DNA from: a virus
Virus record (IMG/VR): IMGVR_UViG_3300035698_022014
Coordinates: 1-64,000 of that record
Length of the DNA: 64,000 bases
Reading direction: 5' to 3' (one strand)
Part shown: in pieces, positions 1 to 64,000 of the stretch
Position numbering within the stretch: the stretch's first letter is position 1
How the letters are laid out: each line of letters opens with the position of its first letter
Made by a program: the position numbers and the translations under genes
Notes under the pieces: generated by a model
Databases searched by the model: none
What the model saw: only the letters and a program-made list of their open reading frames with translations
What the model was told of the DNA's origin: nothing

Positions 1-670
1 CAATTCCCTGAGTCCCTTGTCTACCTTGAACGCCTTGGGTTCCAGTTGTTCCTTGAATACCTTGTGCACCCAAAGTACCATCTATACCCTGAACGCCTTG
101 GGTTCCAGTTGTTCCTTGAATACCTTGAATACCTTGTGCGCCTTGAATACCCTCTAAACCTTGAATACCCTCTAAACCTTGAATGCCTTGAATGCCTTGT
201 AACCCTTGCAATCCCTGTATACCAGTTGTTCCTTGTATGCCTTGGATACCTTGTGGGCCTCTAATGTTACCGACATTGATCCAACCACCACCATCGTAAA
301 CCCAAAGGTTTCCTGTAGCAGAATCTAATACAGAATCCCCTGTGGTAGATGAAGGGAAAGAATTTTCTAACGTGGCTTGTGGATCATTGGGCGGGTCAAC
401 ATTAACGTCTGCCACAGACCCAACTATGTTGATTCCTGGCCCAAATGTGCCCTGAATACCTTGAAGTCCTTGAATACCTTGAATTCCCTGAATTCCTTGT
501 GGACCAGGACTTACTAAATTCCAATCAATCCCGTCAGACAAACGTATTCGGCCATCGTCAGCATATACAATGGCACCTTCATTTATTGTAGCGTCCAACG
601 TTATTGGCAGGGCATATTTAATGGTCGGGCCAATTACTGAAACTCTACCTCTTATTGTTTTCATGGCCAT
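1..670 (-). CDS. Collagen-like tail fibre protein (partial, C-terminus outside window)
   Basis: The reading frame opens at ATG 670 (GGAGG 8 bases upstream) and runs off the left edge without a stop. The first ~50 residues are a non-repetitive head (MAMKTIRGRVSV...). Two runs of Gly-X-Y triplets follow, mostly GIQ, GLQ, GTT and GLE, separated by a ~70-residue globular segment containing GNLWVYDGGGWINVG. Gly-X-Y runs in phage proteins form collagen-like triple helices in trimeric fibres. It starts 3 bases after the stop of the upstream structural gene, so it belongs to the same late tail-fibre operon. Fibre function is inferred from the repeats and position; the receptor-binding end is not visible. 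Confidence 0.75.
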   Translation of the reverse strand, partial: MAMKTIRGRVSVIGPTIKYALPITLDATINEGAIVYADDGRIRLSDGIDWNLVSPGPQGIQGIQGIQGLQGIQGTFGPGINIVGSVADVNVDPPNDPQATLENSFPSSTTGDSVLDSATGNLWVYDGGGWINVGNIRGPQGIQGIQGTTGIQGLQGLQGIQGIQGLEGIQGLEGIQGAQGIQGIQGTTGTQGVQGIDGTLGAQGIQGTTGTQGVQGRQGTQGI

Positions 671-673
671 ATC

Positions 674-1126
674 TTAATCCTCCAAAAATTCTTCAGCTTG
701 GCCAATAGTGTATGAAACTGTTACATCAAGCGAGCCATTAGAGCTTGCTTTGACTTCAAGTAAGTCTCCATTGTAGAAAAACTGCCCATTAAGTGGAAAT
801 GCTAAAGAATCAAATTCTGGTATTGGTAAATTAGTAGCAAGAGAGAAAACACTATCTATGAGTGTGGGTGGGTTGGTTGAATAATCATTGAATCTGTATA
901 CGCGTATGTCGACAAAAACCGTACCTGATGTTTTATTGGATATTATTAACGGTGATATTACCTCTGCTATTCCAGGTGCAGCGATTACACTTCCTCCAAA
1001 AACCAACTCAGGGATTTCGAAGTTAGGTGCAGATATAATCGTCATGTAATTTGTTGTTAGTGTTCTACTAACAGCAACTGGTTTTGCGTCTGGTGACTGT
1101 GACGTTGCAACTGTATTAATTGTCAT
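674..1126 (-). CDS. Virion structural protein of unknown function (150 aa)
   Basis: The start overlaps the stop of the large fibre gene upstream (ATGA at 1123-1126), so the two are translationally coupled. The protein is beta-rich with many Ser, Thr, Val and Ile residues, no cysteine, no signal peptide and no membrane segment, which suits a small tail or fibre-associated component. I do not recognise a named family. Its place between two fibre genes suggests a fibre connector, chaperone or decoration protein; that is inference from context only. Confidence 0.6.
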   Translation of the reverse strand: MTINTVATSQSPDAKPVAVSRTLTTNYMTIISAPNFEIPELVFGGSVIAAPGIAEVISPLIISNKTSGTVFVDIRVYRFNDYSTNPPTLIDSVFSLATNLPIPEFDSLAFPLNGQFFYNGDLLEVKASSNGSLDVTVSYTIGQAEEFLED

Positions 1127-4100
1127 AACATTGCCCTACTGTTTGCAGCTCTACGAGCTAATTTTCTAACTGAAGCGGTGAACGGCCTACCTTCGAGACG
1201 GCCTGTTCTACCATTTATTTTTAAACCTCTTGCGAAGTATTGGTTGTTCAACTCATCTGCGCCAGACCATCTGACTCTGCCACCATCTTCTTGTGCTACA
1301 GATGCCGTAGCTGAAACAGGCTTGCCCAATCTTCTAAAGTTCAGCGGAAGTGCATTGACGTTCACGCCAGCACTCGCAAGGTTAAACTGGTGCGAAAGAC
1401 TTTCGACAAGGCTACCATAATTTATGATCATAGGACTTCTCAAATTTGCTATTAAAACATCATCAACCAATCCACTTAGCATGTTCTTTTCGCCGTTTGT
1501 CAAGCCGAGTCCATTATCGTCGTTATTTATAAAGGTTCTGATACGATTGAACGAATCTGTAAACGAATCTAAGATGGAAACATCGTTTGCTCCATCATTT
1601 TCCCAAACTGTACCGTTCCAATAGTAAACATCGCCCTGATATAAATTAGAATCTGAGCTGTATACTATATACGCATCGTCTATTTCAACGGTCGACCCCG
1701 CAGGAAGTGTTGCGACAGATTCGACACTTCCCACATATTTCAATCCTACCGTGTTAGGATTGAAAACAGAAAACACATGCGTGCCGTTAAATCTAAACAA
1801 ACTCGCTGCAAAAATACGTGTCCCTGTTTGCCTTCCTGTTCTAAAATCATTAGAGAAAGACGTGACAAGGTTGGCTGCGTCTCTTCTCGTTAATTCTTCG
1901 TCAATGAAATCGTATTGAGAATTAATGAATGCAATTGTATTTAATTCCAGAGAAGATTTGTTTTGTTCTATTGTTTCTCTTGCATTGGTATAGGTCGTTT
2001 CGACCCAATCAAAGACAGGTATGGCTGACGTTGGTATGACTGAAAGTGAATTTGACTTTATCACGTCCGCAATTATATCTACAAGAGCAATACACTTATC
2101 TGCTTCGGATTGTGTTACGGTCCCTGAAGCAACATCTTGTCCGCTATACGTCCCAAGAAGGATTGAAGAGCATATAGATCCTAATTCAGCAATTGCTCCA
2201 GCAGTAACCGATCTTTGATCGGCTGGAAGCTGACTTACCGAACCGATGAAATAGGCCTCTGCATTCACAATAGTTGCGATGTTTGTATCGTAATTTAGAT
2301 CGTGAGCGAGCCCATCGATAATATATCCCGTGTCGCTGCGGCACTTCGCTTCGTCATAAACCAACGTTGGAAAGTTGGTGTTGATCCATGTTATTGTTCC
2401 ATTTATAGCGGTTGTCTTGTTTGCTACAATCAGAGCTCTAGCTTGATCTTGGAGGACATTTCCTGTGCTTGAGAATGTGAGGTCATCTGCTGCAGAAATA
2501 CCGTTCTCAAGTATATCGATCGTCTCGGCAAACGAGGAATCTGTTCGTGCAACACTAGCTGGACTGTTTTCTAGTAAATCAGCTACGACAGACTTTAGGT
2601 AGGATATTGCGCCCGACGTCTCGACCAATTGGTCCTCGTACACAACACTCGCGCCTGCTCTTCTATATGAAAGACCGCTTGTTACTCCCCAATAGTTTGT
2701 TCCAAGAGTGACGTCATAACCTACTCCTCTTAGAATGTGGTGTACATCTCTTCTACATTTGGTTGAATTGTATGATGAAAACCCCTGAACATTTGTAAGA
2801 AAATCCCAAAGATCATCTACTATAATGTTTGAATTGGCTACTAGCGAATCGGCCAAATCAACATTTTGGAACAAGGTCGCAGCCGTCTCTCTAGGATTGA
2901 ACACAGGAGTGGAACCCTTAGCTCTCATTGATATGTCACCAAATTGAGTACCAGAGTTGTTTAGAGTAATCTGTCCGCCGTCAAGTGCATAGAATGAGCA
3001 CCGCGCAAAAATTGCAAGGGAGCTGATACCGTTAATACCTGCACCGTTTTTTGCCACATAGCCTATGCCGTTTTGTGTTCGTGGTGTGACACCAAATGCC
3101 AGCATATATGGGAATATAGAATCAGGATCTACTTGGGCACGGTCTGCAAGAATTGTACCGCCACCACGTCCAACATCTTTGTTAGGAAAATCTTCTTCGC
3201 CAACCAGATCTATTGTTGCGGAACCTCCTGAAGATGAAACTACTGTGGTCGCTGCCTCAAAGTCGCCGATGTTGTTTCGAATGTATATAATTCCCGAAGA
3301 TATCTCTACCGTCCTCGATACAATTCCTGATGCGCCGTTACTCGCTTCAATCACATCATTAGGTTCAAAGACGCCTATGATGTTGGAAATTGTAACTTCG
3401 TATCCCAAATCTTCGTTTGTCCCACGACTGTTAACAGGGTTTAGAAGTGGCTGTATCTCTCTTGCAAAATAGTTCGATATCTGACTACAGTCTCTGACGT
3501 ATGGAGAACGTATGACTCTTGTCCCAGGTCTAAATGCAAACGCAAACCCCTTAGAGGGATAATCAAAATTATCGACAACCAAGTTAAAAAACGAAAACCC
3601 TTGAACATAGCACCCCGATCCCAACAGTATGCAATTCTCTTTCTGGAATCCTGGATTCATAATTATTTTTGTAGCGTATTGACCATTTGTAGAAACAACA
3701 GTACAGTTGTCAGGTAAGGCTAGGTTACCATCTGTGTAATGGTCACCTGGCAATACAGTTATTGCTGTTGTAATTCCTGCAGCAGCAGATTGTTGGGCCA
3801 TCAATACAGCCTTTTCAAACGTTGCTACAGGTTCTAGGTAGCTACCTGAAAACTCATCATTGCCTTCGGTGCCTACATACACCTTATTAGATTTTTTTGC
3901 TGTTGAAGCAATCTCGTTGTACATTTGTGAGTATGTGATGGCGACTGTTTCGCCAAGTGTAACATCTCTTAGATAAAAGTAGTTGTCGCCTGACATGTCT
4001 TCTGAAAAAGTCTTACTGACGATTATACTCGGATCCACCAGTTCAGAATCAGTCACTGTTGATTCGGTGATTAGTGAATCAGATATAGCAACATTATCAA

Positions 4101-4299
4101 CAGGGATGTTTCTTATGTAGCCTGCTGCACCATCAATTTTAATTTCGTCGAAGATTTCCTGTTCAATAGCATTCACAAGCTCTTTTCTTGTAATGTTTTT
4201 TGTACCAAGATCGCCTGCCTCAACATCAACAGTCACAAAGAGGTCATTACTCCTCGTATTTGCACCTTCTTTTGGTAATAGTTCGGTTATTCTTGACAT
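1123..4299 (-). CDS. Large tail fibre / virion structural protein, right-handed beta-helix type (1058 aa)
   Basis: The N-terminus (SRITELLPKEGANTRSNDLFVTVDV, then a KNITRKELVNAI segment) resembles the attachment domain of tail fibres in cyanophage-like T4 relatives. From about residue 140 a 'YVGTEGNDEFSGS...P..TFEKAV' start leads into a beta-solenoid-like region with repeated short strands, as in pectate-lyase-fold fibre proteins. The second half is helical and Ser/Ala-rich, and the last ~60 residues are basic and Arg-rich. A GATAAATA late box lies 19 bases upstream and an AAGGG ribosome site precedes the start. It heads the 150-residue gene and the collagen-like fibre gene. Precise role unknown; adhesion is inferred. 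Confidence 0.65.
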   Translation of the reverse strand: MSRITELLPKEGANTRSNDLFVTVDVEAGDLGTKNITRKELVNAIEQEIFDEIKIDGAAGYIRNIPVDNVAISDSLITESTVTDSELVDPSIIVSKTFSEDMSGDNYFYLRDVTLGETVAITYSQMYNEIASTAKKSNKVYVGTEGNDEFSGSYLEPVATFEKAVLMAQQSAAAGITTAITVLPGDHYTDGNLALPDNCTVVSTNGQYATKIIMNPGFQKENCILLGSGCYVQGFSFFNLVVDNFDYPSKGFAFAFRPGTRVIRSPYVRDCSQISNYFAREIQPLLNPVNSRGTNEDLGYEVTISNIIGVFEPNDVIEASNGASGIVSRTVEISSGIIYIRNNIGDFEAATTVVSSSGGSATIDLVGEEDFPNKDVGRGGGTILADRAQVDPDSIFPYMLAFGVTPRTQNGIGYVAKNGAGINGISSLAIFARCSFYALDGGQITLNNSGTQFGDISMRAKGSTPVFNPRETAATLFQNVDLADSLVANSNIIVDDLWDFLTNVQGFSSYNSTKCRRDVHHILRGVGYDVTLGTNYWGVTSGLSYRRAGASVVYEDQLVETSGAISYLKSVVADLLENSPASVARTDSSFAETIDILENGISAADDLTFSSTGNVLQDQARALIVANKTTAINGTITWINTNFPTLVYDEAKCRSDTGYIIDGLAHDLNYDTNIATIVNAEAYFIGSVSQLPADQRSVTAGAIAELGSICSSILLGTYSGQDVASGTVTQSEADKCIALVDIIADVIKSNSLSVIPTSAIPVFDWVETTYTNARETIEQNKSSLELNTIAFINSQYDFIDEELTRRDAANLVTSFSNDFRTGRQTGTRIFAASLFRFNGTHVFSVFNPNTVGLKYVGSVESVATLPAGSTVEIDDAYIVYSSDSNLYQGDVYYWNGTVWENDGANDVSILDSFTDSFNRIRTFINNDDNGLGLTNGEKNMLSGLVDDVLIANLRSPMIINYGSLVESLSHQFNLASAGVNVNALPLNFRRLGKPVSATASVAQEDGGRVRWSGADELNNQYFARGLKINGRTGRLEGRPFTASVRKLARRAANSRAML

Positions 4300-4317
4300 G
4301 TGAGGCCCTTTTATTGG

Positions 4318-4325
4318 TATTTATC
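4318..4325 (-). promoter_or_regulatory. T4-type late promoter box GATAAATA for the 1058-aa fibre gene
   Basis: On the minus strand GATAAATA lies 18 bases before the ATG at 4299. It differs by one base from the T4 late consensus TATAAATA read by the gp55 sigma factor, which this phage encodes at 50313-50831. The transcript leader would be very short. Confidence 0.6.
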
Positions 4326-4380
4326 AACTACAAAACCACGTTCAACTTGAGATCTAATATTCTCACTGACTAGAAAGTTG

Positions 4381-4446
4381 CCTTCTAGTGAGCGAGTCGC
4401 CTTCTAGTGAGCGAGTCGCCTTCTAGTGAGCGAGTCGCCTTCTAGT
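4381..4446. repeat. 19-bp tandem repeat, three full copies plus a 9-bp partial
   Basis: The unit ccttctagtgagcgagtcg is repeated exactly at 4381-4399, 4400-4418 and 4419-4437, followed by ccttctagt at 4438-4446. It lies in the only non-coding stretch longer than 300 bases (4300-4605), between two groups of fibre genes and flanked by late-promoter boxes. The copies are identical, so the array is recent or maintained. Function unknown. Confidence 0.9.
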
Positions 4447-4471
4447 ATCACATCTTCTCTACATGCTAATT

Positions 4472-4486
4472 CCGCTGTTACAGCGG
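4472..4486. other. Short perfect hairpin (6-bp stem, 3-base loop)
   Basis: CCGCTG-TTA-CAGCGG is self-complementary. It lies a few bases downstream (minus sense) of the GATAAATA box at 4491-4498, so it would sit at the 5' end of that transcript. The same CCGCTGT/ACAGCGG core recurs in the larger hairpin at 50849-50885. Confidence 0.6.
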
Positions 4487-4490
4487 TTCT

Positions 4491-4518
4491 TATTTATCAC
4501 TTTATACAACTATTTATC
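4491..4518 (-). promoter_or_regulatory. Pair of late promoter boxes (GATAAATA at 4491-4498 and 4511-4518)
   Basis: Two identical minus-strand GATAAATA boxes are 20 bases apart between the stem-loop at 4533-4584 and the 19-bp repeats. They point toward the fibre gene starting at 4299, about 170 bases further on, where a third box lies. The triple arrangement suggests strong or layered late expression of the fibre operon. Confidence 0.5.
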
Positions 4519-4532
4519 AAAAATCGTCAATG

Positions 4533-4584
4533 CGTGCTGGAGGATTGGTCATCTCAAAAACATAATAATCAATCCTCCAGCACG
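4533..4584 (-). terminator. Long hairpin downstream of the Hint-domain fibre gene
   Basis: A perfect 15-bp inverted repeat (cgtgctggaggattg at 4533-4547 and its complement at 4570-4584) has a 22-base loop and begins 22 bases past the fibre stop at 4606. No T-run follows directly, so it may be a processing or stability hairpin rather than a classic intrinsic terminator. Confidence 0.55.
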
Positions 4585-4605
4585 TCGGTAGTTGCAACAA
4601 GCTGT

Positions 4606-5508
4606 CTACTCACGGTTGTGTGTTAGAATACTGTTTGCATAATAGGTGTGGTTACCATCGAGTATTAAGTTATAAACAGGTTGGTTTGACTCGCCCTTGT
4701 AAACTTCTATGCTCTTCAACTCAACCCACATATCGTCCTGTGTATATATCAGATTGCCAATTTCAAGGTCTACGACGTTCAAGTGTTTCATCGCAGGAAA
4801 CTGCCTTTGGAAGGTTTCTGATGAGTATGATCTCCATCCTTTGTTGGTATATATTGGGTGCTCTGGCGTTTTAAACTTTCCAGAACCATTTAATCCGATA
4901 ATGTCACGTCTGCCCAACATAGAGTGGTCATAAGCTAACACAGTGTTTAATTGATTGTATTGTCCAAGTACCACATCGCCTGTCAGCACATCTTCAATCT
5001 TTTTAACGGTACTGTCACTCATTGTAACAAGTGTACCTGCAACAAAGCAGCGTCGGTCTTCTTCTGGGCCTGGGGGAGGCTGGGCAGGCGGAGGAACATA
5101 CGCATATCTTGGAGGCTCAGCAGGTGGTGTGTTTGGCGCAAATACACCATATACAGTGCCACTGTTGTTTAGTGTTACAGGTATGCCTGCGATGGCAGCA
5201 CCTCCGACACCGAGTGTAGTAGTACTGCCGTTGGCGCCAGCAGTACCCCAACCACCACCACCGCCGCCACGTCTTCCTGAACCGCCCGACGTGCCTCCAG
5301 CGCCGCCGCTGCCACCATTGCCACCCCCCATAATTCGAGTTCCCAGCTCCGCCAACACCTGGTAGAATACGACCGCCACCGCCACCAGTGCCACCACCAT
5401 CACTCTTACGGCTACGGTCGACCGATACGCCTCCACCTCCACCTGCCCCACCACCAAAGCCTCCGCCTCCAAGATATGTAGCAGTGCCGTTACTTCCTGT
5501 CTGGCCAA
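4606..5508 (-). CDS. Glycine-rich tail fibre, C-terminal part with Hint (intein-like) domain
   Basis: This frame is open from 5508, but the meaningful part begins near 5330, where it continues the glycine-rich region of the 5117-6145 frame. After Gly-rich repeats and a Pro-rich linker (YVPPPAQPPP) comes a 147-residue Hint domain (about 5049-4609). It starts CFVAGTLVTM (nucleophilic Cys, block A), has TPEHPIY (block B, TxxH) and ends NHTYYANSILTHN plus RE, giving the His-Asn splice end. Hint domains cleave or splice themselves; with only two residues after the Asn, self-cleavage is more likely than splicing. The mature fibre would end in the Pro-rich segment. The upstream residues 1-60 of this frame are probably not translated. 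Confidence 0.7.
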   Translation of the reverse strand: MARQEVTALLHILEAEALVVGQVEVEAYRSTVAVRVMVVALVAVAVVFYQVLAELGTRIMGGGNGGSGGAGGTSGGSGRRGGGGGGWGTAGANGSTTTLGVGGAAIAGIPVTLNNSGTVYGVFAPNTPPAEPPRYAYVPPPAQPPPGPEEDRRCFVAGTLVTMSDSTVKKIEDVLTGDVVLGQYNQLNTVLAYDHSMLGRRDIIGLNGSGKFKTPEHPIYTNKGWRSYSSETFQRQFPAMKHLNVVDLEIGNLIYTQDDMWVELKSIEVYKGESNQPVYNLILDGNHTYYANSILTHNRE

Positions 5509-6145
5509 TCGCGCCGCCAGCTACCCCCCCCGAGAGCCAATTGTAGTTGTGTGCACCACCCCGACCCCCACCAGCTCCCCCGCCACCACCACTGAATATC
5601 CCTGAACCACCACCACCACCACCACCTGCAATAAACCCACCTGATGCGTTGATTATAGAAATGTTGTTGGACACGTTATTGATGGCAGGTCCGCCTGACT
5701 GGCCGCTACTACCAGATGAGGAATTGATACCTTCCCCACCATCCCCACCACGACCTATTATCAGTCCTCTGTTAATTATAGAAGATCCACTTGGTATATT
5801 TGATATTGTAAGTCCTGCAATGTCCACATTATCTGACCACAAATATACACCAGCTTCGACAGTGACAACAATCTGGGACCCGCCATCCCATCCCGCACTC
5901 AGAGCAATAGAGCGCAAATCAGCCTGTCGAATACTATTTCCAATTGAAAAGATGAACTGTTTGGCTGAACCGTAAAAATTAGAAAAGGATATTGGACCTG
6001 AAGTTGGCACAGTACTGTTAACAGATGAAACGGGAACCCTTGAACCGCCTTTGTAGTATTCACTAATAGAATGTGGCCTACCACCTCCAAACTCAGTTAC
6101 TATATCCGATTCAAATCCTAAGGTCCCTGAGCTCTTAACTGCCAT
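5117..6145 (-). CDS. Glycine-rich tail fibre, N-terminal part (frameshifted relative to its Hint-domain half)
   Basis: Residues 1-~120 form an attachment/beta domain (MAVKSSGTLGFES..., ISFSNFYGSAKQF). Long Gly-rich runs follow, as in phage adhesins made of polyglycine II helices. After about residue 271 the translation becomes Trp/Arg/Cys-rich nonsense, while the +1 frame continues GGGNGGSGG and on to the Hint domain. The switch lies at a six-G run (5324-5329, coding strand GGGGGG); with five Gs the two halves would be one protein of about 512 residues (4606-6145). An eight-G run lies at 5524-5531. The start overlaps the end of the S74 fibre gene. Either an indel, a programmed +1 shift or tract-length variation explains it. 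Confidence 0.7.
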   Translation of the reverse strand: MAVKSSGTLGFESDIVTEFGGGRPHSISEYYKGGSRVPVSSVNSTVPTSGPISFSNFYGSAKQFIFSIGNSIRQADLRSIALSAGWDGGSQIVVTVEAGVYLWSDNVDIAGLTISNIPSGSSIINRGLIIGRGGDGGEGINSSSGSSGQSGGPAINNVSNNISIINASGGFIAGGGGGGGSGIFSGGGGGAGGGRGGAHNYNWLSGGVAGGAIGQTGSNGTATYLGGGGFGGGAGGGGGVSVDRSRKSDGGGTGGGGGRILPGVGGAGNSNYGGWQWWQRRRWRHVGRFRKTWRRWWWLGYCWRQRQYYYTRCRRCCHRRHTCNTKQQWHCIWCICAKHTTC

Positions 6146-7265
6146 TTTTCAGCTCTACAATCTGTTGGCTAAGTTCCTTAATGCCCTCGATAAGTAAACC
6201 TACGACGTTGCCATGTCTGACAGCATAATACGTCTCAAGATCATCGTCTACCTGGTATACAGCTTCAGGAAGAACCTTTAACAATTCTTGGGCAATTACC
6301 CCTGTCATTGGCGTTTTGTTGTCCTTGTAGTTAAAAGTGTACCCGTTCAATTGAGCAATCTTGTCCATTGCCTTGTCAATTTTCACCACATTCTCTTTTT
6401 TCCGCAGGTCAGACACAGAACCAAACGCTGTAATATCGCCTGTCGTAACAAAGTTTCCTGACAATGAATTCCCGTTATTTGATAGGTTGCCTAAACCTAC
6501 TTGATTTGGAACGTGTGTATGTGACGTGTTCGCCTTGCCGTCAATCGCAGTTTGCAATCCTGTGACGTTAGCTATAGTGTGTACGTGAGCTGTATTCGCC
6601 TTGCCATTGATTGTGGCTTGTAATCCAGTAACTTTGGATATATTAATGTCTGGAATTCTAGCGACAACAAAAACACCACTTGTGATTTTGCTTGTAGGCA
6701 AATCAGGAACGTTTCTTGTATTGAGAATCCCCGTGGTCCCAATGTTATCTGGATTAATGTTTGTAATTGACGCTCCATCGCCTTGGAGTGCTGAAACGAC
6801 CAATGTTCCAGCTTGTGTAATTCTAAGTTGGGGATTGGCGCTGCTGCCTGTTCTTATTATAAAAGGAGATGTCGAATCGGACGTCTCTGTTGCTATTTGC
6901 CACGACCTGTTTGCACCGTTGATAATGTTGATAATTGGTCTAAAGCCGACATTTGTTTTTAGCTCAAAAAGACTTTCTACTGTGCCAGGAGCATTTATTT
7001 TAATAGGTGAGTTCACGTTTACAAATTCAGTAGGGTTTGCATTGTTACTAATTGCACCAACAAGTACACTACCTACTGTTACACCATCAGCAACAATTTC
7101 GTCTACGTTAAATGTGCCCTCAAGAGCTAAATTACCAATTCTCGGCACAGGAGTTCCTGCAACAGCAAGTAAAGCGCTGTCGTTAATCACATCGACCAAC
7201 TCGTTGGTTCGGCTAAGCCAAATTTGGAAGGTGTCTGAAATTACAATTCGGTCAATGGTTGACAT
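6135..7265 (-). CDS. Tail fibre with C-terminal S74 intramolecular chaperone domain (376 aa)
   Basis: Residues ~280-376 match the peptidase S74 / intramolecular chaperone family (SDLRKKENVVKID, then TGVIAQELLKVLPEAV and RHGNVVGLLIEGIKELS). This domain trimerises the fibre and then cuts itself off before the Ser of the Ser-Asp pair (S285-D286). Two near-identical repeats before it (VTGLQ..I.GKANT.H.H) carry HxH motifs at 227-229 and 249-251, like the metal-binding HxH motifs of the T4 gp37 fibre tip. An exact TATAAATA box is at 7308-7315. The stop overlaps the start of the glycine-rich fibre gene. Fibre identity is secure; the receptor is unknown. Confidence 0.85.
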   Translation of the reverse strand: MSTIDRIVISDTFQIWLSRTNELVDVINDSALLAVAGTPVPRIGNLALEGTFNVDEIVADGVTVGSVLVGAISNNANPTEFVNVNSPIKINAPGTVESLFELKTNVGFRPIINIINGANRSWQIATETSDSTSPFIIRTGSSANPQLRITQAGTLVVSALQGDGASITNINPDNIGTTGILNTRNVPDLPTSKITSGVFVVARIPDINISKVTGLQATINGKANTAHVHTIANVTGLQTAIDGKANTSHTHVPNQVGLGNLSNNGNSLSGNFVTTGDITAFGSVSDLRKKENVVKIDKAMDKIAQLNGYTFNYKDNKTPMTGVIAQELLKVLPEAVYQVDDDLETYYAVRHGNVVGLLIEGIKELSQQIVELKNGS

Positions 7266-7269
7266 TTAA

Positions 7270-7446
7270 TTACCTGCTCTCTATTTTTGCAACTGTCAGT
7301 TCTATTCTATTTATACACTCTCCAAGGGTCCTGACCTCGTTTCTTAGGTCACGCAATTCTTTTTCTCTTTTTTTCTCAGCTTTATATCTCTTGAGCTCCA
7401 TCACATCTGTCTCTAAAAGAGCTCTTGAAGTTGTGTCTCTAATCAT
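7270..7446 (-). CDS. Small coiled-coil protein (58 aa)
   Basis: ATG at 7446 overlaps the TGA of the giant baseplate gene (ATGA), and the frame ends at TAA 7270-7272. The protein is highly charged and predicted helical (KRYKAEKKREKELRDLRNEV) with a heptad pattern in the second half (VRTLGECINRIELTVAKI). Tight coupling to the structural genes supports it as real. It could be a small trimerising connector or fibre chaperone. No family is recognised. Confidence 0.6.
   Translation of the reverse strand: MIRDTTSRALLETDVMELKRYKAEKKREKELRDLRNEVRTLGECINRIELTVAKIESR
7308..7315 (-). promoter_or_regulatory. Late promoter box TATAAATA for the S74 fibre gene
   Basis: An exact match to the T4 late consensus on the minus strand, 42 bases before the fibre ATG at 7265 and inside the end of the small coiled-coil gene. 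It would give the fibre genes their own late transcript in addition to read-through from the baseplate operon. Confidence 0.6.
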
Positions 7447-10400
7447 TCGAACGAAATCCCTCTATAGTCTAATAGCTTAGGCACACTTGCTACGTTTTCT
7501 GATATCATGTCAATTCTTATAGCAAACGATCTATAACCAATGTGTGTTCCTGCATCGTTTGTATACATTACAACACCTTCTTGTTTTTCGCTTGCAGGTA
7601 TTTCATAGACAAACTCTTTGTAGTCATTAGTGTTTGTTCCACTTGAAAATAGCGAAGCGCCTTCAATTTTGTCCAATTCGATCCAATCGTTGTTGCGAAG
7701 CGAAACAGGGTCCGATCCATTCTTCAATTTTATGTATGTCTTTATGTCTGTACCTGTTGGTCTATAACCTGTCACGTACAATCTAAAATCTTCTCCTTCA
7801 AAGCCTTCTTTCAGTTCCACTTTCTTAGAAATGTATTTAGACGTCGTATCAGAGTTTGATGTCACGTTATAGATGTATGCGAACAACTTTGCTGTCTCTA
7901 CATCAACGAGCGGTGTTGTTGTGGGCACATTGTCCTTGTCAAGAGTCAACACTATTCTGAGATTTTTTTCTGAAGGTACATCATTAGACTTGCTAAATAC
8001 CAAACATCCGGTCTCGTTGAATAACATTTTGTTTGCAAAATCAAACTCTTGAACATAAGGCAAGTTAGAAGGTGCAGCAGGATCGACAGCCTTGACAGCA
8101 ACACGGACGTTACTATCAACATCAACTATTCTGTTGATCATGGCCTGTATATAGCTGATCTCCACATTATCTACAGACGTGATGGTCAATCTTGCATCGC
8201 TGTCAATGCCAAACAACAATCCTGATGCAGCAAACAATTTTGACTCTCTTGCAGATGACTTCTCAAGAACCATGAAATCAGGGCTTCTTGCATTGAAGTA
8301 GTTTATTCTGCCTGCAACGACAGGTCGTGATGCAAACGTGCCTGAAAACTGAGGAAACTTATCAACAATGATTTGAGTGCTACTTGTCACAGAAACCACT
8401 CTGAGCAAATCTCTGTCTTCGGAGAGATTTTCGATGTAAAGATAATCACCTGCGCTGTAATTGTTAAGCGCTGAGCCTGTTACTACATTGCTTGTAGTAT
8501 TGGTAGTTGTACTGTATGTTGTAACCTCTGGTGCTGTAAACATATACGCAAGCTCGTCAGATACGAATCTGCCTACAGTGTTTTCAACAGAAAGAAACTC
8601 AACATCGTCTGTTTCCAACTCAACAGTTCCTACATTCACATTGAAGTTGTATCTGAACAAGTCGAACCTAATATCTTCATCTTGGTACGATTTCCATGCG
8701 CGGTTGTTTGTCGAAGTGAACAGAACACCGTCTCCCCAGTCTGAGTTCACATCCTGGCCCGTAATCAGATCTGTCCCTCCAACTTTTTGAGTAAATATCA
8801 AATAATCAGGGTCGTTTGCATCAGGCATCACAACTATGGCATATTCTTTCTCCGCTTCCAAACGAATAGGAGCGTCAAACAATATAGTTGTAGCGACAGA
8901 AGCATCATCAGAAACATTGACTTGACTTGATCTTAAATGCTTCTTTGCAAATGGCAATATTTCGAAACTTGGAAATCCGTTTTCTACTTCACGAATCATT
9001 ACTGTAACGCCATTTACAATGCTTTTTCTCTTGAAAAATACGTCCAATCTTCCAAGATGAAGAGCATCAGCTCCTTGAGTCATGGTATCTTTAACAAAGA
9101 ATGTCTGAGATAGTGGATCGCCACCAGGGGCGCCGCCGCCCCCGCCACCATCGCGTTCTACGAATGGAGGGATTGTTCTTGTTGTAACAGAATTTGTTGT
9201 TGATGTTGCTCTTGAAGTTTGGACATCAATTTCAGGATGTCTTGTTGACAAAGTCAATCCTGTTTTTTCTACGTTGAAGTTGTATGAATTGTATTTTAGC
9301 CTGCCCGCAGAAGCAGATGCGCTTATCATATCATCGAACGTTTCAACATCAGCAACAATAAACTCGCGCTCACCTACAATGAACCGGTTTTCTGGAATCT
9401 TGAACACTGCAAAAACTTCACCGTTAGCGTTTGAAGAAACTTGCGCGCCAAACGCGCCAGATCTACGGACTTCTGATCCTGAACTTATACCTGTCAGATC
9501 TTCAATCAATCTTCCTGGTGCAACAGAAGCATTGACGTCCAATTCGTCAAAGAAGAAGTAATGTCTTGTATTTGGACGCAATCCGTACATTTGTATTGAC
9601 AATTCAGCAGAACGGATGTATGGTCTGAATTCTGTGTTTGTAACAAAATCTCCAACAAACTGCTCACGTGTCTGACCTTCTATCACGTTTAATTCTCTAA
9701 ATATGTCTTCGACGGTCTGTGCAGTCGTTGTAATCATACTGTTCCTGTTAGACACGACAGACACAGACGAACTCAGAAGGTTTCTTTGTGTAGATGTAAG
9801 AGGGGCAAACTCCCCCAAGGATTCAGCGAACTGCGAAAATGGTGTGACCAAATCGATCTCAAAAACTGTTGGCGTTGTCACAGTGTCATACGCAACGTCG
9901 TACTCTGGCGATATGAACCCTGTTCCTCTGTACTTGTAGAAGTTGCTCGTACAAGATCTGAAGTTTGTCGCATACTGCTGCTTTAGGAACTTAACAAGTT
10001 GGTTCGCTCCCAGAGTCACAACTCTATTGTTCACGTCAAAGGACTGTGTATTGGTAAGCTCCTTAACTTTTAAGTTCAAAGGAAATTGCTTTACGCTTGG
10101 ATACAGAGCCGATTCAGTAAAATCTACAGACGCGTTGAATGAAGGATCGGTCAAGTCAGCTATTGACAGATCGTTGAAAGGATCTACAACGATGCCGTTT
10201 TTGAATCTGTTCAAACCGTTTTCGTCCTGGATCAACAGATTTCTCGTTCCTGATTCTAACGCACTAATTTGCGTGTAGTACATCAGACGATCAATTTTGT
10301 TGGAGATTTTGTCGATGTCCTTCATTGTATACGTTTTTATCGTCTTGCGCTTGATCTGAACAGTCTCACCTCTTCGGTTTAATCTTGTTGCCTTTTCAGG

Positions 10401-12875
10401 TGACAATAGGGGGAAACCAGGAACCGTGATCTCAGCAACGATCGAACTTTCCATCTTATCAATTTTGCCTAAAGATGTGCCGACAACGTCGCCGACAATG
10501 TATTTGAATCTGCCATGTGAACTGCCAACGATGTAATCAACACGACTTCCATAATACTCTATGTCTACTGAGGCACTCGTATCGAAAGCAGGCACGACGT
10601 GGTTGACACCTGATGAAAACAACTCTGAAGAAGAGTTAGGCAACGACACCTGGGGGGAAAGTAGTGTTGCTCCGCCTGCAGTTGGAGAATATGCTGCAAC
10701 AGGGAGTCTGTATGGTCTGAAGTCAATAGACGATTTGAGATCGAGTACGTTACCATCTTCCGTCTCAAAGTAGGTTATGTAATCACTATCAACGTTTACA
10801 TAACTATCTACTGTAAAGAAGTTAATTTCAGAGCTCACGTCAACCTTGAACACACGAACTTTTATGGTAAGGACAGAAGCAGGGGGGACAGGCCTTCCAG
10901 GTATTTTTTCAATGTATGAGTGATCGTAGAAATTGTCCTTTTGGTTCTTCTTCAAACGGAAACTATCTGTGAAATCGTTTGAAGAAGAATCCTCAACGCT
11001 TATTATTTCTATTGCATCAGACAGTCCAAGCGTATACACTGAATCTGTTGACGCGTATGTGGTTTTGACAAAAACCTCAAACACTTGTTTGACTCTTGCC
11101 TCAGCACTTATAATGGTTGCATTATAATATACCGTCACGTTCTGGGTACCTGAGGAAGCTGCAATTACAAGATTGCCGTCTACAATTTCAGCGCTCGTAA
11201 TCGTAGCAGCTGTGTTGTCTGCACTCTTAATCACTAATATGTTCAACAGTGTGTTGGAATTGAACACTTCATCGCTTGAAGGTTCTATTGTTATTGTTCC
11301 TGACGACGAAGGTGAAATTTTGCTTCTTCTAATACTGAATGACATGTCAGACAGTGACTTGACAAAAGATCTATTAGCGTCAAATACCAAAATAGATTCT
11401 GACGAATTGATCATTTTTGGAGTGATCTGAATTTCACCTTTGTCTGTGCCCTCTTTTACATATACTACATCGTCAAATTTTTCAGTCGCATTCATTCTAA
11501 TGCTAAACAGATACATTCTGTCCGTTGTATAGTTTTTGACTATTGCAGATCCTATTGGGCTTAAATTTGTGTCTAACAACGATACGTTTTGCATCGATCC
11601 AATGGTAACGCTTCCTGTGGCTGCAACAACTTTGCAATATCCACCGTAATTAAAGTTTACAGGCTGGTTACTAACATCAAATGTTGTTGTGTTTGCATTT
11701 GGTATTTCGAACAACCTTTTTGAGTCGTTCGAAACTCTATAACCTTTCGAATATGCAACGCCTTCGCCCATCTCCACAAAAAAGGTGTCTGTTGCCTCGT
11801 TCTTGAGTATTTTAAATTGAAATTCGTTCTTTGCAAAGTCCCCATTAGTCTCGTATGTTCTTCTTGCCAATTCTCTCGCGATCGAGTTAAACTCAGATAC
11901 GTTTCTCGTCTCGACAGGATATCCGTTTTCGTATCTACGGAGAATGAAGAATTCAGGATCAGCTTCTGCTGTCGGTGTTGCAATTGCAACAAGTTTCGGC
12001 ACTAGCAAAAGTCTGTCAGCGCCAGGTGCATTCTCGTTTGGAGATCCGTTTGCATTGTCGAGCAATGAAGAGTCTTGCTGTGAGCTAACGATCGTCTCGT
12101 CTACAGCATATCCAACAGATATATCGTTGGGCTGAATTGCGAATGGGTCGTCTGACTGGGTCATATACTTCTTAACAACAATAGTCTGATCGTCAACAAA
12201 TAGGAAGTGGCCACGCTGAAATATGATACCCTCTGAAGCATTCAGGCCAAACGAGGCTCCTATAGGAGTGGAGAAACCTGCAACAGAAGTGCTTGCGACT
12301 ATTCCGTTGTCAACAATTGACTCTACAGCCTGTCCTTCGACGGTCTGTGTTCTTAGAATATACTCTCTAACATTAAGGGAATCATTCGGCTCATAGAGTT
12401 TCTTTTCGATGTTACCTACAAGAACAGTGTTCAAGTAGGTAACAAAAAACGTATTGAGATCAGGAGCTCTGCTTTGGAAGCCTGATTCGCCTTGGACGAC
12501 CAGTGACTTCAGACCATTCTCATCTTCGATCTCATAATAATACTCGTCTATCGTACCGTCTTCTTGAACAATAGTACGCTCAACAAATTCCTCAGGAGCT
12601 GCTCTACTCGAATCAGAGCTGAATATTATTGCGTCGACGACCTTTATGTATTGCAAGTTAGTGAATTCAGTGAAGGTACACCCTTTAATGATTGATCCTT
12701 CTTTGTATATGTTCTCCCCAAACTGCTCAATCTGATTTTGAAGAGTAGTCTGTAGTTGAGTCAATTCCCTTGCTTGTACAGCAAAACCAGGCTTGAAAAG
12801 GATTCGATAATATTTGTTGGCAATGTCATAATCATCGAAGTACGGTGCTATGTTTAAATCCGTTTTGATACCCAT
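7443..12875 (-). CDS. Giant baseplate/virion structural protein, DUF4815-type (1810 aa)
   Basis: The N-terminus (NIAPYFDDYDIANKYYRILFKPGFAVQARELTQLQ in outline) is the signature of the DUF4815 proteins of T4-like cyanophages and related myoviruses. Further on come many beta-rich modules, a Gly-rich hinge with six consecutive Gly followed by GDPLSQTFFVKD near residue 1250, and carbohydrate-binding-like C-terminal strands (a VSLRNNDWIELDKIEG region). In relatives this is a virion protein encoded next to the wedge genes, filling the place of T4 gp10 or other fibre-attachment proteins; that equivalence is inference. It is followed by an ATGA-coupled small coiled-coil gene and then the fibre genes, consistent with a fibre-anchoring role. 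Confidence 0.75.
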   Translation of the reverse strand: MGIKTDLNIAPYFDDYDIANKYYRILFKPGFAVQARELTQLQTTLQNQIEQFGENIYKEGSIIKGCTFTEFTNLQYIKVVDAIIFSSDSSRAAPEEFVERTIVQEDGTIDEYYYEIEDENGLKSLVVQGESGFQSRAPDLNTFFVTYLNTVLVGNIEKKLYEPNDSLNVREYILRTQTVEGQAVESIVDNGIVASTSVAGFSTPIGASFGLNASEGIIFQRGHFLFVDDQTIVVKKYMTQSDDPFAIQPNDISVGYAVDETIVSSQQDSSLLDNANGSPNENAPGADRLLLVPKLVAIATPTAEADPEFFILRRYENGYPVETRNVSEFNSIARELARRTYETNGDFAKNEFQFKILKNEATDTFFVEMGEGVAYSKGYRVSNDSKRLFEIPNANTTTFDVSNQPVNFNYGGYCKVVAATGSVTIGSMQNVSLLDTNLSPIGSAIVKNYTTDRMYLFSIRMNATEKFDDVVYVKEGTDKGEIQITPKMINSSESILVFDANRSFVKSLSDMSFSIRRSKISPSSSGTITIEPSSDEVFNSNTLLNILVIKSADNTAATITSAEIVDGNLVIAASSGTQNVTVYYNATIISAEARVKQVFEVFVKTTYASTDSVYTLGLSDAIEIISVEDSSSNDFTDSFRLKKNQKDNFYDHSYIEKIPGRPVPPASVLTIKVRVFKVDVSSEINFFTVDSYVNVDSDYITYFETEDGNVLDLKSSIDFRPYRLPVAAYSPTAGGATLLSPQVSLPNSSSELFSSGVNHVVPAFDTSASVDIEYYGSRVDYIVGSSHGRFKYIVGDVVGTSLGKIDKMESSIVAEITVPGFPLLSPEKATRLNRRGETVQIKRKTIKTYTMKDIDKISNKIDRLMYYTQISALESGTRNLLIQDENGLNRFKNGIVVDPFNDLSIADLTDPSFNASVDFTESALYPSVKQFPLNLKVKELTNTQSFDVNNRVVTLGANQLVKFLKQQYATNFRSCTSNFYKYRGTGFISPEYDVAYDTVTTPTVFEIDLVTPFSQFAESLGEFAPLTSTQRNLLSSSVSVVSNRNSMITTTAQTVEDIFRELNVIEGQTREQFVGDFVTNTEFRPYIRSAELSIQMYGLRPNTRHYFFFDELDVNASVAPGRLIEDLTGISSGSEVRRSGAFGAQVSSNANGEVFAVFKIPENRFIVGEREFIVADVETFDDMISASASAGRLKYNSYNFNVEKTGLTLSTRHPEIDVQTSRATSTTNSVTTRTIPPFVERDGGGGGGAPGGDPLSQTFFVKDTMTQGADALHLGRLDVFFKRKSIVNGVTVMIREVENGFPSFEILPFAKKHLRSSQVNVSDDASVATTILFDAPIRLEAEKEYAIVVMPDANDPDYLIFTQKVGGTDLITGQDVNSDWGDGVLFTSTNNRAWKSYQDEDIRFDLFRYNFNVNVGTVELETDDVEFLSVENTVGRFVSDELAYMFTAPEVTTYSTTTNTTSNVVTGSALNNYSAGDYLYIENLSEDRDLLRVVSVTSSTQIIVDKFPQFSGTFASRPVVAGRINYFNARSPDFMVLEKSSARESKLFAASGLLFGIDSDARLTITSVDNVEISYIQAMINRIVDVDSNVRVAVKAVDPAAPSNLPYVQEFDFANKMLFNETGCLVFSKSNDVPSEKNLRIVLTLDKDNVPTTTPLVDVETAKLFAYIYNVTSNSDTTSKYISKKVELKEGFEGEDFRLYVTGYRPTGTDIKTYIKLKNGSDPVSLRNNDWIELDKIEGASLFSSGTNTNDYKEFVYEIPASEKQEGVVMYTNDAGTHIGYRSFAIRIDMISENVASVPKLLDYRGISFE

Positions 12876-12890
12876 TGTGTGCCTTTACCT

Positions 12891-14468
12891 TTAGAAGTCT
12901 ATAATAAGACGTAATTGTTCGATTTTGTCTTGAGATCTGGTTATAGGAGTAGAATCCGATATAAAGAGAACATCGCCTGAATCGCTGATATATGGCGAGT
13001 ATTCTATTGTATTTATGTCGATGCCGCCTGTCTCCACACTGATTGGCTGTGTATTTACAAATATTTCCGTGTATGGGCCCACATAATTGGAAACATATAT
13101 GGTGGATTCGGCCGAATCCACCTCGTGAACAGTCCCTTCCACGTCTCCTTGAGTCACAACATCACCGACAGAAAGAGCTCCAACGCTCGATCCTAAAAAC
13201 ATTTTGAGTCTATTGTCGAAGGTAGTCGCGTCAAACGCACCGTCAAATAATGGCGATTTGACCAAACCTATTTTACTATATGTTCCTGATGATGGTATAG
13301 AAGAACCAGCACCACTCGAAATGCTTTTTGCAATTCCTATATGTTTAGATTTCAGCTCTCTGAATATGTTGGTTCCGTGGCCTCCTCTAGGTGAGATAAT
13401 AGGTCTAATTGTAGCGACAATTGCTCCTTCATTGACGTCAAAAGCTTGAACAGGGGTTTTTATATATGCTCCTGCTCGTGTGTAGTTCGATCCATACTCA
13501 AGCATTCTTGTGGAGACTATTTTACCTCCTTCGAAAATGGGCATTGCAACAGCGCCTGTACCGTCACCTTTTATTTCTATGGTTGGTGCAATCTGTATTA
13601 CGTCATTTGCTTCAATAAAGGTGTTGGACAACACCTTGACATAAGGTTTCGAATTCAGAGTGCCTGACTCAATTATATTGAACGCACGCGACTCGAGTAT
13701 AGACGAAGAATCGTTTTTTCTAACATACAAAGTTCTGTTCAGATAGAAATTCGGAGTAGTAAAATCAAACGTCTGTATAGGAGACAAATCTGAGCTACTG
13801 GAAGATTCAAGTTTTACAGGCGAATTTATAAATATTGTTGACGTCAACGAGTCAAAACTCTCGACAATGCCTGTTATCAGCTCATACCCACGATTAGATT
13901 CGCCGTTCTCCACAATAATAGAATATATTCCATCGTTGGCGACGGATTCCACCAAGGCATTTCTCACGATAGGTATCAGATTTCTTGTAAAAAATCTTCT
14001 ATATGTAATGAACGGCGTTGACGACATATATTTCCACACATAGCCATCAGCCAACTCGTATATTCCGTCACTTATGTTGTTTATAAAAATGGGTTTGTTT
14101 AGGGATGGTGTGTTTAGGGAGTTTGATAAACACTTGAATATATGATAGTCTCCACCTTCAATGTCAGGCTCAACAACCACAAAGAAGCTTTCTTCAGATA
14201 AGTTAACACTATTGTCGAAGGCTACGTATGTTGTCCCTTGACGCCATACAACACTTGCTAGCATAAACGAAATGTCTTTGGGTTCTACCTGAATACCAAA
14301 GATGGCCCGTCCAAGAAACTCTTGAGCTGTCATTTGCGAGTTAGTAGATCTTGTTCTTGCTAATTCGCCTGCAAACGATCCGAACAACCAAAAATTGTTA
14401 TCAATTAAGTTTTTCATGTAGTAGTTCTCTACAAGATCGTAGTCGAATTTATCTAATTTTGTTGACAC
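12891..14468 (-). CDS. 8: Baseplate wedge subunit, gp8-like (525 aa)
   Basis: The region around residues 100-150 (NNISDGIYELADGYVWKYMSS) matches the conserved Gly-Tyr-Val-Trp-Lys-Tyr core of T4 gp8, preceded by a 'PKDISFMLASVVWRQGT' strand. T4 gp8 is a 334-residue dimer in each baseplate wedge; this protein is longer, with an extra ~200 residues at the C-terminus, as in marine T4-like phages. It lies in the wedge order 25-6-(7-like)-8. No promoter is evident between it and its neighbours. The gp8 assignment rests on motif and synteny; a search would settle it. Confidence 0.6.
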   Translation of the reverse strand: MSTKLDKFDYDLVENYYMKNLIDNNFWLFGSFAGELARTRSTNSQMTAQEFLGRAIFGIQVEPKDISFMLASVVWRQGTTYVAFDNSVNLSEESFFVVVEPDIEGGDYHIFKCLSNSLNTPSLNKPIFINNISDGIYELADGYVWKYMSSTPFITYRRFFTRNLIPIVRNALVESVANDGIYSIIVENGESNRGYELITGIVESFDSLTSTIFINSPVKLESSSSSDLSPIQTFDFTTPNFYLNRTLYVRKNDSSSILESRAFNIIESGTLNSKPYVKVLSNTFIEANDVIQIAPTIEIKGDGTGAVAMPIFEGGKIVSTRMLEYGSNYTRAGAYIKTPVQAFDVNEGAIVATIRPIISPRGGHGTNIFRELKSKHIGIAKSISSGAGSSIPSSGTYSKIGLVKSPLFDGAFDATTFDNRLKMFLGSSVGALSVGDVVTQGDVEGTVHEVDSAESTIYVSNYVGPYTEIFVNTQPISVETGGIDINTIEYSPYISDSGDVLFISDSTPITRSQDKIEQLRLIIDF

Positions 14469-14487
14469 TTGAAAACCTCAATCGATG

Positions 14488-17058
14488 TTATGTTGATAAG
14501 TATTGGAAGTTAGTACTCGATACAAACACACCGTCATCTGAGATGTATTGATTGCCTGTTTCTAAATCCAAATCAGAAACACGAACATCAGGTATGGTAA
14601 CATCGATAGTAATGACGTCTGTCTTAGTGAATTTGGTGAACAACTTCATCCCAGAAGGGTGTAGTAGATCTCTATATTCCGTCTCGTATATACTTGTAGA
14701 TATATCTGTATTTATTTCATACGAATAGTCTTGATAAAACACACTATCCTGTAAAACTTTGTTGCTGTTAATTTGTGAGGCGAAACTCGTCCATCTGCCT
14801 TCTGTTAGCCCTTGACGGCGTGACCTTGCAACGCCGACCGAATCAGGTACTGGATCATTAATGACAAACAAATCCAGATTCTCTTGGAACCACTGAGTGT
14901 TCCTCAAGGCAGGAACTATTATTCTGTTCCACATATTCAAATTATTTGGACTTGCTGTCTCTGTGGCTATCTGTTCAAATATAGAAGCATCAAGTGCAGA
15001 CAATATTCCATCTGCACTTATGTCTCCATATATATAATCATTTGTGCCAAGAGTCTTAATAAACGATTCTAACGGGATTGACCTTGTAACATCGCCTGTA
15101 ATAATTTTCGACACTTCTGCGAAAAAGGTTCCGCCTTCTGATTGTGCAACGGGTACAATTGGGGTTATGTTGTCACGAATGGCTTTTGTGGTGTTATAAA
15201 TTTCAACGGAAGAGCCATCTGCATACCCAAAACCGCTGTCAATTATTTCAAGCGCTTCAATTTTTCCTGTGACTGTTTGTACTGTTCCCTTGATATGTGC
15301 ATTCAATCCTATAGGTTGAGATGAAAGGTCTCTAGAAATTGCCGTCACGGTTATTGGTGCTGTACTATCAAGTTTAAATATAGGCTGAGACAACACAAAC
15401 GATGCAAATGACAAGTGAGTCACGTATAAATTGTTACCTTCTACTCTTACGATACGGCCTTTGACTTGAATGTCTACTTGATTACCCTCAAAGGTTTCGA
15501 CAGTAATCTGTTGTCTTATCTCATCGCCCACGAACAATATTACACCTGCAGCAGGGACAATTCTCAGTACCTGATCTCTAAGGTTGAAGCGCCTAATAAT
15601 ATCTTCTCTTGCAACAAGGAACACATCGCTAAAATAATCTGTTCCAGGATTCACGTTTGAAAGTGTAGATATTGCTCCTAACGTAAAACTTTCAGGGACG
15701 AATGCTACGTTCAATTGCGTGGCAATTGACGGAACAACATCGTTGACTCTCGTTCCACTCATTTCTATTATAGCAGGAGGAACGGCAGAGAAGTTTGCTG
15801 AATCTAGCGGGACGTCCAAATAATTTTGTATTAAATCTGTAATGATGATAATATCTTCTGTGTTTTCTATCAATCCAACATCGACACTAGCGCTGCCATT
15901 AGGCTCTGTGATGAATATAGGGACAGTGGCAATGTTTTCTGGTCTGTCGACTGTATTGATCTCAAAACCGCCTTCAAAGAAGTATGTAGCTGGCTGATTT
16001 GTCGCTTCGTCTGTTGATAGGTCAAGTTTAACCCCAACGGACGTTTTGCTCTGACCAATTACCAAACCTGTGACTAGTGTAGAACTACTGTTGATCTGCT
16101 GTACAGTCTCGCCCACAATGAACTGTACAGTAGCCTCATCGAGTTCTGGATCAGCAGTGAAGAATGTTTGTGTAGATATCTCTATGTCTGTGTTTGATAC
16201 TGTGTAGCCATATCCACCCGAAACTACATCAAAGTTAATCTCGCCTGTCAGTTCCTTAGATGTGGCTGAGACTCTTGCTTTGCCGCCGTAACCATCTGTA
16301 GACGTAACGTCCACAACGTCGCCTATCCGGTTGTCACTGCTAGCGATTGCAGTAGGTTCGATGTCGATGTTTCGTAAGGACCCATACACTCTACCGTATG
16401 TAATGTCTGGATTTCTACTAAAAATTACATCAAACCCTACAAATTCGCCTCTTACGTCACTGATGAACAGAATTGGGATTAATGCTTTGTTGATGGTGAT
16501 AAAATAGATGCTATCCACAAACGCCTCAGCTCTACTCTTGTCACCAAACACTTTCTTGTTTACAACTCCCTTGAAGATGTCTGTGTTGTAAACAGCACCA
16601 AGTTGTATGAAAGTACCTACTTTCCACTGTGAGGAAGACGGTGTAAAAATATCCTGTGACGGATAATATATTTCAACTTCTGTATCGAAGAAGAGTTTGA
16701 AAAAAAGCTCAATGCCTTCTTTTGATCCTTTGCGACGATATAAATCTAATATGTGCTTGATGAGGAACCTTGTATCCTCCTGAAAAAACAGACCATTCAT
16801 GTATTTGTTTTTGAAGAAAATTAGCATTCGATCGAGTGTAGAATCAATGTCACGATATTCGTAAATTCTTCTTATGTTGTATACTGATTGGTTCTCTTGT
16901 GTCTCCATGAACTCGTAGTATCTTTTTACAAGTTCAATAAGTTCTCTTCCGTCCTCGCGGTACAAAGCAGGAAATTGGTTTTCAACAACGAAAGATGTTG
17001 TTGTCGATTCAGCCAGAACATAGTCTGTGAGACGAATGTCGTTGATGTTTTCGGCCAT
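14488..17058 (-). CDS. Baseplate wedge protein, gp7-like by position (856 aa)
   Basis: The N-terminal ~150 residues (FPALYREDGRELIELVKRYYEFM, RRIYEYRDID, FLIKHILDLYRRKGSKEGIELFFKLFF) are helical and typical of a large conserved structural protein found next to gp6 in T4-like cyanophages. The rest is beta-rich with many Val, Ile, Thr and Asp residues. It starts directly at the end of gp6 (stop 17059, start 17058). T4 has the 1032-residue gp7 between gp6 and gp8, so a gp7-equivalent role as wedge organiser is likely. Sequence similarity to T4 gp7 is not obvious, so the name is positional. Confidence 0.6.
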   Translation of the reverse strand: MAENINDIRLTDYVLAESTTTSFVVENQFPALYREDGRELIELVKRYYEFMETQENQSVYNIRRIYEYRDIDSTLDRMLIFFKNKYMNGLFFQEDTRFLIKHILDLYRRKGSKEGIELFFKLFFDTEVEIYYPSQDIFTPSSSQWKVGTFIQLGAVYNTDIFKGVVNKKVFGDKSRAEAFVDSIYFITINKALIPILFISDVRGEFVGFDVIFSRNPDITYGRVYGSLRNIDIEPTAIASSDNRIGDVVDVTSTDGYGGKARVSATSKELTGEINFDVVSGGYGYTVSNTDIEISTQTFFTADPELDEATVQFIVGETVQQINSSSTLVTGLVIGQSKTSVGVKLDLSTDEATNQPATYFFEGGFEINTVDRPENIATVPIFITEPNGSASVDVGLIENTEDIIIITDLIQNYLDVPLDSANFSAVPPAIIEMSGTRVNDVVPSIATQLNVAFVPESFTLGAISTLSNVNPGTDYFSDVFLVAREDIIRRFNLRDQVLRIVPAAGVILFVGDEIRQQITVETFEGNQVDIQVKGRIVRVEGNNLYVTHLSFASFVLSQPIFKLDSTAPITVTAISRDLSSQPIGLNAHIKGTVQTVTGKIEALEIIDSGFGYADGSSVEIYNTTKAIRDNITPIVPVAQSEGGTFFAEVSKIITGDVTRSIPLESFIKTLGTNDYIYGDISADGILSALDASIFEQIATETASPNNLNMWNRIIVPALRNTQWFQENLDLFVINDPVPDSVGVARSRRQGLTEGRWTSFASQINSNKVLQDSVFYQDYSYEINTDISTSIYETEYRDLLHPSGMKLFTKFTKTDVITIDVTIPDVRVSDLDLETGNQYISDDGVFVSSTNFQYLST

Positions 17059-18840
17059 TTATCTCGACTCTATTATTGTAATGGTTGTATCTTTGTCTAA
17101 TGATATCAGGACTCTAGTGTTTGGCGCTGATACGTTTCTTTCGCGTGTCTTGGCAGATACGCGGATTCCATCACCAACGTATGAATCCGCTACGAAGTCA
17201 GAAAGTCGTGCCACGCCGTTCGTATAATCAACCGTTCCAACATTGCGTCTGATGACGTCCAACACGCCCTCTGATCTTCTACTTGAATCCACAATGTTCA
17301 CAATCCCTAAGCCGTTATCTTCAAAAATAGCATTTATACCATCAAACACAAATGGGCTACTCTGAACGATTGAATTGTAGCTTTCAGACCTCGTTGCCTG
17401 TGTCAGACTGTTGGGCGTTTGGAGCGGTGTTCCAAAATCAAAAATAGGATTGTCTTTTAGTTTAAATTGAGGTGAATATAGTATATACGGTACAGCTTCC
17501 ATCGTGTTGCTTGTGATAGCAAGGTTGCTATTGTCTATCAATGCGGACACTCTGGAAAGCTCAAATATAGCTCCAAACTTATCAAGTGAAGCGTTGTTGT
17601 ATGCTTTGATAACTTCTCTGACACTCTGCTCTATTTCAGACTCAGATTGAGTGGTCTGTTTCCTTGAATAGAAGACGTTTATGCTCAAGGAAACATACAA
17701 GAACTTAGGAGGTAAAAATATCGGCTGAATGGCAACAGGTGTCTTGTCTCTGAGATAAACCTCATAGTTTCGTGCAGCAACGTCTGATAGGCCACCATCA
17801 ACATTGACTGCTATTGCTACTTTACCAAAACGTGGCGGGTCAAGCTCATCGCCACCAAATACAGAGATGTCTTTTATTTCGTTAAATCGTTGTTTTAGCA
17901 AAACTTCATAATCACGTGAAGTGACAGCGCGTTCTTGAATTTGTATTGATCTTGGAGCGAAAAATTTAATATCTTCAACTGTTTCTTTTTCAGCGCCACC
18001 CCTTGCGTTTGTGGTAGTTATAATAGTCACGTTGGGCACGAACGCAGTAGTAAATTTGCACGCTCCGTTTGCCTCACTGCCACTAGTTACTCTATACAGT
18101 AATCTTATTTGCTCATTCTCGGCTGGGCTTCTACCAAATTTTTCGTTGCCAAACAGCACTTCGTATGTACCATCAAAACCTGGTTCTATGTAGAATACAG
18201 CATCACCTGTTTGTACTCCAAAAACATCGCTGCGATACACATACTCAATTGTATCGAGTGGTTGGTCAAACTGCTCAAATACCTTAATGCTCGACGTGTC
18301 TACATTTTGGTTGATCAGTCTAATAGATTTTCTCGCTCCAGTGACAAAGAAGCCCTCGTCAACTATTTCCCCCTCGAAAATTTCAACATCATTAGCAACA
18401 AACACACCCTCTGCTGTTCGTCTTGCTATGAACACATTGTTGGTGTAAAAATTGTATCTTTCACCTGCATGTGTTGTGGTAAACCGTGTATTCGCAGGTA
18501 TTGTGATGACCGATCCTGTCTCTTGTGTATTGGTGATTGATACATTTATTATAGCAACAGCCGATTTGGCAGATCTGGGAAGATAGTTCAACTCTTTTGC
18601 GTGCGATACAACAGAGTTCTCTAATTGAGCACTGTCGAGAAACATTTCAGAGATTGCCATGTTTGTGTAGAAATTGTTCTGGTATGTGTTATAAGCAAGC
18701 ACGTCAAGTAACACAGACATGTTCGAACCTTCAAAGTCAACATCTTTGAATCTACCTGTCGGATCAGCTTTGAGATAATCTTTTAGTTGAGATTTAACAC
18801 GAAAGAAATCTAGTTCTGTAATTGGCGTCTTTAATGACAT
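17059..18840 (-). CDS. 6: Baseplate wedge subunit gp6 (Baseplate_J-like)
   Basis: 593 residues, close to T4 gp6 (660). The conserved N-terminal segment FFRVKSQLKDYLKADPTGRFKDVDFEGSNMSVLLDVLAYNTYQNN in outline is diagnostic of gp6: soaking of 'F.DYDFEGS..S.LLDLLAYNT.YN'. gp6 dimers form the continuous ring that holds the six wedges together around the hub. The later region (RAVTSRDYEVLLKQRFNEIKDISVFGG) is the Baseplate_J-type core. It lies 4 bases after gp25, as in other T4-like phages. Identity is strong. Confidence 0.88.
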   Translation of the reverse strand: MSLKTPITELDFFRVKSQLKDYLKADPTGRFKDVDFEGSNMSVLLDVLAYNTYQNNFYTNMAISEMFLDSAQLENSVVSHAKELNYLPRSAKSAVAIINVSITNTQETGSVITIPANTRFTTTHAGERYNFYTNNVFIARRTAEGVFVANDVEIFEGEIVDEGFFVTGARKSIRLINQNVDTSSIKVFEQFDQPLDTIEYVYRSDVFGVQTGDAVFYIEPGFDGTYEVLFGNEKFGRSPAENEQIRLLYRVTSGSEANGACKFTTAFVPNVTIITTTNARGGAEKETVEDIKFFAPRSIQIQERAVTSRDYEVLLKQRFNEIKDISVFGGDELDPPRFGKVAIAVNVDGGLSDVAARNYEVYLRDKTPVAIQPIFLPPKFLYVSLSINVFYSRKQTTQSESEIEQSVREVIKAYNNASLDKFGAIFELSRVSALIDNSNLAITSNTMEAVPYILYSPQFKLKDNPIFDFGTPLQTPNSLTQATRSESYNSIVQSSPFVFDGINAIFEDNGLGIVNIVDSSRRSEGVLDVIRRNVGTVDYTNGVARLSDFVADSYVGDGIRVSAKTRERNVSAPNTRVLISLDKDTTITIIESR

Positions 18841-18844
18841 TTGT

Positions 18845-19285
18845 TTACCTTACTCGCTCTATAAACACTGTAATTGATATTGGTGCTTCGTTGTCTTTTA
18901 CATAGAAGTATATAGTGATTTGGACTTTGTTGTCGTCATACAATGATATGACATCTATATCAATTAATGATACTCTTGGCTCGAAGTTATTTATAACATC
19001 ACGTACACGTTCTTCAAGTATTTTCAGAGTAACAGGAGTAACATTTTCAAACAGTGAAGCTCGAACGTCAGAACCAAGATTTGGCTGAAACAGTCTTTCA
19101 CCTCTGTCTGTTAGAATCAAATTCTTCAACGATTCCTTTATCGATTCTTCGTTTGTCCTTAATGCAACGTCCAATGATATAGGATTTACTGTCAAGTCCT
19201 TGTGGAAGTCTGTATATACAACTCTCTTTTTCCGTAGAGGCGACACTCTAGGAATAGGATAAAGTGGATCATTAAGTGTAAACAT
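18845..19285 (-). CDS. 25: Baseplate wedge subunit gp25 (lysozyme-like wedge fold)
   Basis: 146 residues (T4 gp25 has 132). The LTDRGERLFQPNLGSDVRASLFE segment is the gp25/GpW signature shared with contractile injection systems, and the C-terminal strands (VQITIYFYVKDNEAPISITVFIERVR) match the family. gp25 joins gp6 and gp53 in the inner wedge and nucleates sheath assembly. It is encoded between the peptidase-bearing tail gene and gp6. Despite its old 'lysozyme' annotation in T4, no catalytic residues are expected. Confidence 0.9.
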   Translation of the reverse strand: MFTLNDPLYPIPRVSPLRKKRVVYTDFHKDLTVNPISLDVALRTNEESIKESLKNLILTDRGERLFQPNLGSDVRASLFENVTPVTLKILEERVRDVINNFEPRVSLIDIDVISLYDDNKVQITIYFYVKDNEAPISITVFIERVR

Positions 19286-19288
19286 TTG

Positions 19289-21421
19289 TTAGCCTCCCTT
19301 AGTGCCTGCAGTGCCTGACAGACTGTAATATTGGAAGTTGCCCCAGTCACCTCGACTTCCCCTCGTATCAACATGCACAAATGTCCCATAAGAGCCGAAT
19401 CCTCTGAACCCTACTTGGTATGCAAGATTCATAAACCGTATTTGATTCGATCTTCCTGAAACACTACAATCAAAGGCCTTTCCTGCTAGATGCAACGACC
19501 CTGGTTTTCCACCTGCACTCCTGTTGGCGCGCGGACTTCTATATGCACTATTTATAACAATTGTTTGACCCCAACGTGTTGCAAGTAAATATAGCATGTA
19601 CATCGATTCGACATCGACACCGCCTCCAATGCTCATTGGGGTAAACCCTGCAGGCCCTGAAAGACTTGAAGAAGGGCCTGGGGAGTACTTGATTCCGCCC
19701 TTACCTGCAACTGCATCTTGATATGAGGGGAATGTATATCCTGTAGGTATGTTGGGGGTTGGACCATATCCAACATATGGCACTGTTCCTTGTGGCAGGT
19801 TTGCAACGCCGCCTCTTGCTGTTGTTGCAGGCAAAGATCCTGACAACCTTGAAGCTTCTAGTCTTGCTTGTGTGTCAAACCTTGTTGCACCAGATCCTAT
19901 TGCTGTCAAGGTAGTTCCATTGCCTGCTGCAGACAATACAACATTTGTGTCCCTGAATTGTGTGTGAACAGACTCAAGTGGTTTAATTGAAAGATCAAAC
20001 AGTCTTTCTATTTCTCTGACAAGATTACCAAAACGAAGGACGACGAAATCGACTTCCTCTATTTGTGGATCTCTGTATTTTGCAATGGCTATTGCAATTT
20101 GTCCTCTGACAACATCTTTCATTTGATTGGCCGTTTCATCGCTTGCTGCTTTCTGAGCAGATGCTACAAGGCCTGCATTTTTCCTTTGAATCGGTCCCAT
20201 ATTGAAATTGAAATTATTACTGAGAATGTCCGTCGCAAAAAAGAATATCTTAGACTTTAGTTGGCTCGATGCACCATCAATAACAGACGACATTTCGCGG
20301 TCGAGGTTCCTCAATACGCCGACAGCAGCAAACCCTCTTACAATCTCACGCATTGCGTTAAGGTCCGTCTCCAACGTGATTCCAAACCCCTTTGAAGCCT
20401 CGCCGAGTGTCGCAAAAGTCGATGAAAGAGTTCCTTCCATTGCTTGCTTGATTGAGTTGCTTATCTCTTGTGTTCTTGAGGGGTTTGAAACAGAAACACT
20501 TTCAGCTTCTGCATATAGTCCACCTGCTAATTCATCAAAGATGTTTGATGCGTTAGCATAATCTTCATACATTTTAACATTCAACTGTGATGTTAAAATG
20601 GACAGTTGCGTCAACTGTGAGGTCATCGATTCAATACTGACTTTGGAAATGGGACACGAGGTTTCTTTGCCCACATCTTTGATGCTTTGAATGTACGATA
20701 AGAGGTTGTTTATGACAGATGCAAGCTGTGCTGCTTCGACAAAGCCAAAGTCTGAATCAAACGATCCGCTCAATGCTGCTACAGCAGTCTGTGCAGTCTG
20801 TTGTATGTTTGCAAGTAAGCTACGTGCTGCTCCAACAAGAGACAGTAACTTCTTTACCAATGCAAGTACTTCCTCTAGTTTTGCGCCAATAGTATTTACG
20901 AAGGAGGTGAACTCATCACCAAAGCTCCCTGCATTGTTGAAAACGTCCTTGCGACCGCTTACGTTAGAGTATACGTTATTTACAACAAAACACGATCCTA
21001 CAACATCTAAACCGTTTCCAAGACGTAAAAGATAGTTTTCAACGAGCAACAAAACTCCTCTTGGGTTTTGCTGTGTCTGTGACCCTAATGTTGTAGGGTT
21101 TAGACTGTTAGAGCTTATTATCTGCGTGACCTCTGCAGATGTTATGTCACTAAGATTTATTCTCCTCTCAATGCTTGGAAACTCTATAGCGAACGATCTA
21201 AATTCTTGAGTCCGTAATGGAGTCGTGGAAGCTGTGTTTGGTGATAGACTGTTTCTTGTTGCACGATATATTTTAATCTCGGCATTTATTATTGCTGTGT
21301 TGGTGTTGAGCAGGGCGATGTCCACATTATTGTTTCCAGCCAACGGAGTAAGGATCGCCTCCGAAGCTAATCGGAGACTTTCAACCAACTCTTCGGAATA
21401 TTTACAGCTATTAATGTCCAT
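19289..21421 (-). CDS. Tail-associated protein with C-terminal M15-type peptidase domain (710 aa)
   Basis: The first ~500 residues are helical and structural (no recognised family). The last ~90 residues form an M15A / DUF882-like metallopeptidase: 'INSAYRSPRANRS', then SLHLAGKAFD and TFVHVDTRG supply the zinc ligands His644, Asp651 and His683. Such domains cut peptide bonds in peptidoglycan. The position between the hub lysozyme gene gp5 and gp25 places it in or on the baseplate, where it would help breach the wall during DNA entry. A Gly/Pro-rich linker precedes the enzyme domain. The peptidase assignment is firm; location in the particle is inferred. Confidence 0.78.
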   Translation of the reverse strand: MDINSCKYSEELVESLRLASEAILTPLAGNNNVDIALLNTNTAIINAEIKIYRATRNSLSPNTASTTPLRTQEFRSFAIEFPSIERRINLSDITSAEVTQIISSNSLNPTTLGSQTQQNPRGVLLLVENYLLRLGNGLDVVGSCFVVNNVYSNVSGRKDVFNNAGSFGDEFTSFVNTIGAKLEEVLALVKKLLSLVGAARSLLANIQQTAQTAVAALSGSFDSDFGFVEAAQLASVINNLLSYIQSIKDVGKETSCPISKVSIESMTSQLTQLSILTSQLNVKMYEDYANASNIFDELAGGLYAEAESVSVSNPSRTQEISNSIKQAMEGTLSSTFATLGEASKGFGITLETDLNAMREIVRGFAAVGVLRNLDREMSSVIDGASSQLKSKIFFFATDILSNNFNFNMGPIQRKNAGLVASAQKAASDETANQMKDVVRGQIAIAIAKYRDPQIEEVDFVVLRFGNLVREIERLFDLSIKPLESVHTQFRDTNVVLSAAGNGTTLTAIGSGATRFDTQARLEASRLSGSLPATTARGGVANLPQGTVPYVGYGPTPNIPTGYTFPSYQDAVAGKGGIKYSPGPSSSLSGPAGFTPMSIGGGVDVESMYMLYLLATRWGQTIVINSAYRSPRANRSAGGKPGSLHLAGKAFDCSVSGRSNQIRFMNLAYQVGFRGFGSYGTFVHVDTRGSRGDWGNFQYYSLSGTAGTKGG

Positions 21422-21432
21422 GAAATTCCCTC

Positions 21433-23727
21433 TTACGTAAATCTTGTTTGATCAGGCGACGTGATTGATCTGATAGGTGGCTCAGGGATGCTGTCACTTT
21501 CAGGAGTAGTACCTTCTAATGGAGGCTCTGCTCCATCAGCCCTTTCACCCACACTGGACGGGTTGTAGTTGAACTGCGGTGCGTCTATTTTCTGCTTGAC
21601 TTCAGCAGGTTGAGCGCCACCGTCTGCCAATTGTATAACGTCGTCAATGTATACAATCGGTCCAGCTATATGAACATTGCCTGAACCTGTTAATCTCATT
21701 TCTGAATTGGAAGATGCATTCAATCTCCCACTTCCTGAATCTAGGAACATGGCTGTCGACTTCAATGAAAGTAGTCCACCTGAATTTATGTTTGTTGTTG
21801 TTTTTGCATTGATGAACACATTTGTTTCAGATCCTATAGAGACAAAGCTCTCTGACTTCATTGCAATCGCACTTCCTGAATTGATTCTAAGATTACCCTT
21901 CGACTGCATAGATATTGTTCCTTCGTCAGAATTGAGAAACAAGTTTTGCTTAGGACTGACAAACATGTTACCTTGTGATTTCATATGAATGCTGTCTTGT
22001 GACTCTACATATACACCTTGGTTGCCTGTTATACTTGTCCACTCCCCACCTATTCTGATATTTTTCGACTTGAAGTTTATTGATTCGCCTGACTCAAACA
22101 CAATGTTTTTTGCTGTCCTGATGCTAATGTTTTCAACATTGGAATCGAATCCTATTGAAGCACTTCTTATGTCTGTTCGATCAGCACCATTGAGTTCAAT
22201 CTTCCCTGCACTACCAATCTGTACATTACCGTGAACTATTTGCTTGTAATCGCCTTGGATTTCCTCGACCTTGTTCCCTTTAATTAACGTGTGACAATCG
22301 CCATCGATTGTGACGAGATTGTTTCCTCTTATATACACGTGATGGTTTCGCTCGTGTATATCATACGTGTCGTTGACGTTCTTGTGAGTTGTGCTCGTCG
22401 GTGCTATTTGAATATAGGAACCACTGTGGTGCCATATCATGATTCGTTCTGCACCAGGCGTATCATCGAGCTCAATCGAGTGACCTGATGCTGTCTCAAC
22501 TACTCTGTTATACGGATATTGAGCAGCATATGCAGAAGCTGGTTCTTCCCATGATGTAGTTTCAGCAGGTGTCGGCGGCGTTGTGTTCATGTATCCGCTA
22601 TACGGATCGTTCGACGCAACTTGACCATCAGGTTGAGGCGTGTCAGTAGGTCCGCCTATAACAGAAGGGTTTTTTCTTTGGTAGTATTTGTTGATGCTGT
22701 CTACAGTAATGGTGCCGTCACTGCCACGCCATCCAGGATTATTGGTCCATGCTTGTCCGCCAACAGGATATACGATAGTGTCGCCTGATCTCGAAGCAAA
22801 TGCTGGTGCAGCTTGCATTATACCTAATCCAGATGTGTTACGATAATTCCACCTTTTTAGATACAGACCATAGGCGCGCAACTGTTCTGCAGGTGTCGAA
22901 CTAGCTATTGATTGGGGCGTGTACTTGGTTCCGTTTCTATTGTTTATGTCTGTCAGTGCATTAGACCCTAGTTGGAAAAACCCTGCATAACCAAACCTAT
23001 TAATTACAGACGGATTGTAGGTGCTTTCGCCTGCAATAATTCCATAGACTTGTTCTCTTGATAGACCATATTGACTTTTCAATATCGACAATTCACTTTG
23101 AAACTCTTTGTCATTGTCGAGCGCGTCTATCTTTGCTTGCATATCAGCACCAACAAACGCTGATGAAGTTCCTTGACTATTCTCCGACTCGTTTACATCG
23201 TTGCCCCACAAGTTTCCGTTCCCGACACTACTGTGGTTTCTTATTTTGCCACCTGCTATTGGGATTTCTTTTACGCGATTTGTTTCAAGGGCCTCGTTGT
23301 ATGTCTCGTTTAAAAACTCGCCTGTTGCTAGCTTTGAAACTGGTGACAGTCCTAAATCCCTTGGTCTTGATCCTTGGGCTTGTCTATCATAATTTTCAAC
23401 AGGGATTGCGCCCCATCCTGTTGTTGCAGGATCGACCAAAGCAGTGATTTGTGTTGGAATCAGGCCCAACAACATTGGCTGTTGGGCATCTCTACCATCA
23501 ACGAAGAAACCAAACATCCACGCGTTCAGCGGCGGAACAGTGAAGTTCACGTCGTGGCTTCCTATAATCAAGGTGGCCCAAGGCAGATCCTCGGTAGGGA
23601 CGTCACGGTTGGAGCCATGGATTCCAAATGCTCTGACCTGTACTCTACCTTCTGCACGCGGATCTTCGCGATTTTCAACTACACCAATAAAAAACAACGG
23701 CTGAATAAAACCTAAACCTGTATCCAT
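21433..23727 (-). CDS. 5: Baseplate hub / tail spike gp5 with lytic-transglycosylase-like domain (764 aa)
   Basis: Domains in order: an OB-fold at 1-95 (FFIGVVENREDPRAEGRVQVR.FGIHG, as in T4 gp5 and VgrG); a transglycosylase-like domain at ~190-340 with catalytic Glu234 in AGESTYNPSVINRFGYAGF; a linker; and from ~425 a repetitive triple-stranded beta-helix (repeats of the type N.FINAK..TNINSGG) that forms the membrane-piercing needle. T4 gp5 (575 aa) carries a T4-lysozyme domain at this place, so here the wall-cutting enzyme has been exchanged for a different fold. It is next to gp27, its trimeric partner. Confidence 0.88.
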   Translation of the reverse strand: MDTGLGFIQPLFFIGVVENREDPRAEGRVQVRAFGIHGSNRDVPTEDLPWATLIIGSHDVNFTVPPLNAWMFGFFVDGRDAQQPMLLGLIPTQITALVDPATTGWGAIPVENYDRQAQGSRPRDLGLSPVSKLATGEFLNETYNEALETNRVKEIPIAGGKIRNHSSVGNGNLWGNDVNESENSQGTSSAFVGADMQAKIDALDNDKEFQSELSILKSQYGLSREQVYGIIAGESTYNPSVINRFGYAGFFQLGSNALTDINNRNGTKYTPQSIASSTPAEQLRAYGLYLKRWNYRNTSGLGIMQAAPAFASRSGDTIVYPVGGQAWTNNPGWRGSDGTITVDSINKYYQRKNPSVIGGPTDTPQPDGQVASNDPYSGYMNTTPPTPAETTSWEEPASAYAAQYPYNRVVETASGHSIELDDTPGAERIMIWHHSGSYIQIAPTSTTHKNVNDTYDIHERNHHVYIRGNNLVTIDGDCHTLIKGNKVEEIQGDYKQIVHGNVQIGSAGKIELNGADRTDIRSASIGFDSNVENISIRTAKNIVFESGESINFKSKNIRIGGEWTSITGNQGVYVESQDSIHMKSQGNMFVSPKQNLFLNSDEGTISMQSKGNLRINSGSAIAMKSESFVSIGSETNVFINAKTTTNINSGGLLSLKSTAMFLDSGSGRLNASSNSEMRLTGSGNVHIAGPIVYIDDVIQLADGGAQPAEVKQKIDAPQFNYNPSSVGERADGAEPPLEGTTPESDSIPEPPIRSITSPDQTRFT

Positions 23728-23729
23728 AA

Positions 23730-25208
23730 TTAACGACCACCTCTAAATCTTCTTATATCAACAGATTCTGACCAATCTTTTTTTATCATTGTGTAATAGT
23801 TTTTCATTTCATCTTGTTCCATTATGTGGCTAACAGATTTCAATATGTACTTCCCGCTCAGATGTCTGTTCTGCTCAGGCTCGCCAAGATTTGTGCCATC
23901 AGGCTGTTGAAGCTTTTTGACTTCAAGATCGATAATGTCCCCTGCTGTGATGTCTAGTCTACCAGGTCCTGATGCAGAAACAATCACACTCTCAATGTGT
24001 CTGGAATATGCCTGTCTATTAGAGACGATTTCCGCATAATACGTTTCAGCGGAGAGTACAGTTCCCTCATCAGCATTTTCTCTATCTTTGTCGTAATTAA
24101 CAACAATTAAGAACTGCTTCTGAACATCTTCGTCTCTTCCATTTGATGAAGATGTCCGATGTGAATTGTTAACGAATTTTCTTGTGTGTCTATCCTCAAG
24201 CTGTTCAAACGCTTTCACATCAAAGTATTTTCTACGTTCGTCAAAATAGTTATACTGTCCATCTTCATTCAGTAGATTCGTCTGTCTTCTCAATATGTCC
24301 AACTCAATAGCTTTGTTGCGGTATGCACCATTATACAAGTCTCCAAGACTGTTGATTCTCTCTGTGTTCTCTATTGTCTCAAGATTGTTCAACTGCATGT
24401 CGAAGTTGTCAAGTGTGTTTGGGATAGCATCAAGAAATGTAAACTCAAACGTCCTTCCCAGATCGTAATCAGGATCGGTCGTGTCCTGTGCCATTCTAAA
24501 CAAGTGCTCGTCCGTAACAAAGTGGTATCCACGTGTAGACTCAAAGAAGCGATATGTGCAAGACGGACTTTTTGAAGTGGAGTACGATCTTTTTGTCAGA
24601 AACGCCATTGCTTCTTCAGGTCTCATTTTTGGTATGATACAACGTGCTCTTCCACTCGTCTCCTCAACGATGAACGGTTTTTTGTCCTGAGGCTCCAAAA
24701 AAGTATCTGCAACATTGTCAAAATAATCATCGAACACTGTTTGAGCCATTTCTGATATTTGAATATCGCGGAACGGTCTTGTGATCTCATATGTCCCTGC
24801 TTTGTATGATTGATACGAGATAAAATGCATGTCGTATTGGATACCGTCATTAGTATCCTTTGTTGTCACGTTATCGATTTTATACACAAATCCTACAAAG
24901 CGGAACGGCTCAGCAATGTTTCCACCACTAAGGCCACCATTTTCATTTATTGATCTCGAATCAGCGATCTCAAGAATAATCTGTTCTTCTCCACGCAAAG
25001 GAGGGTTGTCACCAACACCTTCAAGCAGACCGACAGAATCAATGACACTAATTGTACCATACATTGTCTCGCTGTCTATTGACGAGTTTAGACTGAACGA
25101 TGGTATCAGTCCTGTTATGTCGAGTTCTATTATCTCAGGGCTGAATTCAAACCTCAGCAATGCTCTTTGAAGGTTGTAGTATGTGGGGTTTACGAAGGTC
25201 TGAGTCAT
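23730..25208 (-). CDS. 27: Baseplate hub protein gp27-like (492 aa)
   Basis: It starts MTQTFVNPTYYNLQRALLRFEF and carries two tandem tube-like barrels typical of gp27/GpD hub proteins ('LDITGLIPSFSLNSSIDSETMYGTISVIDS', later 'GDIIDLEVKK' and SGKYILKSVSHIMEQ). Three gp27 copies adapt the sixfold tail tube to the threefold gp5 spike. It directly precedes gp5 in the operon, as the T4-type hub order predicts, and is about 100 residues longer than T4 gp27 (391). Confidence comes from fold-like motifs and synteny. Confidence 0.75.
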   Translation of the reverse strand: MTQTFVNPTYYNLQRALLRFEFSPEIIELDITGLIPSFSLNSSIDSETMYGTISVIDSVGLLEGVGDNPPLRGEEQIILEIADSRSINENGGLSGGNIAEPFRFVGFVYKIDNVTTKDTNDGIQYDMHFISYQSYKAGTYEITRPFRDIQISEMAQTVFDDYFDNVADTFLEPQDKKPFIVEETSGRARCIIPKMRPEEAMAFLTKRSYSTSKSPSCTYRFFESTRGYHFVTDEHLFRMAQDTTDPDYDLGRTFEFTFLDAIPNTLDNFDMQLNNLETIENTERINSLGDLYNGAYRNKAIELDILRRQTNLLNEDGQYNYFDERRKYFDVKAFEQLEDRHTRKFVNNSHRTSSSNGRDEDVQKQFLIVVNYDKDRENADEGTVLSAETYYAEIVSNRQAYSRHIESVIVSASGPGRLDITAGDIIDLEVKKLQQPDGTNLGEPEQNRHLSGKYILKSVSHIMEQDEMKNYYTMIKKDWSESVDIRRFRGGR

Positions 25209-25456
25209 TCGCTGATAGACCTTTTAAACTCCTCAACAGCTTGATTACGAAACTGTTTGTCTATCAAAACAATTTCTCTCTTGTTTTCATTAATCTGCTT
25301 TTCATATTCGTAAACTCTTATTGGAGTCCACTCTTCTGGAATTATTTGCCTTACTACAATTCTTCTTCCTCTTTCGGTTAGGAGGATCTCGTCTGATTCT
25401 GTTCTAAGAAAAAGCGTCTTAAAGGATTCAGGACTGACTCTTACAATATCAATCAT
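25205..25456 (-). CDS. Small baseplate-operon protein of unknown function (83 aa)
   Basis: It overlaps both neighbours by four bases (ATGA at 25453-25456 with gp53 and at 25205-25208 with gp27), so it is translated as part of the baseplate operon. The sequence is a charged alpha/beta protein (RRIVVRQIIPEEWTPIRVYEYEKQI) without cysteine or signal peptide. No T4 counterpart is recognised; a hub or wedge accessory role is suggested only by position. Confidence 0.6.
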   Translation of the reverse strand: MIDIVRVSPESFKTLFLRTESDEILLTERGRRIVVRQIIPEEWTPIRVYEYEKQINENKREIVLIDKQFRNQAVEEFKRSISE

Positions 25457-25836
25457 TTGATTACATCCTTATAGTAATATACAACATTGTCGGTTGAAGT
25501 TGTGTCCTGACCCCATCGTAGAACATCTATGCCTTCTTTTTTTGATATTTTGGCATACTTGTTGATAAAATATAAGTCGAACTCTTCGTCGGTCATTGGC
25601 CATTGGGTATATGGATCTACAATGTTATTTGCTAACATCACTAGCCACGTATCATCGACTGATCCGTAATAATAGTACGCTACATCTTCAGCCTTCTCGC
25701 CTTCTCGGACTGTATATGGCAAAAATATGTACGGATCGCGTAGAGTTTCGTCAATCACCTTACTACGTCTTGTAATGTCACGTACCATTTTGCCGTCATA
25801 TCTGATTAACGGATAATTGGAAAAGTATTTAGACAT
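25453..25836 (-). CDS. 53: Baseplate wedge subunit gp53
   Basis: 127 residues against 196 in T4. The central motif EGEKAEDVAYYYYGSVDDTWLVMLANN followed by DPYTQWP aligns with T4 gp53 (RPEELANAIYGNPQLYWVLLMCNDNYDPYYGW), a LysM-like fold. gp53 locks the wedges around the hub to give the closed hexagonal baseplate. The C-terminal ~70 residues of T4 gp53 are missing, as in cyanophage homologues. The start overlaps the stop of the gp48-like gene by one base. Confidence 0.85.
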   Translation of the reverse strand: MSKYFSNYPLIRYDGKMVRDITRRSKVIDETLRDPYIFLPYTVREGEKAEDVAYYYYGSVDDTWLVMLANNIVDPYTQWPMTDEEFDLYFINKYAKISKKEGIDVLRWGQDTTSTDNVVYYYKDVIK

Positions 25837-26813
25837 TAAATCCCTCCTCTTATTCTGCCTGCTTGGTCAGTACTATTTAAGTTTGTGCTTGTACTTTCTG
25901 TATCAATGTCAACACTACTACCGCCATAATCTTCTGATGTGTGGATATCCGATTCAATAATATTCATCTGCATCTGAACCACGGCAGGACGTCCACCGCG
26001 AAGTATGGCATTTCCATTGGTTGTAAAGTTAGAGCTGAAGGTTTGAATCATTGCCGTTTTAAAATGGAAGTAGTAATCAGGATCAACCCCTACAAAGAAT
26101 ATGTCAACCATCGCAGGATATTTAAACATCGCTCTTTGAATCACAGACGTATTGACGTATTGCGGTAACATGTTTCGCTTTATTGTATCGGATATTTGTT
26201 GCAAGTTTACAGATTCTTGTGAACTCTTTGGAGCCATTGTCCAGTCAAAACTATGTGTCTTCATTTCCACACCGTCGAATGACAGAGCGGCTTTTGGGTT
26301 TACAAAGGTTCCTGTTCCTGCATCTATGTTTCTGCCTTGATTTGGAAATGCTTGATCGATACCTTTTCTTGCAAGAAAAGCCAGATCCTGAGAGAGCTTT
26401 CCTGCAATCTCACTCGCGTTTGATCCTTGTATGTTCGGCATGCTCTTGAGTGCACTGCTACTAAGAGCGCCTGTTATACTTCCTATTCCTAAGTTGTCTA
26501 TGTCAACTTCAGATATCAAACTTGACACAGTCTCTCCCATAGAACCCTGATCAAAACGTTGTATCCTCACAGCAAACGAGTCGGATATGTTGGCAGGCAA
26601 AGGCAAAAATATTGTGTCTGAAACTGTCGATCCTGCACTCACTAATTGCGAGAAGCCTCTTTCAGAGGATGGACGAAACTGATAATCCCTAAACATCAAC
26701 AACATCCCATAATCATTGTCTTCAATGGGAAAGGAAAGGTTGGTTGACGTTGAGGATTTTGATGCTCTCATTATATCCTGTTTTATAGGTCTGAATCTTT
26801 GTCCGTTAGGCAT
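25836..26813 (-). CDS. 48: Baseplate tail tube cap protein, gp48-like (325 aa)
   Basis: I choose ATG 26813 (MPNGQRFRPIKQD) because AGGAA lies 5 bases upstream and the TATAAATA box at 26882-26889 would start transcription just ahead of it; an upstream ATG at 26909 precedes the promoter and is unlikely. The C-terminal half (SFDGVEMKTHSFDWTMAPKSSQESVNLQQI) has the tube-domain signature of gp48/gp54 proteins, and the length fits T4 gp48 (364). gp48 and gp54 cap the baseplate and start the tail tube. It is the first gene of the minus-strand baseplate operon. Confidence 0.7.
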   Translation of the reverse strand: MPNGQRFRPIKQDIMRASKSSTSTNLSFPIEDNDYGMLLMFRDYQFRPSSERGFSQLVSAGSTVSDTIFLPLPANISDSFAVRIQRFDQGSMGETVSSLISEVDIDNLGIGSITGALSSSALKSMPNIQGSNASEIAGKLSQDLAFLARKGIDQAFPNQGRNIDAGTGTFVNPKAALSFDGVEMKTHSFDWTMAPKSSQESVNLQQISDTIKRNMLPQYVNTSVIQRAMFKYPAMVDIFFVGVDPDYYFHFKTAMIQTFSSNFTTNGNAILRGGRPAVVQMQMNIIESDIHTSEDYGGSSVDIDTESTSTNLNSTDQAGRIRGGI

Positions 26814-26851
26814 ATTGGTTCCTATTGTTATCGACGTGGTCGCTTTTGTCT

Positions 26852-26873
26852 CACCTGCTATTGATAACAGGTG
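26852..26873 (-). other. Leader hairpin upstream of the gp48-like gene
   Basis: CACCTG at 26852-26857 pairs with CAGGTG at 26868-26873, extended by TAT/ATA inside the loop after one-base bulges. It lies between the TATAAATA box and the start codon, about where the late transcript would begin, so it could form the 5' end of the mRNA. Confidence 0.45.
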
Positions 26874-26881
26874 ATTACAGG

Positions 26882-26889
26882 TATTTATA
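26882..26889 (-). promoter_or_regulatory. Late promoter box TATAAATA for the baseplate operon
   Basis: Exact T4 late consensus on the minus strand, 68 bases before the gp48-like start. It heads the run 48-53-ORF83-27-5-peptidase-25-6-(7)-8-DUF4815. Confidence 0.7.
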
Positions 26890-26956
26890 CGAAAACAATC
26901 ACACATCAACCCAATTTACATTCACGACAAATAAAAGTATTCAACAGTCAATGTTT

Positions 26957-26973
26957 TATTTATGTGATAAATA
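26957..26973. promoter_or_regulatory. Back-to-back late promoter boxes in an inverted repeat
   Basis: TATTTAT-GTG-ATAAATA is a perfect inverted repeat. It reads GATAAATA on the plus strand (26966-26973), 45 bases before the gp4 start, and CATAAATA on the minus strand (26957-26964), toward the baseplate operon. It sits in the 205-base gap between the two divergent structural operons. Confidence 0.6.
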
Positions 26974-27018
26974 GTACACGCGTGCAATTTGCACCTATTG
27001 ATACGAAAAGAGGAAGTT

Positions 27019-27483
27019 TTGGCTTACAGAGGAAAATTTAGACCTAACAACCCTGGAAAGTACAAAGGGGATCCCACAAAGATCACCTACAGATCTTTGT
27101 GGGAGCTTAAAGTGTTCAGGAGATGCGACGATCACCCTGATATTATAGAATGGCAGTCTGAAGAAATCGCAATTCCTTATATGAACCCTGTAAAAGGCAA
27201 AACAAGCAGATACTTTCCTGACATTGTAATAAAAAAGCGTGTTGGTATTGATAAATATGAGATGATCATGATTGAGATCAAACCTAAAAGTCAAACTAAA
27301 CCGCCCGACCCATCAAAAAAGAACAATACGCCTACAGGAAGAATATCAAGACGGTATATAAATGAGGCTGCTACATACGCTATTAACGAGGCAAAGTGGA
27401 AGGCAGCACAAAGGTATTGTAAAGAACGTGGGTGGATTTGGCACATTATGACAGAAGACGAAATTAAACCACTAGGGAAATAA
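27019..27483 (+). CDS. 4: Head completion protein gp4 (also called gp50; nuclease-like), TTG start
   Basis: Starting at TTG 27019, with GAGGAA just upstream, the protein reads MAYRGKFRPNNPGKYKGDPTKITYRSLWE, aligning closely with T4 gp4 (MAYSGKWVPKNISKYRGDPKKITYRSNWE). Length 154 against 150. The core SRYFPDIVIKK...MIMIEIKPKSQTKPP has the PD-(D/E)XK nuclease pattern (Asp, Glu-x-Lys). gp4 finishes the DNA-filled head so that a tail can bind. An earlier TTG at 26989 has no ribosome site. It is the first gene of the plus-strand structural operon. Confidence 0.92.
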   Translation: MAYRGKFRPNNPGKYKGDPTKITYRSLWELKVFRRCDDHPDIIEWQSEEIAIPYMNPVKGKTSRYFPDIVIKKRVGIDKYEMIMIEIKPKSQTKPPDPSKKNNTPTGRISRRYINEAATYAINEAKWKAAQRYCKERGWIWHIMTEDEIKPLGK

Positions 27484-27484
27484 C

Positions 27485-28081
27485 ATGGCTAGTTTATTTG
27501 ATGATATATTGCTTAAAGGTGTGCGTGCAGGTCAGATGCCTGCACGCTCCTCGACAGCGCGTGAATGGTTCCGCGAAAAGGCAAAAGGCCTTGGGAAAGT
27601 AACAGAAACAAAACTTCTGCGTGATGACACAAGTCGACTGAAGGATAGAACAGCTATAGGCAAGATGTACTTCTTCATGTATGATCCAAAACACAAAAAG
27701 ACATTGCCCTACTATGACTCGTTTCCGTTAATCTTTCCTGTAGATCGTGCTGAAGGCGGCTTTTACGGTATCAACTTCCATTATCTGCCACTGCCTATGC
27801 GTGCTGATTTGATGGACGCTCTCTATGACATTACAAACAATCAAAGATACAACGAGGGTACAAAGCTCAAACTTTCATACAGTGTACTGAAGGGCGTGGA
27901 AAAATTCGACGCCTTCAAACCTGCATTCAAGAGATATTTAAGTGCCCAAGTTCGAAGTAGATTCATACAGGTGCAGGCTGCAGAATGGGACATAGCTTTG
28001 TTTCTCGGCAGCGAGCAGTTCGTTGGTGCTTCCAAAACTAAAGTGTGGGCCGATTCCAGAAAAATAATAAAGGGCAAGTAG
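27485..28081 (+). CDS. Conserved T4-like structural/assembly protein of unknown function (198 aa)
   Basis: It starts one base after the gp4 stop (GGGAA upstream). The segment MYFFMYDPKHKKTLPYYD.FPLIFPVD....GFYGINFHYLP is a well-kept motif that I associate with virion-gene neighbours in marine and jumbo myoviruses, but I know no assigned function. The N-terminus is basic and Arg-rich. In T4 the gene beside gp4 is gene 2 (DNA-end protector), yet I see no sequence support for that name. No membrane segment or signal is present. Confidence 0.6.
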   Translation: MASLFDDILLKGVRAGQMPARSSTAREWFREKAKGLGKVTETKLLRDDTSRLKDRTAIGKMYFFMYDPKHKKTLPYYDSFPLIFPVDRAEGGFYGINFHYLPLPMRADLMDALYDITNNQRYNEGTKLKLSYSVLKGVEKFDAFKPAFKRYLSAQVRSRFIQVQAAEWDIALFLGSEQFVGASKTKVWADSRKIIKGK

Positions 28082-28085
28082 GCAC

Positions 28086-28808
28086 ATGTTCAACATATCA
28101 GAATTTAAATCGAGAATGGACCGTCACGGCGGACCTGCACGTACAAGTCTGTTTGAGGTGTCTATATCATCCACAAATAGACGTGGCGAGATAATAGTTC
28201 CTGGTGTGATATCAACAGACGATCTCAGATTCTTTTGTCAGACTGTTACGATGCCAGGAATCAACCTTGAGGTGATGTCATACAAGCCTAACGGTGTTGG
28301 GTATGGTGAATCGATGCCCATGAACGCTACACCAGACCAATTGAACGCTGTGTTCATGCTTGACAGCAATAACCGTGTAATGACCTTCTTTCATCGTTGG
28401 ATCTCATCTGTTGTTAATGTTAGTGGAAGTCGTGGTGGGAATTCTCGTGGACTTGCACCAAAACTCATTGAGTATAAAGACACATACGCTGCATCCGAAC
28501 TATCAATAAGGCACTACTCTACTCACAGCCCATTACAATTCTACGAGTGCCGATATGAAGGCGTGTATCCTACACAGGTCGGTGCAATAGATCTTAGTTG
28601 GGCTGCCAACGATGTTGCAGCCACAACAACAGTAAACTTCTCATATAACAGAATGATATATTCAGGCTTTGTAGATGGCAACTTCGAATCGACAGACAAT
28701 TTCATTGGAACTCAGTCATCTCAAGTGAGGGGCAACGTGATAGGACAAACAGTACAATCGTTTGATCGTAGGTCTGTAGATGCGCTGACCGCACCATCAT
28801 TTTCATAA
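28086..28808 (+). CDS. Tail-tube-fold baseplate protein, possibly gp54-like (240 aa)
   Basis: The arrangement LFEVSI...FFCQTVTMPGINLEVMSYKPNGVGYGESMPMNATPDQLNAVFMLDSNN...FFHRWI...YECRYEGVYPTQVGAIDLSWAANDVAATTTVNFSYNRMIY (quoted in outline) is the tail-tube fold shared by gp19, gp48 and gp54: a 'CQ.V.MPG' strand, a central helix 'F..W', and a final 'V.FSY' strand. It lies between gp4 and gp26, not beside the sheath, so a tube initiator such as gp54 fits better than the major tube protein. The specific name is inference. Confidence 0.6.
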   Translation: MFNISEFKSRMDRHGGPARTSLFEVSISSTNRRGEIIVPGVISTDDLRFFCQTVTMPGINLEVMSYKPNGVGYGESMPMNATPDQLNAVFMLDSNNRVMTFFHRWISSVVNVSGSRGGNSRGLAPKLIEYKDTYAASELSIRHYSTHSPLQFYECRYEGVYPTQVGAIDLSWAANDVAATTTVNFSYNRMIYSGFVDGNFESTDNFIGTQSSQVRGNVIGQTVQSFDRRSVDALTAPSFS

Positions 28809-28829
28809 TATCCAAGGAGACTACACATT

Positions 28830-29531
28830 ATGCCACTACCTAAAATTGATCTTCCAGTCTACCAATGCGAATTACCTTCGACAGGCAAAAAAGTAAAATT
28901 TAGACCGTTTTCTGTTAAAGAGGAGAAGATCCTCTTAATGGCTCAAGAGTCTAAAGACACTGAACAGATGATGCTGTCTATCAAGCAAATTGTCAACAAC
29001 TGTCTGATCAACAATACAATTGAAGATCTTCCTATATTCGATGTTGAGTATTTGTTGATTCAGTTGCGGTCCAAGTCTGTAGACAACATTGTTGTGTTTC
29101 AGATTGAAGATCCTGAAACACAAGAGACGATCAAGCTTGAAATAGATTTGAGCAATGTCAAAATACAAAGAGATGAAAACCACACAAACAAGATCACAAT
29201 TTCAGATGAGTATTCCTTGTTCCTAAAGTATCCTACAATAGATCAGTTTGAAGGATTGGTAGGCAAAGAGAAGCAAACATCAGACGATAGTTATGGTGTC
29301 ATGATTGCTTGTATAGACAAACTTGCATCTGCTGAAGAAGTCTTCACCTTCAAGGACTTCACCAGATTGGAGGTTGATAATTTTATCGACAGTCTTCACA
29401 GTGACACGATCAAGAAAATCAAACAGTTTTTTGATACGATGCCGAAAGTTCGTCATGAAGTTCCGTACAAAAACTCAAAAGGCGAGGACAAGAAGTTTGT
29501 CGTTGAAGGAACACAAACTTTTTTTATCTAA
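28830..29531 (+). CDS. 26: Baseplate hub assembly protein gp26 (T4_baseplate family)
   Basis: 233 residues, T4 gp26 208. The N-terminus PLPKIDLPVYQCELPSTGKKVKFRPFSVKEEKILLMAQES fits the T4 base plate family start (LPK...LPS.G..V..RP..V.EEK.LL.A.ES) in outline. The family acts in hub assembly as a chaperone of the tape measure. The stop overlaps the next start (TAATG), the same gp26-gp51 coupling as in other T4-like phages and reminiscent of tail-assembly chaperone pairs. AAGGAG precedes the start. Confidence 0.85.
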   Translation: MPLPKIDLPVYQCELPSTGKKVKFRPFSVKEEKILLMAQESKDTEQMMLSIKQIVNNCLINNTIEDLPIFDVEYLLIQLRSKSVDNIVVFQIEDPETQETIKLEIDLSNVKIQRDENHTNKITISDEYSLFLKYPTIDQFEGLVGKEKQTSDDSYGVMIACIDKLASAEEVFTFKDFTRLEVDNFIDSLHSDTIKKIKQFFDTMPKVRHEVPYKNSKGEDKKFVVEGTQTFFI

Positions 29532-29704
29532 TGTTGAGCCACAATAAACTATCACTCTACTACCAGAAGATATTTGCCATGGCTCAACACCACAAATACA
29601 GTATTACAGAAATTGAAGAAATGCTACCATACGAAAGAGACATTTATTTTGCATTGTTGTTGAATTATATCGAGAAACAGAAAGAAGAGCAAGGGAAGAA
29701 TTAA
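29531..29704 (+). CDS. Small hub-assembly protein in the gp51 position (57 aa)
   Basis: ATG 29531 shares its A with the gp26 stop; the frame ends at TAA 29702-29704, two bases before gp29. The sequence contains EEMLPYERDIYFALLLNYIEKQ, the 'lP(Y/F)ER(D/E)iy..ll' helix common in small tail-assembly chaperones read after a larger partner. T4 gp51 (249 aa) catalyses hub assembly at this locus; this one is far shorter. Function by position and motif; T4-type enzyme activity is not implied. Confidence 0.65.
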   Translation: MLSHNKLSLYYQKIFAMAQHHKYSITEIEEMLPYERDIYFALLLNYIEKQKEEQGKN

Positions 29705-29706
29705 CA

Positions 29707-31425
29707 ATGGCAAAACAAACACTTCAAGGTGTAGTAGACAAGTTGGTGGAAGAGGGCCAGCTCACACGCGAGTCGTCTAAGGACGATTCAAGTAAACTAG
29801 AAGGCGTTCTGTTGAGTGTTTCTGAATCTATCGTTGATCAGACAGTGTCTCTTCAGCAGTTGTTAAACCTCAACGAGAACACACAAGAGCGGATCGAGGA
29901 GCAGAGACGTCTTGCTGCTGCGGATGGGACTCCTACAGTGGCTCCACAACCTGCACCCAGTGCAGATCCGCCCAGTGGGAACGGAAACGAGGGCAGATCG
30001 TCTATCCTTGCATCTGTTTTTGGTGGTACTTTTTTTGGTACTGGATTTGCAAGAGTGTTGTTGTCAGTCGGAAAAGTCCTAGGCAGTGTAAAGTTGTTGT
30101 TTAAGAGCCTTGCGGTGGGCGGTGTCATCGGCATTGCAATATATGGCATCAGCGAGGTGTTGAAAGATATAGGCGAAAACGAACAATTCCAATCAGCACT
30201 TACATCGATCAGCAGTCTGTGGAACGACAAGGTATTGCCCACATTTAACAGGATCGAAGATTTACTTGCTAACATCTCAGGCTTGGGCGAGTTTGCAGAA
30301 AGACTTAGAACCAATGTACAGGACTTTGTGGTCAACACGTTACTGGTACTTTCTGAAACCGTCGGATCGATATTTGAAGGAATAAATCAAATGTTAGATG
30401 GTGATTTTCTAGGCGGTACTCTTACTATACTCAAAGGCTTGGGCACAGGATTGTTAAGCATTTTTGACTCGTTGGTGACCAACGTCCTCAACATCTTTGG
30501 TGTCGATTTTGCAGAAGACGGATCTTTTTTTGGTATACTGTCACGAAAGTGGTCTGAAATGACACAAGGGGTCAGTGACGTTTGGGACAACATCACCACG
30601 TTCATTGGCGAGAAATTTGAATCCTTCAAGAGTTTCATGTCCCCCATAATTGATGAGTTCAGTGTAATTACAGACATCTTCACACTTGATCGAGATGATA
30701 TGTCCGCACTTGGTGCGCTAGGCAAACTTAAAGATATTGTTTTTGCACCTGTCAACATGGCTATAAACTTTGTCAAAGGAATATTTGGATTTGACAGTAC
30801 AGGCGAGCCTTTCAAACTACAGGATTTTGTTACAGACAAAGCCAATGAGATATTCGAATGGATAGGAGATTTGTTTTCGTCTCTTCCGTCCATTGAGGGA
30901 ATGAAAGCCGCTCTATATTCTCGCTTGCCAGAGTGGATGAAACCTGATTCTATCGATGAACAAAGACAGAGCATAATATCTGATATCCAGACTGAAAGAG
31001 ATCTACTTAATTCGGGCGACACGCGCAATTGGAGAGGACAAAAGAGAACAGAAAGCATCTCCAATCTCGAGCGTGAGTTGGACATGTTGCCTCAATACAA
31101 TAGGGGATCAAGCGGCTTCATGAACTTTGGCATGGGTACACCTGCAATGTTACACGGGATAGAGGCAGTTGTGCCAAAAAACTCGCCTGCAGGCGCTTTT
31201 CTATCTAGAAATTTTGACGAGAACTTCGATCCAATCAACCGTAGAATCCAATCTATTGAATCCTCTGCAATGTCTGGCTCCTCTGCTCCTGTTATAATTG
31301 CAAGTGCACCAACGATAGCTCCAGTGACAAACAACGTTAGAGGAAGTACAAATTACAGCAGTCAGCGGATAACAGCAGTAGGAAACGGATCGAGTGGATC
31401 TGGTTTAGGCAGGTTTGCAAATTAA
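29707..31425 (+). CDS. 29: Tape measure / baseplate hub protein gp29 (572 aa)
   Basis: Length is near T4 gp29 (590). An N-terminal coiled coil (to ~75) is followed by a Pro-rich linker, hydrophobic helices at ~100-150 (FGGTFFGTGFARVLLSVG; AVGGVIGIAIYGISEVL), amphipathic helices, and a C-terminal 'GMGTPAMLHGIEAVVPK' motif typical of tape measure proteins. It sets tail length and is delivered ahead of DNA; hydrophobic segments probably help cross the inner membrane. It follows gp26 and the gp51-like gene and ends at a strong terminator. Confidence 0.8.
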   Translation: MAKQTLQGVVDKLVEEGQLTRESSKDDSSKLEGVLLSVSESIVDQTVSLQQLLNLNENTQERIEEQRRLAAADGTPTVAPQPAPSADPPSGNGNEGRSSILASVFGGTFFGTGFARVLLSVGKVLGSVKLLFKSLAVGGVIGIAIYGISEVLKDIGENEQFQSALTSISSLWNDKVLPTFNRIEDLLANISGLGEFAERLRTNVQDFVVNTLLVLSETVGSIFEGINQMLDGDFLGGTLTILKGLGTGLLSIFDSLVTNVLNIFGVDFAEDGSFFGILSRKWSEMTQGVSDVWDNITTFIGEKFESFKSFMSPIIDEFSVITDIFTLDRDDMSALGALGKLKDIVFAPVNMAINFVKGIFGFDSTGEPFKLQDFVTDKANEIFEWIGDLFSSLPSIEGMKAALYSRLPEWMKPDSIDEQRQSIISDIQTERDLLNSGDTRNWRGQKRTESISNLERELDMLPQYNRGSSGFMNFGMGTPAMLHGIEAVVPKNSPAGAFLSRNFDENFDPINRRIQSIESSAMSGSSAPVIIASAPTIAPVTNNVRGSTNYSSQRITAVGNGSSGSGLGRFAN

Positions 31426-31455
31426 AAAAGGGACCCTTCAGAAGGCTCCCTTTTT
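31424..31455. terminator. Bidirectional intrinsic terminator between gp29 and dut
   Basis: AAAAAAGGGA...CTTC-A-GAAG...TCCCTTTTT forms a stem with A-run and T-run on its two flanks. It lies at the convergent end of the plus-strand structural operon and the minus-strand dut-regA operon, so it can stop transcription from both sides. Confidence 0.85.
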
Positions 31456-31479
31456 GTTACGATGGTGTTGAGATGGATG

Positions 31480-31995
31480 TTATTCTACTCCCGTCGAACC
31501 TAAACCACCTTCACGGTCAGTCTTTTGAGTCGGACGTGACAAACGCTCTGTGAGTTTGCACTTATCCTTATCGATCTTCTGCAATTGTGCCTGGGCAATT
31601 CTATCACCTGCATAAATTGTAATCGGCGTATCGCTTGCGTTGTAGACCATTACGTATGTAGGATCAATGTAGTCTGAATCAATAACACCAACACCGTTTG
31701 CAAGCATCAGTCCATATTTTAGAGCCATGCTTGAACGAATGTAGATCTTCATCTCGTGGTGTTTGGGGATATCAAATATCAAACCTGTAGGGACAAGAGT
31801 TCTGAACGATGCGTGAAGCTGGACAGAAGGTTTGCCACCTGCAATTCTGACTGGTAGTTGCATAGCTTTATTGTGAGGATTGTATGCTGTAACTTTGTCT
31901 TCCAGATCAAAGCAAGCACGAAGATCAAAGCAAGCTGACCCTTCTGTTGCAAATTCAGGGATTACAGCCGATTCTTTATCACGAAATATTCTCAT
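31480..31995 (-). CDS. dut: dUTP diphosphatase
   Basis: Trimeric dUTPase motifs are all present: motif 1 ATEGSACFDLRA, motif 2 IRSSMALKYGL, motif 3 GVGVIDSDYIDP with catalytic Asp and substrate Tyr, motif 4 in AGDRIAQAQL, and motif 5 DREGGLGSTG. It hydrolyses dUTP to dUMP, keeping uracil out of phage DNA and feeding dTMP synthesis. I choose ATG 31995 (MRIFRDKES) with GAGGAAG 6 bases upstream; the open frame extends to 32022. The gene overlaps the end of regA by 17 bases. 171 residues, slightly longer than usual because of an insert after motif 1. Confidence 0.93.
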   Translation of the reverse strand: MRIFRDKESAVIPEFATEGSACFDLRACFDLEDKVTAYNPHNKAMQLPVRIAGGKPSVQLHASFRTLVPTGLIFDIPKHHEMKIYIRSSMALKYGLMLANGVGVIDSDYIDPTYVMVYNASDTPITIYAGDRIAQAQLQKIDKDKCKLTERLSRPTQKTDREGGLGSTGVE

Positions 31996-32428
31996 TGTGT
32001 GTTCTTCCTCTTTTGGTGCCAACTGTGTATTTGCTCTCCAACGACCAATTACTTTTTTCTTTGAAGGCGATGATTTTAATTTTGTTTAACTCTGCGACAG
32101 GTGCATCAGATTGATCAGGATACACGATTTCTAACAGTCCCCATTCTTCAAGAAGATTGGCTGTGGTGTTTCTACGTGCAATGTCTTCTTCGTCTAGTGT
32201 GTTGTGCTTTCCATCAAGAATAAACAACTCCTTGAAATGCATAATAGCGTACCGACTTACATCCGTACTTTTGTCTTTTTTGTGTAGTATGTGACAGGAC
32301 TGGTACAAGATGCGCTCTCTCCGTGACGCAATTCCTATACGTGTTAGTGTCTCTTTTATCTTTAGGAAATTGTCTGGGACGATCAGCTCGATTTCTACAC
32401 CGTGTCCTCTAAATAGGTTCTGATCCAT
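31979..32428 (-). CDS. regA: Translational repressor RegA
   Basis: 149 residues; T4 RegA has 122. NFLKIKETLTRIGIASRRERILYQSCHILHKK and the LLEEWGLLEIVYPDQ and KYTVG segments align well with T4 RegA (given in outline). RegA binds start regions of early mRNAs and shuts off their translation, including its own and those of clamp-loader genes. The C-terminus has an extra ~15 basic/polar residues (KRGRTHNENIS) running over the start of dut. Order dut-regA-62-44-45 on one strand matches the T4 early replication operon with dut added at its end. Confidence 0.93.
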   Translation of the reverse strand: MDQNLFRGHGVEIELIVPDNFLKIKETLTRIGIASRRERILYQSCHILHKKDKSTDVSRYAIMHFKELFILDGKHNTLDEEDIARRNTTANLLEEWGLLEIVYPDQSDAPVAELNKIKIIAFKEKSNWSLESKYTVGTKRGRTHNENIS

Positions 32429-32490
32429 GTTATGTTCACTCTCATTTCTTGTTGTTATCTACGACGAGTTCATTGTGAATGTTCGCATGT

Positions 32491-32982
32491 TTATTTATCT
32501 TTTTTATTTTTTGTAGGCTTCTGCTCTCCTGTTTCTGATAATGCACGCAGATCGCTGAGATTCTGCTCTGTAAGTAACTTCAGGTATTGTTTTGCTATCT
32601 CTGGACGAACACCATACATCTTTTGAACCATCACAACATCGTCGTTCTTTTCTAGCTTGTGCCACTTTGAAAATCTCTTTCGCTTTCTGAGCGAACCCAT
32701 GTAATAGTAGAACTGTGCTGTGTCAGGTATGCACGAATGCATATTCATTTCGTTAGCGTGTAGGACCGAATCAGGAAAGAACCCAAACCCACGGTTGATA
32801 ATATACGCTACATAATCTTTTGCAACCTCAGGCTCCTGTGCAATCATATCCTTTTTTGTTTCTGACACTGCCGTCATGAACTCAAACGGACTTTTCTTCA
32901 ACGTCTTTGTAACAACTTGCTCCTCAACACAAGCTTCGTGTGGCTTTATCACATCACTCGCATCAATTTCTACCAAACTCAT
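32491..32982 (-). CDS. 62: Clamp loader small subunit gp62
   Basis: 163 residues (T4 187). Sequence is diverged but shows the family pattern KSPFEFMTAVSETKKD...YVAYIINRGFGFFPDSVLHANEMNMH...FYYYMGSLRKRKRFSKWHK in outline, as in cyanophage gp62. One gp62 joins four gp44 subunits to load the gp45 clamp. It lies in the conserved regA-62-44-45 order; its ATG overlaps the stop of the zinc-finger ORF by four bases. The C-terminus is Lys-rich. Confidence 0.85.
   Translation of the reverse strand: MSLVEIDASDVIKPHEACVEEQVVTKTLKKSPFEFMTAVSETKKDMIAQEPEVAKDYVAYIINRGFGFFPDSVLHANEMNMHSCIPDTAQFYYYMGSLRKRKRFSKWHKLEKNDDVVMVQKMYGVRPEIAKQYLKLLTEQNLSDLRALSETGEQKPTKNKKDK
32492..32499 (-). promoter_or_regulatory. 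Possible late-type box GATAAATA upstream of regA
   Basis: Minus-strand GATAAATA overlaps the gene 62 stop codon region, 63 bases before the regA ATG. RegA is an early protein in T4, so this match may be accidental in an A/T-rich stretch. Confidence 0.3.
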
Positions 32983-33143
32983 AAATCTTTCCCACTAATC
33001 ATTTTTTGCATTGTATCAGCACACTCTAAACACACAACGAGTACGTGGTCGCCATCCGCTGTGTTGATGTGCAGACTGAACTTCTCTTTTTGGCTAACCA
33101 TGGTTGTGCACAACTTACATTTCACCTTTTTGGCTTTGAACAT
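32979..33143 (-). CDS. Small zinc-finger protein between genes 44 and 62 (54 aa)
   Basis: I use ATG 33143, 2 bases after the gp44 stop; a GTG at 33182 would overlap gp44 by 37 bases. Two CxxC pairs (CKLC near residue 9 and CLEC near residue 38) form a four-cysteine zinc ribbon, with HINTADGDHVLVV strands between. The stop overlaps the gp62 start (ATGA). T4 has no gene here. A role in DNA replication or clamp loading is suggested only by its place inside the operon. Confidence 0.6.
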   Translation of the reverse strand: MFKAKKVKCKLCTTMVSQKEKFSLHINTADGDHVLVVCLECADTMQKMISGKDL

Positions 33144-33145
33144 AC

Positions 33146-34090
33146 TCACAAATCGCACGATGCCATTATCTCTGTCAAACACGCAACCAAATTCAGCTCG
33201 TGGTCAGGAACAGATGCGTGTTGAAACTGGTACTTTCCGAGAAGAACAACAAAGTCGGCCATAGAGTTAAGAGGAACAACAGTAAGTCCCGTATCGAACA
33301 GTTTGCGATAGATGTTTGCAAAATCTTGGTCGGTATTAGAGGCGACCCACTTACGCATTTCTGTGAAGTTCTTGTGTTTCAAAAACAGAAACAATCCATC
33401 AACAGATTCTTGTTTGAAGTTGACAAATATCCCCTCATCAATTCGACCTGACGAAGCGTACTTTTGCAATTCGTTAAGGGTCCGACGAAAGTCAGGAAAG
33501 TGCTTTTCAACGACTTTCGCTACAACTTTCTGATCATAATCAACATTTTCTTCTTTAAGGATCCAAAGCACACGTTTGAAGAACTGCGTGGCTATTGCAG
33601 GCTTCTCAGACTTGTCGATTGAGAATTCAACAAGAGAAAAACGTGAGTGAAGTGGCTCAATGATACGGTTTTTGAAGTTGCACGTGAAAATGAATCCGCA
33701 GTTGCGGCTAAACTCCTCAGAGAACGATCGAAGGGCATATTGTGTGTTTGGAGTAAGGTAATCAGCCTCGTCGATGATCACATATTTGCGGCCACCTGCA
33801 AACGATACAGAGGATGCAAAATTTGAGATCTCATAGCGAAGAGTGTCGATGCCACCGTTTAACGATCCATTGATAACAATATAGTCACAATTAAGTTCTT
33901 TCAGCATTGCGACTGCTGCAGTTGTTTTACCTGTTCCAGGTGTTCCAGAAAGAAGCAGGTTAGGGATGTTTTTATCGTCTACAAACTTTTGAAAAGACTT
34001 CATTGTCTTTTCTGGTAGGATGATGTCAGAAACCTTTTGAGGTCTGTATTTCTGACACCATAGCATTTCAGCAGCAATTGAATCGAGCAT
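33146..34090 (-). CDS. 44: Clamp loader large subunit gp44 (AAA+ ATPase)
   Basis: 314 residues (T4 319). Walker A GTPGTGKT at 49-56, Walker B IIDEAD ending at 110, sensor 1 'FIFTCNF.N' and the arginine-finger SRC-like HSRF at ~145-150. It starts with a QKYRPQ box typical of clamp loader ATPases. With gp62 it opens and closes the gp45 clamp on primer-template DNA using ATP. AAAGG precedes the ATG at 34090; a second ATG (34066, MLWCQKYRPQ) is possible. Confidence 0.95.
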   Translation of the reverse strand: MLDSIAAEMLWCQKYRPQKVSDIILPEKTMKSFQKFVDDKNIPNLLLSGTPGTGKTTAAVAMLKELNCDYIVINGSLNGGIDTLRYEISNFASSVSFAGGRKYVIIDEADYLTPNTQYALRSFSEEFSRNCGFIFTCNFKNRIIEPLHSRFSLVEFSIDKSEKPAIATQFFKRVLWILKEENVDYDQKVVAKVVEKHFPDFRRTLNELQKYASSGRIDEGIFVNFKQESVDGLFLFLKHKNFTEMRKWVASNTDQDFANIYRKLFDTGLTVVPLNSMADFVVLLGKYQFQHASVPDHELNLVACLTEIMASCDL

Positions 34091-34146
34091 AATATAATAC
34101 CTTTGTGTGGTGTGTTAATCAAATAGAAGGCCAGCGATGAAGCCCT

Positions 34147-34362
34147 TTAAATGTCATCATCGTTAGTATCGTCTGCTTGGTCAGGCTGCACTTCGGTGGC
34201 CTTAGCAGTGTGGCTCTTTACAAACTCTGCAAACTTCTCGCGTACAGTTCCCACTGCAACTAACTCGTTTCCTTTGAACGAGCCACGCTCTGTACACGTA
34301 TCGATGATATTGACCATCATCGTGAAATCGTTTAGTGTCAGGCTGTTTTGTAGATCAGTCAT
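34147..34362 (-). CDS. Small acidic protein between genes 44 and 45 (71 aa)
   Basis: I use ATG 34362 (MTDLQNSLTLNDF) with AAGGAT 6 bases upstream, 4 bases after the gp45 stop; the open frame reaches 34467 but that would overlap gp45 widely. Central part NIIDTCTERGSFKGNELVAVGTVREKFAEFV is a conserved-looking helix-loop-helix; the tail is very acidic (QPDQADDTNDDDI). I associate similar small proteins with this place in cyanophage genomes, but no function is known. Co-expression with the clamp is clear. Confidence 0.65.
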   Translation of the reverse strand: MTDLQNSLTLNDFTMMVNIIDTCTERGSFKGNELVAVGTVREKFAEFVKSHTAKATEVQPDQADDTNDDDI

Positions 34363-34366
34363 ATTG

Positions 34367-35029
34367 TTATCCTTTTTTATATGTTGATTTGGATTCGATT
34401 GCAATGAAGTATGTAACTTTCGATGAACTGAACTTCGATATTCCTTTTGAAGACAGTTCAACCTCATAATCTCCTGAAAGAAGAGGTAGATTCTCTGTTT
34501 TGATAATCAGCGAAAAAGTATCATCTGTGTCGCCCAATTCAAACCCATACGAGTCAGCAGATGGGTTTGCACTGTCAATTGCTTGTAGATAGCACTTACC
34601 ATCAGTGCCCACAAACGCAATCTCAGGCAACTGAAAGACGCTTGACGCCTTCAACACCTTTGACAGATCGTCTGCAGACAATGAAACAGACACATCAACA
34701 GATGGCAGCTTGATCTCTTTCTCTGGGGGCGAAATTATCATGGACGGGTCAGCATAAACATACTTCGCCTTGCTCTTTCCTTCAACGATTGTGATGAAGC
34801 TGCTACCAAAGTCGAGATCAGGCTCTGAATATAGACTGCACACAGACAAGAAGCGTGGAAGGTTGTATATTCCTGCTGTTCGTGGAAACTCGTCAGGAAC
34901 AGTAGCAACTGCCATAATAGTTTTTAGTGGACTAATAGTTTTTAGTGTGTTACCTTCTTTAAGAAGTATGGATTGATTGATTCCTGCAAAGTTCTTTAGT
35001 ACCATCATCGTTTCACTTGATAGCTTCAT
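34367..35029 (-). CDS. 45: Sliding clamp gp45
   Basis: 220 residues (T4 228). The start MKLSSETMMVLKNFAGINQSILLK matches T4 MKLSKDTTALLKNFATINSGIMLK, and the body keeps the clamp repeats (GIYNLPRFLSVCSLY; PLLSGDYEVELSSKGISKF). The trimeric ring tethers the polymerase and, in T4, is also the mobile activator of late transcription with gp55 and gp33. AAAGGAT precedes the ATG. The polymerase here ends in LEDFFA, a likely clamp-binding tail. Confidence 0.95.
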   Translation of the reverse strand: MKLSSETMMVLKNFAGINQSILLKEGNTLKTISPLKTIMAVATVPDEFPRTAGIYNLPRFLSVCSLYSEPDLDFGSSFITIVEGKSKAKYVYADPSMIISPPEKEIKLPSVDVSVSLSADDLSKVLKASSVFQLPEIAFVGTDGKCYLQAIDSANPSADSYGFELGDTDDTFSLIIKTENLPLLSGDYEVELSSKGISKFSSSKVTYFIAIESKSTYKKG

Positions 35030-35059
35030 AATGTATCCTTTATGGTTGTTGTAATTATA

Positions 35060-35278
35060 TCAGATCTTAGGGGTGAGGGCAATAGGAATCTGTCTGAATG
35101 ACATGTGCTTTTCAATAACACTATCATATAGAAATATCATCTTGTGATAGATGATCGCTTGCTCTTCGACTGTTGTTCCGTCGTCGAACGGACTCTCCCT
35201 CTTGTCAATAATTTTATAGTAATTGGGATTGTACCCCAGACACAAACTAATGATCATTTCCTCACGAGCAGTTGCCAT
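35060..35278 (-). CDS. Small protein of unknown function upstream of gene 45 (72 aa)
   Basis: ATG 35278 (MATAREEMIISLCLGYNPNYY) has GGAG 7 bases upstream; an ATG two codons earlier (35284) is too close to it. The protein is a mixed alpha/beta sequence with no recognised motif (DDGTTVEEQAIIYHKMIFLYDSVIEKHMSFRQIP). It is co-directional with the replication operon, between a DexA-like gene and gp45. Confidence 0.55.
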   Translation of the reverse strand: MATAREEMIISLCLGYNPNYYKIIDKRESPFDDGTTVEEQAIIYHKMIFLYDSVIEKHMSFRQIPIALTPKI

Positions 35279-35310
35279 TTGCATGCTCCGTTTTTATAGA
35301 AAGGTGATTG

Positions 35311-35955
35311 TTATCTATCGACATTTTCCATGTCGAGCTCTGCACGCATAATCGCTTGCATACGAAGAACATTAGCCACAACGTCAATACTCGAGTCTGC
35401 TTTTACATAAATGCTTTTCCAATATTCTTCATCGTTAATTGGTGTCATGTCGAGCTTGGGGAGATTGAACTCAAACTTCGAATCAATGAATGTTGACATG
35501 TCACGCGACTTCCAACGAGGAAGATGTTCGCGGATCACACTTTCTTTCTTTGAGTCGCAAAACAGACGCCACAAGATTGCTGCATCATCCATACTATTCC
35601 ACGACCACCAAAGATCAATTCTGCCATGCGGCAGAAGATAATTTACGAACTCTCTTGTGAATTCGTCTATTGTAAGATCTTTAGAATGTGGTTTCAACGT
35701 CCTTTCGATGATCGCTTTTGGTTGGGATTTCCAAAACTCGACCCCGTCTGATGCTGCTAGATATCCACGATCTTTTTGGTCAGCGATGCTAAGCTTGAAT
35801 CGTTTGATACTCGAATATGCTGATTTTGTAGTGTACGGAGAAGTCGATACCATTGTTTTTGTATCAACCACAGCAACAGAGCAGTCCAATACAATACAAT
35901 TCTCGGGATGGTAACCAAGCATTGAGAAATCTATGAACAGAAACTTATCCTTCAT
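35311..35955 (-). CDS. DexA-like exonuclease-fold protein (214 aa), possibly inactive
   Basis: Start chosen at ATG 35955 (MKDKFLFIDFSMLG), which overlaps the preceding gene by 11 bases and has AGG upstream. It resembles T4 DexA, a 227-residue DEDD 3'-5' exonuclease: FIDF at the N-terminus, GVEFWKSQP, FVNYLLPHGRIDLWWSWNSMDDAAILWRLF and a C-terminal SSIDVVANVLRM. The first DEDD motif reads D-F-S where T4 has D-F-E, so one metal-binding acid is missing. The protein may be inactive, use another residue, or bind DNA only. Confidence 0.65.
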   Translation of the reverse strand: MKDKFLFIDFSMLGYHPENCIVLDCSVAVVDTKTMVSTSPYTTKSAYSSIKRFKLSIADQKDRGYLAASDGVEFWKSQPKAIIERTLKPHSKDLTIDEFTREFVNYLLPHGRIDLWWSWNSMDDAAILWRLFCDSKKESVIREHLPRWKSRDMSTFIDSKFEFNLPKLDMTPINDEEYWKSIYVKADSSIDVVANVLRMQAIMRAELDMENVDR

Positions 35956-36478
35956 TGGACGTACCTGTTTTGTATAAATCAAGTTCCATCTGCTTCGTTG
36001 TGCCGTTCTTTGTGCGTCCATAGTCGCCGTCATACATCTTCAACGCTTCTGCCTCAAACAACACAAATTGAGCAATTCGAGTACCTTGTTTGACTCTGAT
36101 AGGGCCTGTTGTAACATGCAGTGCACCGCCAACATTCCCACTATATCCCGTATCATAAACACCTGACGTGATGAACACTCCATTACGATTGAACGAGGAA
36201 CGAATTACCAACCACCCTGCCTCACCGTCCCCAATGGTGACATCGCTACTCATTGCGACGTCATATACACCAATGTGCAGGTTAAAATAGCCATCATCAT
36301 CAACCTCTACATCAATGCGATCACGGTGCAGTTTTTTATCCTCATCAATCACGAAAATTGTGGGTGACAAAGCAATAACTCTGTCCAATCGCATGTCGAC
36401 CGCATTGGAGCTTATCATCTCTACATCAACGTTGGTCGCAGTACTGTTGTTTTGCTCGCTAGCTATGTGTCTCATCAT
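35945..36478 (-). CDS. dUTPase / dCTP deaminase superfamily protein (177 aa)
   Basis: The C-terminal half has the trimeric fold's motifs: IRSSFNRNGVFITSGVYDTGYSGNVGGALHV in outline, then PIRVKQGTRIAQFVLFEAE and YDGDYG. 'YDTGYSG' matches dUTPase motif 3 (Asp, Tyr, Gly), while the Glu that dCTP deaminases need after it (VLEF) is replaced (GALHV). So a dUTPase-like or regulatory role is more likely than deamination. The N-terminal ~35 residues are extra. It is a second member of the family besides dut. ATGA overlap with the DUF3310-like gene upstream. Confidence 0.7.
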   Translation of the reverse strand: MMRHIASEQNNSTATNVDVEMISSNAVDMRLDRVIALSPTIFVIDEDKKLHRDRIDVEVDDDGYFNLHIGVYDVAMSSDVTIGDGEAGWLVIRSSFNRNGVFITSGVYDTGYSGNVGGALHVTTGPIRVKQGTRIAQFVLFEAEALKMYDGDYGRTKNGTTKQMELDLYKTGTSNEG

Positions 36479-36822
36479 GGTTGCTTACGCTCCTTGTCTG
36501 TAAAATGTGTTAGAAGGATTATGTAATGCATCGACTTGAGAAGGTCCTTCCGGTTGATACCTTCTTTACGTCCAAGTCTCATCAGATACTTGATGGCTGT
36601 CCCTTGACACATTTCACTGGCAATGTTCAATGATTCCCACACATCGATTGTTTGTATCTCCTCCTTACCAACATAGTGTTGAGAATAAGTACTTGCGACG
36701 TACTCTCCTAAGTCACGGAGTATTTCTTGCTCACTAAACTTATATTTGATAGTAGACGTATCACTTTGTGGGCTGACTGTCGTCTCAACTTTCGTCTGGC
36801 AGGGGTTATCTAATTTATCTCG
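36475..36822 (-). CDS. DUF3310-like protein (115 aa), probable TTG start
   Basis: The central and C-terminal part (QHYVGKEEIQTIDVWESL, GTAIKYLMRLGRKEGINRKDLLKSMHYI) is the DUF3310 pattern (HY.G.iE.idv.e......gnaIKYL.R.g.K....DL.Ka..Y), a small phage family often near nucleotide metabolism genes. No ATG is available: TTG 36822 has GGAG 3 bases upstream and overlaps the end of the dpdA-like gene by 8 bases; a TTG at 36879 is the alternative. Function unknown. Confidence 0.65.
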   Translation of the reverse strand, partial: RDKLDNPCQTKVETTVSPQSDTSTIKYKFSEQEILRDLGEYVASTYSQHYVGKEEIQTIDVWESLNIASEMCQGTAIKYLMRLGRKEGINRKDLLKSMHYIILLTHFTDKERKQP

Positions 36823-37672
36823 CAAAGTCAGTCTCCATGTTAATAAGGTTGTCGATGTAATCGCAATTCGTCTTTGCAAGATCGATCAGGGTCGAATCAG
36901 TGCACACTGTATCAAAATGTACCTCGGGCTCATACTTGCCATTCACCAATCCTGAAGGACTGTTGTCAAATCCAATGTTGTTCAATCCTGCCCACACAGC
37001 AGCAGAGCTATCCCACGTGTTGATATACCCAAGGTGATCTTTGACCAGAGATATTTCATTAGGACCGTCGATCATTCCAAGCATGTGTACACGCTTGTTG
37101 TTGTCTTGGATCTTTTGTACAATCCCACGATCAACAAGGATGTTCAGAAAGTGCCATCTGGAAAGAAACCGTTGAAGCTTATTACCTTGCTCTACGCCAT
37201 ATGCATTCGGTATAGCAAGAATGGACACTCCAATGTAATCTACGTGTCTAGATTCAGCGGCCCATGCAAATCCATCGATTAGATCTTCGATGTCGCCAAC
37301 ATTCGACTGTGGGACAAAGAATGTCCCAAACCCACCATCCCTGATTTCTCGACTAGTTTCAACGGCTTTGTCAATTGTTTTTTGACCTGGCTCAGCAGGA
37401 TAGTCCGACATTACAATGTAATCAGCACTGACTGTTGTACCCATCTCTACAAGTTTAGACGAAGGATACATAGGCGACCCTTGCTTGAACATCTCAAACC
37501 CGCCATTGTCAAGAATTGTCACACTCTCAGGATTCTCAAACTTTTCGTCCCCATACCACTGTGCATAACGCGGATCTGATTCGACAAGATGTGCCAACAC
37601 GAGATGGGTCTTTCTTCCTTTAGCAAAGTTGTCGAGGTGGGGAGTGGGTGTAATGTGGCAAAAGTCTGTCAT
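36815..37672 (-). CDS. dpdA: DpdA-like tRNA-guanine-transglycosylase family protein (285 aa)
   Basis: The tRNA-guanine transglycosylase core is recognisable: ILDNGGFEMF (Asp55, equivalent to the catalytic Asp of the TGT motif D-S-G-G-F), SADYIVMSDYP, 'YIGVSI', HMLGMIDGPNE and INTWDSSAAVW, where Asp221 would be the nucleophile. Phage DpdA enzymes exchange guanine in DNA for 7-deazaguanines such as preQ0. The FolE, QueD and QueE genes for making that base lie within 7 kb, which strongly supports DNA rather than tRNA as the substrate. Start ATG 37672 has GGAG 7 bases upstream. The length is shorter than bacterial TGT (~375). Confidence 0.75.
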   Translation of the reverse strand: MTDFCHITPTPHLDNFAKGRKTHLVLAHLVESDPRYAQWYGDEKFENPESVTILDNGGFEMFKQGSPMYPSSKLVEMGTTVSADYIVMSDYPAEPGQKTIDKAVETSREIRDGGFGTFFVPQSNVGDIEDLIDGFAWAAESRHVDYIGVSILAIPNAYGVEQGNKLQRFLSRWHFLNILVDRGIVQKIQDNNKRVHMLGMIDGPNEISLVKDHLGYINTWDSSAAVWAGLNNIGFDNSPSGLVNGKYEPEVHFDTVCTDSTLIDLAKTNCDYIDNLINMETDFAR

Positions 37673-37697
37673 GCAGTTCTCCATGTTGTAAATACAA

Positions 37698-37729
37698 ACA
37701 AGCGGAGATCATCAATGCTCTCCGCTTGT
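37698..37729 (-). terminator. Hairpin between the T-fold gene and dpdA-like gene
   Basis: A perfect 11-bp stem (ACAAGCGGAGA / TCTCCGCTTGT) with a 10-base loop, followed on the minus strand by TTTGTATTT. It is 10 bases past the T-fold gene's stop and 26 bases before the dpdA-like start, so it could terminate the upstream mRNA or shape the dpdA leader. Confidence 0.6.
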
Positions 37730-37738
37730 CAATTCTGG

Positions 37739-38122
37739 TTATTGGTAGATTGAAGTAGAGCCGTTCTCGCCATCTTCAGATATTTCGATGTGGATACCAC
37801 GGTCAGGATATCGCGCTGATATCTTCTCTGCAAGGTCATCAGAAATCATCTCACAGCTTTTGTAGTCTAACTGCAAGGCACCGTCACCATACAACGATTC
37901 GAGCCAACGTTTGAATTGAATAAATTCAATGTCACGATCGTTGTGAAAGACGTCAATAGCCACTTTGATATGAAAAATGTGACGGTGTGGATAGCCCAAA
38001 AAGCTGACATCGTACTCATCACCTGTAGCGAGTTTTGGATCAGTCAGCGCAGCTGGATATTTGTGGACACCTTCTCGCTGAAACTTTACCCAAATACGGT
38101 TTGTAATTTTACTTAGCATCAT
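37739..38122 (-). CDS. T-fold protein related to 6-pyruvoyl-tetrahydropterin/QueD enzymes (127 aa)
   Basis: The sequence NRIWVKFQREGVHKYP..., FLGYPHRHIFHIKVAIDVFHNDRDIEFIQFKRWLESLYG and the SCEMISDDLAEKI...ISEDGENGS ending fit a T-fold protein: His-x-His in YPHRHIF stands where QueD has HGH, and SCEMISDDL matches the 'PT.EN.A..I' helix. It lacks the catalytic Cys found before HGH in true QueD. A distinct true-QueD-like gene is at 43247-43834. I have seen such proteins in cyanophage-like genomes without assigned function. GGAG precedes the ATG at 38122. Confidence 0.6.
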   Translation of the reverse strand: MMLSKITNRIWVKFQREGVHKYPAALTDPKLATGDEYDVSFLGYPHRHIFHIKVAIDVFHNDRDIEFIQFKRWLESLYGDGALQLDYKSCEMISDDLAEKISARYPDRGIHIEISEDGENGSTSIYQ

Positions 38123-38139
38123 ACATCTCCATTATATAG

Positions 38140-38171
38140 AAAATGATGCAGGACAGAACCTACATCATTTT
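38140..38171 (-). terminator. Intrinsic terminator downstream of the 84-aa gene
   Basis: AAAATGATG / CATCATTTT form a 9-bp arm extended by AGG/CCT across a mismatch, with a short loop and a T-run on the minus-strand 3' side. It lies 24 bases past the stop at 38195. Confidence 0.65.
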
Positions 38172-38194
38172 GATTATCGTTCGTCGGTTTGTTA

Positions 38195-38449
38195 TTAGTC
38201 GATTTGCGTAACAGGAACCATGGTCATTCCTTGGTTGTTGTCAACTTCAACTTTTGCATAAGATCTGCCGCCGCGGTTCTCAAGACCTTTATAACGGCCA
38301 GTTGTTTTGACACCCTTGGTGTTTGTAAAGGATACAGGATCACCTTTTTTCATCTTTTGCACACGCTTTTTAGCTTTGTCATATTCTGCAGGCGCGTCCT
38401 CGGAAAGCTTGACTTTGATTGATTCTTCGATAAGTTGTTTGATTGACAT
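38195..38449 (-). CDS. Small basic protein, late, possible internal head protein (84 aa)
   Basis: ATG 38449 has AGGAG 9 bases upstream and a CATAAATA late box 42 bases upstream. It begins MSIKQLIEES, which resembles T4 capsid-targeting sequences (MKTYQEFIAE) with an I-x-E cleavage-like end. The rest is a Lys-rich helix (KAKKRVQKMKKG) then a small beta barrel of KOW/SH3-like look (GDPVSFTNTKGVKTTGRYKGLEN...AKVEVD). A DNA- or head-associated role is inferred from charge and late control. No family is firmly recognised. Confidence 0.55.
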   Translation of the reverse strand: MSIKQLIEESIKVKLSEDAPAEYDKAKKRVQKMKKGDPVSFTNTKGVKTTGRYKGLENRGGRSYAKVEVDNNQGMTMVPVTQID

Positions 38450-38490
38450 GTGTATTTCTCCTGTCGTTTGACTACATTAGCATTCTTGTC

Positions 38491-38498
38491 TATTTATG
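38491..38498 (-). promoter_or_regulatory. Late-type promoter box CATAAATA for the 84-aa gene
   Basis: Minus-strand CATAAATA lies 41 bases before ATG 38449, with one mismatch to TATAAATA at the first position. Together with the terminator at 38140-38171 it defines a one-gene late transcript inside an early-gene region. Confidence 0.55.
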
Positions 38499-38509
38499 TG
38501 AAAACTACA

Positions 38510-38740
38510 CTACACTACACGGTTATCTGGAAACAGTGCAAGCTGTGCTGCAATCCGGTCAAGTTCATTGGGAGTAGAGGCTTTGCGGATTGTAGACTGA
38601 AAGCGTTTGACGTTTTGGCTATTCTCGCCTTTAGCGACAAATTCTTTCACAGCTTTCAAGAGAATCTGTTGTTTTTCGTCTGCTGATTGTGCTGCCCATA
38701 CTTTTTTTGCTACGTCGCTGTAATCATTCAGAGTTTTCAT
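38510..38740 (-). CDS. Small helical protein of unknown function (76 aa)
   Basis: The start overlaps the stop of the preceding gene (ATGA at 38737-38740). It is a charged, mostly helical protein (VAKKVWAAQSADEKQQILLKAVKEFVAKGENSQNVKRF in outline) with no cysteine. Its stop lies 12 bases before the late box of the next gene. No family is recognised. Confidence 0.55.
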   Translation of the reverse strand: MKTLNDYSDVAKKVWAAQSADEKQQILLKAVKEFVAKGENSQNVKRFQSTIRKASTPNELDRIAAQLALFPDNRVV

Positions 38741-39144
38741 TCGATATGTCCTTTGGTTGATGCTTCATGATACCATTTATAGCGACGAAAGTCAACACTG
38801 GTACTCATGAATGTAGGAAGATTATCACAATAAAGTATCCTATCACCTCCTTTTTTGAGATAGCCTTTTAAGATTTTTGTGTCACACCATGCCATCCATT
38901 GGTGTGAATTGTCAACAAAGAACATTCGATGTGTATTGACAGGTTCAAGTAATTTGTCATTGAGCATGACACAACCTCCTGAATTGAATGGAACGACAGT
39001 GCCTGTATAACCATTTGACCACTTCGGGTTCTTGAATCTTATCGTGTTGTCACCTGTTCTGTAGCATTCCCATCTCCATTTGATAATTGCATATACTGCA
39101 GTCTTTACTGCACCATCCAATTGTCGATCAACCAATTCTTCCAC
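38737..39144 (-). CDS. Protein of unknown function (135 aa), GTG start
   Basis: GTG 39144 has AAGGAA 9 bases upstream and lies 16 bases after the hef C-terminal fragment. The sequence is rich in aromatic residues (WRWECYRTGD, HQWMAWCDTK, RRYKWYHEA) with a GYTGTVVPFNSGGCVML stretch. No known motif is recognised. Coupled to the 76-residue gene by an ATGA overlap. Confidence 0.5.
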   Translation of the reverse strand: MEELVDRQLDGAVKTAVYAIIKWRWECYRTGDNTIRFKNPKWSNGYTGTVVPFNSGGCVMLNDKLLEPVNTHRMFFVDNSHQWMAWCDTKILKGYLKKGGDRILYCDNLPTFMSTSVDFRRYKWYHEASTKGHIE

Positions 39145-39160
39145 AATTATGTTCCTTCGA

Positions 39161-39625
39161 TTATTTTGTATACTTCAACTTTCCACAATCATACACCTTT
39201 AAAAACCCATGATCAAGTGCGTTCTGATGCTCTGTCAATTCGGGACAAAAAGTGTCAGGATATTTTGCTTGGAGTTTAGCCCTTGTCATTTGTCTCCGAG
39301 GGATTCTCCTCTTTGTAGCTCTACAGTAGTAAGTGTAATCTGGTTTTGTCTGATGAGCCAGATTCATCCCCGACTTTTGATATATGTTGTTTTCAAAATC
39401 AGTCCACAACAAATCAGCATACGTGTAGACGTTAGTGACATTTGACATTATTTTTGATAGTCCACCCACAACAGGGAGTTTTGACGCAAATCTTGTAAGG
39501 TCGTGACTGTCACCATACCGTTTAAATGTCGCAACAGAAACCAACTGACCCTCATGCTCGAGGCCTATGTTGAAAGAGTGATTGACATGCCCTTGAATGT
39601 GATGATGCTCGAGAAACTCCTTCAA
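39161..39625 (-). pseudogene. Hef-type homing endonuclease, C-terminal fragment (-1 frame)
   Basis: The fragment (KEFLEHHHIQGHVNHSFNIGLEHEGQLVSVATF, SKLPVVGGLSKI, VYTYADLLWTDFENNIY) is the usual C-terminal part of T4-type Hef endonucleases, normally fused directly to the nuclease domain. Here it is in the -1 frame relative to 39622-40872 and could only start at a TTG (39625) without a ribosome site. A single missing base near 39622-39625 explains it. Probably not an independent gene. Confidence 0.75.
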
Positions 39626-40872
39626 TCAACATCATATACTACTTTTGTCTTTCTTGCCCCTATAGATGTGTCTGATGGCTCCAAAAGAGACATGATTTTT
39701 CGTCGGATTAGATCTGGACCATCTCTTAGATCATCTTCAAATAGGTGGATCAATCTTATGCCATTGTGTGCAGCATCTTTCTTTTTGTCTAAATGATAAT
39801 TTGTAGGTTTGAATTTCTCAGAATGCCAATAACAACCGTTTATTTCAAACCCTATGTTATAATCAGGGAGAAAGATATCAATCTCCTTGCGGTCACTTAA
39901 CAATGTTCTATCATTGAATATAGGGGAATAATCGGCTAGCCATCCACTAACTAAATGCTCGTAGGATGAAGGTTGTCCAATTCCCTTTCTCAGAATGTCG
40001 AAACTATCAAGCATCTCTGCTACAATAGGGTGGCTACATCCTAGAAATTCGCCCATTTGCTCGAGTGACATCGTTTTATAAAGTTCCTCCAACAGAACTT
40101 TGTCGTAAAGACCTTCAATGTTTTCTCTTGGCGTTCCTTTTGTAAACACGCCCAGTTTGCGTATTTGTGTGTTGATTGTGTGATTCTTGACATTGTATTT
40201 TTTCGCAATTTGTGGTATTGTGTATTGCTCTCTTAGTTTACGTAGAGTATCAGCACTCTGTATATCTATATGAATCTCTACATGCGTGTTTCTTTTTGTG
40301 TCTTCTCCAGACTGTTTAATAATGTCTGATGCTGTCTGAATGCTACAGCCAATTTGTTTTGAGCATTGTGTAACATTAGAACCGCTATGCCACTGTTTCA
40401 ATATCTGTGTTTTGACACTCTCTGTATCGAACTTAAACTTGTCAAACTTTTTGTACTTTTTGGCCCACTTGGTTACAGTAGAGGGTGCGTGTCCTGTAAT
40501 TGCTGATATTCTAACAATTGTCTCGCACGTATCGAATAGGATAGGATCGAAAGGGATTGATTTAATTGCAACAAGATTGCTAATTCTCACAAACCTTCGA
40601 ACAGAATCAACTGGAACCTCTAACCTATCTGCAACGACTCTACAATTGATAACTCCACTAATATAATCGTCCTGAAACTCACAGAACCTACGCGTGACAA
40701 TATCATAGAATGTCTCTTTCAAGGTTACACCCCAACGATCTGCAAGCTCCTGCACAGACGAGGATGATACGCCGTACGTATTTGCAATGGAAGAGAAGCT
40801 CTCCCCTGAATCAATTAGATCCTGAAAAGAGCTTCTAGTAAGAACAGACGTAAGTGTTCCTCTCTTAGACAC
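39622..40872 (-). CDS. hef: Hef-type homing endonuclease, N-terminal and nuclease part (416 aa, frameshifted)
   Basis: Several helix-turn-helix-like repeats (FSSIANTYGVSSSSVQELADRWGV; IPQIAKKYNVKNHTINTQIRKLGV) precede a nuclease core: EIDIFLPDYNIGFEINGCYWHSE, then GIRLIHLFEDD, the PD-(D/E)XK-like (EDxHD) signature of Hef homing endonucleases in T4-like phages. The frame stops at TGA right where family members continue into the fragment at 39161-39625. The GTG start overlaps the folE TAG by one base (TAGTG). Such free-standing endonucleases copy themselves into related phages. The frameshift suggests decay or an indel error. Confidence 0.8.
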   Translation of the reverse strand: MSKRGTLTSVLTRSSFQDLIDSGESFSSIANTYGVSSSSVQELADRWGVTLKETFYDIVTRRFCEFQDDYISGVINCRVVADRLEVPVDSVRRFVRISNLVAIKSIPFDPILFDTCETIVRISAITGHAPSTVTKWAKKYKKFDKFKFDTESVKTQILKQWHSGSNVTQCSKQIGCSIQTASDIIKQSGEDTKRNTHVEIHIDIQSADTLRKLREQYTIPQIAKKYNVKNHTINTQIRKLGVFTKGTPRENIEGLYDKVLLEELYKTMSLEQMGEFLGCSHPIVAEMLDSFDILRKGIGQPSSYEHLVSGWLADYSPIFNDRTLLSDRKEIDIFLPDYNIGFEINGCYWHSEKFKPTNYHLDKKKDAAHNGIRLIHLFEDDLRDGPDLIRRKIMSLLEPSDTSIGARKTKVVYDVD

Positions 40873-41579
40873 TATGCGCGATTACCTGCAAACTGCTGCT
40901 GCATCTTCACATTGTCAAAGAACTCTTGCTTGACACTTTGGTTGAAGAATTGTCCCCTAAGTTCCGTTGTCTGAGTCAATGAGCTGTTTGCCATCACTCC
41001 TCGTGTGGAACAACATCCGTGTGTAGCTTGGATGTAGACAGCAACATCGCGCGTTTCTGTTGCCTTGCTGATCTCGTTAGCAATGTCCATCGTCAACTGT
41101 TCTTGGAGTGTTCCACGACGTGCTGCATGCTGAGCAATACGAATATACTTCGAGAGTCCGATCACACTTGACGATGGTAATACTCCGATGTATGCTACAC
41201 CTTGAACGTCCTTGTGGTGGTGACTACACATTGAGTGGATCTCTGCACGAACAACAATCATTCCGCCATACCGTGTATCAGGATCAGTGTTTGGGAATGA
41301 AGTTACAGGTGGTGGTGGTGCGTAGCGACCTTGCATCGTTTCGTTGATGTACATCTTTGCAAGACGTTTTGCTGTTCCCATTGAGTTTGGATCTGTGTTG
41401 CGATCGATAATTAGGGAGTCGAGTACACCTTCAAACTTAATAGCCAATTCATCGATCAGCATGGCCGTTTCACCTTCTTCAATGAATGTCGATATGTTGT
41501 CATTTGCCCAGAAACGGCTATTACTATCTTCTAGCCGCGCTCGTATTGTATCGGAGATTGATTTGTTTTCTTTCGTCAT
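40872..41579 (-). CDS. folE: GTP cyclohydrolase I
   Basis: Zinc and active-site motifs are present: SMCSHHHKDVQGVAYIGVLP (Cys-x-x-His pair), GLSKYIRIAQHAARRGTLQEQLT and the ATHGCCSTRGV motif with the second zinc Cys. The enzyme turns GTP into dihydroneopterin triphosphate, the first step toward 7-deazaguanines (and folate). Start ATG 41579 (MTKENKS) is preceded by AAGG. Together with QueD, QueE and a DpdA-like enzyme nearby it fits phage DNA modification. 235 residues, typical length. Confidence 0.93.
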   Translation of the reverse strand: MTKENKSISDTIRARLEDSNSRFWANDNISTFIEEGETAMLIDELAIKFEGVLDSLIIDRNTDPNSMGTAKRLAKMYINETMQGRYAPPPPVTSFPNTDPDTRYGGMIVVRAEIHSMCSHHHKDVQGVAYIGVLPSSSVIGLSKYIRIAQHAARRGTLQEQLTMDIANEISKATETRDVAVYIQATHGCCSTRGVMANSSLTQTTELRGQFFNQSVKQEFFDNVKMQQQFAGNRA

Positions 41580-41692
41580 GTTTGTAGTGCCTTTCAGATT
41601 GTGTTTTATGTCAGTGGAAAGGAGCGAGGACTGACACACTCGGCCAACAGAAAAACCTTACGGTGCAACCTGTTGGAAAGTCTTGTTGCTTT
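41580..41692 (-). other. Leader of folE with imperfect inverted repeat
   Basis: This gene-free gap contains CCAACAG (41644-41650) paired with CTGTTGG (41670-41676) around AAAAACCTTACGGTGCAAC. It could be a terminator for the phosphoribosyltransferase gene or a leader structure for folE. No clear promoter is seen. Confidence 0.3.
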
Positions 41693-42133
41693 CTATTGTT
41701 GTTCCCATGGGAACGTGGCCCACGGTGCATCAGCCTGCAACATCATAGCTGTCACACCACTGTTGAATATGCTGTCTACTTTTGTAACAAGTGATGCATA
41801 CATGACGTTGTCTGTGCCACCATACGCACTGCTTATTGAGCTAAAAGTATGACCAGTATCATTGATATCATCAACAAATACAACTCTTTTACCTGCTTTT
41901 ATGCTTTCTTTTAGTGTGGAGTTGTGCTCGCACTTCTGCACATCACGTGTTTGCCAGACAATAGTTTGAAGTGGTACCTCAAGATGGTGTGATAGGTAAA
42001 GAGCAGGAAGAAGCCCCCCTCTTGTAATTCCTACAATAATGTCAGGACGATGTGTCTCAACGTGCGTCCTCAGGTGTTTGCACATAACATCAATATCATT
42101 GTAGCTGATATACATTTTAGCGACTATGCTCAT
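41693..42133 (-). CDS. Type I phosphoribosyltransferase (146 aa)
   Basis: The PRPP-binding loop VVFVDDINDTGHTF and the N-terminal DIIVGITRGGLLPALYLSHHL identify a type I phosphoribosyltransferase, closest in look to xanthine/hypoxanthine-guanine enzymes (the ...QTRD loop). It joins a base to PRPP to make a nucleotide. Its place between folE and queE suggests a purine or 7-deazapurine base as substrate, for salvage or for making a modified nucleotide; that is inference. A hairpin at 42161-42197 separates it from queE. Confidence 0.8.
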   Translation of the reverse strand: MSIVAKMYISYNDIDVMCKHLRTHVETHRPDIIVGITRGGLLPALYLSHHLEVPLQTIVWQTRDVQKCEHNSTLKESIKAGKRVVFVDDINDTGHTFSSISSAYGGTDNVMYASLVTKVDSIFNSGVTAMMLQADAPWATFPWEQQ

Positions 42134-42160
42134 TTACGTGCTCCTATTGTAAGCGGAATG

Positions 42161-42197
42161 AACGACAGATCTGATTGAACGTAGCAGATCTGTCGTT
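42161..42197 (-). terminator. Hairpin between queE and the phosphoribosyltransferase gene
   Basis: A perfect 13-bp inverted repeat (AACGACAGATCTG / CAGATCTGTCGTT) with an 11-base loop lies 6 bases past the queE stop. The T-run after it is weak, so termination may be partial. Confidence 0.65.
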
Positions 42198-42203
42198 TGT
42201 GTG

Positions 42204-42434
42204 TTACGCTAAACTAGCATAGAGGTGGATCTGAAGATTGAGAACGTAACCATGTTCGATGCAGTATTGTGCTGCATATTCATGATTGCGTTGATTTGCA
42301 CTCATGTCCAACAATCCAGGTTCCCAGAAGCTAATCACCTCATCGACTGTAGATCTTTCTCCGATCTCAATTCTGTTTGCTCCACTGTTCCGCAACTCCT
42401 TACTCTTTATTGGCTCGTCGTTGTATACGTTCAT
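42204..42434 (-). pseudogene. queE: QueE C-terminal part, downstream of an in-frame amber codon
   Basis: The frame is the same as that of 42471-43088, separated by TAG at 42471-42473 and 12 sense codons (HKKTNKPIYISP then MNVYNDE). Residues EVISFWEPGLLDMSANQRNHEYAAQYCIEHGYVLNLQIHLYASL are the usual QueE C-terminal region (the 'LNLQ.H' end) in outline. Position 42434 is only the first ATG after the stop, with no good ribosome site. Read-through would restore a QueE of about 294 residues (42204-43088). Confidence 0.75.
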
Positions 42435-42470
42435 TGGACTGATGTAGATTGGCTTGTTTGTCTTTTTGTG

Positions 42471-43088
42471 CTATTCTTGTGCCCACTCTGGGATTGAGCT
42501 GTATGGACTGTCCGGATCCGCTTCCATCACGAACTTCAAACAATCTGCATCGATCATGTTGTCTTTGTGTGGTTTGATGTACTTGCCCATCATTCCACCC
42601 TTCTCAATGCACTTTGGACTCATAACCAAAGTCGTTGTTTTCGGAATGCTTGCTTGATGAACGATCCCATTAGACTCGATTTGAGTATTCTTAAATACCT
42701 TATTCATCCGTTCCAACAGCGGTCCAATATTCTTCTGTAAGAGAGGTTCGCCACCCGTCATTACAAGAACCATTTGCTTTTTAATTCCCAGAACCGGATC
42801 ATGCAAAGTCCAATTAGGACGATTTATTCCTTTGTCTGAATAGAATTTGTCTATTGCTGTTTCTATGTGAGCATCAATCTCATCGAACGTCATCCAATCA
42901 CCATCATCAAAGAACGTGTCACAAAAACTACATGCTAGATTACATTTTGCTAATCTAACAAAGAAAGCTGGTTCACCTCGGAACGGCCCTTCTCCTTGTA
43001 AAGTCATGAACATCGATGTGACGAATAATTTGTGTTCTTCTACGTCCTTAAAATATTTCTGTCCTACTATCTCGTTTTGCCCAAACAT
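42471..43088 (-). CDS. queE: 7-carboxy-7-deazaguanine synthase QueE, N-terminal part (radical SAM), interrupted by TAG
   Basis: Motifs: MTLQGEGPFRGEPAFFVRL at the N-terminus, the iron-sulphur cysteines in CNLACSFCD, VMTGGEPLLQ and SPKCIEKGG, all diagnostic of QueE. It converts 6-carboxytetrahydropterin to 7-carboxy-7-deazaguanine. The frame stops at TAG after PEWAQE, where relatives continue; the rest lies in the same frame at 42204-42434. A single base change from a Tyr codon would explain it. AAGGAC precedes the ATG at 43088. Catalytic residues are in this part, but SAM-enzyme folding probably needs the end. Confidence 0.88.
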   Translation of the reverse strand: MFGQNEIVGQKYFKDVEEHKLFVTSMFMTLQGEGPFRGEPAFFVRLAKCNLACSFCDTFFDDGDWMTFDEIDAHIETAIDKFYSDKGINRPNWTLHDPVLGIKKQMVLVMTGGEPLLQKNIGPLLERMNKVFKNTQIESNGIVHQASIPKTTTLVMSPKCIEKGGMMGKYIKPHKDNMIDADCLKFVMEADPDSPYSSIPEWAQE

Positions 43089-43246
43089 GTATAATTGTCC
43101 TTATTTATTGAGTGTTAAATTTTCATCGATCAGTTGAAACTGTGTGTGGTTCACTTTACGGTGCGCCACGAGAACAGTCATAACATCTTATATTTTGTTT
43201 CTGTTGTACTTTTATCTGAATAGGTTACAATTTTTGTTAGATGTGA

Positions 43247-43834
43247 TTAGGATCCAAGACGCTCAATCGCATCGCGTGGCGCTTCCCAATCCCACCGCGA
43301 TTTGATAGGAAGAGTTTCATGGCCACTGTCAATCTTACTGTTTGCATCTGCAAAGGCTGTTTGTTTATCTACTTCGCACATTGAATCGTTGCGGTTGTGC
43401 TCATATACACGTACGCGCTCTACGTAACAGCGTCCGTCCGTTACCTTATATACGTAATGGTTGACGTGTTCCCAGATAAACAGTGAGCTCATTTCCATAG
43501 ATACGCCGCTTGGCAATACTCGCAACGTGCCAAGTATGCCACCAGGTGCTGTCAGTTCAGACGTGATTTGTCCAAGTCTCGGATCGTCGGCAGGAAGGAC
43601 TGTGACATGATCGAAGTAGTATTCGAGGAACTGTTTGACAGGACCAAGTTCGCCAAACGGAACGATCCATCCATGTTGATCAATTTCTCCTGCAAATGTA
43701 AACTCAACTTCACGATCATATCCGTGAACACTTGCACAGTCGCCAGGTGTCCCGTCAGGATTCTTGTCAAAATATTGTGCATGACCACATGGAAGGTACT
43801 TAAATACCTTCGTCGCCTTAATCTGTATTGCCAT
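43247..43834 (-). CDS. queD: 6-carboxy-5,6,7,8-tetrahydropterin synthase QueD (195 aa)
   Basis: KVFKYLPCGHAQYF supplies the first zinc His; GDCASVHGYD has the catalytic Cys and second His (HGH in E. coli QueD reads HGY here, so one zinc ligand differs); GEIDQHGWIVPFGELGPVKQFLEYYFDHVTVL is the family's conserved core in outline. It makes 6-carboxytetrahydropterin from the FolE product, the second step to 7-deazaguanine. The C-terminal ~50 residues (VRVYEHNRND...) go beyond the E. coli enzyme (121 aa). AAAGGAG precedes the ATG. It heads the queD-queE-prt-folE order. Confidence 0.85.
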   Translation of the reverse strand: MAIQIKATKVFKYLPCGHAQYFDKNPDGTPGDCASVHGYDREVEFTFAGEIDQHGWIVPFGELGPVKQFLEYYFDHVTVLPADDPRLGQITSELTAPGGILGTLRVLPSGVSMEMSSLFIWEHVNHYVYKVTDGRCYVERVRVYEHNRNDSMCEVDKQTAFADANSKIDSGHETLPIKSRWDWEAPRDAIERLGS

Positions 43835-43905
43835 TGTAATTACTCCTTTGATAGTCGGTCGGAGTGTTTAGAGAGGGTCGATCCGTAGTCCTCTTGTTTG
43901 ATCTA

Positions 43906-44364
43906 TTATACACCAACGCCGTAGTTGACATCAACAAAATTGTCGGAGATAGACGTGCCGTAATATCTATACCAACGAGGTTTAGATTGGATTCGTTCGA
44001 CGACTCTTGCTACATTCACAGCGAGATCTACACTGTTAGGAACCCAATCTTGCCACAGGCCCTCAGCTCGTTGAAACACTGTCCAATCTATCACCCTTTC
44101 TTCTGGTTTCATGTTGTAACCACGTTTACGCAACTCGGCAACGAGGCTATGGTACCTGTTAAAAAGATACAGGCCTTTGTCATAGTGAAAGGTTACGTGT
44201 CCCTTATTTAGCGTATAATTCTTAGGGATTCGTCCTTTGACTAGTCCACTTTTTGAGTCTAATGTGCGTCTCAGAGATGCATTGACCATAGGCAATTCCC
44301 TATATTCAGCCATTGCATGTTGGTCTGTCAGTTTCGACGGAGGTATCACATTAATTCTTGTCAT
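43906..44364 (-). CDS. denV: DenV, pyrimidine dimer DNA glycosylase (T4 endonuclease V)
   Basis: From ATG 44364 the protein starts MTRIN and continues DQHAMAEYRELPMV, matching T4 endonuclease V with catalytic Thr2 and Glu23 in place. KGHVTFHYDKGLYLFNRYHSLVAELRKRGYN and KPRWYRYYG are also conserved. It excises UV-induced pyrimidine dimers (glycosylase plus AP lyase). 152 residues against 138. A UV repair enzyme fits a phage living in sunlit surface water or soil. It lies between queD and a small gene before gene 43. Confidence 0.94.
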   Translation of the reverse strand: MTRINVIPPSKLTDQHAMAEYRELPMVNASLRRTLDSKSGLVKGRIPKNYTLNKGHVTFHYDKGLYLFNRYHSLVAELRKRGYNMKPEERVIDWTVFQRAEGLWQDWVPNSVDLAVNVARVVERIQSKPRWYRYYGTSISDNFVDVNYGVGV

Positions 44365-44365
44365 T

Positions 44366-44551
44366 TTAACAATTCCAAAGGTAAGTAGTGTCCGAATACT
44401 GGGTTTTGAGAACGTCTTCTGACATTCTATCAATCATATTTGCTTCTCCTTGAATATCGCCTTCAAGTTGTACAGTGTCAACGTAATGCTCCATCGCTTT
44501 TTTGATGGTCTCAAGTTGGTTGGTGTCCATCTCAATGATAATTTTACTCAT
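44366..44551 (-). CDS. Small acidic protein of unknown function (61 aa)
   Basis: ATG 44551 (MSKIIIEMDTNQLETIKKAMEHYV) has AAGGGG 8 bases upstream; the frame stays open to 44608 but those codons lack a ribosome site. The pattern is a short beta strand followed by an amphipathic helix and an acidic end. The stop is one base from denV's start. No family is recognised. Confidence 0.55.
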   Translation of the reverse strand: MSKIIIEMDTNQLETIKKAMEHYVDTVQLEGDIQGEANMIDRMSEDVLKTQYSDTTYLWNC

Positions 44552-44609
44552 TGTATGCCCCTTGTTGGTGTTGCTCGTACTAATAGTGTATGTGCAACCT
44601 GGAGCCATG

Positions 44610-46418
44610 TCAAGCGAAAAAGTCTTCCAATGTGTCCACCTTTGTGGCAGACCACCCCAATGAATCGAGAATGTTTTGAATTGGATCTAAGAACACTTTT
44701 GAGAACTGTTTCTCTCTATCAACGTAAATGTCTATTTCCATTTCTGTGGGAGGACTCTCAATGAACGAGATTATATTTTCGCGAAGAGGATTCGGCAGCT
44801 TCAAATACACAAACTTGATCTTGTCTCCTGACTGTATTAGGGGATAACGGTTAACGAGGTCATTATCCACAGTCCACTTGTTTGATAGAAGACAACCACG
44901 GATGTGAATTGGACAGGCCTTCTTGTATATCGTTCTTGGATCTGCATAGCCATCCACGTCGTTGGTTCCAGAGACCTTGGCTATATGCTGAACAGGCAGA
45001 CTAAAAAACTCCTCCTTGAAGTCTCTTATAAATTCCTGAGTCTCAGATTCACCTTGTGTGACAATAATCTTAAACGCCTCAAAGAACTTCTTTCTACAAA
45101 TTTCAGGCGTAGAGCTTCTTGCTGCATCAATGCCCGTGACAGACACTTTTGGCTCATCATAGTGAACACCCTCGCTGTTAAGGACATTTAAGATGTATCG
45201 CTTCTTTGCAACAAAGATGGCTTTGTCTGCAATCTTTTCACGCTTCATTTTCATTGCGTTACGATATGCGCCCATTCTTTCAGCTAAATCATCATATGCA
45301 TCATCAAGCAACGGTTCAATCTTTTCTTTACATACCTTATCAATAAAAGACTCGCCTTGCTCGCGCGTAACATTGACGGTTCCAAACACCTTTTCTACAA
45401 GCGGACCAAGATTGACATACACGCTGTCTGTATCACAATACACACAATAATCAACGTCTGTTGTTTTGAGCACCTTGTTCACATACAAGTTAATTGCCTG
45501 TGCGGCCCATTTTGTGGATAGCTGTCCTGATGTTGTGATTCCCTCTGCCATGTCACTAATATAGTAGATGAAAAATGCATTGGCTGTACTCCCATAAAGT
45601 CCGTTCATTAGAATCTTGATAGACATTTGACTGTTGTGTAGCTGGGTTATCAGCTTTTTCAATCGTACAATTTCGTCTTTCGTTGTTGCTGTCTCAAGCT
45701 CAGACTCAGCTATAAGCATGTTTACTTTGATCTCTGCACGCTCGTCGTAGTAGCCTTGAATGATCTGAGGAATGATCCCCTCACGTTCTTTGGAGAAGCA
45801 CGCTCCATTTGCTGCTACTGCATATTTGGTTGTGTTTCTGTATTTCCCATCAAGTACAATCTGCTGTGACACATCTTCTTTTACGTTGTGTTGATACGTT
45901 TCTGGTGACATGTTGTATTGCATCATTAAGTGTGGATAGAGGCTGTTAAGGTCAAAGGACACAACCCAATCCTTCATTCCCTTTTGTGGATCCTTTACAT
46001 ATCCACCAACGATACTCGTTGCACGTTGCTCAGATGTGGACTTGACGAATGGTACACGTCCTTGATCCATTAGAGCTCTGAATATAGTTGTGTCCCACAG
46101 TCCCACAGTTCCAAACGCCTCGTTAAAATTCACACCACTCTTGTATGCAACAGTAAACGACAGTGCGAGAAGGGCTGCTTGTTCTTCGAACATCTCAACA
46201 AGTCTAGTATCATATAAGTTGTAATCTAATCCAAGCTGATGATATTCGCGATCAGCAAGATCGGAATACTTGCGATGCATTTCAAGCAACTGCTTGTCTG
46301 TTAGGTCTTTCATATCTTCCATAGAGTCTCCAAGATTGGTTATTTTTTTGTAGAAGGGGGAACCACAGTACAACGGAACATCAATTCTGACGCTTAACAG
46401 AAATTGTAATAGACGCAA
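44610..46418 (-). CDS. 43: DNA polymerase gp43, C-terminal part (exonuclease III motif and polymerase domain)
   Basis: Family B polymerase motifs: exo III YNLYD (~66-70), motif A VVSFDLNSLYPHLM (Asp156), motif B KILMNGLYGS, motif C YCDTDSVYV, and a C-terminal LEDFFA clamp-binding tail. Residues 1-38 (LRLLQFLLSVRIDVPLYCG...) have no counterpart in other gp43 proteins. It is in the +1 frame relative to 46420-47466, two bases away; the first possible start is TTG 46418 without a ribosome site. Either the two ORFs are one gene with a one-base indel, or the enzyme is split as in some Aeromonas T4-like phages. Confidence 0.88.
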   Translation of the reverse strand: MRLLQFLLSVRIDVPLYCGSPFYKKITNLGDSMEDMKDLTDKQLLEMHRKYSDLADREYHQLGLDYNLYDTRLVEMFEEQAALLALSFTVAYKSGVNFNEAFGTVGLWDTTIFRALMDQGRVPFVKSTSEQRATSIVGGYVKDPQKGMKDWVVSFDLNSLYPHLMMQYNMSPETYQHNVKEDVSQQIVLDGKYRNTTKYAVAANGACFSKEREGIIPQIIQGYYDERAEIKVNMLIAESELETATTKDEIVRLKKLITQLHNSQMSIKILMNGLYGSTANAFFIYYISDMAEGITTSGQLSTKWAAQAINLYVNKVLKTTDVDYCVYCDTDSVYVNLGPLVEKVFGTVNVTREQGESFIDKVCKEKIEPLLDDAYDDLAERMGAYRNAMKMKREKIADKAIFVAKKRYILNVLNSEGVHYDEPKVSVTGIDAARSSTPEICRKKFFEAFKIIVTQGESETQEFIRDFKEEFFSLPVQHIAKVSGTNDVDGYADPRTIYKKACPIHIRGCLLSNKWTVDNDLVNRYPLIQSGDKIKFVYLKLPNPLRENIISFIESPPTEMEIDIYVDREKQFSKVFLDPIQNILDSLGWSATKVDTLEDFFA

Positions 46419-46419
46419 A

Positions 46420-47466
46420 CTAGACAGAAAGTCCTCTACGTTGGATCTCTTCTAGTAAAACATCCCTTCGTTTTACATACGTTTCCCCATCTGTCAGTAT
46501 ATCGTCGGGGAGGTCGTGTGATATTTTTACGTCCTTGGCCCCGTCAGAAATGAATCGGTGAGTATCGACTTTGTTTCCGTGTGCCTCATAAGAAAGCTTC
46601 TTTGTCCCCAGCACGACTGCAGCGACGTTGTCGAGCTTATATGACTGCATCGTGCCATATTTGTATCCAAACTTCTTAAACGTATTCATGTAATCAACGA
46701 TACTGATACCACTAATTACATATGTTTTTTGCATCTTCTTGAACATCTCAAATGACCGTTCACGAACGTGGCCCCATGGTGAGAGTCGTTTGACAGCAGC
46801 CATTCCGAGTATGTTTTCAATTCTCTTCACAATGTACGCGATGTCAAATAGCTCGACGTTCCATCCTGTGACGACATCTGGATAGTCACTGCACCACAAA
46901 TCGACAAACCTGTTCAGCATGTCGTACTCTGATTCACATTTGTGGTACTTGATTAATGACGGATCGATTCCTGTAACGGTCTTTTCTGGATCGTAGTCTT
47001 TTGTACCGAACATGTAGTAGTTGGATGATTTAGATGATTTAATTGCAACAGACGTAATCTCGTTGTCCGCATTCTCCATATCAGGCTTTTTCTTGCTGAT
47101 ATCTACCTCAATATCGAAAGTAAAGATGTTGATCAGCGAAGGATCAAAATCAATTGTACCAGGATACATGTCATATGTGAAAGATGCGACGTAATTGGTA
47201 TTGCCACACATGATCATGTTTTGGACGTCTTTATATCTCTCTACAAATTCTGTTGCGCCCTTCATGCTATCACATTGGATAGACTTCAATGGCTTGTCAC
47301 CTATTAACGATACGTGCGATGGCTTTTGATCCCCATTCTGTCGATCCTCTACATAGAATGTAGGCTGATATTTGACCTTCTTGTAGAACCGTTTGCCGTT
47401 GTCATAACCTGTCCATAGTATATCATTTCCATACCGTTCGATCTTTGTATACATCGTGCTGCTCAT
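46420..47466 (-). CDS. 43: DNA polymerase gp43, N-terminal part (exonuclease I and II motifs)
   Basis: 348 residues with exo I FTFDIEVD (Asp118, Glu120) and exo II VTGWNVELFDIAY (Asp208). Up to about residue 298 (YKLDNVAAVVLGTKKLSYEAHGN) it follows gp43 closely. Residues ~299-348 (DTHRFISDGAKDVK...RRGLSV) are extra, and continue in the other frame with ~38 more extra residues before gp43 resumes. So a ~90-residue insertion lies between exo II and exo III and carries a frame change. AAGGAT precedes the ATG at 47466. Exonuclease activity needs both parts. Confidence 0.88.
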   Translation of the reverse strand: MSSTMYTKIERYGNDILWTGYDNGKRFYKKVKYQPTFYVEDRQNGDQKPSHVSLIGDKPLKSIQCDSMKGATEFVERYKDVQNMIMCGNTNYVASFTYDMYPGTIDFDPSLINIFTFDIEVDISKKKPDMENADNEITSVAIKSSKSSNYYMFGTKDYDPEKTVTGIDPSLIKYHKCESEYDMLNRFVDLWCSDYPDVVTGWNVELFDIAYIVKRIENILGMAAVKRLSPWGHVRERSFEMFKKMQKTYVISGISIVDYMNTFKKFGYKYGTMQSYKLDNVAAVVLGTKKLSYEAHGNKVDTHRFISDGAKDVKISHDLPDDILTDGETYVKRRDVLLEEIQRRGLSV

Positions 47467-47517
47467 TATATATCCTTATGTGCGGATTCTTCATTATACG
47501 TCAAAACGTATGAAAGA

Positions 47518-49248
47518 TCAATTGCCATCATCTGCTGATTCGGCTACTTGTGTGAAATTCTTTACCTTCTCAAACTTGAGATGGCGGTCAAATCGCTCTG
47601 TGAAAGCATCGCCACGATGGGTAATGACAAAGATGTTATCATTTGCGTTCAACCTCTTGAGGATCTCAAGGAGTGAATCGACTCCTTGTGCGTCGCTACC
47701 ACTGTCGAGTATTTCGTCCAGAATTAACAGGTTGGTTGATACACTGTTTCTTAGTTTCGATAATGCTCTCCATGAGAACAACAAGCTCAGGTTAATTCTC
47801 ATCTTTTCGCCTTCTGAAAAGGAGCCGAACGAAAATGTATCACGGAATCTACTTTTTATCACTTCATTGAAATTCTCGTCAAGATTAAAGTCTACAAACA
47901 ACTCGAACCCTGAAAGATACTGGTTGATTAACGTGTTCATTATAGGAATGTAGGTCCTGACAATGCTTGTCTTGATTCCTCCATCCTTTAACATCGTTGC
48001 TACAACACCAAGAGTCTCTCTTTGTTCGTACAAATCTGTCTGAACACCTTCCAAACCTGTCAAACTTGCTGCATATTCAACAATTCTACTTTGATCGATC
48101 TCCTCAACGTCCCTTTCAGCAGATTGTAGCTCTTCCTTGATGTTGTTTAGTTGACTGATGACCATCTTGACTGACAGACGGCATTCGCTTGCCTTGGTAT
48201 GCAATTTCTGAATATCATCTTCTACGACAGATATTTCTTCTAATCGCTGTTCCAGTGTAGTTTTTTTGTTTTGAAGTTGGACAATGCCATTTCCAAGTTC
48301 AACACCTTTGTTTGTTTTCTCCTCAACAACAGTCCGTTTGAATTCGTGTTCGATCCCCTGCTTGCAGGTAGGACAGTTGTCATGTACAGAGTAAAAGTCA
48401 ATCTCTTTTTCAAACGCCCTTTGCTTTGTGTCAAGGTCGTAAATCAATTCTTTGACTTTTTCGTGTGATGTCTTCTGTTTGGACTTATCACTTATCGTTG
48501 TTCCTAGTTCTGTAATATTCGTCTCATATCCTTCTATCTCAACTTTGTCACGCTCTATTGTAGTCAGATATTCCGAGACTCTCAGTTTGAGCTTATCAAC
48601 CTCTGTTAATTTGAGTTTTCGGATCTCTGCATTGTGCTCTTTGGCGGATGTGATTTTCATCTTCAGCAAATCAACAGAGTGGTTGTTGTCTGATATAAGT
48701 GTCTTGTTTGAGGATATGCGATCCTTTAGCAGCGTGTTCATCGTACTAAACACTTGAATATCGAGGAGATCTTCGATTATTTCCCTTCGTTGACCTGTAG
48801 GAAGGTCCATGAACGGGACGTACGTTGCACTTCCCAAGATTACAATTTGCGTAAATGACTTGTAGGTCATTTTGAGAATAGACTGTTCCAAATAATCCTG
48901 ATAGTCTTTTGAGGCTGCATCCTTGTTGAGAAGCACACCATCCTTGAGGACCTCAAATATGTTTGGTTTGATTCCTCTGCGAATTGTGTAGTCACTCGAC
49001 CCTATTGAGAATTCAATTTCAACAAGCATGTCCTTTTGATTGACAGAATTGACAAGCTGTGGTTTGTTTATTTTTCTGAAACTACGACCATACAACACAA
49101 AAACAATTGCTTCAATCATCGTTGACTTGCCTGCACCATTACTACCTGACAGCAACGTGGTCTTCACGTCCGTGAAGTTAATCTCAATAAATTGGTTTCC
49201 GACAGAAAGGATGTTTTTATATCTAATATTCTTAAAGTGAATGTGCAT
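47518..49248 (-). CDS. 46: Recombination endonuclease subunit gp46 (Rad50/SbcC-like)
   Basis: 576 residues (T4 560). Walker A GSNGAGKST at 35-43, long coiled coils flanking a zinc-hook CPTC at 292-295, ABC signature FSFGSFSEGEKMRINLS and Walker B LLILDEILD near the C-terminus. With gp47 it resects DNA ends for recombination-dependent replication and helps degrade host DNA. The ATG overlaps the gp47 stop by one base. It is next to gene 43, unlike in T4, where 46/47 lie elsewhere in the early region. Confidence 0.95.
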   Translation of the reverse strand: MHIHFKNIRYKNILSVGNQFIEINFTDVKTTLLSGSNGAGKSTMIEAIVFVLYGRSFRKINKPQLVNSVNQKDMLVEIEFSIGSSDYTIRRGIKPNIFEVLKDGVLLNKDAASKDYQDYLEQSILKMTYKSFTQIVILGSATYVPFMDLPTGQRREIIEDLLDIQVFSTMNTLLKDRISSNKTLISDNNHSVDLLKMKITSAKEHNAEIRKLKLTEVDKLKLRVSEYLTTIERDKVEIEGYETNITELGTTISDKSKQKTSHEKVKELIYDLDTKQRAFEKEIDFYSVHDNCPTCKQGIEHEFKRTVVEEKTNKGVELGNGIVQLQNKKTTLEQRLEEISVVEDDIQKLHTKASECRLSVKMVISQLNNIKEELQSAERDVEEIDQSRIVEYAASLTGLEGVQTDLYEQRETLGVVATMLKDGGIKTSIVRTYIPIMNTLINQYLSGFELFVDFNLDENFNEVIKSRFRDTFSFGSFSEGEKMRINLSLLFSWRALSKLRNSVSTNLLILDEILDSGSDAQGVDSLLEILKRLNANDNIFVITHRGDAFTERFDRHLKFEKVKNFTQVAESADDGN

Positions 49249-50309
49249 TATAGATTCAAAGCCTCCTGATAGAGATCATCGACTACGGTCTTGATCTTTG
49301 TTTTGTTGATTTTTGTGTCAACCAAATCTATGTATGTGTGCATCACATCTTTGGTATCTTTTGCTCCATCCATCACAACATCAACGCCAACATCAGAAAG
49401 ATTTAAGACGTCCTCTACAGCTTTAACATCTGCAGCATTGCTATCATTGAGACGATTCATGAACACATCATACAAGTATGGATTGGTGCGATTCTTTACC
49501 ATTACCTTGACATAACAACCGTCTAGCATTGATAGATCAAGAGATGTAATCTCATCAATTGTCAAATCTGAATCATCATACTCAAGCTTGTGGTGTATTG
49601 TCGACTCATTAGCAACAAATGTCAACTCTCTTGTTTCACAATCAAGTAAGTAGAATCCACGACGTGAGTTATAATCAGACCAACTCATTTCATATTGAGC
49701 GCCGAGATAACGTACATTGCCGTATTGGGAAGGGTGATGAAAATGTCCTGAAAACACAGACTCAAAGTGGCTAAACTTTTTGTGATCGTCACCGTGATCA
49801 CTGACGAACCCTTTCATCATCTCAAAGCCTTTTAGTTCGAAATGACCCATCAAAATGTGAGCTGTTGAATGTTCAATAGCGTTCATCGAGTATGCATAGT
49901 TCTCCTTTACAAGCCATGGACACATCATTATCCGCGTCTGATCAAACTTGAGCTCGACAGGATCCTTCTCATAGACATGAATGTTTTTATACTCTTTTAA
50001 CAGCAAAGACGACGAATTCACATCGTTTGTTGTTGTATATGTAGTATCGTGATTGCCAAGTATTGTGTGCATGGTAATATTCTGATCGCGTAGCACATCG
50101 AAAAAGAATTCCTTGCTACGCTTCAGTGTTCCAAAGCTGATATATTTTCTACGGTCAAACACGTCCCCAAGGTGCAGGACCGTATCCACTCCATGTTTAG
50201 CCAATGTTGGAAAAAACGTATCTGTGAAGAATTTAGATTGGTGATCAAGGAAGATCTTCGAATCGTTTCTCACGCCAAAATGTGTATCGTTAAGTAGCGC
50301 TACCTTCAT
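49248..50309 (-). CDS. 47: Recombination endonuclease subunit gp47 (Mre11/SbcD-like)
   Basis: 353 residues (T4 339). Metallophosphoesterase motifs: LLNDTHFG (Asp8, His10), HLGDVFDRR, ILGNHD and GHFELKG / SGHFHHP. It supplies the nuclease of the gp46/47 complex, which makes 3' single strands for UvsX and UvsY. It starts 3 bases after the gp55 stop, so late sigma factor and recombination nuclease are in one transcript. Confidence 0.95.
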   Translation of the reverse strand: MKVALLNDTHFGVRNDSKIFLDHQSKFFTDTFFPTLAKHGVDTVLHLGDVFDRRKYISFGTLKRSKEFFFDVLRDQNITMHTILGNHDTTYTTTNDVNSSSLLLKEYKNIHVYEKDPVELKFDQTRIMMCPWLVKENYAYSMNAIEHSTAHILMGHFELKGFEMMKGFVSDHGDDHKKFSHFESVFSGHFHHPSQYGNVRYLGAQYEMSWSDYNSRRGFYLLDCETRELTFVANESTIHHKLEYDDSDLTIDEITSLDLSMLDGCYVKVMVKNRTNPYLYDVFMNRLNDSNAADVKAVEDVLNLSDVGVDVVMDGAKDTKDVMHTYIDLVDTKINKTKIKTVVDDLYQEALNL

Positions 50310-50312
50310 ACA

Positions 50313-50831
50313 TTATTCCTCACGTTTTTTAGCTTTTGCTTTATCTCTTGCAAGTTTATCCTCAAAGTCACCAATGAAGGTGTCAATGTAATCTGCATCG
50401 AGACTTAGGTTCATTCCTATCTCGCCGCCACCGACGTGCGTTTCGCCCATCGCAAGCAGTGCCTGTGAGGACTTGAGTTTAGTGTAAAGGAATTTCTTCT
50501 CTTTTGCGATTCGACGTAAAAAAGCGAACCAAATGATCTGAGTGAAATATGCAAACGGATTACTCGATTTAGCTGCATCGAAATTCTCGATGTATAGCAG
50601 TGAGTTTTCTATTCCATCCATAACCATGTCCTCTCTGAACGCGTATCCTGAGAAGTTAGGCTTTGATGATAGTCGGTTGGAAATGTGGTAAATACACTCT
50701 CCAAGATAATTAGGAACAACAGGGAGCTGCTTACCTGCATCTCTCGCATCTTGACAGTTCTTCTTGTGTAGAATTAGCGCTTCGAGAAAGTCAGGATTGT
50801 TGACGTAGTTTCTCTTTTTTCTCTTTTCCAT
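50313..50831 (-). CDS. 55: Late transcription sigma factor gp55
   Basis: 172 residues (T4 185). The core FREDMVMDGIENSLLYIENFDAAKSSNPFAYFTQIIWFAFLRRI (in outline) is the gp55 region-2-like segment that recognises the late promoter box, and the C-terminus is charged with a clamp-binding role in T4. gp55 redirects host RNA polymerase to TATAAATA-type promoters, several of which are in this window. Upstream, a strong hairpin isolates it from the PARP-like gene. Confidence 0.92.
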   Translation of the reverse strand: MEKRKKRNYVNNPDFLEALILHKKNCQDARDAGKQLPVVPNYLGECIYHISNRLSSKPNFSGYAFREDMVMDGIENSLLYIENFDAAKSSNPFAYFTQIIWFAFLRRIAKEKKFLYTKLKSSQALLAMGETHVGGGEIGMNLSLDADYIDTFIGDFEDKLARDKAKAKKREE

Positions 50832-50848
50832 TTTGTACCCTCTGATAG

Positions 50849-50885
50849 TTACAGCGGTGTGGACAGAACGCCCACACCGCTGTAA
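50849..50885 (-). terminator. Perfect 14-bp hairpin between the PARP-like gene and gene 55
   Basis: TTACAGCGGTGTGG pairs with CCACACCGCTGTAA across a 9-base loop, 17 bases past the PARP-like stop. There is no T-run on the minus strand, so it may stop RNA polymerase only partly or act as an mRNA 3'-end stabiliser. It separates a late gene from an upstream-regulated one. Confidence 0.6.
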
Positions 50886-50901
50886 TTGTTGGTTTAATTG
50901 T

Positions 50902-53900
50902 TTAGATTGTAGTCGGGGTGTTCTCTTTAAGATATGCTACAAACTGTTCCATATAAAGAACCAGGCCATCACCCACTAAAAGACCAGCATAACGCTCATC
51001 ATACACTTCACTCACTGTTGCACTTGGAAAAACAACTGCAGGTCCTTGACTTGTTATGTCATAGAGCTCCTTAGGCAGTTTGCCTTCTTGTAGAGCCTCT
51101 TGAAAATCGACATATTCAATTTCATTCGTTTCCACATCTACAATAGGGATCATTCCGTCCCTGAATATAAATGTGGTTGTTGGTGCATAGTTGCTCATTA
51201 ATTCTTCCGTGATGTAATTTTTGAAGGTAGATACCTTGTTGTTATTATTAGAGTATACACCCTCAGCCAGGTGCTTGTCAACGTTTTGTTTTGTGGTTAA
51301 CTCAACTTCGTACACTTGCTGAATGCGCAACTGTGCAGGTGGATTAAACACACACCATTCAGGCGATCTGATACCACCACCTGCTCCAGGAACACCTGCA
51401 ACCTCATAGTCTGTTCTTTTTTTCCCAAGGTTAACATCCATCGAGAACAAATAGCCTTTTTGGCCTGCACGTCTTGAGTAGCCGCCATTAGAAACATATT
51501 GCAACGCTTTATCGACCTTGTTGCTGAAATATATACCATCGCCAAGCATTCTACCCACAACACCTGAATCAGAAGGCTTGATGACTCTGAACCCATATCT
51601 CAAAATCATCGATGCTGCAATACCGCCTGTGCCATGGTAAGCAGGTTCTACTGTTCCATCACCAAACTTATTGTTACGGAAGTCGTCAAACAGAGGGTTG
51701 TCTGTTGTTCCGTCATACACGTTTAGAATCTTAGGAAACACATCGCCATGCTTTCCTGCATGGTCTCTTTGAATGATGGTTTTGTTCAGTGCATTCACGT
51801 TTATAGTATCGTTTTTTGCAACATCCGGTTCGGGAAGAATTGTCCCTTTCTGAGCAATTGTAGCCTTTGCACGCGCAAAGAACTGCGTATACGTCTCGCC
51901 CTTCTTTTTCTTTGATACTGTGCCTGATACAATTGCAGATAAATCAATGTCGTTATACAAAAACAACTGCTTTAATCTATTTTTATCAATTTTATCGAAC
52001 GGTTTAATGTCTCCGCTAGAAATTTCATCTATCAAAACTTGTGAGCCGACAAGTGACATTCTAATCTTCTGTACGACGTGAGGTGCAAGTCCATCGATGA
52101 TGTCATTAACATAATCTTCGACATCTGTGCCAATAGCGTCAAGAATGATTCCTGTCAGCACTTCAACATATTTTCCCTTGTTGTCCTTGTTGATATCTTT
52201 ATACAAATCTGCACTCATGATGTATTTTTTGTTTGAGGATTTTGCGAACCTCATCCATTCTAATACTGTCTCTGATGTTGCACTTGAAAGAAGGTTCATG
52301 ATAGTATTGCCACCCTTTGACGTATCAAAATCAAAACCAGTGTCTTTCTTTGCAATGATCAATGACGCTTTGGCCAAAGCGTCATTGATCTTGTCTTTAT
52401 CACCAGGCGCAAAACGTGCGACACTTACATTACCGTAGAAATCGTTTCTCGATTCAAGGAAGTTTGCTAACACCTGTGTATCAAGATCAGCAACACCGTC
52501 ACGTCGAACCTTAACACCTACTAGTGCTACATCACTAGGGAAATTGTCCATCATTTGCTCAAGATCAATGTTAAGCGTTCTAACAACATTGACAATTTTG
52601 TCAGGATTGTTAGCGCCGATAATTCTACCAATGGCTGATTTTTCAAAACCTACATCTACAAGGTCCGCTGCATAGCGGTCGTGCAACAGCTCAAAGAGCA
52701 CGCCGCCGTTTTGAGGAGCCTGTGTATTGTACACCTCTTCCTTTGTGAATTCTTCAAACAATTTTGGAACGATAGAAGCCTCATATGTAGGAAATAAATC
52801 AACTCGAATGAAGTATTGAGCCATTTCCTCAATGCGGGCAATAGTTGCCCGTTTAAATAACTCGGGATTATAACCAATTGTTGATCTACTATTTCCTGAT
52901 ACTATAAGGAGCCTGATAAACGAACCCGTAAACATGCCATCGCTGACCATATCATTATATACAGTTGATAAGAAATCTATTGATTGTGCAGCAACAAAAT
53001 CTAACAAAATCGAACCATCACCGTATGTATATCTGATATTTCCATCAGGGTATTGTCGTATGATGCCATTAAACACGTTTTTAATGGGTATTTTACTTGA
53101 TGTTTCTGGATCAGAGACCATGAACGAAATCAATCTTCTTTTTTGTTTTTCCTCAACAGTTTTGTTGTATACTTCTGACAGAAGATAATTATTATTTTTA
53201 TTATTTATATATACGATACGCTTTATTAGTGGATCTTTTGCCTCTATTTCAAGTGCAGCATGTACAAGCCCTTCTATAGATGATTGGCGATAGGATGCTG
53301 TATTACCACTGCTGTATATCTGATCGACGAACATTTCAAGAAAACCAATTGGCGTATATTTAGTCTTCCGTACAGCATTAGCTTGTTTAAGCACTGATGT
53401 AAAATCTTGGGAGGTGTCACGATCTCTAAAAGCTTGAAAATAATTTTCAACGTTGTACACTGTTTTATATATTGCTTCATATGCTTTGCGAGGAGCATCA
53501 GGTAGTTTAACAGCATAAAGCAAGGTATCTGCAAGATTGTATTTTGTTTTGATAAATTTAAGGGCCGCTGCTTCAAGTCTGTAATTATGATTTATATCGT
53601 CTGTGTGTATATCTATAAGGATCTTTATGCCCTCATCAATCAATTGATCTATATCGATGTTACTTGCAACTAATGCCTGCGCTGCCTCTCTTTCCTTCTG
53701 ATCAGCAGCAGCTTGGTCATCAATCACCTTCTGATCAATAGCAGCCTGAGCGTCAATCGCTTGTTGTGCTTGTTGTGCAGCAGCTTGTTTAATCAGTTTT
53801 TGACGTTGGTAGTAATTCAGCTTCGGTGCTGTAGGTGTAGCAACAACAGGGTCAACTGGTGCGCCTGTCAGTGCCGCAAGCTTCTTCAGTTTTTGACGTT

Positions 53901-54615
53901 GATAATAGTTCATTGGTGGCGCAACAGCAGGTGTTGGAGCTGTACCGACCTGAGCTGATGGATCAACAATTGGTGTTGGCACTGCAGGCACTGCAGGAGT
54001 TGCAGCTGTGGCCATAGGAGACATTCCAGCAGGCTGTGGTGTTATTTCTGTCAACCCAAAGAATCTCTTGGCATATTTTTGATAGTCGCCACCACCATCA
54101 ACTGTATTGACTCTCTTCTTCAATTGAACAGCAAACCTGGAAACATCAACAGTCGTTCCGCCACCACCTACGAAATCATCAAATACTTGACGCATCTTTG
54201 TATCTTTAATGTTCAATCGGAAACTTGGAACCATCCCTCTAAGCCATCCTGCAACAACGTTCGAGTCAATTGAATCGATTTGGCCTGATTTCAACTTAAA
54301 AAGGAATTTCGTTATTTCATTTGCTGTGATGTCCTGTTTGAAGAATCCAGCCTCATGAGCCAACTTAACAGACAAAGAAATGTCGTGGTTATCATCACCA
54401 ATTGATCCAAGACGTACCTGTTTGTCTTTGCGCAAGAACTTGATAATTGTTCCACGTTGGGTGGCGTTCGTTGCGTTAATCATCCCCAACATTCCGAGGA
54501 AGTTGAACATGAAAGCAGCAGCAACTCGATCTTTATCTGCGAGTAATGCTGCTCTTTCTGCATCGTTAGAGTAAAGAGAATTTTCCCCAAGAAAAGATTT
54601 GAAGTTTTTGGTCAT
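50902..54615 (-). CDS. Giant PARP-like ADP-ribosyltransferase, likely head-packaged (1237 aa)
   Basis: Residues ~985-1110 carry the PARP-type catalytic fold: EPAYHGTGGIAASMILRYGF (His994), MLGDGIYFSN (Tyr1029), GYLFSMDVNLG and SPEWCVFNPPAQLRIQQVYEVEL (Glu1086), giving the H-Y-E triad. This predicts ADP-ribose transfer from NAD to a target. The N-terminus MTKNFKSFLGE-N resembles T4 capsid-targeting sequences (MKTYQEFIAE-A) with an L-x-E cleavage point. A Pro/Ala linker at ~193-265 holds two NYYQRQKL motifs (236, 267). The middle ~600 residues are helical and unassigned. A GATAAATA late box is 40 bases upstream. T4 Alt, a smaller packaged ADP-ribosyltransferase of a different type, is the nearest functional analogue. 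Confidence 0.7.
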   Translation of the reverse strand: MTKNFKSFLGENSLYSNDAERAALLADKDRVAAAFMFNFLGMLGMINATNATQRGTIIKFLRKDKQVRLGSIGDDNHDISLSVKLAHEAGFFKQDITANEITKFLFKLKSGQIDSIDSNVVAGWLRGMVPSFRLNIKDTKMRQVFDDFVGGGGTTVDVSRFAVQLKKRVNTVDGGGDYQKYAKRFFGLTEITPQPAGMSPMATAATPAVPAVPTPIVDPSAQVGTAPTPAVAPPMNYYQRQKLKKLAALTGAPVDPVVATPTAPKLNYYQRQKLIKQAAAQQAQQAIDAQAAIDQKVIDDQAAADQKEREAAQALVASNIDIDQLIDEGIKILIDIHTDDINHNYRLEAAALKFIKTKYNLADTLLYAVKLPDAPRKAYEAIYKTVYNVENYFQAFRDRDTSQDFTSVLKQANAVRKTKYTPIGFLEMFVDQIYSSGNTASYRQSSIEGLVHAALEIEAKDPLIKRIVYINNKNNNYLLSEVYNKTVEEKQKRRLISFMVSDPETSSKIPIKNVFNGIIRQYPDGNIRYTYGDGSILLDFVAAQSIDFLSTVYNDMVSDGMFTGSFIRLLIVSGNSRSTIGYNPELFKRATIARIEEMAQYFIRVDLFPTYEASIVPKLFEEFTKEEVYNTQAPQNGGVLFELLHDRYAADLVDVGFEKSAIGRIIGANNPDKIVNVVRTLNIDLEQMMDNFPSDVALVGVKVRRDGVADLDTQVLANFLESRNDFYGNVSVARFAPGDKDKINDALAKASLIIAKKDTGFDFDTSKGGNTIMNLLSSATSETVLEWMRFAKSSNKKYIMSADLYKDINKDNKGKYVEVLTGIILDAIGTDVEDYVNDIIDGLAPHVVQKIRMSLVGSQVLIDEISSGDIKPFDKIDKNRLKQLFLYNDIDLSAIVSGTVSKKKKGETYTQFFARAKATIAQKGTILPEPDVAKNDTINVNALNKTIIQRDHAGKHGDVFPKILNVYDGTTDNPLFDDFRNNKFGDGTVEPAYHGTGGIAASMILRYGFRVIKPSDSGVVGRMLGDGIYFSNKVDKALQYVSNGGYSRRAGQKGYLFSMDVNLGKKRTDYEVAGVPGAGGGIRSPEWCVFNPPAQLRIQQVYEVELTTKQNVDKHLAEGVYSNNNNKVSTFKNYITEELMSNYAPTTTFIFRDGMIPIVDVETNEIEYVDFQEALQEGKLPKELYDITSQGPAVVFPSATVSEVYDERYAGLLVGDGLVLYMEQFVAYLKENTPTTI

Positions 54616-54655
54616 TGTGTATTATATCCTTGTGAAAGCTGGTGCGTGTCTTCCT

Positions 54656-54663
54656 TATTTATC
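54656..54663 (-). promoter_or_regulatory. Late promoter box GATAAATA for the PARP-like gene
   Basis: Minus-strand GATAAATA lies 40 bases before ATG 54615, and AAGGAT serves as ribosome site. Late expression is what a virion-packaged enzyme would need. Confidence 0.6.
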
Positions 54664-54687
54664 AAAACATCACACGCTTTGACTCTT

Positions 54688-55005
54688 TCACGCGAATTTT
54701 ACAGATGTGTGCCAATACTCAACTTGTTCAGACGTCACGATCATTTCAGGATTATCATCAATCCACACATCAACTTTGATGTTGTTATCTTGTGCAAACG
54801 TCTTCTTATAACTGCCACCTGTGGGTCTACAATTGTGCACTCCAATAGTCATGCCAAGCGTATCATGCACTTTCTGCATTTCGTCGTGTCGTCTAAAGGT
54901 GATGCACAGAACTGTGTGTCCCCTTTCCATGGCTGATTTGGCCCACAACGTCCAAAGGTCAGGATCTGCCGTATAAGTCCCATCAAAATCCAAAGCAAAA
55001 ATCAT
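54688..55005 (-). CDS. HAD-superfamily hydrolase-like protein (105 aa)
   Basis: The start MIFALDFDGTYTADPDLWTLW has the HAD motif I Asp-x-Asp, VLCITFRR supplies the motif II Thr position, and VDVWIDDNPEMIV the motif IV Asp pair. It is a minimal HAD phosphatase-type fold without a cap. ATG 55005 is chosen because the family usually starts just before motif I; ATG 55026 or GTG 55041 would add 7-12 residues. Substrate unknown; nucleotide or 5'/3'-end phosphate hydrolysis is common in phages. Confidence 0.65.
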   Translation of the reverse strand: MIFALDFDGTYTADPDLWTLWAKSAMERGHTVLCITFRRHDEMQKVHDTLGMTIGVHNCRPTGGSYKKTFAQDNNIKVDVWIDDNPEMIVTSEQVEYWHTSVKFA

Positions 55006-55067
55006 GTCTTTATCTATCCCTGACATACAAAAAATTAGCACCCCAAATCACAAGGATGTTATTTTTA

Positions 55068-55394
55068 TTACATTGTGCGTGTTACACTCGAAAGCTTCTG
55101 GTAGTATGTTGCTGCTGTGCCGCGTGACACGCCTTGCTTGACTGCAAGGTCGATCACGTCTTTGCGACGAAGCAAACCGTAGTTTGCTAGAAAGATCTGA
55201 CGAAATTCAGCAACAGGAGATACAATCGAGGACGATACAAGCGAGGCTTTTTTTGTCTTTGCTTTTGCAGCAAGTGTGACAAGAATTTTACCGTCATCGC
55301 GTTTGATGAAAATGGGCTGTACCAAGCCTGCGCGAACTGCGCCGCGCTTTGCACTTGACATTGAGGTATATGTTTTTTCAAAGTTCTTAGTCAT
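55068..55394 (-). CDS. Basic protein with C-terminal helix-turn-helix-like segment (108 aa)
   Basis: ATG 55394 (MTKNFEKTYTSM) is preferred over the 55448 start, which lacks a ribosome site; GGAA lies 8 bases ahead. It is Lys/Arg-rich; LLRRKDVIDLAVKQGVSRGTAATYYQKL looks like a helix-turn-helix in which GVSRGTAATYYQKL is the recognition helix. A DNA-binding role is plausible. No named family is recognised. Confidence 0.55.
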   Translation of the reverse strand: MTKNFEKTYTSMSSAKRGAVRAGLVQPIFIKRDDGKILVTLAAKAKTKKASLVSSSIVSPVAEFRQIFLANYGLLRRKDVIDLAVKQGVSRGTAATYYQKLSSVTRTM

Positions 55395-55484
55395 TTTTAT
55401 GTTCCATTTGTTTGTTGTTGTTTGCTTACCTTTATAAGCTAGCGCCAAACAAATGGAATGGCAACAATGTTTTTTGGAATATTC

Positions 55485-55982
55485 TTAACTAATTTCTACC
55501 AGACTGACTTTTATCTGTTTTTCGCCTCTGAGTTGAGCAGCGACGACAGCATGGTGCCCATCACTTATAAAGAACTTCCCAGCGTGCTTAACAACGTGAA
55601 TGTGGTTAGGGTTTGTATTTGCGATCTTGCCGCGTAGCTTATCAACATCGTTTGTCATGACATATGGCTGTGTAGCAATTAACTGGCTGATGTTCAATGT
55701 CGCCTGTTTGTTCATTTTGTCGTACTGACGTTGGCCTTCATCTCTTACCTTCTTGTCTGCATCCTCCATTCCTAGCTCCATCTGCAAGTCATACAGTGCC
55801 TCTGCTGCTTGACCTGAAAGTTTTTCATCAAAGGATGTGAGGGGGATGTGACCTCCCTTTGGGACCTTCTCCCATGTGCCAAAGCTTGAACGTGTTCCAT
55901 ATCTGCGAGATACACGCTGCGCGAGCCTTACAGGGTCCACCTTACGTTCAAATATTTGACAAAATTGTGTGAAAAGTATCAT
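55485..55982 (-). CDS. ParB/sulfiredoxin-fold-like protein (165 aa)
   Basis: The C-terminal half reads TQPYVMTNDVDKLRGKI...HIHVVKHAGKFFISDGHHAVVAAQLRGEKQIKVSLVEI (in outline), matching the ParB N-terminal-like pattern 'DGHHR..AA...G...I.V'. Phage proteins of this fold act as nucleases, CTP/ATP-binding switches or partition-like factors; the exact type cannot be told. The N-terminal part (RVSRRYGTRSSFGTWEKVPKGGHIPL) is basic. The ribosome site is weak. Confidence 0.6.
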   Translation of the reverse strand: MILFTQFCQIFERKVDPVRLAQRVSRRYGTRSSFGTWEKVPKGGHIPLTSFDEKLSGQAAEALYDLQMELGMEDADKKVRDEGQRQYDKMNKQATLNISQLIATQPYVMTNDVDKLRGKIANTNPNHIHVVKHAGKFFISDGHHAVVAAQLRGEKQIKVSLVEIS

Positions 55983-56065
55983 TTTGTTGTTGACCTGTTT
56001 GTGAAAATGGGGATAATAGAGTTATGGCTCTAGATATAGAAGGCTATGGTAGATGCTGCGGTGAC

Positions 56066-57556
56066 TTAGTTGAGGTCAATGTTGAAGACTTTGAAAGGAA
56101 ATTGTTCAGAAGAATATATCTCAATTCGCTTCTTAAAGTGGTCTAATGTATAATTAGTATATGCACCATGAGTGATGTCATCGGCAATGTCATACAGTGT
56201 AGCTTCGTCAGCATTGTTACCTTTTCTTAGTACCCTACCAATAGATTGGAGAATGCGAACTTCTGATTTTGATCCTGATGCGAGAATTAGATTATCAAGC
56301 TTTTTGAGGTTCGTACCTGTTGAAAAAGTTCCGAATGAGGCGAGTATATCATGTCTCTTTATAGGATCATTTTCAATCTGATCACGTATCCGCTCTCTTT
56401 CCTCACCACTGACGTTTCCATGAATGAAGTGGAGGACGCGTCCTTCTTTGCGGAGCAAAGGCTCTAACACCTTACCATGCTTCTCTACAAGTTCAAACAA
56501 AATAAGATTGTTCTGATCTTTGAGTGACCAGACGAGATTGCGTATGAATATGTTTCTCTTGCTGCTATTTATGATGAACTCACGCTCTGCATGGTAACGC
56601 TCTTCTTTTTTCAGCTTCTTAATTGCCTTTGAGAATGTTGATCGTGTCTGTGCAGGGTGTTTGAGAACAATTGCCTTAACATTGAATGTTGCAACCGTAC
56701 CACTATCAATCAGATCCTTTGTCGACACATACCTCTTAACATTTCCAAACAGTCCTGTCAAGATTAAAACATGCGTTTTAGAATCAGAGGAGATGGTACC
56801 AGTAAAGCCAAATCTATAAGGAGCTTCAGTACATTTCTCCATGATCTGGGTAAGTGACTTGCCAGTAAACAAATGTGCCTCATCACCCATCACAACGCGG
56901 AATTGGTCAAACCACTCCTTTTGTAACGGTCCTAATGACTGCCATGTTGATATTACAATTTGTGCCGAGGTGTTTTTGTCAACCCCTCCTTGTATCTTGT
57001 ATATCAAGCTTGGATCACAGCCATAATCGATAAAGTCTCCTGCCATCTGATGTACAAGGGAAATTGTTGGGACGATTATCAGAACACGGTGTTGAAAGGC
57101 AGAAATGTAGTGGTGAGATATTAAATACTGCATGAACGATTTACCACTAGAAGTCGGCGAAAGAGATAGGGTTCTCTTTTTACGAATGGCATTGACAATG
57201 TAGTCGTTTTGATACTCACGAAGCTCGAGCTTCGTCCCTGTTTCCTTTGCTAATTGGTATCCGTAGTCGTCAGGAACATTTGGTTCGTCACATATTTCTT
57301 TGTCTACAATTAGATCATATGATCTAATTTCACAAAATTGTCGAAGTTGATCGATTAGACCTATGTGGAGATAAGGCTTGAATGGGGTGACCAGGCGAAT
57401 ATACCCATCCCAAACTTTCGCTTTGTATTTCGGCGAGAATTGATAGTTTGCAGGTCGGAAGGCAAAGAATTCCATCAACTCCTGCATTATGCTCACATCA
57501 GCAATTACCTTCATGTGAACCTCATTCATCTTCTCAACTCGAATTGTGTCAGTCAC
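56066..57556 (-). CDS. uvsW: DNA/RNA helicase UvsW
   Basis: 496 residues (T4 503). Superfamily 2 motifs: LREYQ (Q-motif-like), Walker A SPTSSGKS at 133-140, DEAH at 225-228, FTGT (motif III) and QSIGRVLRKG (motif VI). UvsW unwinds R-loops and branched DNA, switching origin replication to recombination-dependent replication late in infection. A GATAAATA late box lies 69 bases upstream inside uvsY, in line with T4, where uvsW is a late gene. It starts 6 bases after the uvsY stop. Confidence 0.93.
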   Translation of the reverse strand: MTDTIRVEKMNEVHMKVIADVSIMQELMEFFAFRPANYQFSPKYKAKVWDGYIRLVTPFKPYLHIGLIDQLRQFCEIRSYDLIVDKEICDEPNVPDDYGYQLAKETGTKLELREYQNDYIVNAIRKKRTLSLSPTSSGKSFMQYLISHHYISAFQHRVLIIVPTISLVHQMAGDFIDYGCDPSLIYKIQGGVDKNTSAQIVISTWQSLGPLQKEWFDQFRVVMGDEAHLFTGKSLTQIMEKCTEAPYRFGFTGTISSDSKTHVLILTGLFGNVKRYVSTKDLIDSGTVATFNVKAIVLKHPAQTRSTFSKAIKKLKKEERYHAEREFIINSSKRNIFIRNLVWSLKDQNNLILFELVEKHGKVLEPLLRKEGRVLHFIHGNVSGEERERIRDQIENDPIKRHDILASFGTFSTGTNLKKLDNLILASGSKSEVRILQSIGRVLRKGNNADEATLYDIADDITHGAYTNYTLDHFKKRIEIYSSEQFPFKVFNIDLN

Positions 57557-57562
57557 GGTATA

Positions 57563-58000
57563 TCAATAGCCTCCGTTTTGGAATTTCTGAAAGTCGATCA
57601 TGTTCTTTATGATGAAGTTTCTGTTATTTATCTGTTTGATTACATCTTCGAGAAATTTGGCCATTCCTGTATAGTAATCGATCTGTAGGGACAATTTAAT
57701 TATCTCCTTGTCAGAGTGAATATATTTATCCATATCGCTCCGAAGTATCTTCAAAGGGTTTGGCTTCCACCCACGCTCTTTCAAATCTTCCATCGCCATC
57801 GTACCGTTGTAATATTCTATCTTATCTTTTTCAAGGACTTTCAGGTCTGCTTTAAGTTTGTTCGCTTTCATTACAGCGCGGTAGTATATCTTGTAGTATT
57901 TTGCATGTAATCCAGGGATCTTTCCTGACTCTTGTGATAAGTTGGTTTCGTTTATTATTGCGTCTTCGGCCCACATCTTTTCATACTCTTCAATGTCCAT
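57563..58000 (-). CDS. uvsY: Recombination mediator UvsY
   Basis: 145 residues (T4 137). The layout follows T4 UvsY: an acidic N-terminus, a helical HAKYYKIYYRAVMKANKLKADLKVLEKDK core, KIEYYNG, LRSDMDKYIHSDKEIIKLSLQIDYYTGMAKFLEDVIKQINNRNFIIKNMIDFQKF (outline) corresponding to T4 LSADKDVLKVDTSLQYW and RGFAIKHIQDMRAFE. UvsY loads UvsX recombinase on gp32-covered single strands. It is followed directly by uvsW. Confidence 0.9.
   Translation of the reverse strand: MDIEEYEKMWAEDAIINETNLSQESGKIPGLHAKYYKIYYRAVMKANKLKADLKVLEKDKIEYYNGTMAMEDLKERGWKPNPLKILRSDMDKYIHSDKEIIKLSLQIDYYTGMAKFLEDVIKQINNRNFIIKNMIDFQKFQNGGY
57625..57632 (-). promoter_or_regulatory. Late promoter box GATAAATA for uvsW
   Basis: Minus-strand GATAAATA inside the uvsY coding region, 69 bases before the uvsW ATG. 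T4 uvsW is transcribed from a late promoter, so the position makes functional sense. Confidence 0.5.
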
Positions 58001-58018
58001 ATATTCAATCCTATCATA

Positions 58019-58510
58019 TTATTTTGGTATCTTTTCAATTGTGAAAGTGTCGTATTGAAACGTTGCTGTCGCCTGAGGGTAGGTGACGTCTGTATCAGTC
58101 ACATTTAACTGAACATCACTGAGCGATATTGGAAAGCAATTTTTATATTTCACGAGAATGTTTGAGTTCTTCTTGCTGTTCATTATTGTGATCGTTATAT
58201 CTGAAAACAGTCCTTCTACAGTGTTCTGTATTTTCTCGTATTGGCTATGGTTGCTTGGAAATGCTGAACCGACAATCCAATCAAAGATTTCCACGTAGTT
58301 GTTCATGTCTTCATCGATTATAAAAACTAGATCGAGATTTGAGTATGTTATGTTGTCAGGAGTCTGAAACACAGGGTTGAACCTTGTAGGCTGCACAATT
58401 GGTGATGTGCTGATATTTGGGATCGAGGACTGCTGTGTGAAGAACTCGACGTTGGGTAGCCTCTTTATTGCTACCCTGAATTCAAGTGGTGAAAAATAGT
58501 TTGGTACCAT
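58019..58510 (-). CDS. Tail-tube-like (gp19-family-like) structural protein (163 aa)
   Basis: The sequence YFSPLEFRVAIKRLPNVEFFTQQSSIPNI starts with the '.P..F...I.++PN+.FF.Q...+P.+' pattern of T4-type tube-fold proteins, followed by LDLVFIIDEDMNNYVEIFDWIVG and a C-terminal ISLSDVQLNVTDTDVTYPQATATFQYDTF strand set, the usual tube barrel (in outline). Length matches T4 gp19 (163). Major tube protein or a paralogue at a tube end are both possible, since the sheath genes are not in this window. A CATAAATA late box is 47 bases upstream. Confidence 0.65.
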   Translation of the reverse strand: MVPNYFSPLEFRVAIKRLPNVEFFTQQSSIPNISTSPIVQPTRFNPVFQTPDNITYSNLDLVFIIDEDMNNYVEIFDWIVGSAFPSNHSQYEKIQNTVEGLFSDITITIMNSKKNSNILVKYKNCFPISLSDVQLNVTDTDVTYPQATATFQYDTFTIEKIPK

Positions 58511-58557
58511 GAGATCCTGTTCCCTGTTGACTAAGCAATTTCAGACGACTATAGTGC

Positions 58558-58565
58558 TATTTATG
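58558..58565 (-). promoter_or_regulatory. Late-type promoter box CATAAATA for the tube-like gene
   Basis: Minus-strand CATAAATA 47 bases before ATG 58510, in the short divergent gap before the plus-strand gene at 58588. Confidence 0.55.
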
Positions 58566-58587
58566 TTTAAAGATAAAGGACAGTTCA

Positions 58588-58833
58588 ATGAAACAGAAGC
58601 ACCATGACTTTGATGTAATCAGTGGAGACAGAGTCGAAGACACTCGAGGAAATGTGTACCTAATTACAAGCATCACAGAGTCTGTCGGATATGAATTGAG
58701 CAGACCGTATGGGGGCAGAGTCGTCAACCTAATTTGCGTGTCAGGGCCAAACGCACCAAACGCACGTGACATTAAATATAGGGTGCTGCACGAAATGTCA
58801 CGGAACTCTAAACTATGGAAGTGTAACACCTAG
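58588..58833 (+). CDS. Small protein of unknown function (81 aa)
   Basis: AAAGGA 7 bases before the ATG supports the start. The protein (HDFDVISGDRVEDTRGNVYLITSITESVGYEL, then GGRVVNLICVSGPN) looks like a small beta barrel followed by a helix. It opens the rightward accessory region. Stop codon TAG, showing that TAG terminates here. No family recognised. Confidence 0.6.
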   Translation: MKQKHHDFDVISGDRVEDTRGNVYLITSITESVGYELSRPYGGRVVNLICVSGPNAPNARDIKYRVLHEMSRNSKLWKCNT

Positions 58834-58922
58834 TATACCACAATTTCCAGGAAAAACAACTGTTGACTGTGTGTTCCACAGCCTGTATATAGAACATATA
58901 ACAAACATGAAAGAAAACTAAA

Positions 58923-59117
58923 ATGAAATATGCAATCATCGCTTCTGTCCTGCTTCTGTCAGCTTGTTCTTCGCCATCGATTACAGACCTTGAAAAACAC
59001 CTCCGTGCTGAGGAAGATTTTCACTCGCACCAAGTGTACATCGAAGAACTATACACCAAATATGACCCCGAGTTTGTAGATGACTGTATCTTCTACAAAC
59101 TCGAATGTGGATTTTGA
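58923..59117 (+). CDS. Small putative lipoprotein (64 aa)
   Basis: MKYAIIASVLLLSACSS is a lipoprotein signal peptide with lipobox LSAC, so the mature ~50-residue protein would be anchored by Cys15 in the outer or inner membrane leaflet. The remainder is acidic (EKHLRAEEDFHSHQVYIEELYTKYDPEF) with two further Cys near the end. It could be an outer-membrane spanin subunit, a superinfection-exclusion or receptor-masking lipoprotein; no partner spanin is seen in the window. Ribosome site weak (GAAAG). Confidence 0.6.
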   Translation: MKYAIIASVLLLSACSSPSITDLEKHLRAEEDFHSHQVYIEELYTKYDPEFVDDCIFYKLECGF

Positions 59118-59179
59118 AATAACGATACATCTATTTTACAGTAGCACAAATAAGACGTAGTATAAAAGAGAGTGTGGAA

Positions 59180-60409
59180 ATGAAAAAATATCTTGTGGGT
59201 GGTGCAGTTCGTGACATGCAAATGGGCATTGAGCCTAAAGATCTTGATTATGTTGTAGTCGGTGCTACACACGAACAAATGATTGCTGATGGGTTCGAGA
59301 ACGTTGGTGCTGATTTCCCTGTGTACCTCCATCCTGTTACAGGTGATGAGTACGCACTCGCACGACGTGAAAAGAAGACAGGTGTAGGATACATTGGATT
59401 CACATCTGAATTTGATGTGAGTGTGACTCTCGAGGAGGATCTGGGGAGGAGAGACATTACTGCTAACAGCATGGCATATGATATTGATGGTGATGAAGGA
59501 TTAATTGATCCGTTCAATGGCCAAGATGATGTTGCTAACAAAGTTCTTCGTCACACTGGTATTGCCTTTGTTGAAGATCCTGTTCGTGTTCTTCGGATTG
59601 CACGACTTCGCGCAAGGTTTGGCTCAGAGTGGACAGTTGCACCAGAGACAAAGATTTTGATTCATCAGATGGCCAAATCAGGTGTTCTCAATGAGCTGCA
59701 AGCTGAGCGTGTGTGGAAAGAAATGAGTCGTGCACTGATGGAACCAAACCCACAGCTTTTCTTTGATACGTTGCTTGAATGTGATGCGCTCCATGTTATA
59801 TTCCCTGAAATCTACAAACTGCTAACTGCACTAGAAAGCAACCGTTGGCATCCTGAGAAAAACGCCTTTCAACATTCTATGCTTGTACTCGAGCAATCTG
59901 CAAAGTTTGATTTTCCTCTTGATGTGCGCTTTGCATGTCTTGTTCATGATATTGGAAAAGGGCTCACACGTTTCGAGAATCTTCCAAGTCACCTTGGTCA
60001 TGATGTTAATGGGGTAGTTCTTGTAGAATCGTTTGCAAATCGACTTTCTGTTCCTGCAAAGATTCGTGATCACGCGATGAAGGCGACACGCTACCACATG
60101 AGCATGCATAAACTCGACACACTGAACGACAAGACGTTTGTCAAGATGTTTGATGCTATGAATGCTAAGAACGACCCACGCTGCATAGAGGTTTTACTAC
60201 AGGTTGGTATTTGCGATGAGAGAGGGCGTCTTGGTTCCGAAAACAATCCTGTCGACCATCTCAATGTTCTGACTACACTGTTTGAAGCATATCACAGTGT
60301 GAAGTTTGCTGATGTTTTTCCAAACGGTCAAACAAACGTCAACAAGATTAAAGACGGTTTGTACAAGGCAAGAATCCAAGCAATTAAATCAGCTAGAGCC
60401 TCTAGCTGA
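59180..60409 (+). CDS. cca: CCA-adding tRNA nucleotidyltransferase with HD domain
   Basis: KKYLVGGAVRD (GG loop), KDLDYVVVG (catalytic Asp21 and Asp23), the GRRDITANSMAYD block, EDPVRVLRIARLRARF and RVWKEMSRAL are class II CCA-enzyme motifs; the C-terminal half carries an HD phosphohydrolase domain (FACLVHDIGKG). 409 residues matches the bacterial bifunctional enzyme (E. coli 412). It adds or repairs the CCA end of tRNAs. ATG 59180 is preferred to a GTG two codons upstream. Rare in phages and likely taken from a host; it may repair tRNAs damaged by host defence. Confidence 0.93.
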   Translation: MKKYLVGGAVRDMQMGIEPKDLDYVVVGATHEQMIADGFENVGADFPVYLHPVTGDEYALARREKKTGVGYIGFTSEFDVSVTLEEDLGRRDITANSMAYDIDGDEGLIDPFNGQDDVANKVLRHTGIAFVEDPVRVLRIARLRARFGSEWTVAPETKILIHQMAKSGVLNELQAERVWKEMSRALMEPNPQLFFDTLLECDALHVIFPEIYKLLTALESNRWHPEKNAFQHSMLVLEQSAKFDFPLDVRFACLVHDIGKGLTRFENLPSHLGHDVNGVVLVESFANRLSVPAKIRDHAMKATRYHMSMHKLDTLNDKTFVKMFDAMNAKNDPRCIEVLLQVGICDERGRLGSENNPVDHLNVLTTLFEAYHSVKFADVFPNGQTNVNKIKDGLYKARIQAIKSARASS

Positions 60410-60412
60410 TTT
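60386..60412 (+). terminator. Hairpin terminator at the end of cca
   Basis: AAATCAGCTAG / CTAGCTGATTT is a perfect 11-bp stem with a 5-base loop covering the last codons and stop of cca. Only TTT follows, so it may be a moderate terminator that separates cca from the late gene next to it. Confidence 0.6.
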
Positions 60413-60421
60413 GAACTAAAT

Positions 60422-60429
60422 GATAAATA
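60422..60429 (+). promoter_or_regulatory. Late promoter box GATAAATA for the 206-aa gene
   Basis: Plus-strand GATAAATA 31 bases before ATG 60461, just after the cca terminator, giving the downstream gene independent late control. Confidence 0.65.
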
Positions 60430-60460
60430 GGGCATCCACGTCATAAAAAGGCTTGCTTTA

Positions 60461-61081
60461 ATGATATCATTTAAACAGCACATGAACGAGAACTATAAGA
60501 ACTTCATAGGTCCCGCTGAAACAAGAGTTCAACGTGAGAAATGGATTGATCAAGTGTGGGACATCGTACAGAAGTCTTATGCACCGATTGGTGGGATTCA
60601 AGGAAGTGGTTTTGGCTCCAAAAAAGACATGATTGAAAAGATCCCCTTCTGGAAATTGTACACCAAGGGGGATAAACTTCTAGCTGCAGCCTTCTATAAA
60701 GATAAGGGTGGGCGAAAGTCAGTTGCAATTGCAACTGACGGGTCTGATGCTGGCAAGAAAGTTGTCGTGGATATATTCAAAGCGTCTCTTGGCGTTTCAT
60801 ATGGTGAAAAGTCAGGGCCTGCTCTTGCAATGATGGTAAAAACAGTCCCGTGGGACGTGTTGCAGAACTTCATGCTCACACCAAAGCAAATAGCAAGAAT
60901 TAGTGGCGTGGATGTAATGACAGTGGCGGAGTTTGGTGTAGAACAGTTGAATCCAAAAGATAAATTTACATACGATAAATTTCCTCAATTACGTCCTTTC
61001 TTCTATGTGAGATCACTTGGTGGAGAGATGCATCTGAAAGCTGCGATGGGAACTCCTAATCTTGATATAATTTCAAAATAG
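60461..61081 (+). CDS. Late protein, candidate internal head protein (206 aa)
   Basis: It begins MISFKQHMNE-NYKNF, resembling the T4 internal-protein leader MKTYQEFIAE with an M-x-E cleavage-like site. A GATAAATA late box is just upstream. The body is mixed alpha/beta (WIDQVWDIVQKSYAPIGGIQGSGF, FWKLYTKGDKLLAAAFYKDKGGRKSVAIATDGS), with some resemblance to acetyltransferase-like folds (strand with K.VAIATDG.). Whether it is an injected effector or a scaffold component is unknown. No named family is certain. Confidence 0.6.
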   Translation: MISFKQHMNENYKNFIGPAETRVQREKWIDQVWDIVQKSYAPIGGIQGSGFGSKKDMIEKIPFWKLYTKGDKLLAAAFYKDKGGRKSVAIATDGSDAGKKVVVDIFKASLGVSYGEKSGPALAMMVKTVPWDVLQNFMLTPKQIARISGVDVMTVAEFGVEQLNPKDKFTYDKFPQLRPFFYVRSLGGEMHLKAAMGTPNLDIISK

Positions 61082-61132
61082 CGTTGACGTCCGTCTGTAT
61101 TCAGCTTATAGATATACATAAGGAGACATACA

Positions 61133-61711
61133 GTGCATTACATTTACTTACACGGCTTCAATTCAGCGTATAGACAAGACTCACAGAAGGTTGTTGATCT
61201 TTCCACAATCGGAGAAGTTTCAGGTATTACGTACGATACCTTTGACACGTTCTCGAACATATTAAATCACATCGTCAGCCAAGTTCCTGATTCCTCAGAT
61301 GTTGTGTTTGTTGGAACATCGCTTGGTGGCTTCTGGGCTGCGCATATGGGGAGATACTTTGGTGTCCCCTCTGTCATAATTAACCCATGTACTGATCCGT
61401 TTACAATGCTTCGTAAGTATGTAGGGTTGCCACAAGTCAACTATCAGACAGGCGAAGAACGTACCTTAACACAACGTAACGTGGATACCTATCGCACAGC
61501 TCTGGTGAACGACGAACAGTTTGATCTACTTCCTCTCGTACTTCTCGATATGGGCGATAAAACCATTGATTCACAAGAAACGTTAACCAGACTTCAAGGA
61601 TTCCCTACTAATACGTGGGAAGGTGGAAGTCACCAGTTTGAACACATGAAAGAAGCACTCGAACACGTCGCTGTGTATATCAATCACACCTCATACGTAT
61701 GTAACACGTAA
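61133..61711 (+). CDS. YqiA-like alpha/beta-hydrolase esterase (192 aa), GTG start
   Basis: YIYLHGFNSAYRQDSQKV at the N-terminus, the nucleophile elbow FVGTSLGGFWA (Ser in GTSLGG) and a late GGSHQFEH (catalytic His) are typical of the YqiA/UPF0227 esterases; VIINPCTDPFTML is also conserved. E. coli YqiA has 193 residues. GTG 61133 has AAGGAG 7 bases upstream. Substrate in the phage is unknown; ester hydrolysis of host metabolites or envelope components is possible. Confidence 0.8.
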   Translation: MHYIYLHGFNSAYRQDSQKVVDLSTIGEVSGITYDTFDTFSNILNHIVSQVPDSSDVVFVGTSLGGFWAAHMGRYFGVPSVIINPCTDPFTMLRKYVGLPQVNYQTGEERTLTQRNVDTYRTALVNDEQFDLLPLVLLDMGDKTIDSQETLTRLQGFPTNTWEGGSHQFEHMKEALEHVAVYINHTSYVCNT

Positions 61712-61745
61712 CACACACATATACAGTACTGATAAGGTGAGAAAA

Positions 61746-61907
61746 ATGTTTGAGGCTGCTTGCGAGATGTATGGTACTTGTATCGGCGAGATGTACTGTA
61801 AAGAAAAGACTGTCGATCGAATGATGAGCGTCTATAACATCAATGAAGAAGAAGCAGTTGCTCTTGTTGAAGCCGCGTTTGAAGAATGGGTTGAAGCATA
61901 CGAGTAA
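61746..61907 (+). CDS. Small acidic protein (53 aa)
   Basis: ATG 61746 follows AAGGTGAG at normal spacing and the frame ends at TAA 61905-61907. The protein is acidic with several Met and three Cys (EMYGTCIGEMYCKEKTVDRMM) and a helical acidic tail (EEEAVALVEAAFEEWVEAYE). No family recognised. It lies in a run of small plus-strand genes. Confidence 0.55.
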   Translation: MFEAACEMYGTCIGEMYCKEKTVDRMMSVYNINEEEAVALVEAAFEEWVEAYE

Positions 61908-61944
61908 CACCAACTTATGTCCCACACAATGAAAGTGAATAATA

Positions 61945-62130
61945 ATGTATAATGTCTTTTTTACTCGACCGTACTCCAACAAACCGCAAATTGCCGAGTG
62001 TAGCACGTATACGCGTGCTCTGGAACGTCTCGACGAGGAACTGTCGAACGGCTCTGTCAAATGTCAAATGGTTTCTCAAGGCACATACGAAACTCTTGAG
62101 CGTGAAGAACAATTCCTTTATGAGGACTAA
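61945..62130 (+). CDS. Small protein of unknown function (61 aa)
   Basis: It starts MYNVFFTRPYSNKPQIAEC and continues STYTRALERLDEELSNGSVKCQMVSQGTYETLERE in outline. A competing frame at 61952-62155 gives a basic, Asn/Ser-rich product of non-coding look, so the acidic frame is chosen to match neighbouring genes. No clear ribosome site. Confidence 0.45.
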   Translation: MYNVFFTRPYSNKPQIAECSTYTRALERLDEELSNGSVKCQMVSQGTYETLEREEQFLYED

Positions 62131-62192
62131 AAAGCTGTTGGCCTCAATGAGCTAAACAGGTATCTTTACATTAAGCAATGAAAGGCTTCAAA

Positions 62193-62465
62193 ATGCAAAA
62201 AGAAATAGAAACTCTGATTCAGACAGTCGCCAATAACTACTTCACGTACACGGATCTGTATCCCAAAATCACACGCACAGAAGGCAAAAAGTACATCCGT
62301 ATTTCTGTAAACAATTCTGCGTGGGGCTTTGTTGTGAAAGAAGATGGTGGGAAGTTTCGTAAGGGGGACATCTTGAAAGCTGCTGGATACTCCACTCCAG
62401 CTAAAAACTTCTCACGTGGCAACATCTTAGATGGTGGATATGCAGCTTCGTGGACAGGAGCTTGA
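62193..62465 (+). CDS. Conserved phage protein of unknown function (90 aa)
   Basis: ATG 62193 (MQKEIETLIQTV) has AAAGG 8 bases upstream; ATG 62178 is an alternative. The C-terminal part KYIRISVNNSAWGFVVKEDGGKFRKGDILKAAGYSTPAKNFSRGNILDGGY (outline) is a pattern I have seen in marine T4-like phages without known function; it has a strong alternation of Gly, Lys and aromatics. The end overlaps the start of the PP-loop gene. Confidence 0.65.
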   Translation: MQKEIETLIQTVANNYFTYTDLYPKITRTEGKKYIRISVNNSAWGFVVKEDGGKFRKGDILKAAGYSTPAKNFSRGNILDGGYAASWTGA

Positions 62466-63070
62466 TTAAAATTCAAGGTAAAATCGACCGTGAAGTAAAC
62501 GTTGCTTGTTCAGGTGGAGTCGACTCCATGGCTGTTGTCGACTTCCTGATGCAAAACCACAAAGTGAATTTGTTGTTTTTTGATCATGGTACAGAGACAT
62601 CAACTGATGCAAGAAACTTCATCACAGAGAAATTCACACAAAGAGAATTTTCTGATGGAACACGTGTTGAATTTGGCAACGTCCAAAACAGGAAAACAAA
62701 ATCTGAATCGTGGGAAGAATATTGGAGGAATGAACGATATGCGTGGTTCCACTCATTTGACAGTCCTGTTATTACCTGTCACCATCTTGACGACTGTGTT
62801 GAAACGTGGCTATGGTCATCCATTCATGGGAACGGTAAGATTATCCCATATGCAAACCTAAACGTCATCCGTCCGTTCCGCCAGAACAGAAAAACAGAAT
62901 TTACCAACTGGGCAAGACGAAAGGACATCTCTTGGATCGAGGATGCATCTAATCAAGATGTGAAACACATGAGAAACTTCATTCGTCGTGATCTCATGCC
63001 TAAAGCATTGGTTGTCAACCCTGGACTGCACAAAGTTGTGGAAAAGAAGGTTGTGGCAGATGCACCCTAA
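62450..63070 (+). CDS. TilS-like PP-loop ATPase (206 aa)
   Basis: VACSGGVDSMAVV is the PP-loop, CHHLDDCVETWLW the TilS/MesJ-type HHxDD motif, and IRPFRQNRKTEF...WIEDASNQD....RNFIRRDLMP the family's typical end of the catalytic domain. TilS turns C34 of tRNA-Ile into lysidine; only the N-terminal catalytic domain is present. The start is uncertain: GTG 62450 lacks a ribosome site, while AGGAG sits next to TTG 62462. With cca it forms a possible tRNA-maintenance pair. QueC, also a PP-loop enzyme, fits less well. Confidence 0.75.
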   Translation: MDRSLIKIQGKIDREVNVACSGGVDSMAVVDFLMQNHKVNLLFFDHGTETSTDARNFITEKFTQREFSDGTRVEFGNVQNRKTKSESWEEYWRNERYAWFHSFDSPVITCHHLDDCVETWLWSSIHGNGKIIPYANLNVIRPFRQNRKTEFTNWARRKDISWIEDASNQDVKHMRNFIRRDLMPKALVVNPGLHKVVEKKVVADAP

Positions 63071-63230
63071 CGATGACGAATATAAGCAGTTCAAACAATC
63101 TTTTTGGTTGTGGTTTGACGAACTCTCGATTAAAGACAAAGATAAGTTCTGGAGTTATAAAGATGACATATCTGAAACAAACTACTATTTCTCTATGTGG
63201 TCAAAAATTAACAAGGACAACTACAAATGA
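63060..63230 (+). CDS. Small acidic/aromatic protein (56 aa)
   Basis: ATG 63060 overlaps the end of the TilS-like gene by 11 bases. The sequence MHPNDDEYKQFKQSFWLWFDELSIKDKDKFWSYKDD is rich in Phe, Trp and Asp (outline). AAGG is 9 bases upstream. The stop overlaps the next start (ATGA). No family recognised. Confidence 0.5.
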   Translation: MHPNDDEYKQFKQSFWLWFDELSIKDKDKFWSYKDDISETNYYFSMWSKINKDNYK

Positions 63231-63565
63231 AGCCTCCAATTCACGCGCGGAACTGAGTTCCGCGATATGGTGGAACAGTTGAAAACTATATCGAAATTCA
63301 CAACTGGTTTGACAGTACAAAAGCGTCCACAGCAAATTTTTACCATCGAGCAATCCTCCACAACACGTTTGGGATCTTCCTCTGTGAGCAGTTGTTTGGT
63401 GTTTACATCACCAATACAGATGGCAAGCAAATATCTGTTCGGGACATTGCTGAGGATCATGTTAAAGAAGATTGTCAAGGTAAGATCCCTACCATCGACC
63501 ATCCAATCTTGGGGATTTGCCTCCACAAGATTGGATGGTCGGCAAAGGTTTGCGAAAGCACATAA
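63227..63565 (+). pseudogene. DUF6915-like phage protein interrupted by an in-frame TGA
   Basis: ATG 63227 overlaps the stop upstream (ATGA). It reads MKPPIHARN, then TGA (63254-63256), then VPRYGGTVENYIEIHNWFDSTKASTANFYHRAILHNTFGIFLCEQLFG...ITNTDGKQISVRDIAEDHVKEDCQGKIPTI (outline). This is the pattern of a small DUF6915-type phage family (HA..S...+GG....Y..IHnWFD.sKa...d.RHRa..H...Gif..E..FG..I.NsDG+.v.VR.I.E.Hv.eD.g.IPt). The gene is whole except for the stop at codon 10, probably a changed Ser codon. No alternative start lies in frame nearby. Confidence 0.65.
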
Positions 63566-63590
63566 TTAATATGGGAATGGAGGCTGATTA

Positions 63591-63878
63591 ATGGAAAGAC
63601 AAGAGTTTAACGAGATTGTAGATGGTGATAGTGAAGATTATTTGCACGTCAATGAGGTAACGATCAAAGATCAGAGTCGGTGGTCAATCTACAAGAGTAT
63701 TGTAGTGCAACAGTTTTCGACAGCGAAATTCTTCGAGTGTTATTGGGGCGAAGGCGCCACAGAGATACAAGATGGCCAAGACGAGATGTGGACTTTTCAT
63801 GAGGTCGAATCATACACTGTTTCAGAAACAAAATGGAGGCCCGTCAAAGATGGGATTTTAATTGAAGGGAGTCGTTAA
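63591..63878 (+). CDS. Protein of unknown function (95 aa)
   Basis: ATG 63591 has GGAG 9 bases upstream. The product MERQEFNEIVDGDSEDYLHVNEVTIKDQSRWSIYKSIVVQQFSTAKFFECYWGEGATE (outline) is acidic and aromatic, probably a small alpha/beta fold binding another protein. Neighbours are similar small genes. No family recognised. Confidence 0.6.
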   Translation: MERQEFNEIVDGDSEDYLHVNEVTIKDQSRWSIYKSIVVQQFSTAKFFECYWGEGATEIQDGQDEMWTFHEVESYTVSETKWRPVKDGILIEGSR

Positions 63879-63880
63879 AA

Positions 63881-64000
63881 ATGGACACGAAAGTACTCAA
63901 ACTGCTGAAATTTGAATGTGATGATCTTAACAACCAGACAAAAGCGTTAAAGACGAAGATGCAAGCGAAGTCGCGTGACCTGATGGTAGAAGGGTTCAAA
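63881..64000 (+). CDS. N-terminal part of an unknown protein (continues beyond window)
   Basis: ATG 63881 lies 2 bases after the previous stop and the frame is open to the right edge (40 codons). It starts MDTKVLKLLKFECDDLNNQ and becomes Lys-rich (TKALKTKMQAKSRD), suggesting a coiled coil. Too little is present for identification. Confidence 0.5.
   Translation, partial: MDTKVLKLLKFECDDLNNQTKALKTKMQAKSRDLMVEGFK

What the first reader, a model, noticed from the sequence alone, without database searches (positions are those of the whole stretch)
50902..54615. Late-expressed giant PARP-like ADP-ribosyltransferase, a candidate injected effector
A 1237-residue protein carries a PARP-type H-Y-E catalytic set (His994, Tyr1029, Glu1086), a capsid-targeting-like N-terminus (MTKNFKSFLGE-N) and a late promoter box. 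T4 packages and injects Alt, a different-type ADP-ribosyltransferase that modifies host RNA polymerase. This may be an independent solution using the PARP fold, with ~600 unassigned residues that could choose the target. Seen: motifs, leader, promoter. Known: Alt biology. Inferred: packaging and target.
Basis: partly seen in the sequence, partly recalled or inferred. Interest (0 to 1): 0.88.

Follow-up and report, generated by a model that had tools for sequence, protein, structure and literature searches.

The report
Phage PARP enzyme tagged for injection
A T4-like phage gene encodes a giant PARP-type enzyme that, judging by conserved protease-cut tags at both ends, its own late promoter and relatives built on the same front end as T4's injected enzyme Alt, is very probably packed into the phage head and delivered into bacteria to modify host molecules; whether it is really in the particle, and what it modifies, has not been tested.

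Summary
In detail: a 1237-aa ORF (minus strand, 54615-50902) has a real PARP domain (Pfam E 2e-8; model VIA Z 15.5 to human PARP1) with His994/Tyr1029/Glu1086. Across 39 non-redundant relatives Tyr and Glu are invariant and His is kept in 38. The leader is a conserved prohead-protease site ([LI]xE|N[ST]LY, 34/39 against 1% background), and a late box (GATAAATA) lies 40 nt upstream (T4-type box in 31/39 relatives, 29/302 control windows).

Two new findings favour packaging. A second site, FKxF[LI]xE, lies in a disordered linker between the PARP domain and a ~90-aa tail (32/39); T4 Alt is likewise cut at both ends. In one phage an Alt-type and a PARP-type gene lie in tandem and share a 66%-identical N-terminal module, homologous to Alt's N-domain and to MS-confirmed virion proteins of Ackermannviridae.

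Corrections: it is not wholly "independent" of Alt (some relatives use Alt's N-module; Aeromonas phages carry both); phage PARPs and head-packaged ARTs were already proposed; the target is unknown; no virion proteome was found. The window's own N-module shows no detectable Alt homology.

Verdict: new variant of the Alt-type injected ADP-ribosyltransferase; packaging probable, activity and target inferred.

The parts
50902..54615 (-). PARP-type ADP-ribosyltransferase gene, 1237 aa
   Evidence: PHROG_18612 E 5.5e-134; Pfam PARP
54656..54663 (-). T4-type late promoter box GATAAATA, 40 nt upstream of the ATG
   Evidence: conserved box in 31/39 relatives against 29/302 control windows
54583..54615 (-). 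N-terminal leader, residues 1-11 (MTKNFKSFLGE), capsid-targeting-like, ends at the predicted prohead-protease site LGE|N
   Evidence: P1 Glu 35/37, P1' Asn 33/37, [LI]xE 34/39; second best of 283 genes in G001 with a PSSM made only from the internal motif
54136..54582 (-). Conserved N-terminal module, residues 12-160, of unknown fold
   Evidence: present in 36 of 39 relatives; dN/dS 0.049 against L012; no homology to Alt N-domain detected
52036..54135 (-). Middle region, residues 161-860, variable in length and sequence, begins with a Pro/Ala-rich linker; candidate targeting part
   Evidence: alignment; dN/dS 0.42 against L012
51295..51780 (-). PARP catalytic domain, residues 946-1107
   Evidence: Pfam, AF2 model pLDDT 83, VIA Z 15.5 to PARP1, dN/dS 0.048
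51634..51636 (-). His994 codon (PARP H-Y-E triad)
   Evidence: 38/39 relatives
51529..51531 (-). Tyr1029 codon
   Evidence: 39/39
51358..51360 (-). Glu1086 codon
   Evidence: 39/39
51202..51228 (-). Internal capsid-targeting-like motif and predicted second protease site, residues 1130-1138 (TFKNYITE|E)
   Evidence: F1131 35/38, E1137 34/38, [LI]xE 32/39 against 1.0% background; in a low-confidence linker of the model
50905..51180 (-). C-terminal tail domain, residues 1146-1237, predicted to be cut off in the prohead
   Evidence: conserved in the T4-like family only; separate fold in the model; encoded as its own ORF in phage OC
50849..50885 (-). Hairpin 17 nt after the stop codon, also present in relative G001

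Best explanation
The protein is a head-packaged, injected effector of the Alt type that uses a PARP (H-Y-E) ADP-ribosyltransferase domain. Made late from its own promoter, it is drawn into the prohead core by an N-terminal, and probably also an internal, capsid-targeting motif. The gp21-type prohead protease then cuts after LGE-11 and after ITE-1137, removing the leader and the ~100 C-terminal residues. The mature middle piece (N-module, variable region, PARP domain) is packaged with the DNA and enters the next host, where it uses NAD+ to ADP-ribosylate one or more host macromolecules before phage genes are expressed. Shown: sequence anatomy, fold, conservation, module sharing. Inferred: packaging, cleavage, injection, activity. 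Target unknown; the fast-evolving middle region is the likeliest place for target choice, and the removable tail is most simply a targeting or inhibitory pro-domain.
For: PARP fold and triad. N-site [LI]xE in 34/39 and C-site in 32/39 against 1.0% per position, matching the published T4 gp21 motif L/I-X-E (PMC9026906). T4 Alt is cut at ITE-6 and LTE-619 (PMC5694885). Leaders differ in length (about 4 to 31 aa as called) but keep LxE|N. A PSSM made only from the internal motif ranks this gene's leader 2nd of 283 genes in relative G001 (p about 2e-4) and T4 IPII/IPIII 4th-5th of 250. Late box in 31/39 relatives against 29/302 controls. In L031 an Alt-type ART and a PARP gene lie in tandem with a 66%-identical 200-aa N-module; the module is homologous to Alt's N-domain (hhalign E 1.1e-8; 9.6e-7 without the Alt-type row; 30 column shuffles best score 18.7 against 49.9) and to LIMEstone1 ORF082, found in virions by mass spectrometry (PMC3296691). 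The tree nests the Alt-module proteins pf16/L050 with L032/L033, which carry the window-type module (support 99/98), so the two N-modules replace each other. Portal-adjacent PARP relatives in SPO1-type phages stop 17-20 aa after the catalytic motif and lack the tail.
Against: No virion proteome of a carrier phage was found. The window's own N-module has no detectable homology to Alt's N-domain, and its tail none to Alt's tail. The gene lies among replication and recombination genes, not head genes. The PSSM recovers T4 IPI and gp24 only weakly and Alt not at all. P1' is Asn, whereas the T4 internal-protein sites read here have Ala. One relative (L038) lacks the catalytic His.
Confidence: 0.72

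Rival explanations
1. A late-expressed ADP-ribosyltransferase that works inside the producing cell (for example on host translation, RNA polymerase or defence) and is not packaged.
For: Late box only shows late expression; neighbours are replication genes; in four Aeromonas phages an ADP-ribosylglycohydrolase gene lies directly upstream, as for a reversible intracellular modification.
Against: Two conserved prohead-protease sites in otherwise variable sequence and the N-module shared with Alt and with MS-confirmed virion proteins are not expected.
Confidence: 0.17
2. A packaged head protein whose main role is structural or DNA-associated, or which modifies phage components, rather than an injected host modifier.
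For: Packaging evidence as for the best explanation; no host target is known.
Against: Strong purifying selection on the PARP domain (dN/dS 0.048) with a conserved triad; middle region evolves fast (dN/dS 0.42), as for a host-facing part.
Confidence: 0.08
3. A variant of the best explanation (not exclusive of it): the injected enzyme modifies a nucleic acid or a defence component rather than a transcription protein as Alt does.
For: PARP-clade ARTs modify proteins and nucleic acids (established knowledge); the middle region is unlike Alt.
Against: No direct evidence for any target.
Confidence: 0.4

Closest known systems
T4 Alt (RSE-clade ADP-ribosyltransferase, phrog_802, PF03496)
   Same: T4-like phage, late gene outside the head cluster, short N-terminal LxE leader, second LxE followed by a C-terminal propeptide, ADP-ribosyltransferase domain near the C-terminus; in pf16/L031-type relatives also the homologous N-module
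   Different: Catalytic domain is PARP H-Y-E, not RSE; much larger; the window's N-module and tail show no homology to Alt's
Aeromonas phage Aeh1 PARP and other PHROG_18612 proteins (Moby, Mendera, Ps15, X1, pf16, OC)
   Same: Same family by sequence; the Aeh1 protein was noted as a PARP in 2014 (PMC4245714)
   Different: Packaging signals, double processing and the Alt-module exchange were not described in the papers read
T4 internal proteins IPI-IPIII (capsid targeting sequence)
   Same: Motif of the type F-x-x-F-[LI]-x-E at the leader and at the internal site
   Different: IPs are small proteins without a PARP domain
Head-packaged phage ARTs / polyvalent and MuF-fused effectors (PMC9503650)
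   Same: General proposal that myovirus ARTs are often head-packaged, with the PART family among the commonest viral ARTs
   Different: No MuF or portal fusion here; delivery by capsid-targeting-like motifs and protease sites
Human PARP1/PARP2 catalytic domain
   Same: Fold and H-Y-E triad; Z 15.5
   Different: Pfam finds no zinc-finger, BRCT or WWE domain; phage-specific flanks

Membership tests
PARP / H-Y-E ADP-ribosyltransferases (PF00644) | Profile match above the curated cut-off | tested here: met
   34.4 bits against 26.7
PARP / H-Y-E ADP-ribosyltransferases (PF00644) | PARP catalytic fold | tested here: met
   AF2 model, VIA Z 15.5, rmsd 3.4, 181 aligned to PARP1
PARP / H-Y-E ADP-ribosyltransferases (PF00644) | His-Tyr-Glu triad | tested here: met
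   H994, Y1029, E1086; 38, 39 and 39 of 39
PARP / H-Y-E ADP-ribosyltransferases (PF00644) | NAD-dependent transferase activity, mono or poly | not testable with these tools
   needs an assay
T4 Alt family | RSE-clade ART domain (phrog_802 / PF03496) | tested here: not met
   No phrog_802 or PF03496 match: not a member of the Alt enzyme family
T4 Alt family | Alt N-terminal module | tested here: inconclusive
   No match for the window protein's N-module (E 0.3, a weak test); met in relative L031 and, through the module profile, pf16/L050
T4 Alt family (delivery features) | gp21-type cleavage motif near both termini | tested here: met
   Motif conserved 34/39 and 32/39; cleavage itself not shown
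T4 Alt family (delivery features) | Late promoter | tested here: met
T4 Alt family (delivery features) | Present in virion and injected | not testable with these tools
   no virion proteome of a carrier found
T4 capsid-targeting-sequence cargo (IPs) | CTS-like motif at the N-terminus followed by LxE | tested here: met
   leader NFKSFLGE; G001 rank 2 of 283
MuF-fused or portal-fused head effectors | Fusion to a MuF or portal domain | tested here: not met
   Pfam at E up to 1 gives PARP and one sub-threshold Collectrin match only

The most novel reading that the evidence does not exclude
T4-like phages use an exchangeable cargo design (protease-cut leader, N-module, variable target-choosing part, interchangeable Alt-type or PARP-type enzyme, removable C-terminal pro-domain) in which the tail keeps the PARP silent in the producing cell and the capsid protease switches it on inside the prohead: a viral PARP zymogen activated by head maturation.
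Probability: 0.3. Interest if true: 0.82.

Novelty: new variant of a known kind. Interest (0 to 1): 0.62.

Why it matters
Alt is the textbook injected ADP-ribosyltransferase of T4. Finding a PARP-type enzyme with the same delivery anatomy, and in one phage in tandem with an Alt-type enzyme on the same N-terminal module, says that the delivery system is modular and the enzyme interchangeable. It gives a concrete, testable case of a PARP acting in bacteria from the first minutes of infection, and a direct way to ask what T4 Alt's two propeptides do, a question left open in PMC5694885.

Tried and rejected
Homology of the C-terminal tail to T4 Alt's tail: not detected with single sequence or profile, so only the architecture is compared. 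Homology of the window-type N-module to Alt's N-domain: not detected. Strict replacement of Alt: rejected, since four Aeromonas phages carry both. PDB sequence matches PP507/DP622/DP221 to the middle region: rejected as chance, as the alignments are scattered helical stretches, most likely of designed proteins; no relevant paper names them. The N-terminal model (residues 1-865) failed once, was blocked twice and was unfinished at the end, so the N-module and middle region have no model. The viral fold search was blocked. The fold search was dominated by PARP hits, so the tail's fold is untested.

Full report
What is there. The ORF at 50902-54615 lies on the minus strand and encodes 1237 aa. 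The window is part of a 75.6-kb IMG/VR virus record of a T4-like phage: baseplate, tail, clamp-loader, DNA polymerase and gp55-like genes were identified, and the nearest named DNA polymerases are about 45% identical, mostly in cyanophages. A close relative is the 208-kb contig G001 (L012, 85% identical over this gene).

PARP domain. Pfam PF00644 matches residues 948-1065 (E 2.1e-8), and PHROG_18612 matches the protein with E 5.5e-134. An AlphaFold2 model of residues 850-1237 (pLDDT 83) aligns with the human PARP1 catalytic domain at Z 15.5. A profile of the family also finds PARP1/2 by sequence (E 1e-7). In 39 non-redundant members Tyr1029 and Glu1086 are invariant and His994 is kept in 38.

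Distribution. Relatives occur in 36 phage records (Aeromonas, Stenotrophomonas, Pseudomonas pf16, Xanthomonas X1, Ochrobactrum OC; weakly Lysinibacillus) and 56 IMG/VR loci, partly the same phages. Several are annotated as PARP or ADP-ribosyltransferase, and the Aeh1 protein was listed as a PARP in 2014 (PMC4245714). Gene neighbours differ but are mostly replication genes (ssb, primase, dexA); in Aeromonas phages an ADP-ribosylglycohydrolase gene lies directly upstream.

Late expression. NATAAATA boxes are enriched upstream of genes in the window (12 against 2.0 expected) and in G001 (49 against 7.2). The PARP gene has GATAAATA 40 nt before its ATG. A T4-type box is found near the start in 31 of 39 relatives, against 29 of 302 control windows, although the neighbouring genes are replication genes.

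N-terminal site. Leaders vary from about four to thirty residues, but the residue at P3 is L, I or V (36 sequences) and at P1 Glu (35 of 37), followed by Asn (33 of 37) and then mostly [ST][LFI][YF]. This is the published T4 gp21 rule, L/I-X-E (PMC9026906).

Between the PARP domain and a ~90-aa C-terminal tail lies FKxF[LI]xE (F1131 35/38, E1137 34/38), inside sequence that is otherwise variable and in the model disordered. It resembles the capsid targeting sequences of T4 internal proteins (MKTYQEFIAE|A, MKTFKEF..., read). A scoring matrix built only from this internal motif ranks the PARP leader 2nd of 283 genes in G001 and IPII/IPIII 4th-5th of 250 in T4. T4 Alt is processed at ITE-6 and LTE-619, losing a short leader and 63 C-terminal residues (PMC5694885): the same layout. 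In 14 records searched the tail domain occurs once in each of 13 and not in T4, always with this enzyme, and as a separate ORF just upstream of it in phage OC. PARP relatives of SPO1-type phages, one of them encoded directly before portal and capsid genes, end 17-20 residues after the catalytic motif and have no tail.

Module exchange. In L031 (167.6-kb contig) a 1047-aa Alt-type ART (PF03496) and a PARP gene lie in tandem and share a 66%-identical 200-aa N-terminal module beginning at LNE|VFD. The module is homologous to the N-domain of T4 Alt (hhalign E 1.1e-8; 9.6e-7 without the Alt-type row; shuffled and reversed controls far lower), and to Ackermannviridae proteins; in LIMEstone1 the module (ORF082) and the following ORF081 were found in virions by mass spectrometry (PMC3296691). 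pf16 and L050 carry a version of the module (E 6.6e-7 to the module profile; directly to Alt only E 0.02). In the catalytic-domain tree pf16/L050 group with L032/L033, which have the window-type N-module (99/98). The two N-modules thus replace one another upstream of the same PARP, which suggests equivalent roles in delivery. The window's module itself shows no Alt homology.

Selection. Between window and L012, dN/dS is 0.049 in the N-module, 0.048 in the PARP domain, 0.17 in the tail and 0.42 in the middle region: an enzyme and a delivery end under constraint, with a fast-evolving middle. That the middle chooses the target is inference.

Mechanism and prior art. The best reading is a head-packaged, doubly processed, injected PARP-type ADP-ribosyltransferase. 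Packaging and processing are inferred from sequence; activity and target are not shown. Head packaging of phage ARTs in general, with the PART family among the commonest viral ARTs, was proposed in PMC9503650. New here, as far as the papers read go, are the double protease-site anatomy of the PARP family, the Alt-module exchange, and the tail as a dedicated, separable domain. Alt is present with PARP in the four Aeromonas phages searched and not found in Ps15, pf16, X1, OC or G001, so the PARP adds to Alt in some phages and stands without it in others. No virion proteome of a carrier was found, so the decisive test remains open.

Noticed in passing
window 60461-61081 (+): 206-aa ORF starting MISFKQHMNENYKNFIG with its own GATAAATA box: a second capsid-targeting-like cargo candidate with the same E|N site; its homologue lies directly downstream of the PARP gene in L016 and ranks first in G001. 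No family match.
   Followed up: partly
window 52357-52390: Loopless perfect 34-bp palindrome inside the PARP gene (codons 742-753); relative L012 has a matching change on both arms that keeps it perfect; absent in L013, L015, L016.
   Followed up: partly
L031 263-3406 and 3463-7584: Tandem Alt-type and PARP-type ART genes sharing a 66%-identical N-terminal module; a gene starting MSFTKFLES with a weak zeta-toxin/P-loop match follows.
   Followed up: yes
L024 3059-7036 and 7117-11088: Two complete PARP-family genes in tandem in one contig.
   Followed up: no
L005 2983-3351: In phage OC the tail domain is a separate ORF directly upstream of the PARP gene.
   Followed up: partly
L001 4906-5787; L007 2890-3804: ADP-ribosylglycohydrolase gene directly upstream of the PARP gene in Aeromonas phages, a possible eraser.
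   Followed up: partly
L006 2772-5390; L064; L066: PARP-domain ORFs of SPO1-type phages with a different N-terminal module; in L006 (LysYB1) directly before portal, protease and capsid genes.
   Followed up: partly
L094 14693-17810 (G001): Run of genes with capsid-targeting-like N-termini (MIRFKQYLSES, MIRYKAY, MKSFKEFNVTEG), nearly all without family matches: possible cargo cluster.
   Followed up: no
L025 2124-5286, L026 5929-9091: PARP-family gene split by a frame change into two ORFs in both contigs; sequence error or real frameshift not decided.
   Followed up: no
window 44610-47466: DNA polymerase gp43 encoded as two adjacent ORFs.
   Followed up: no
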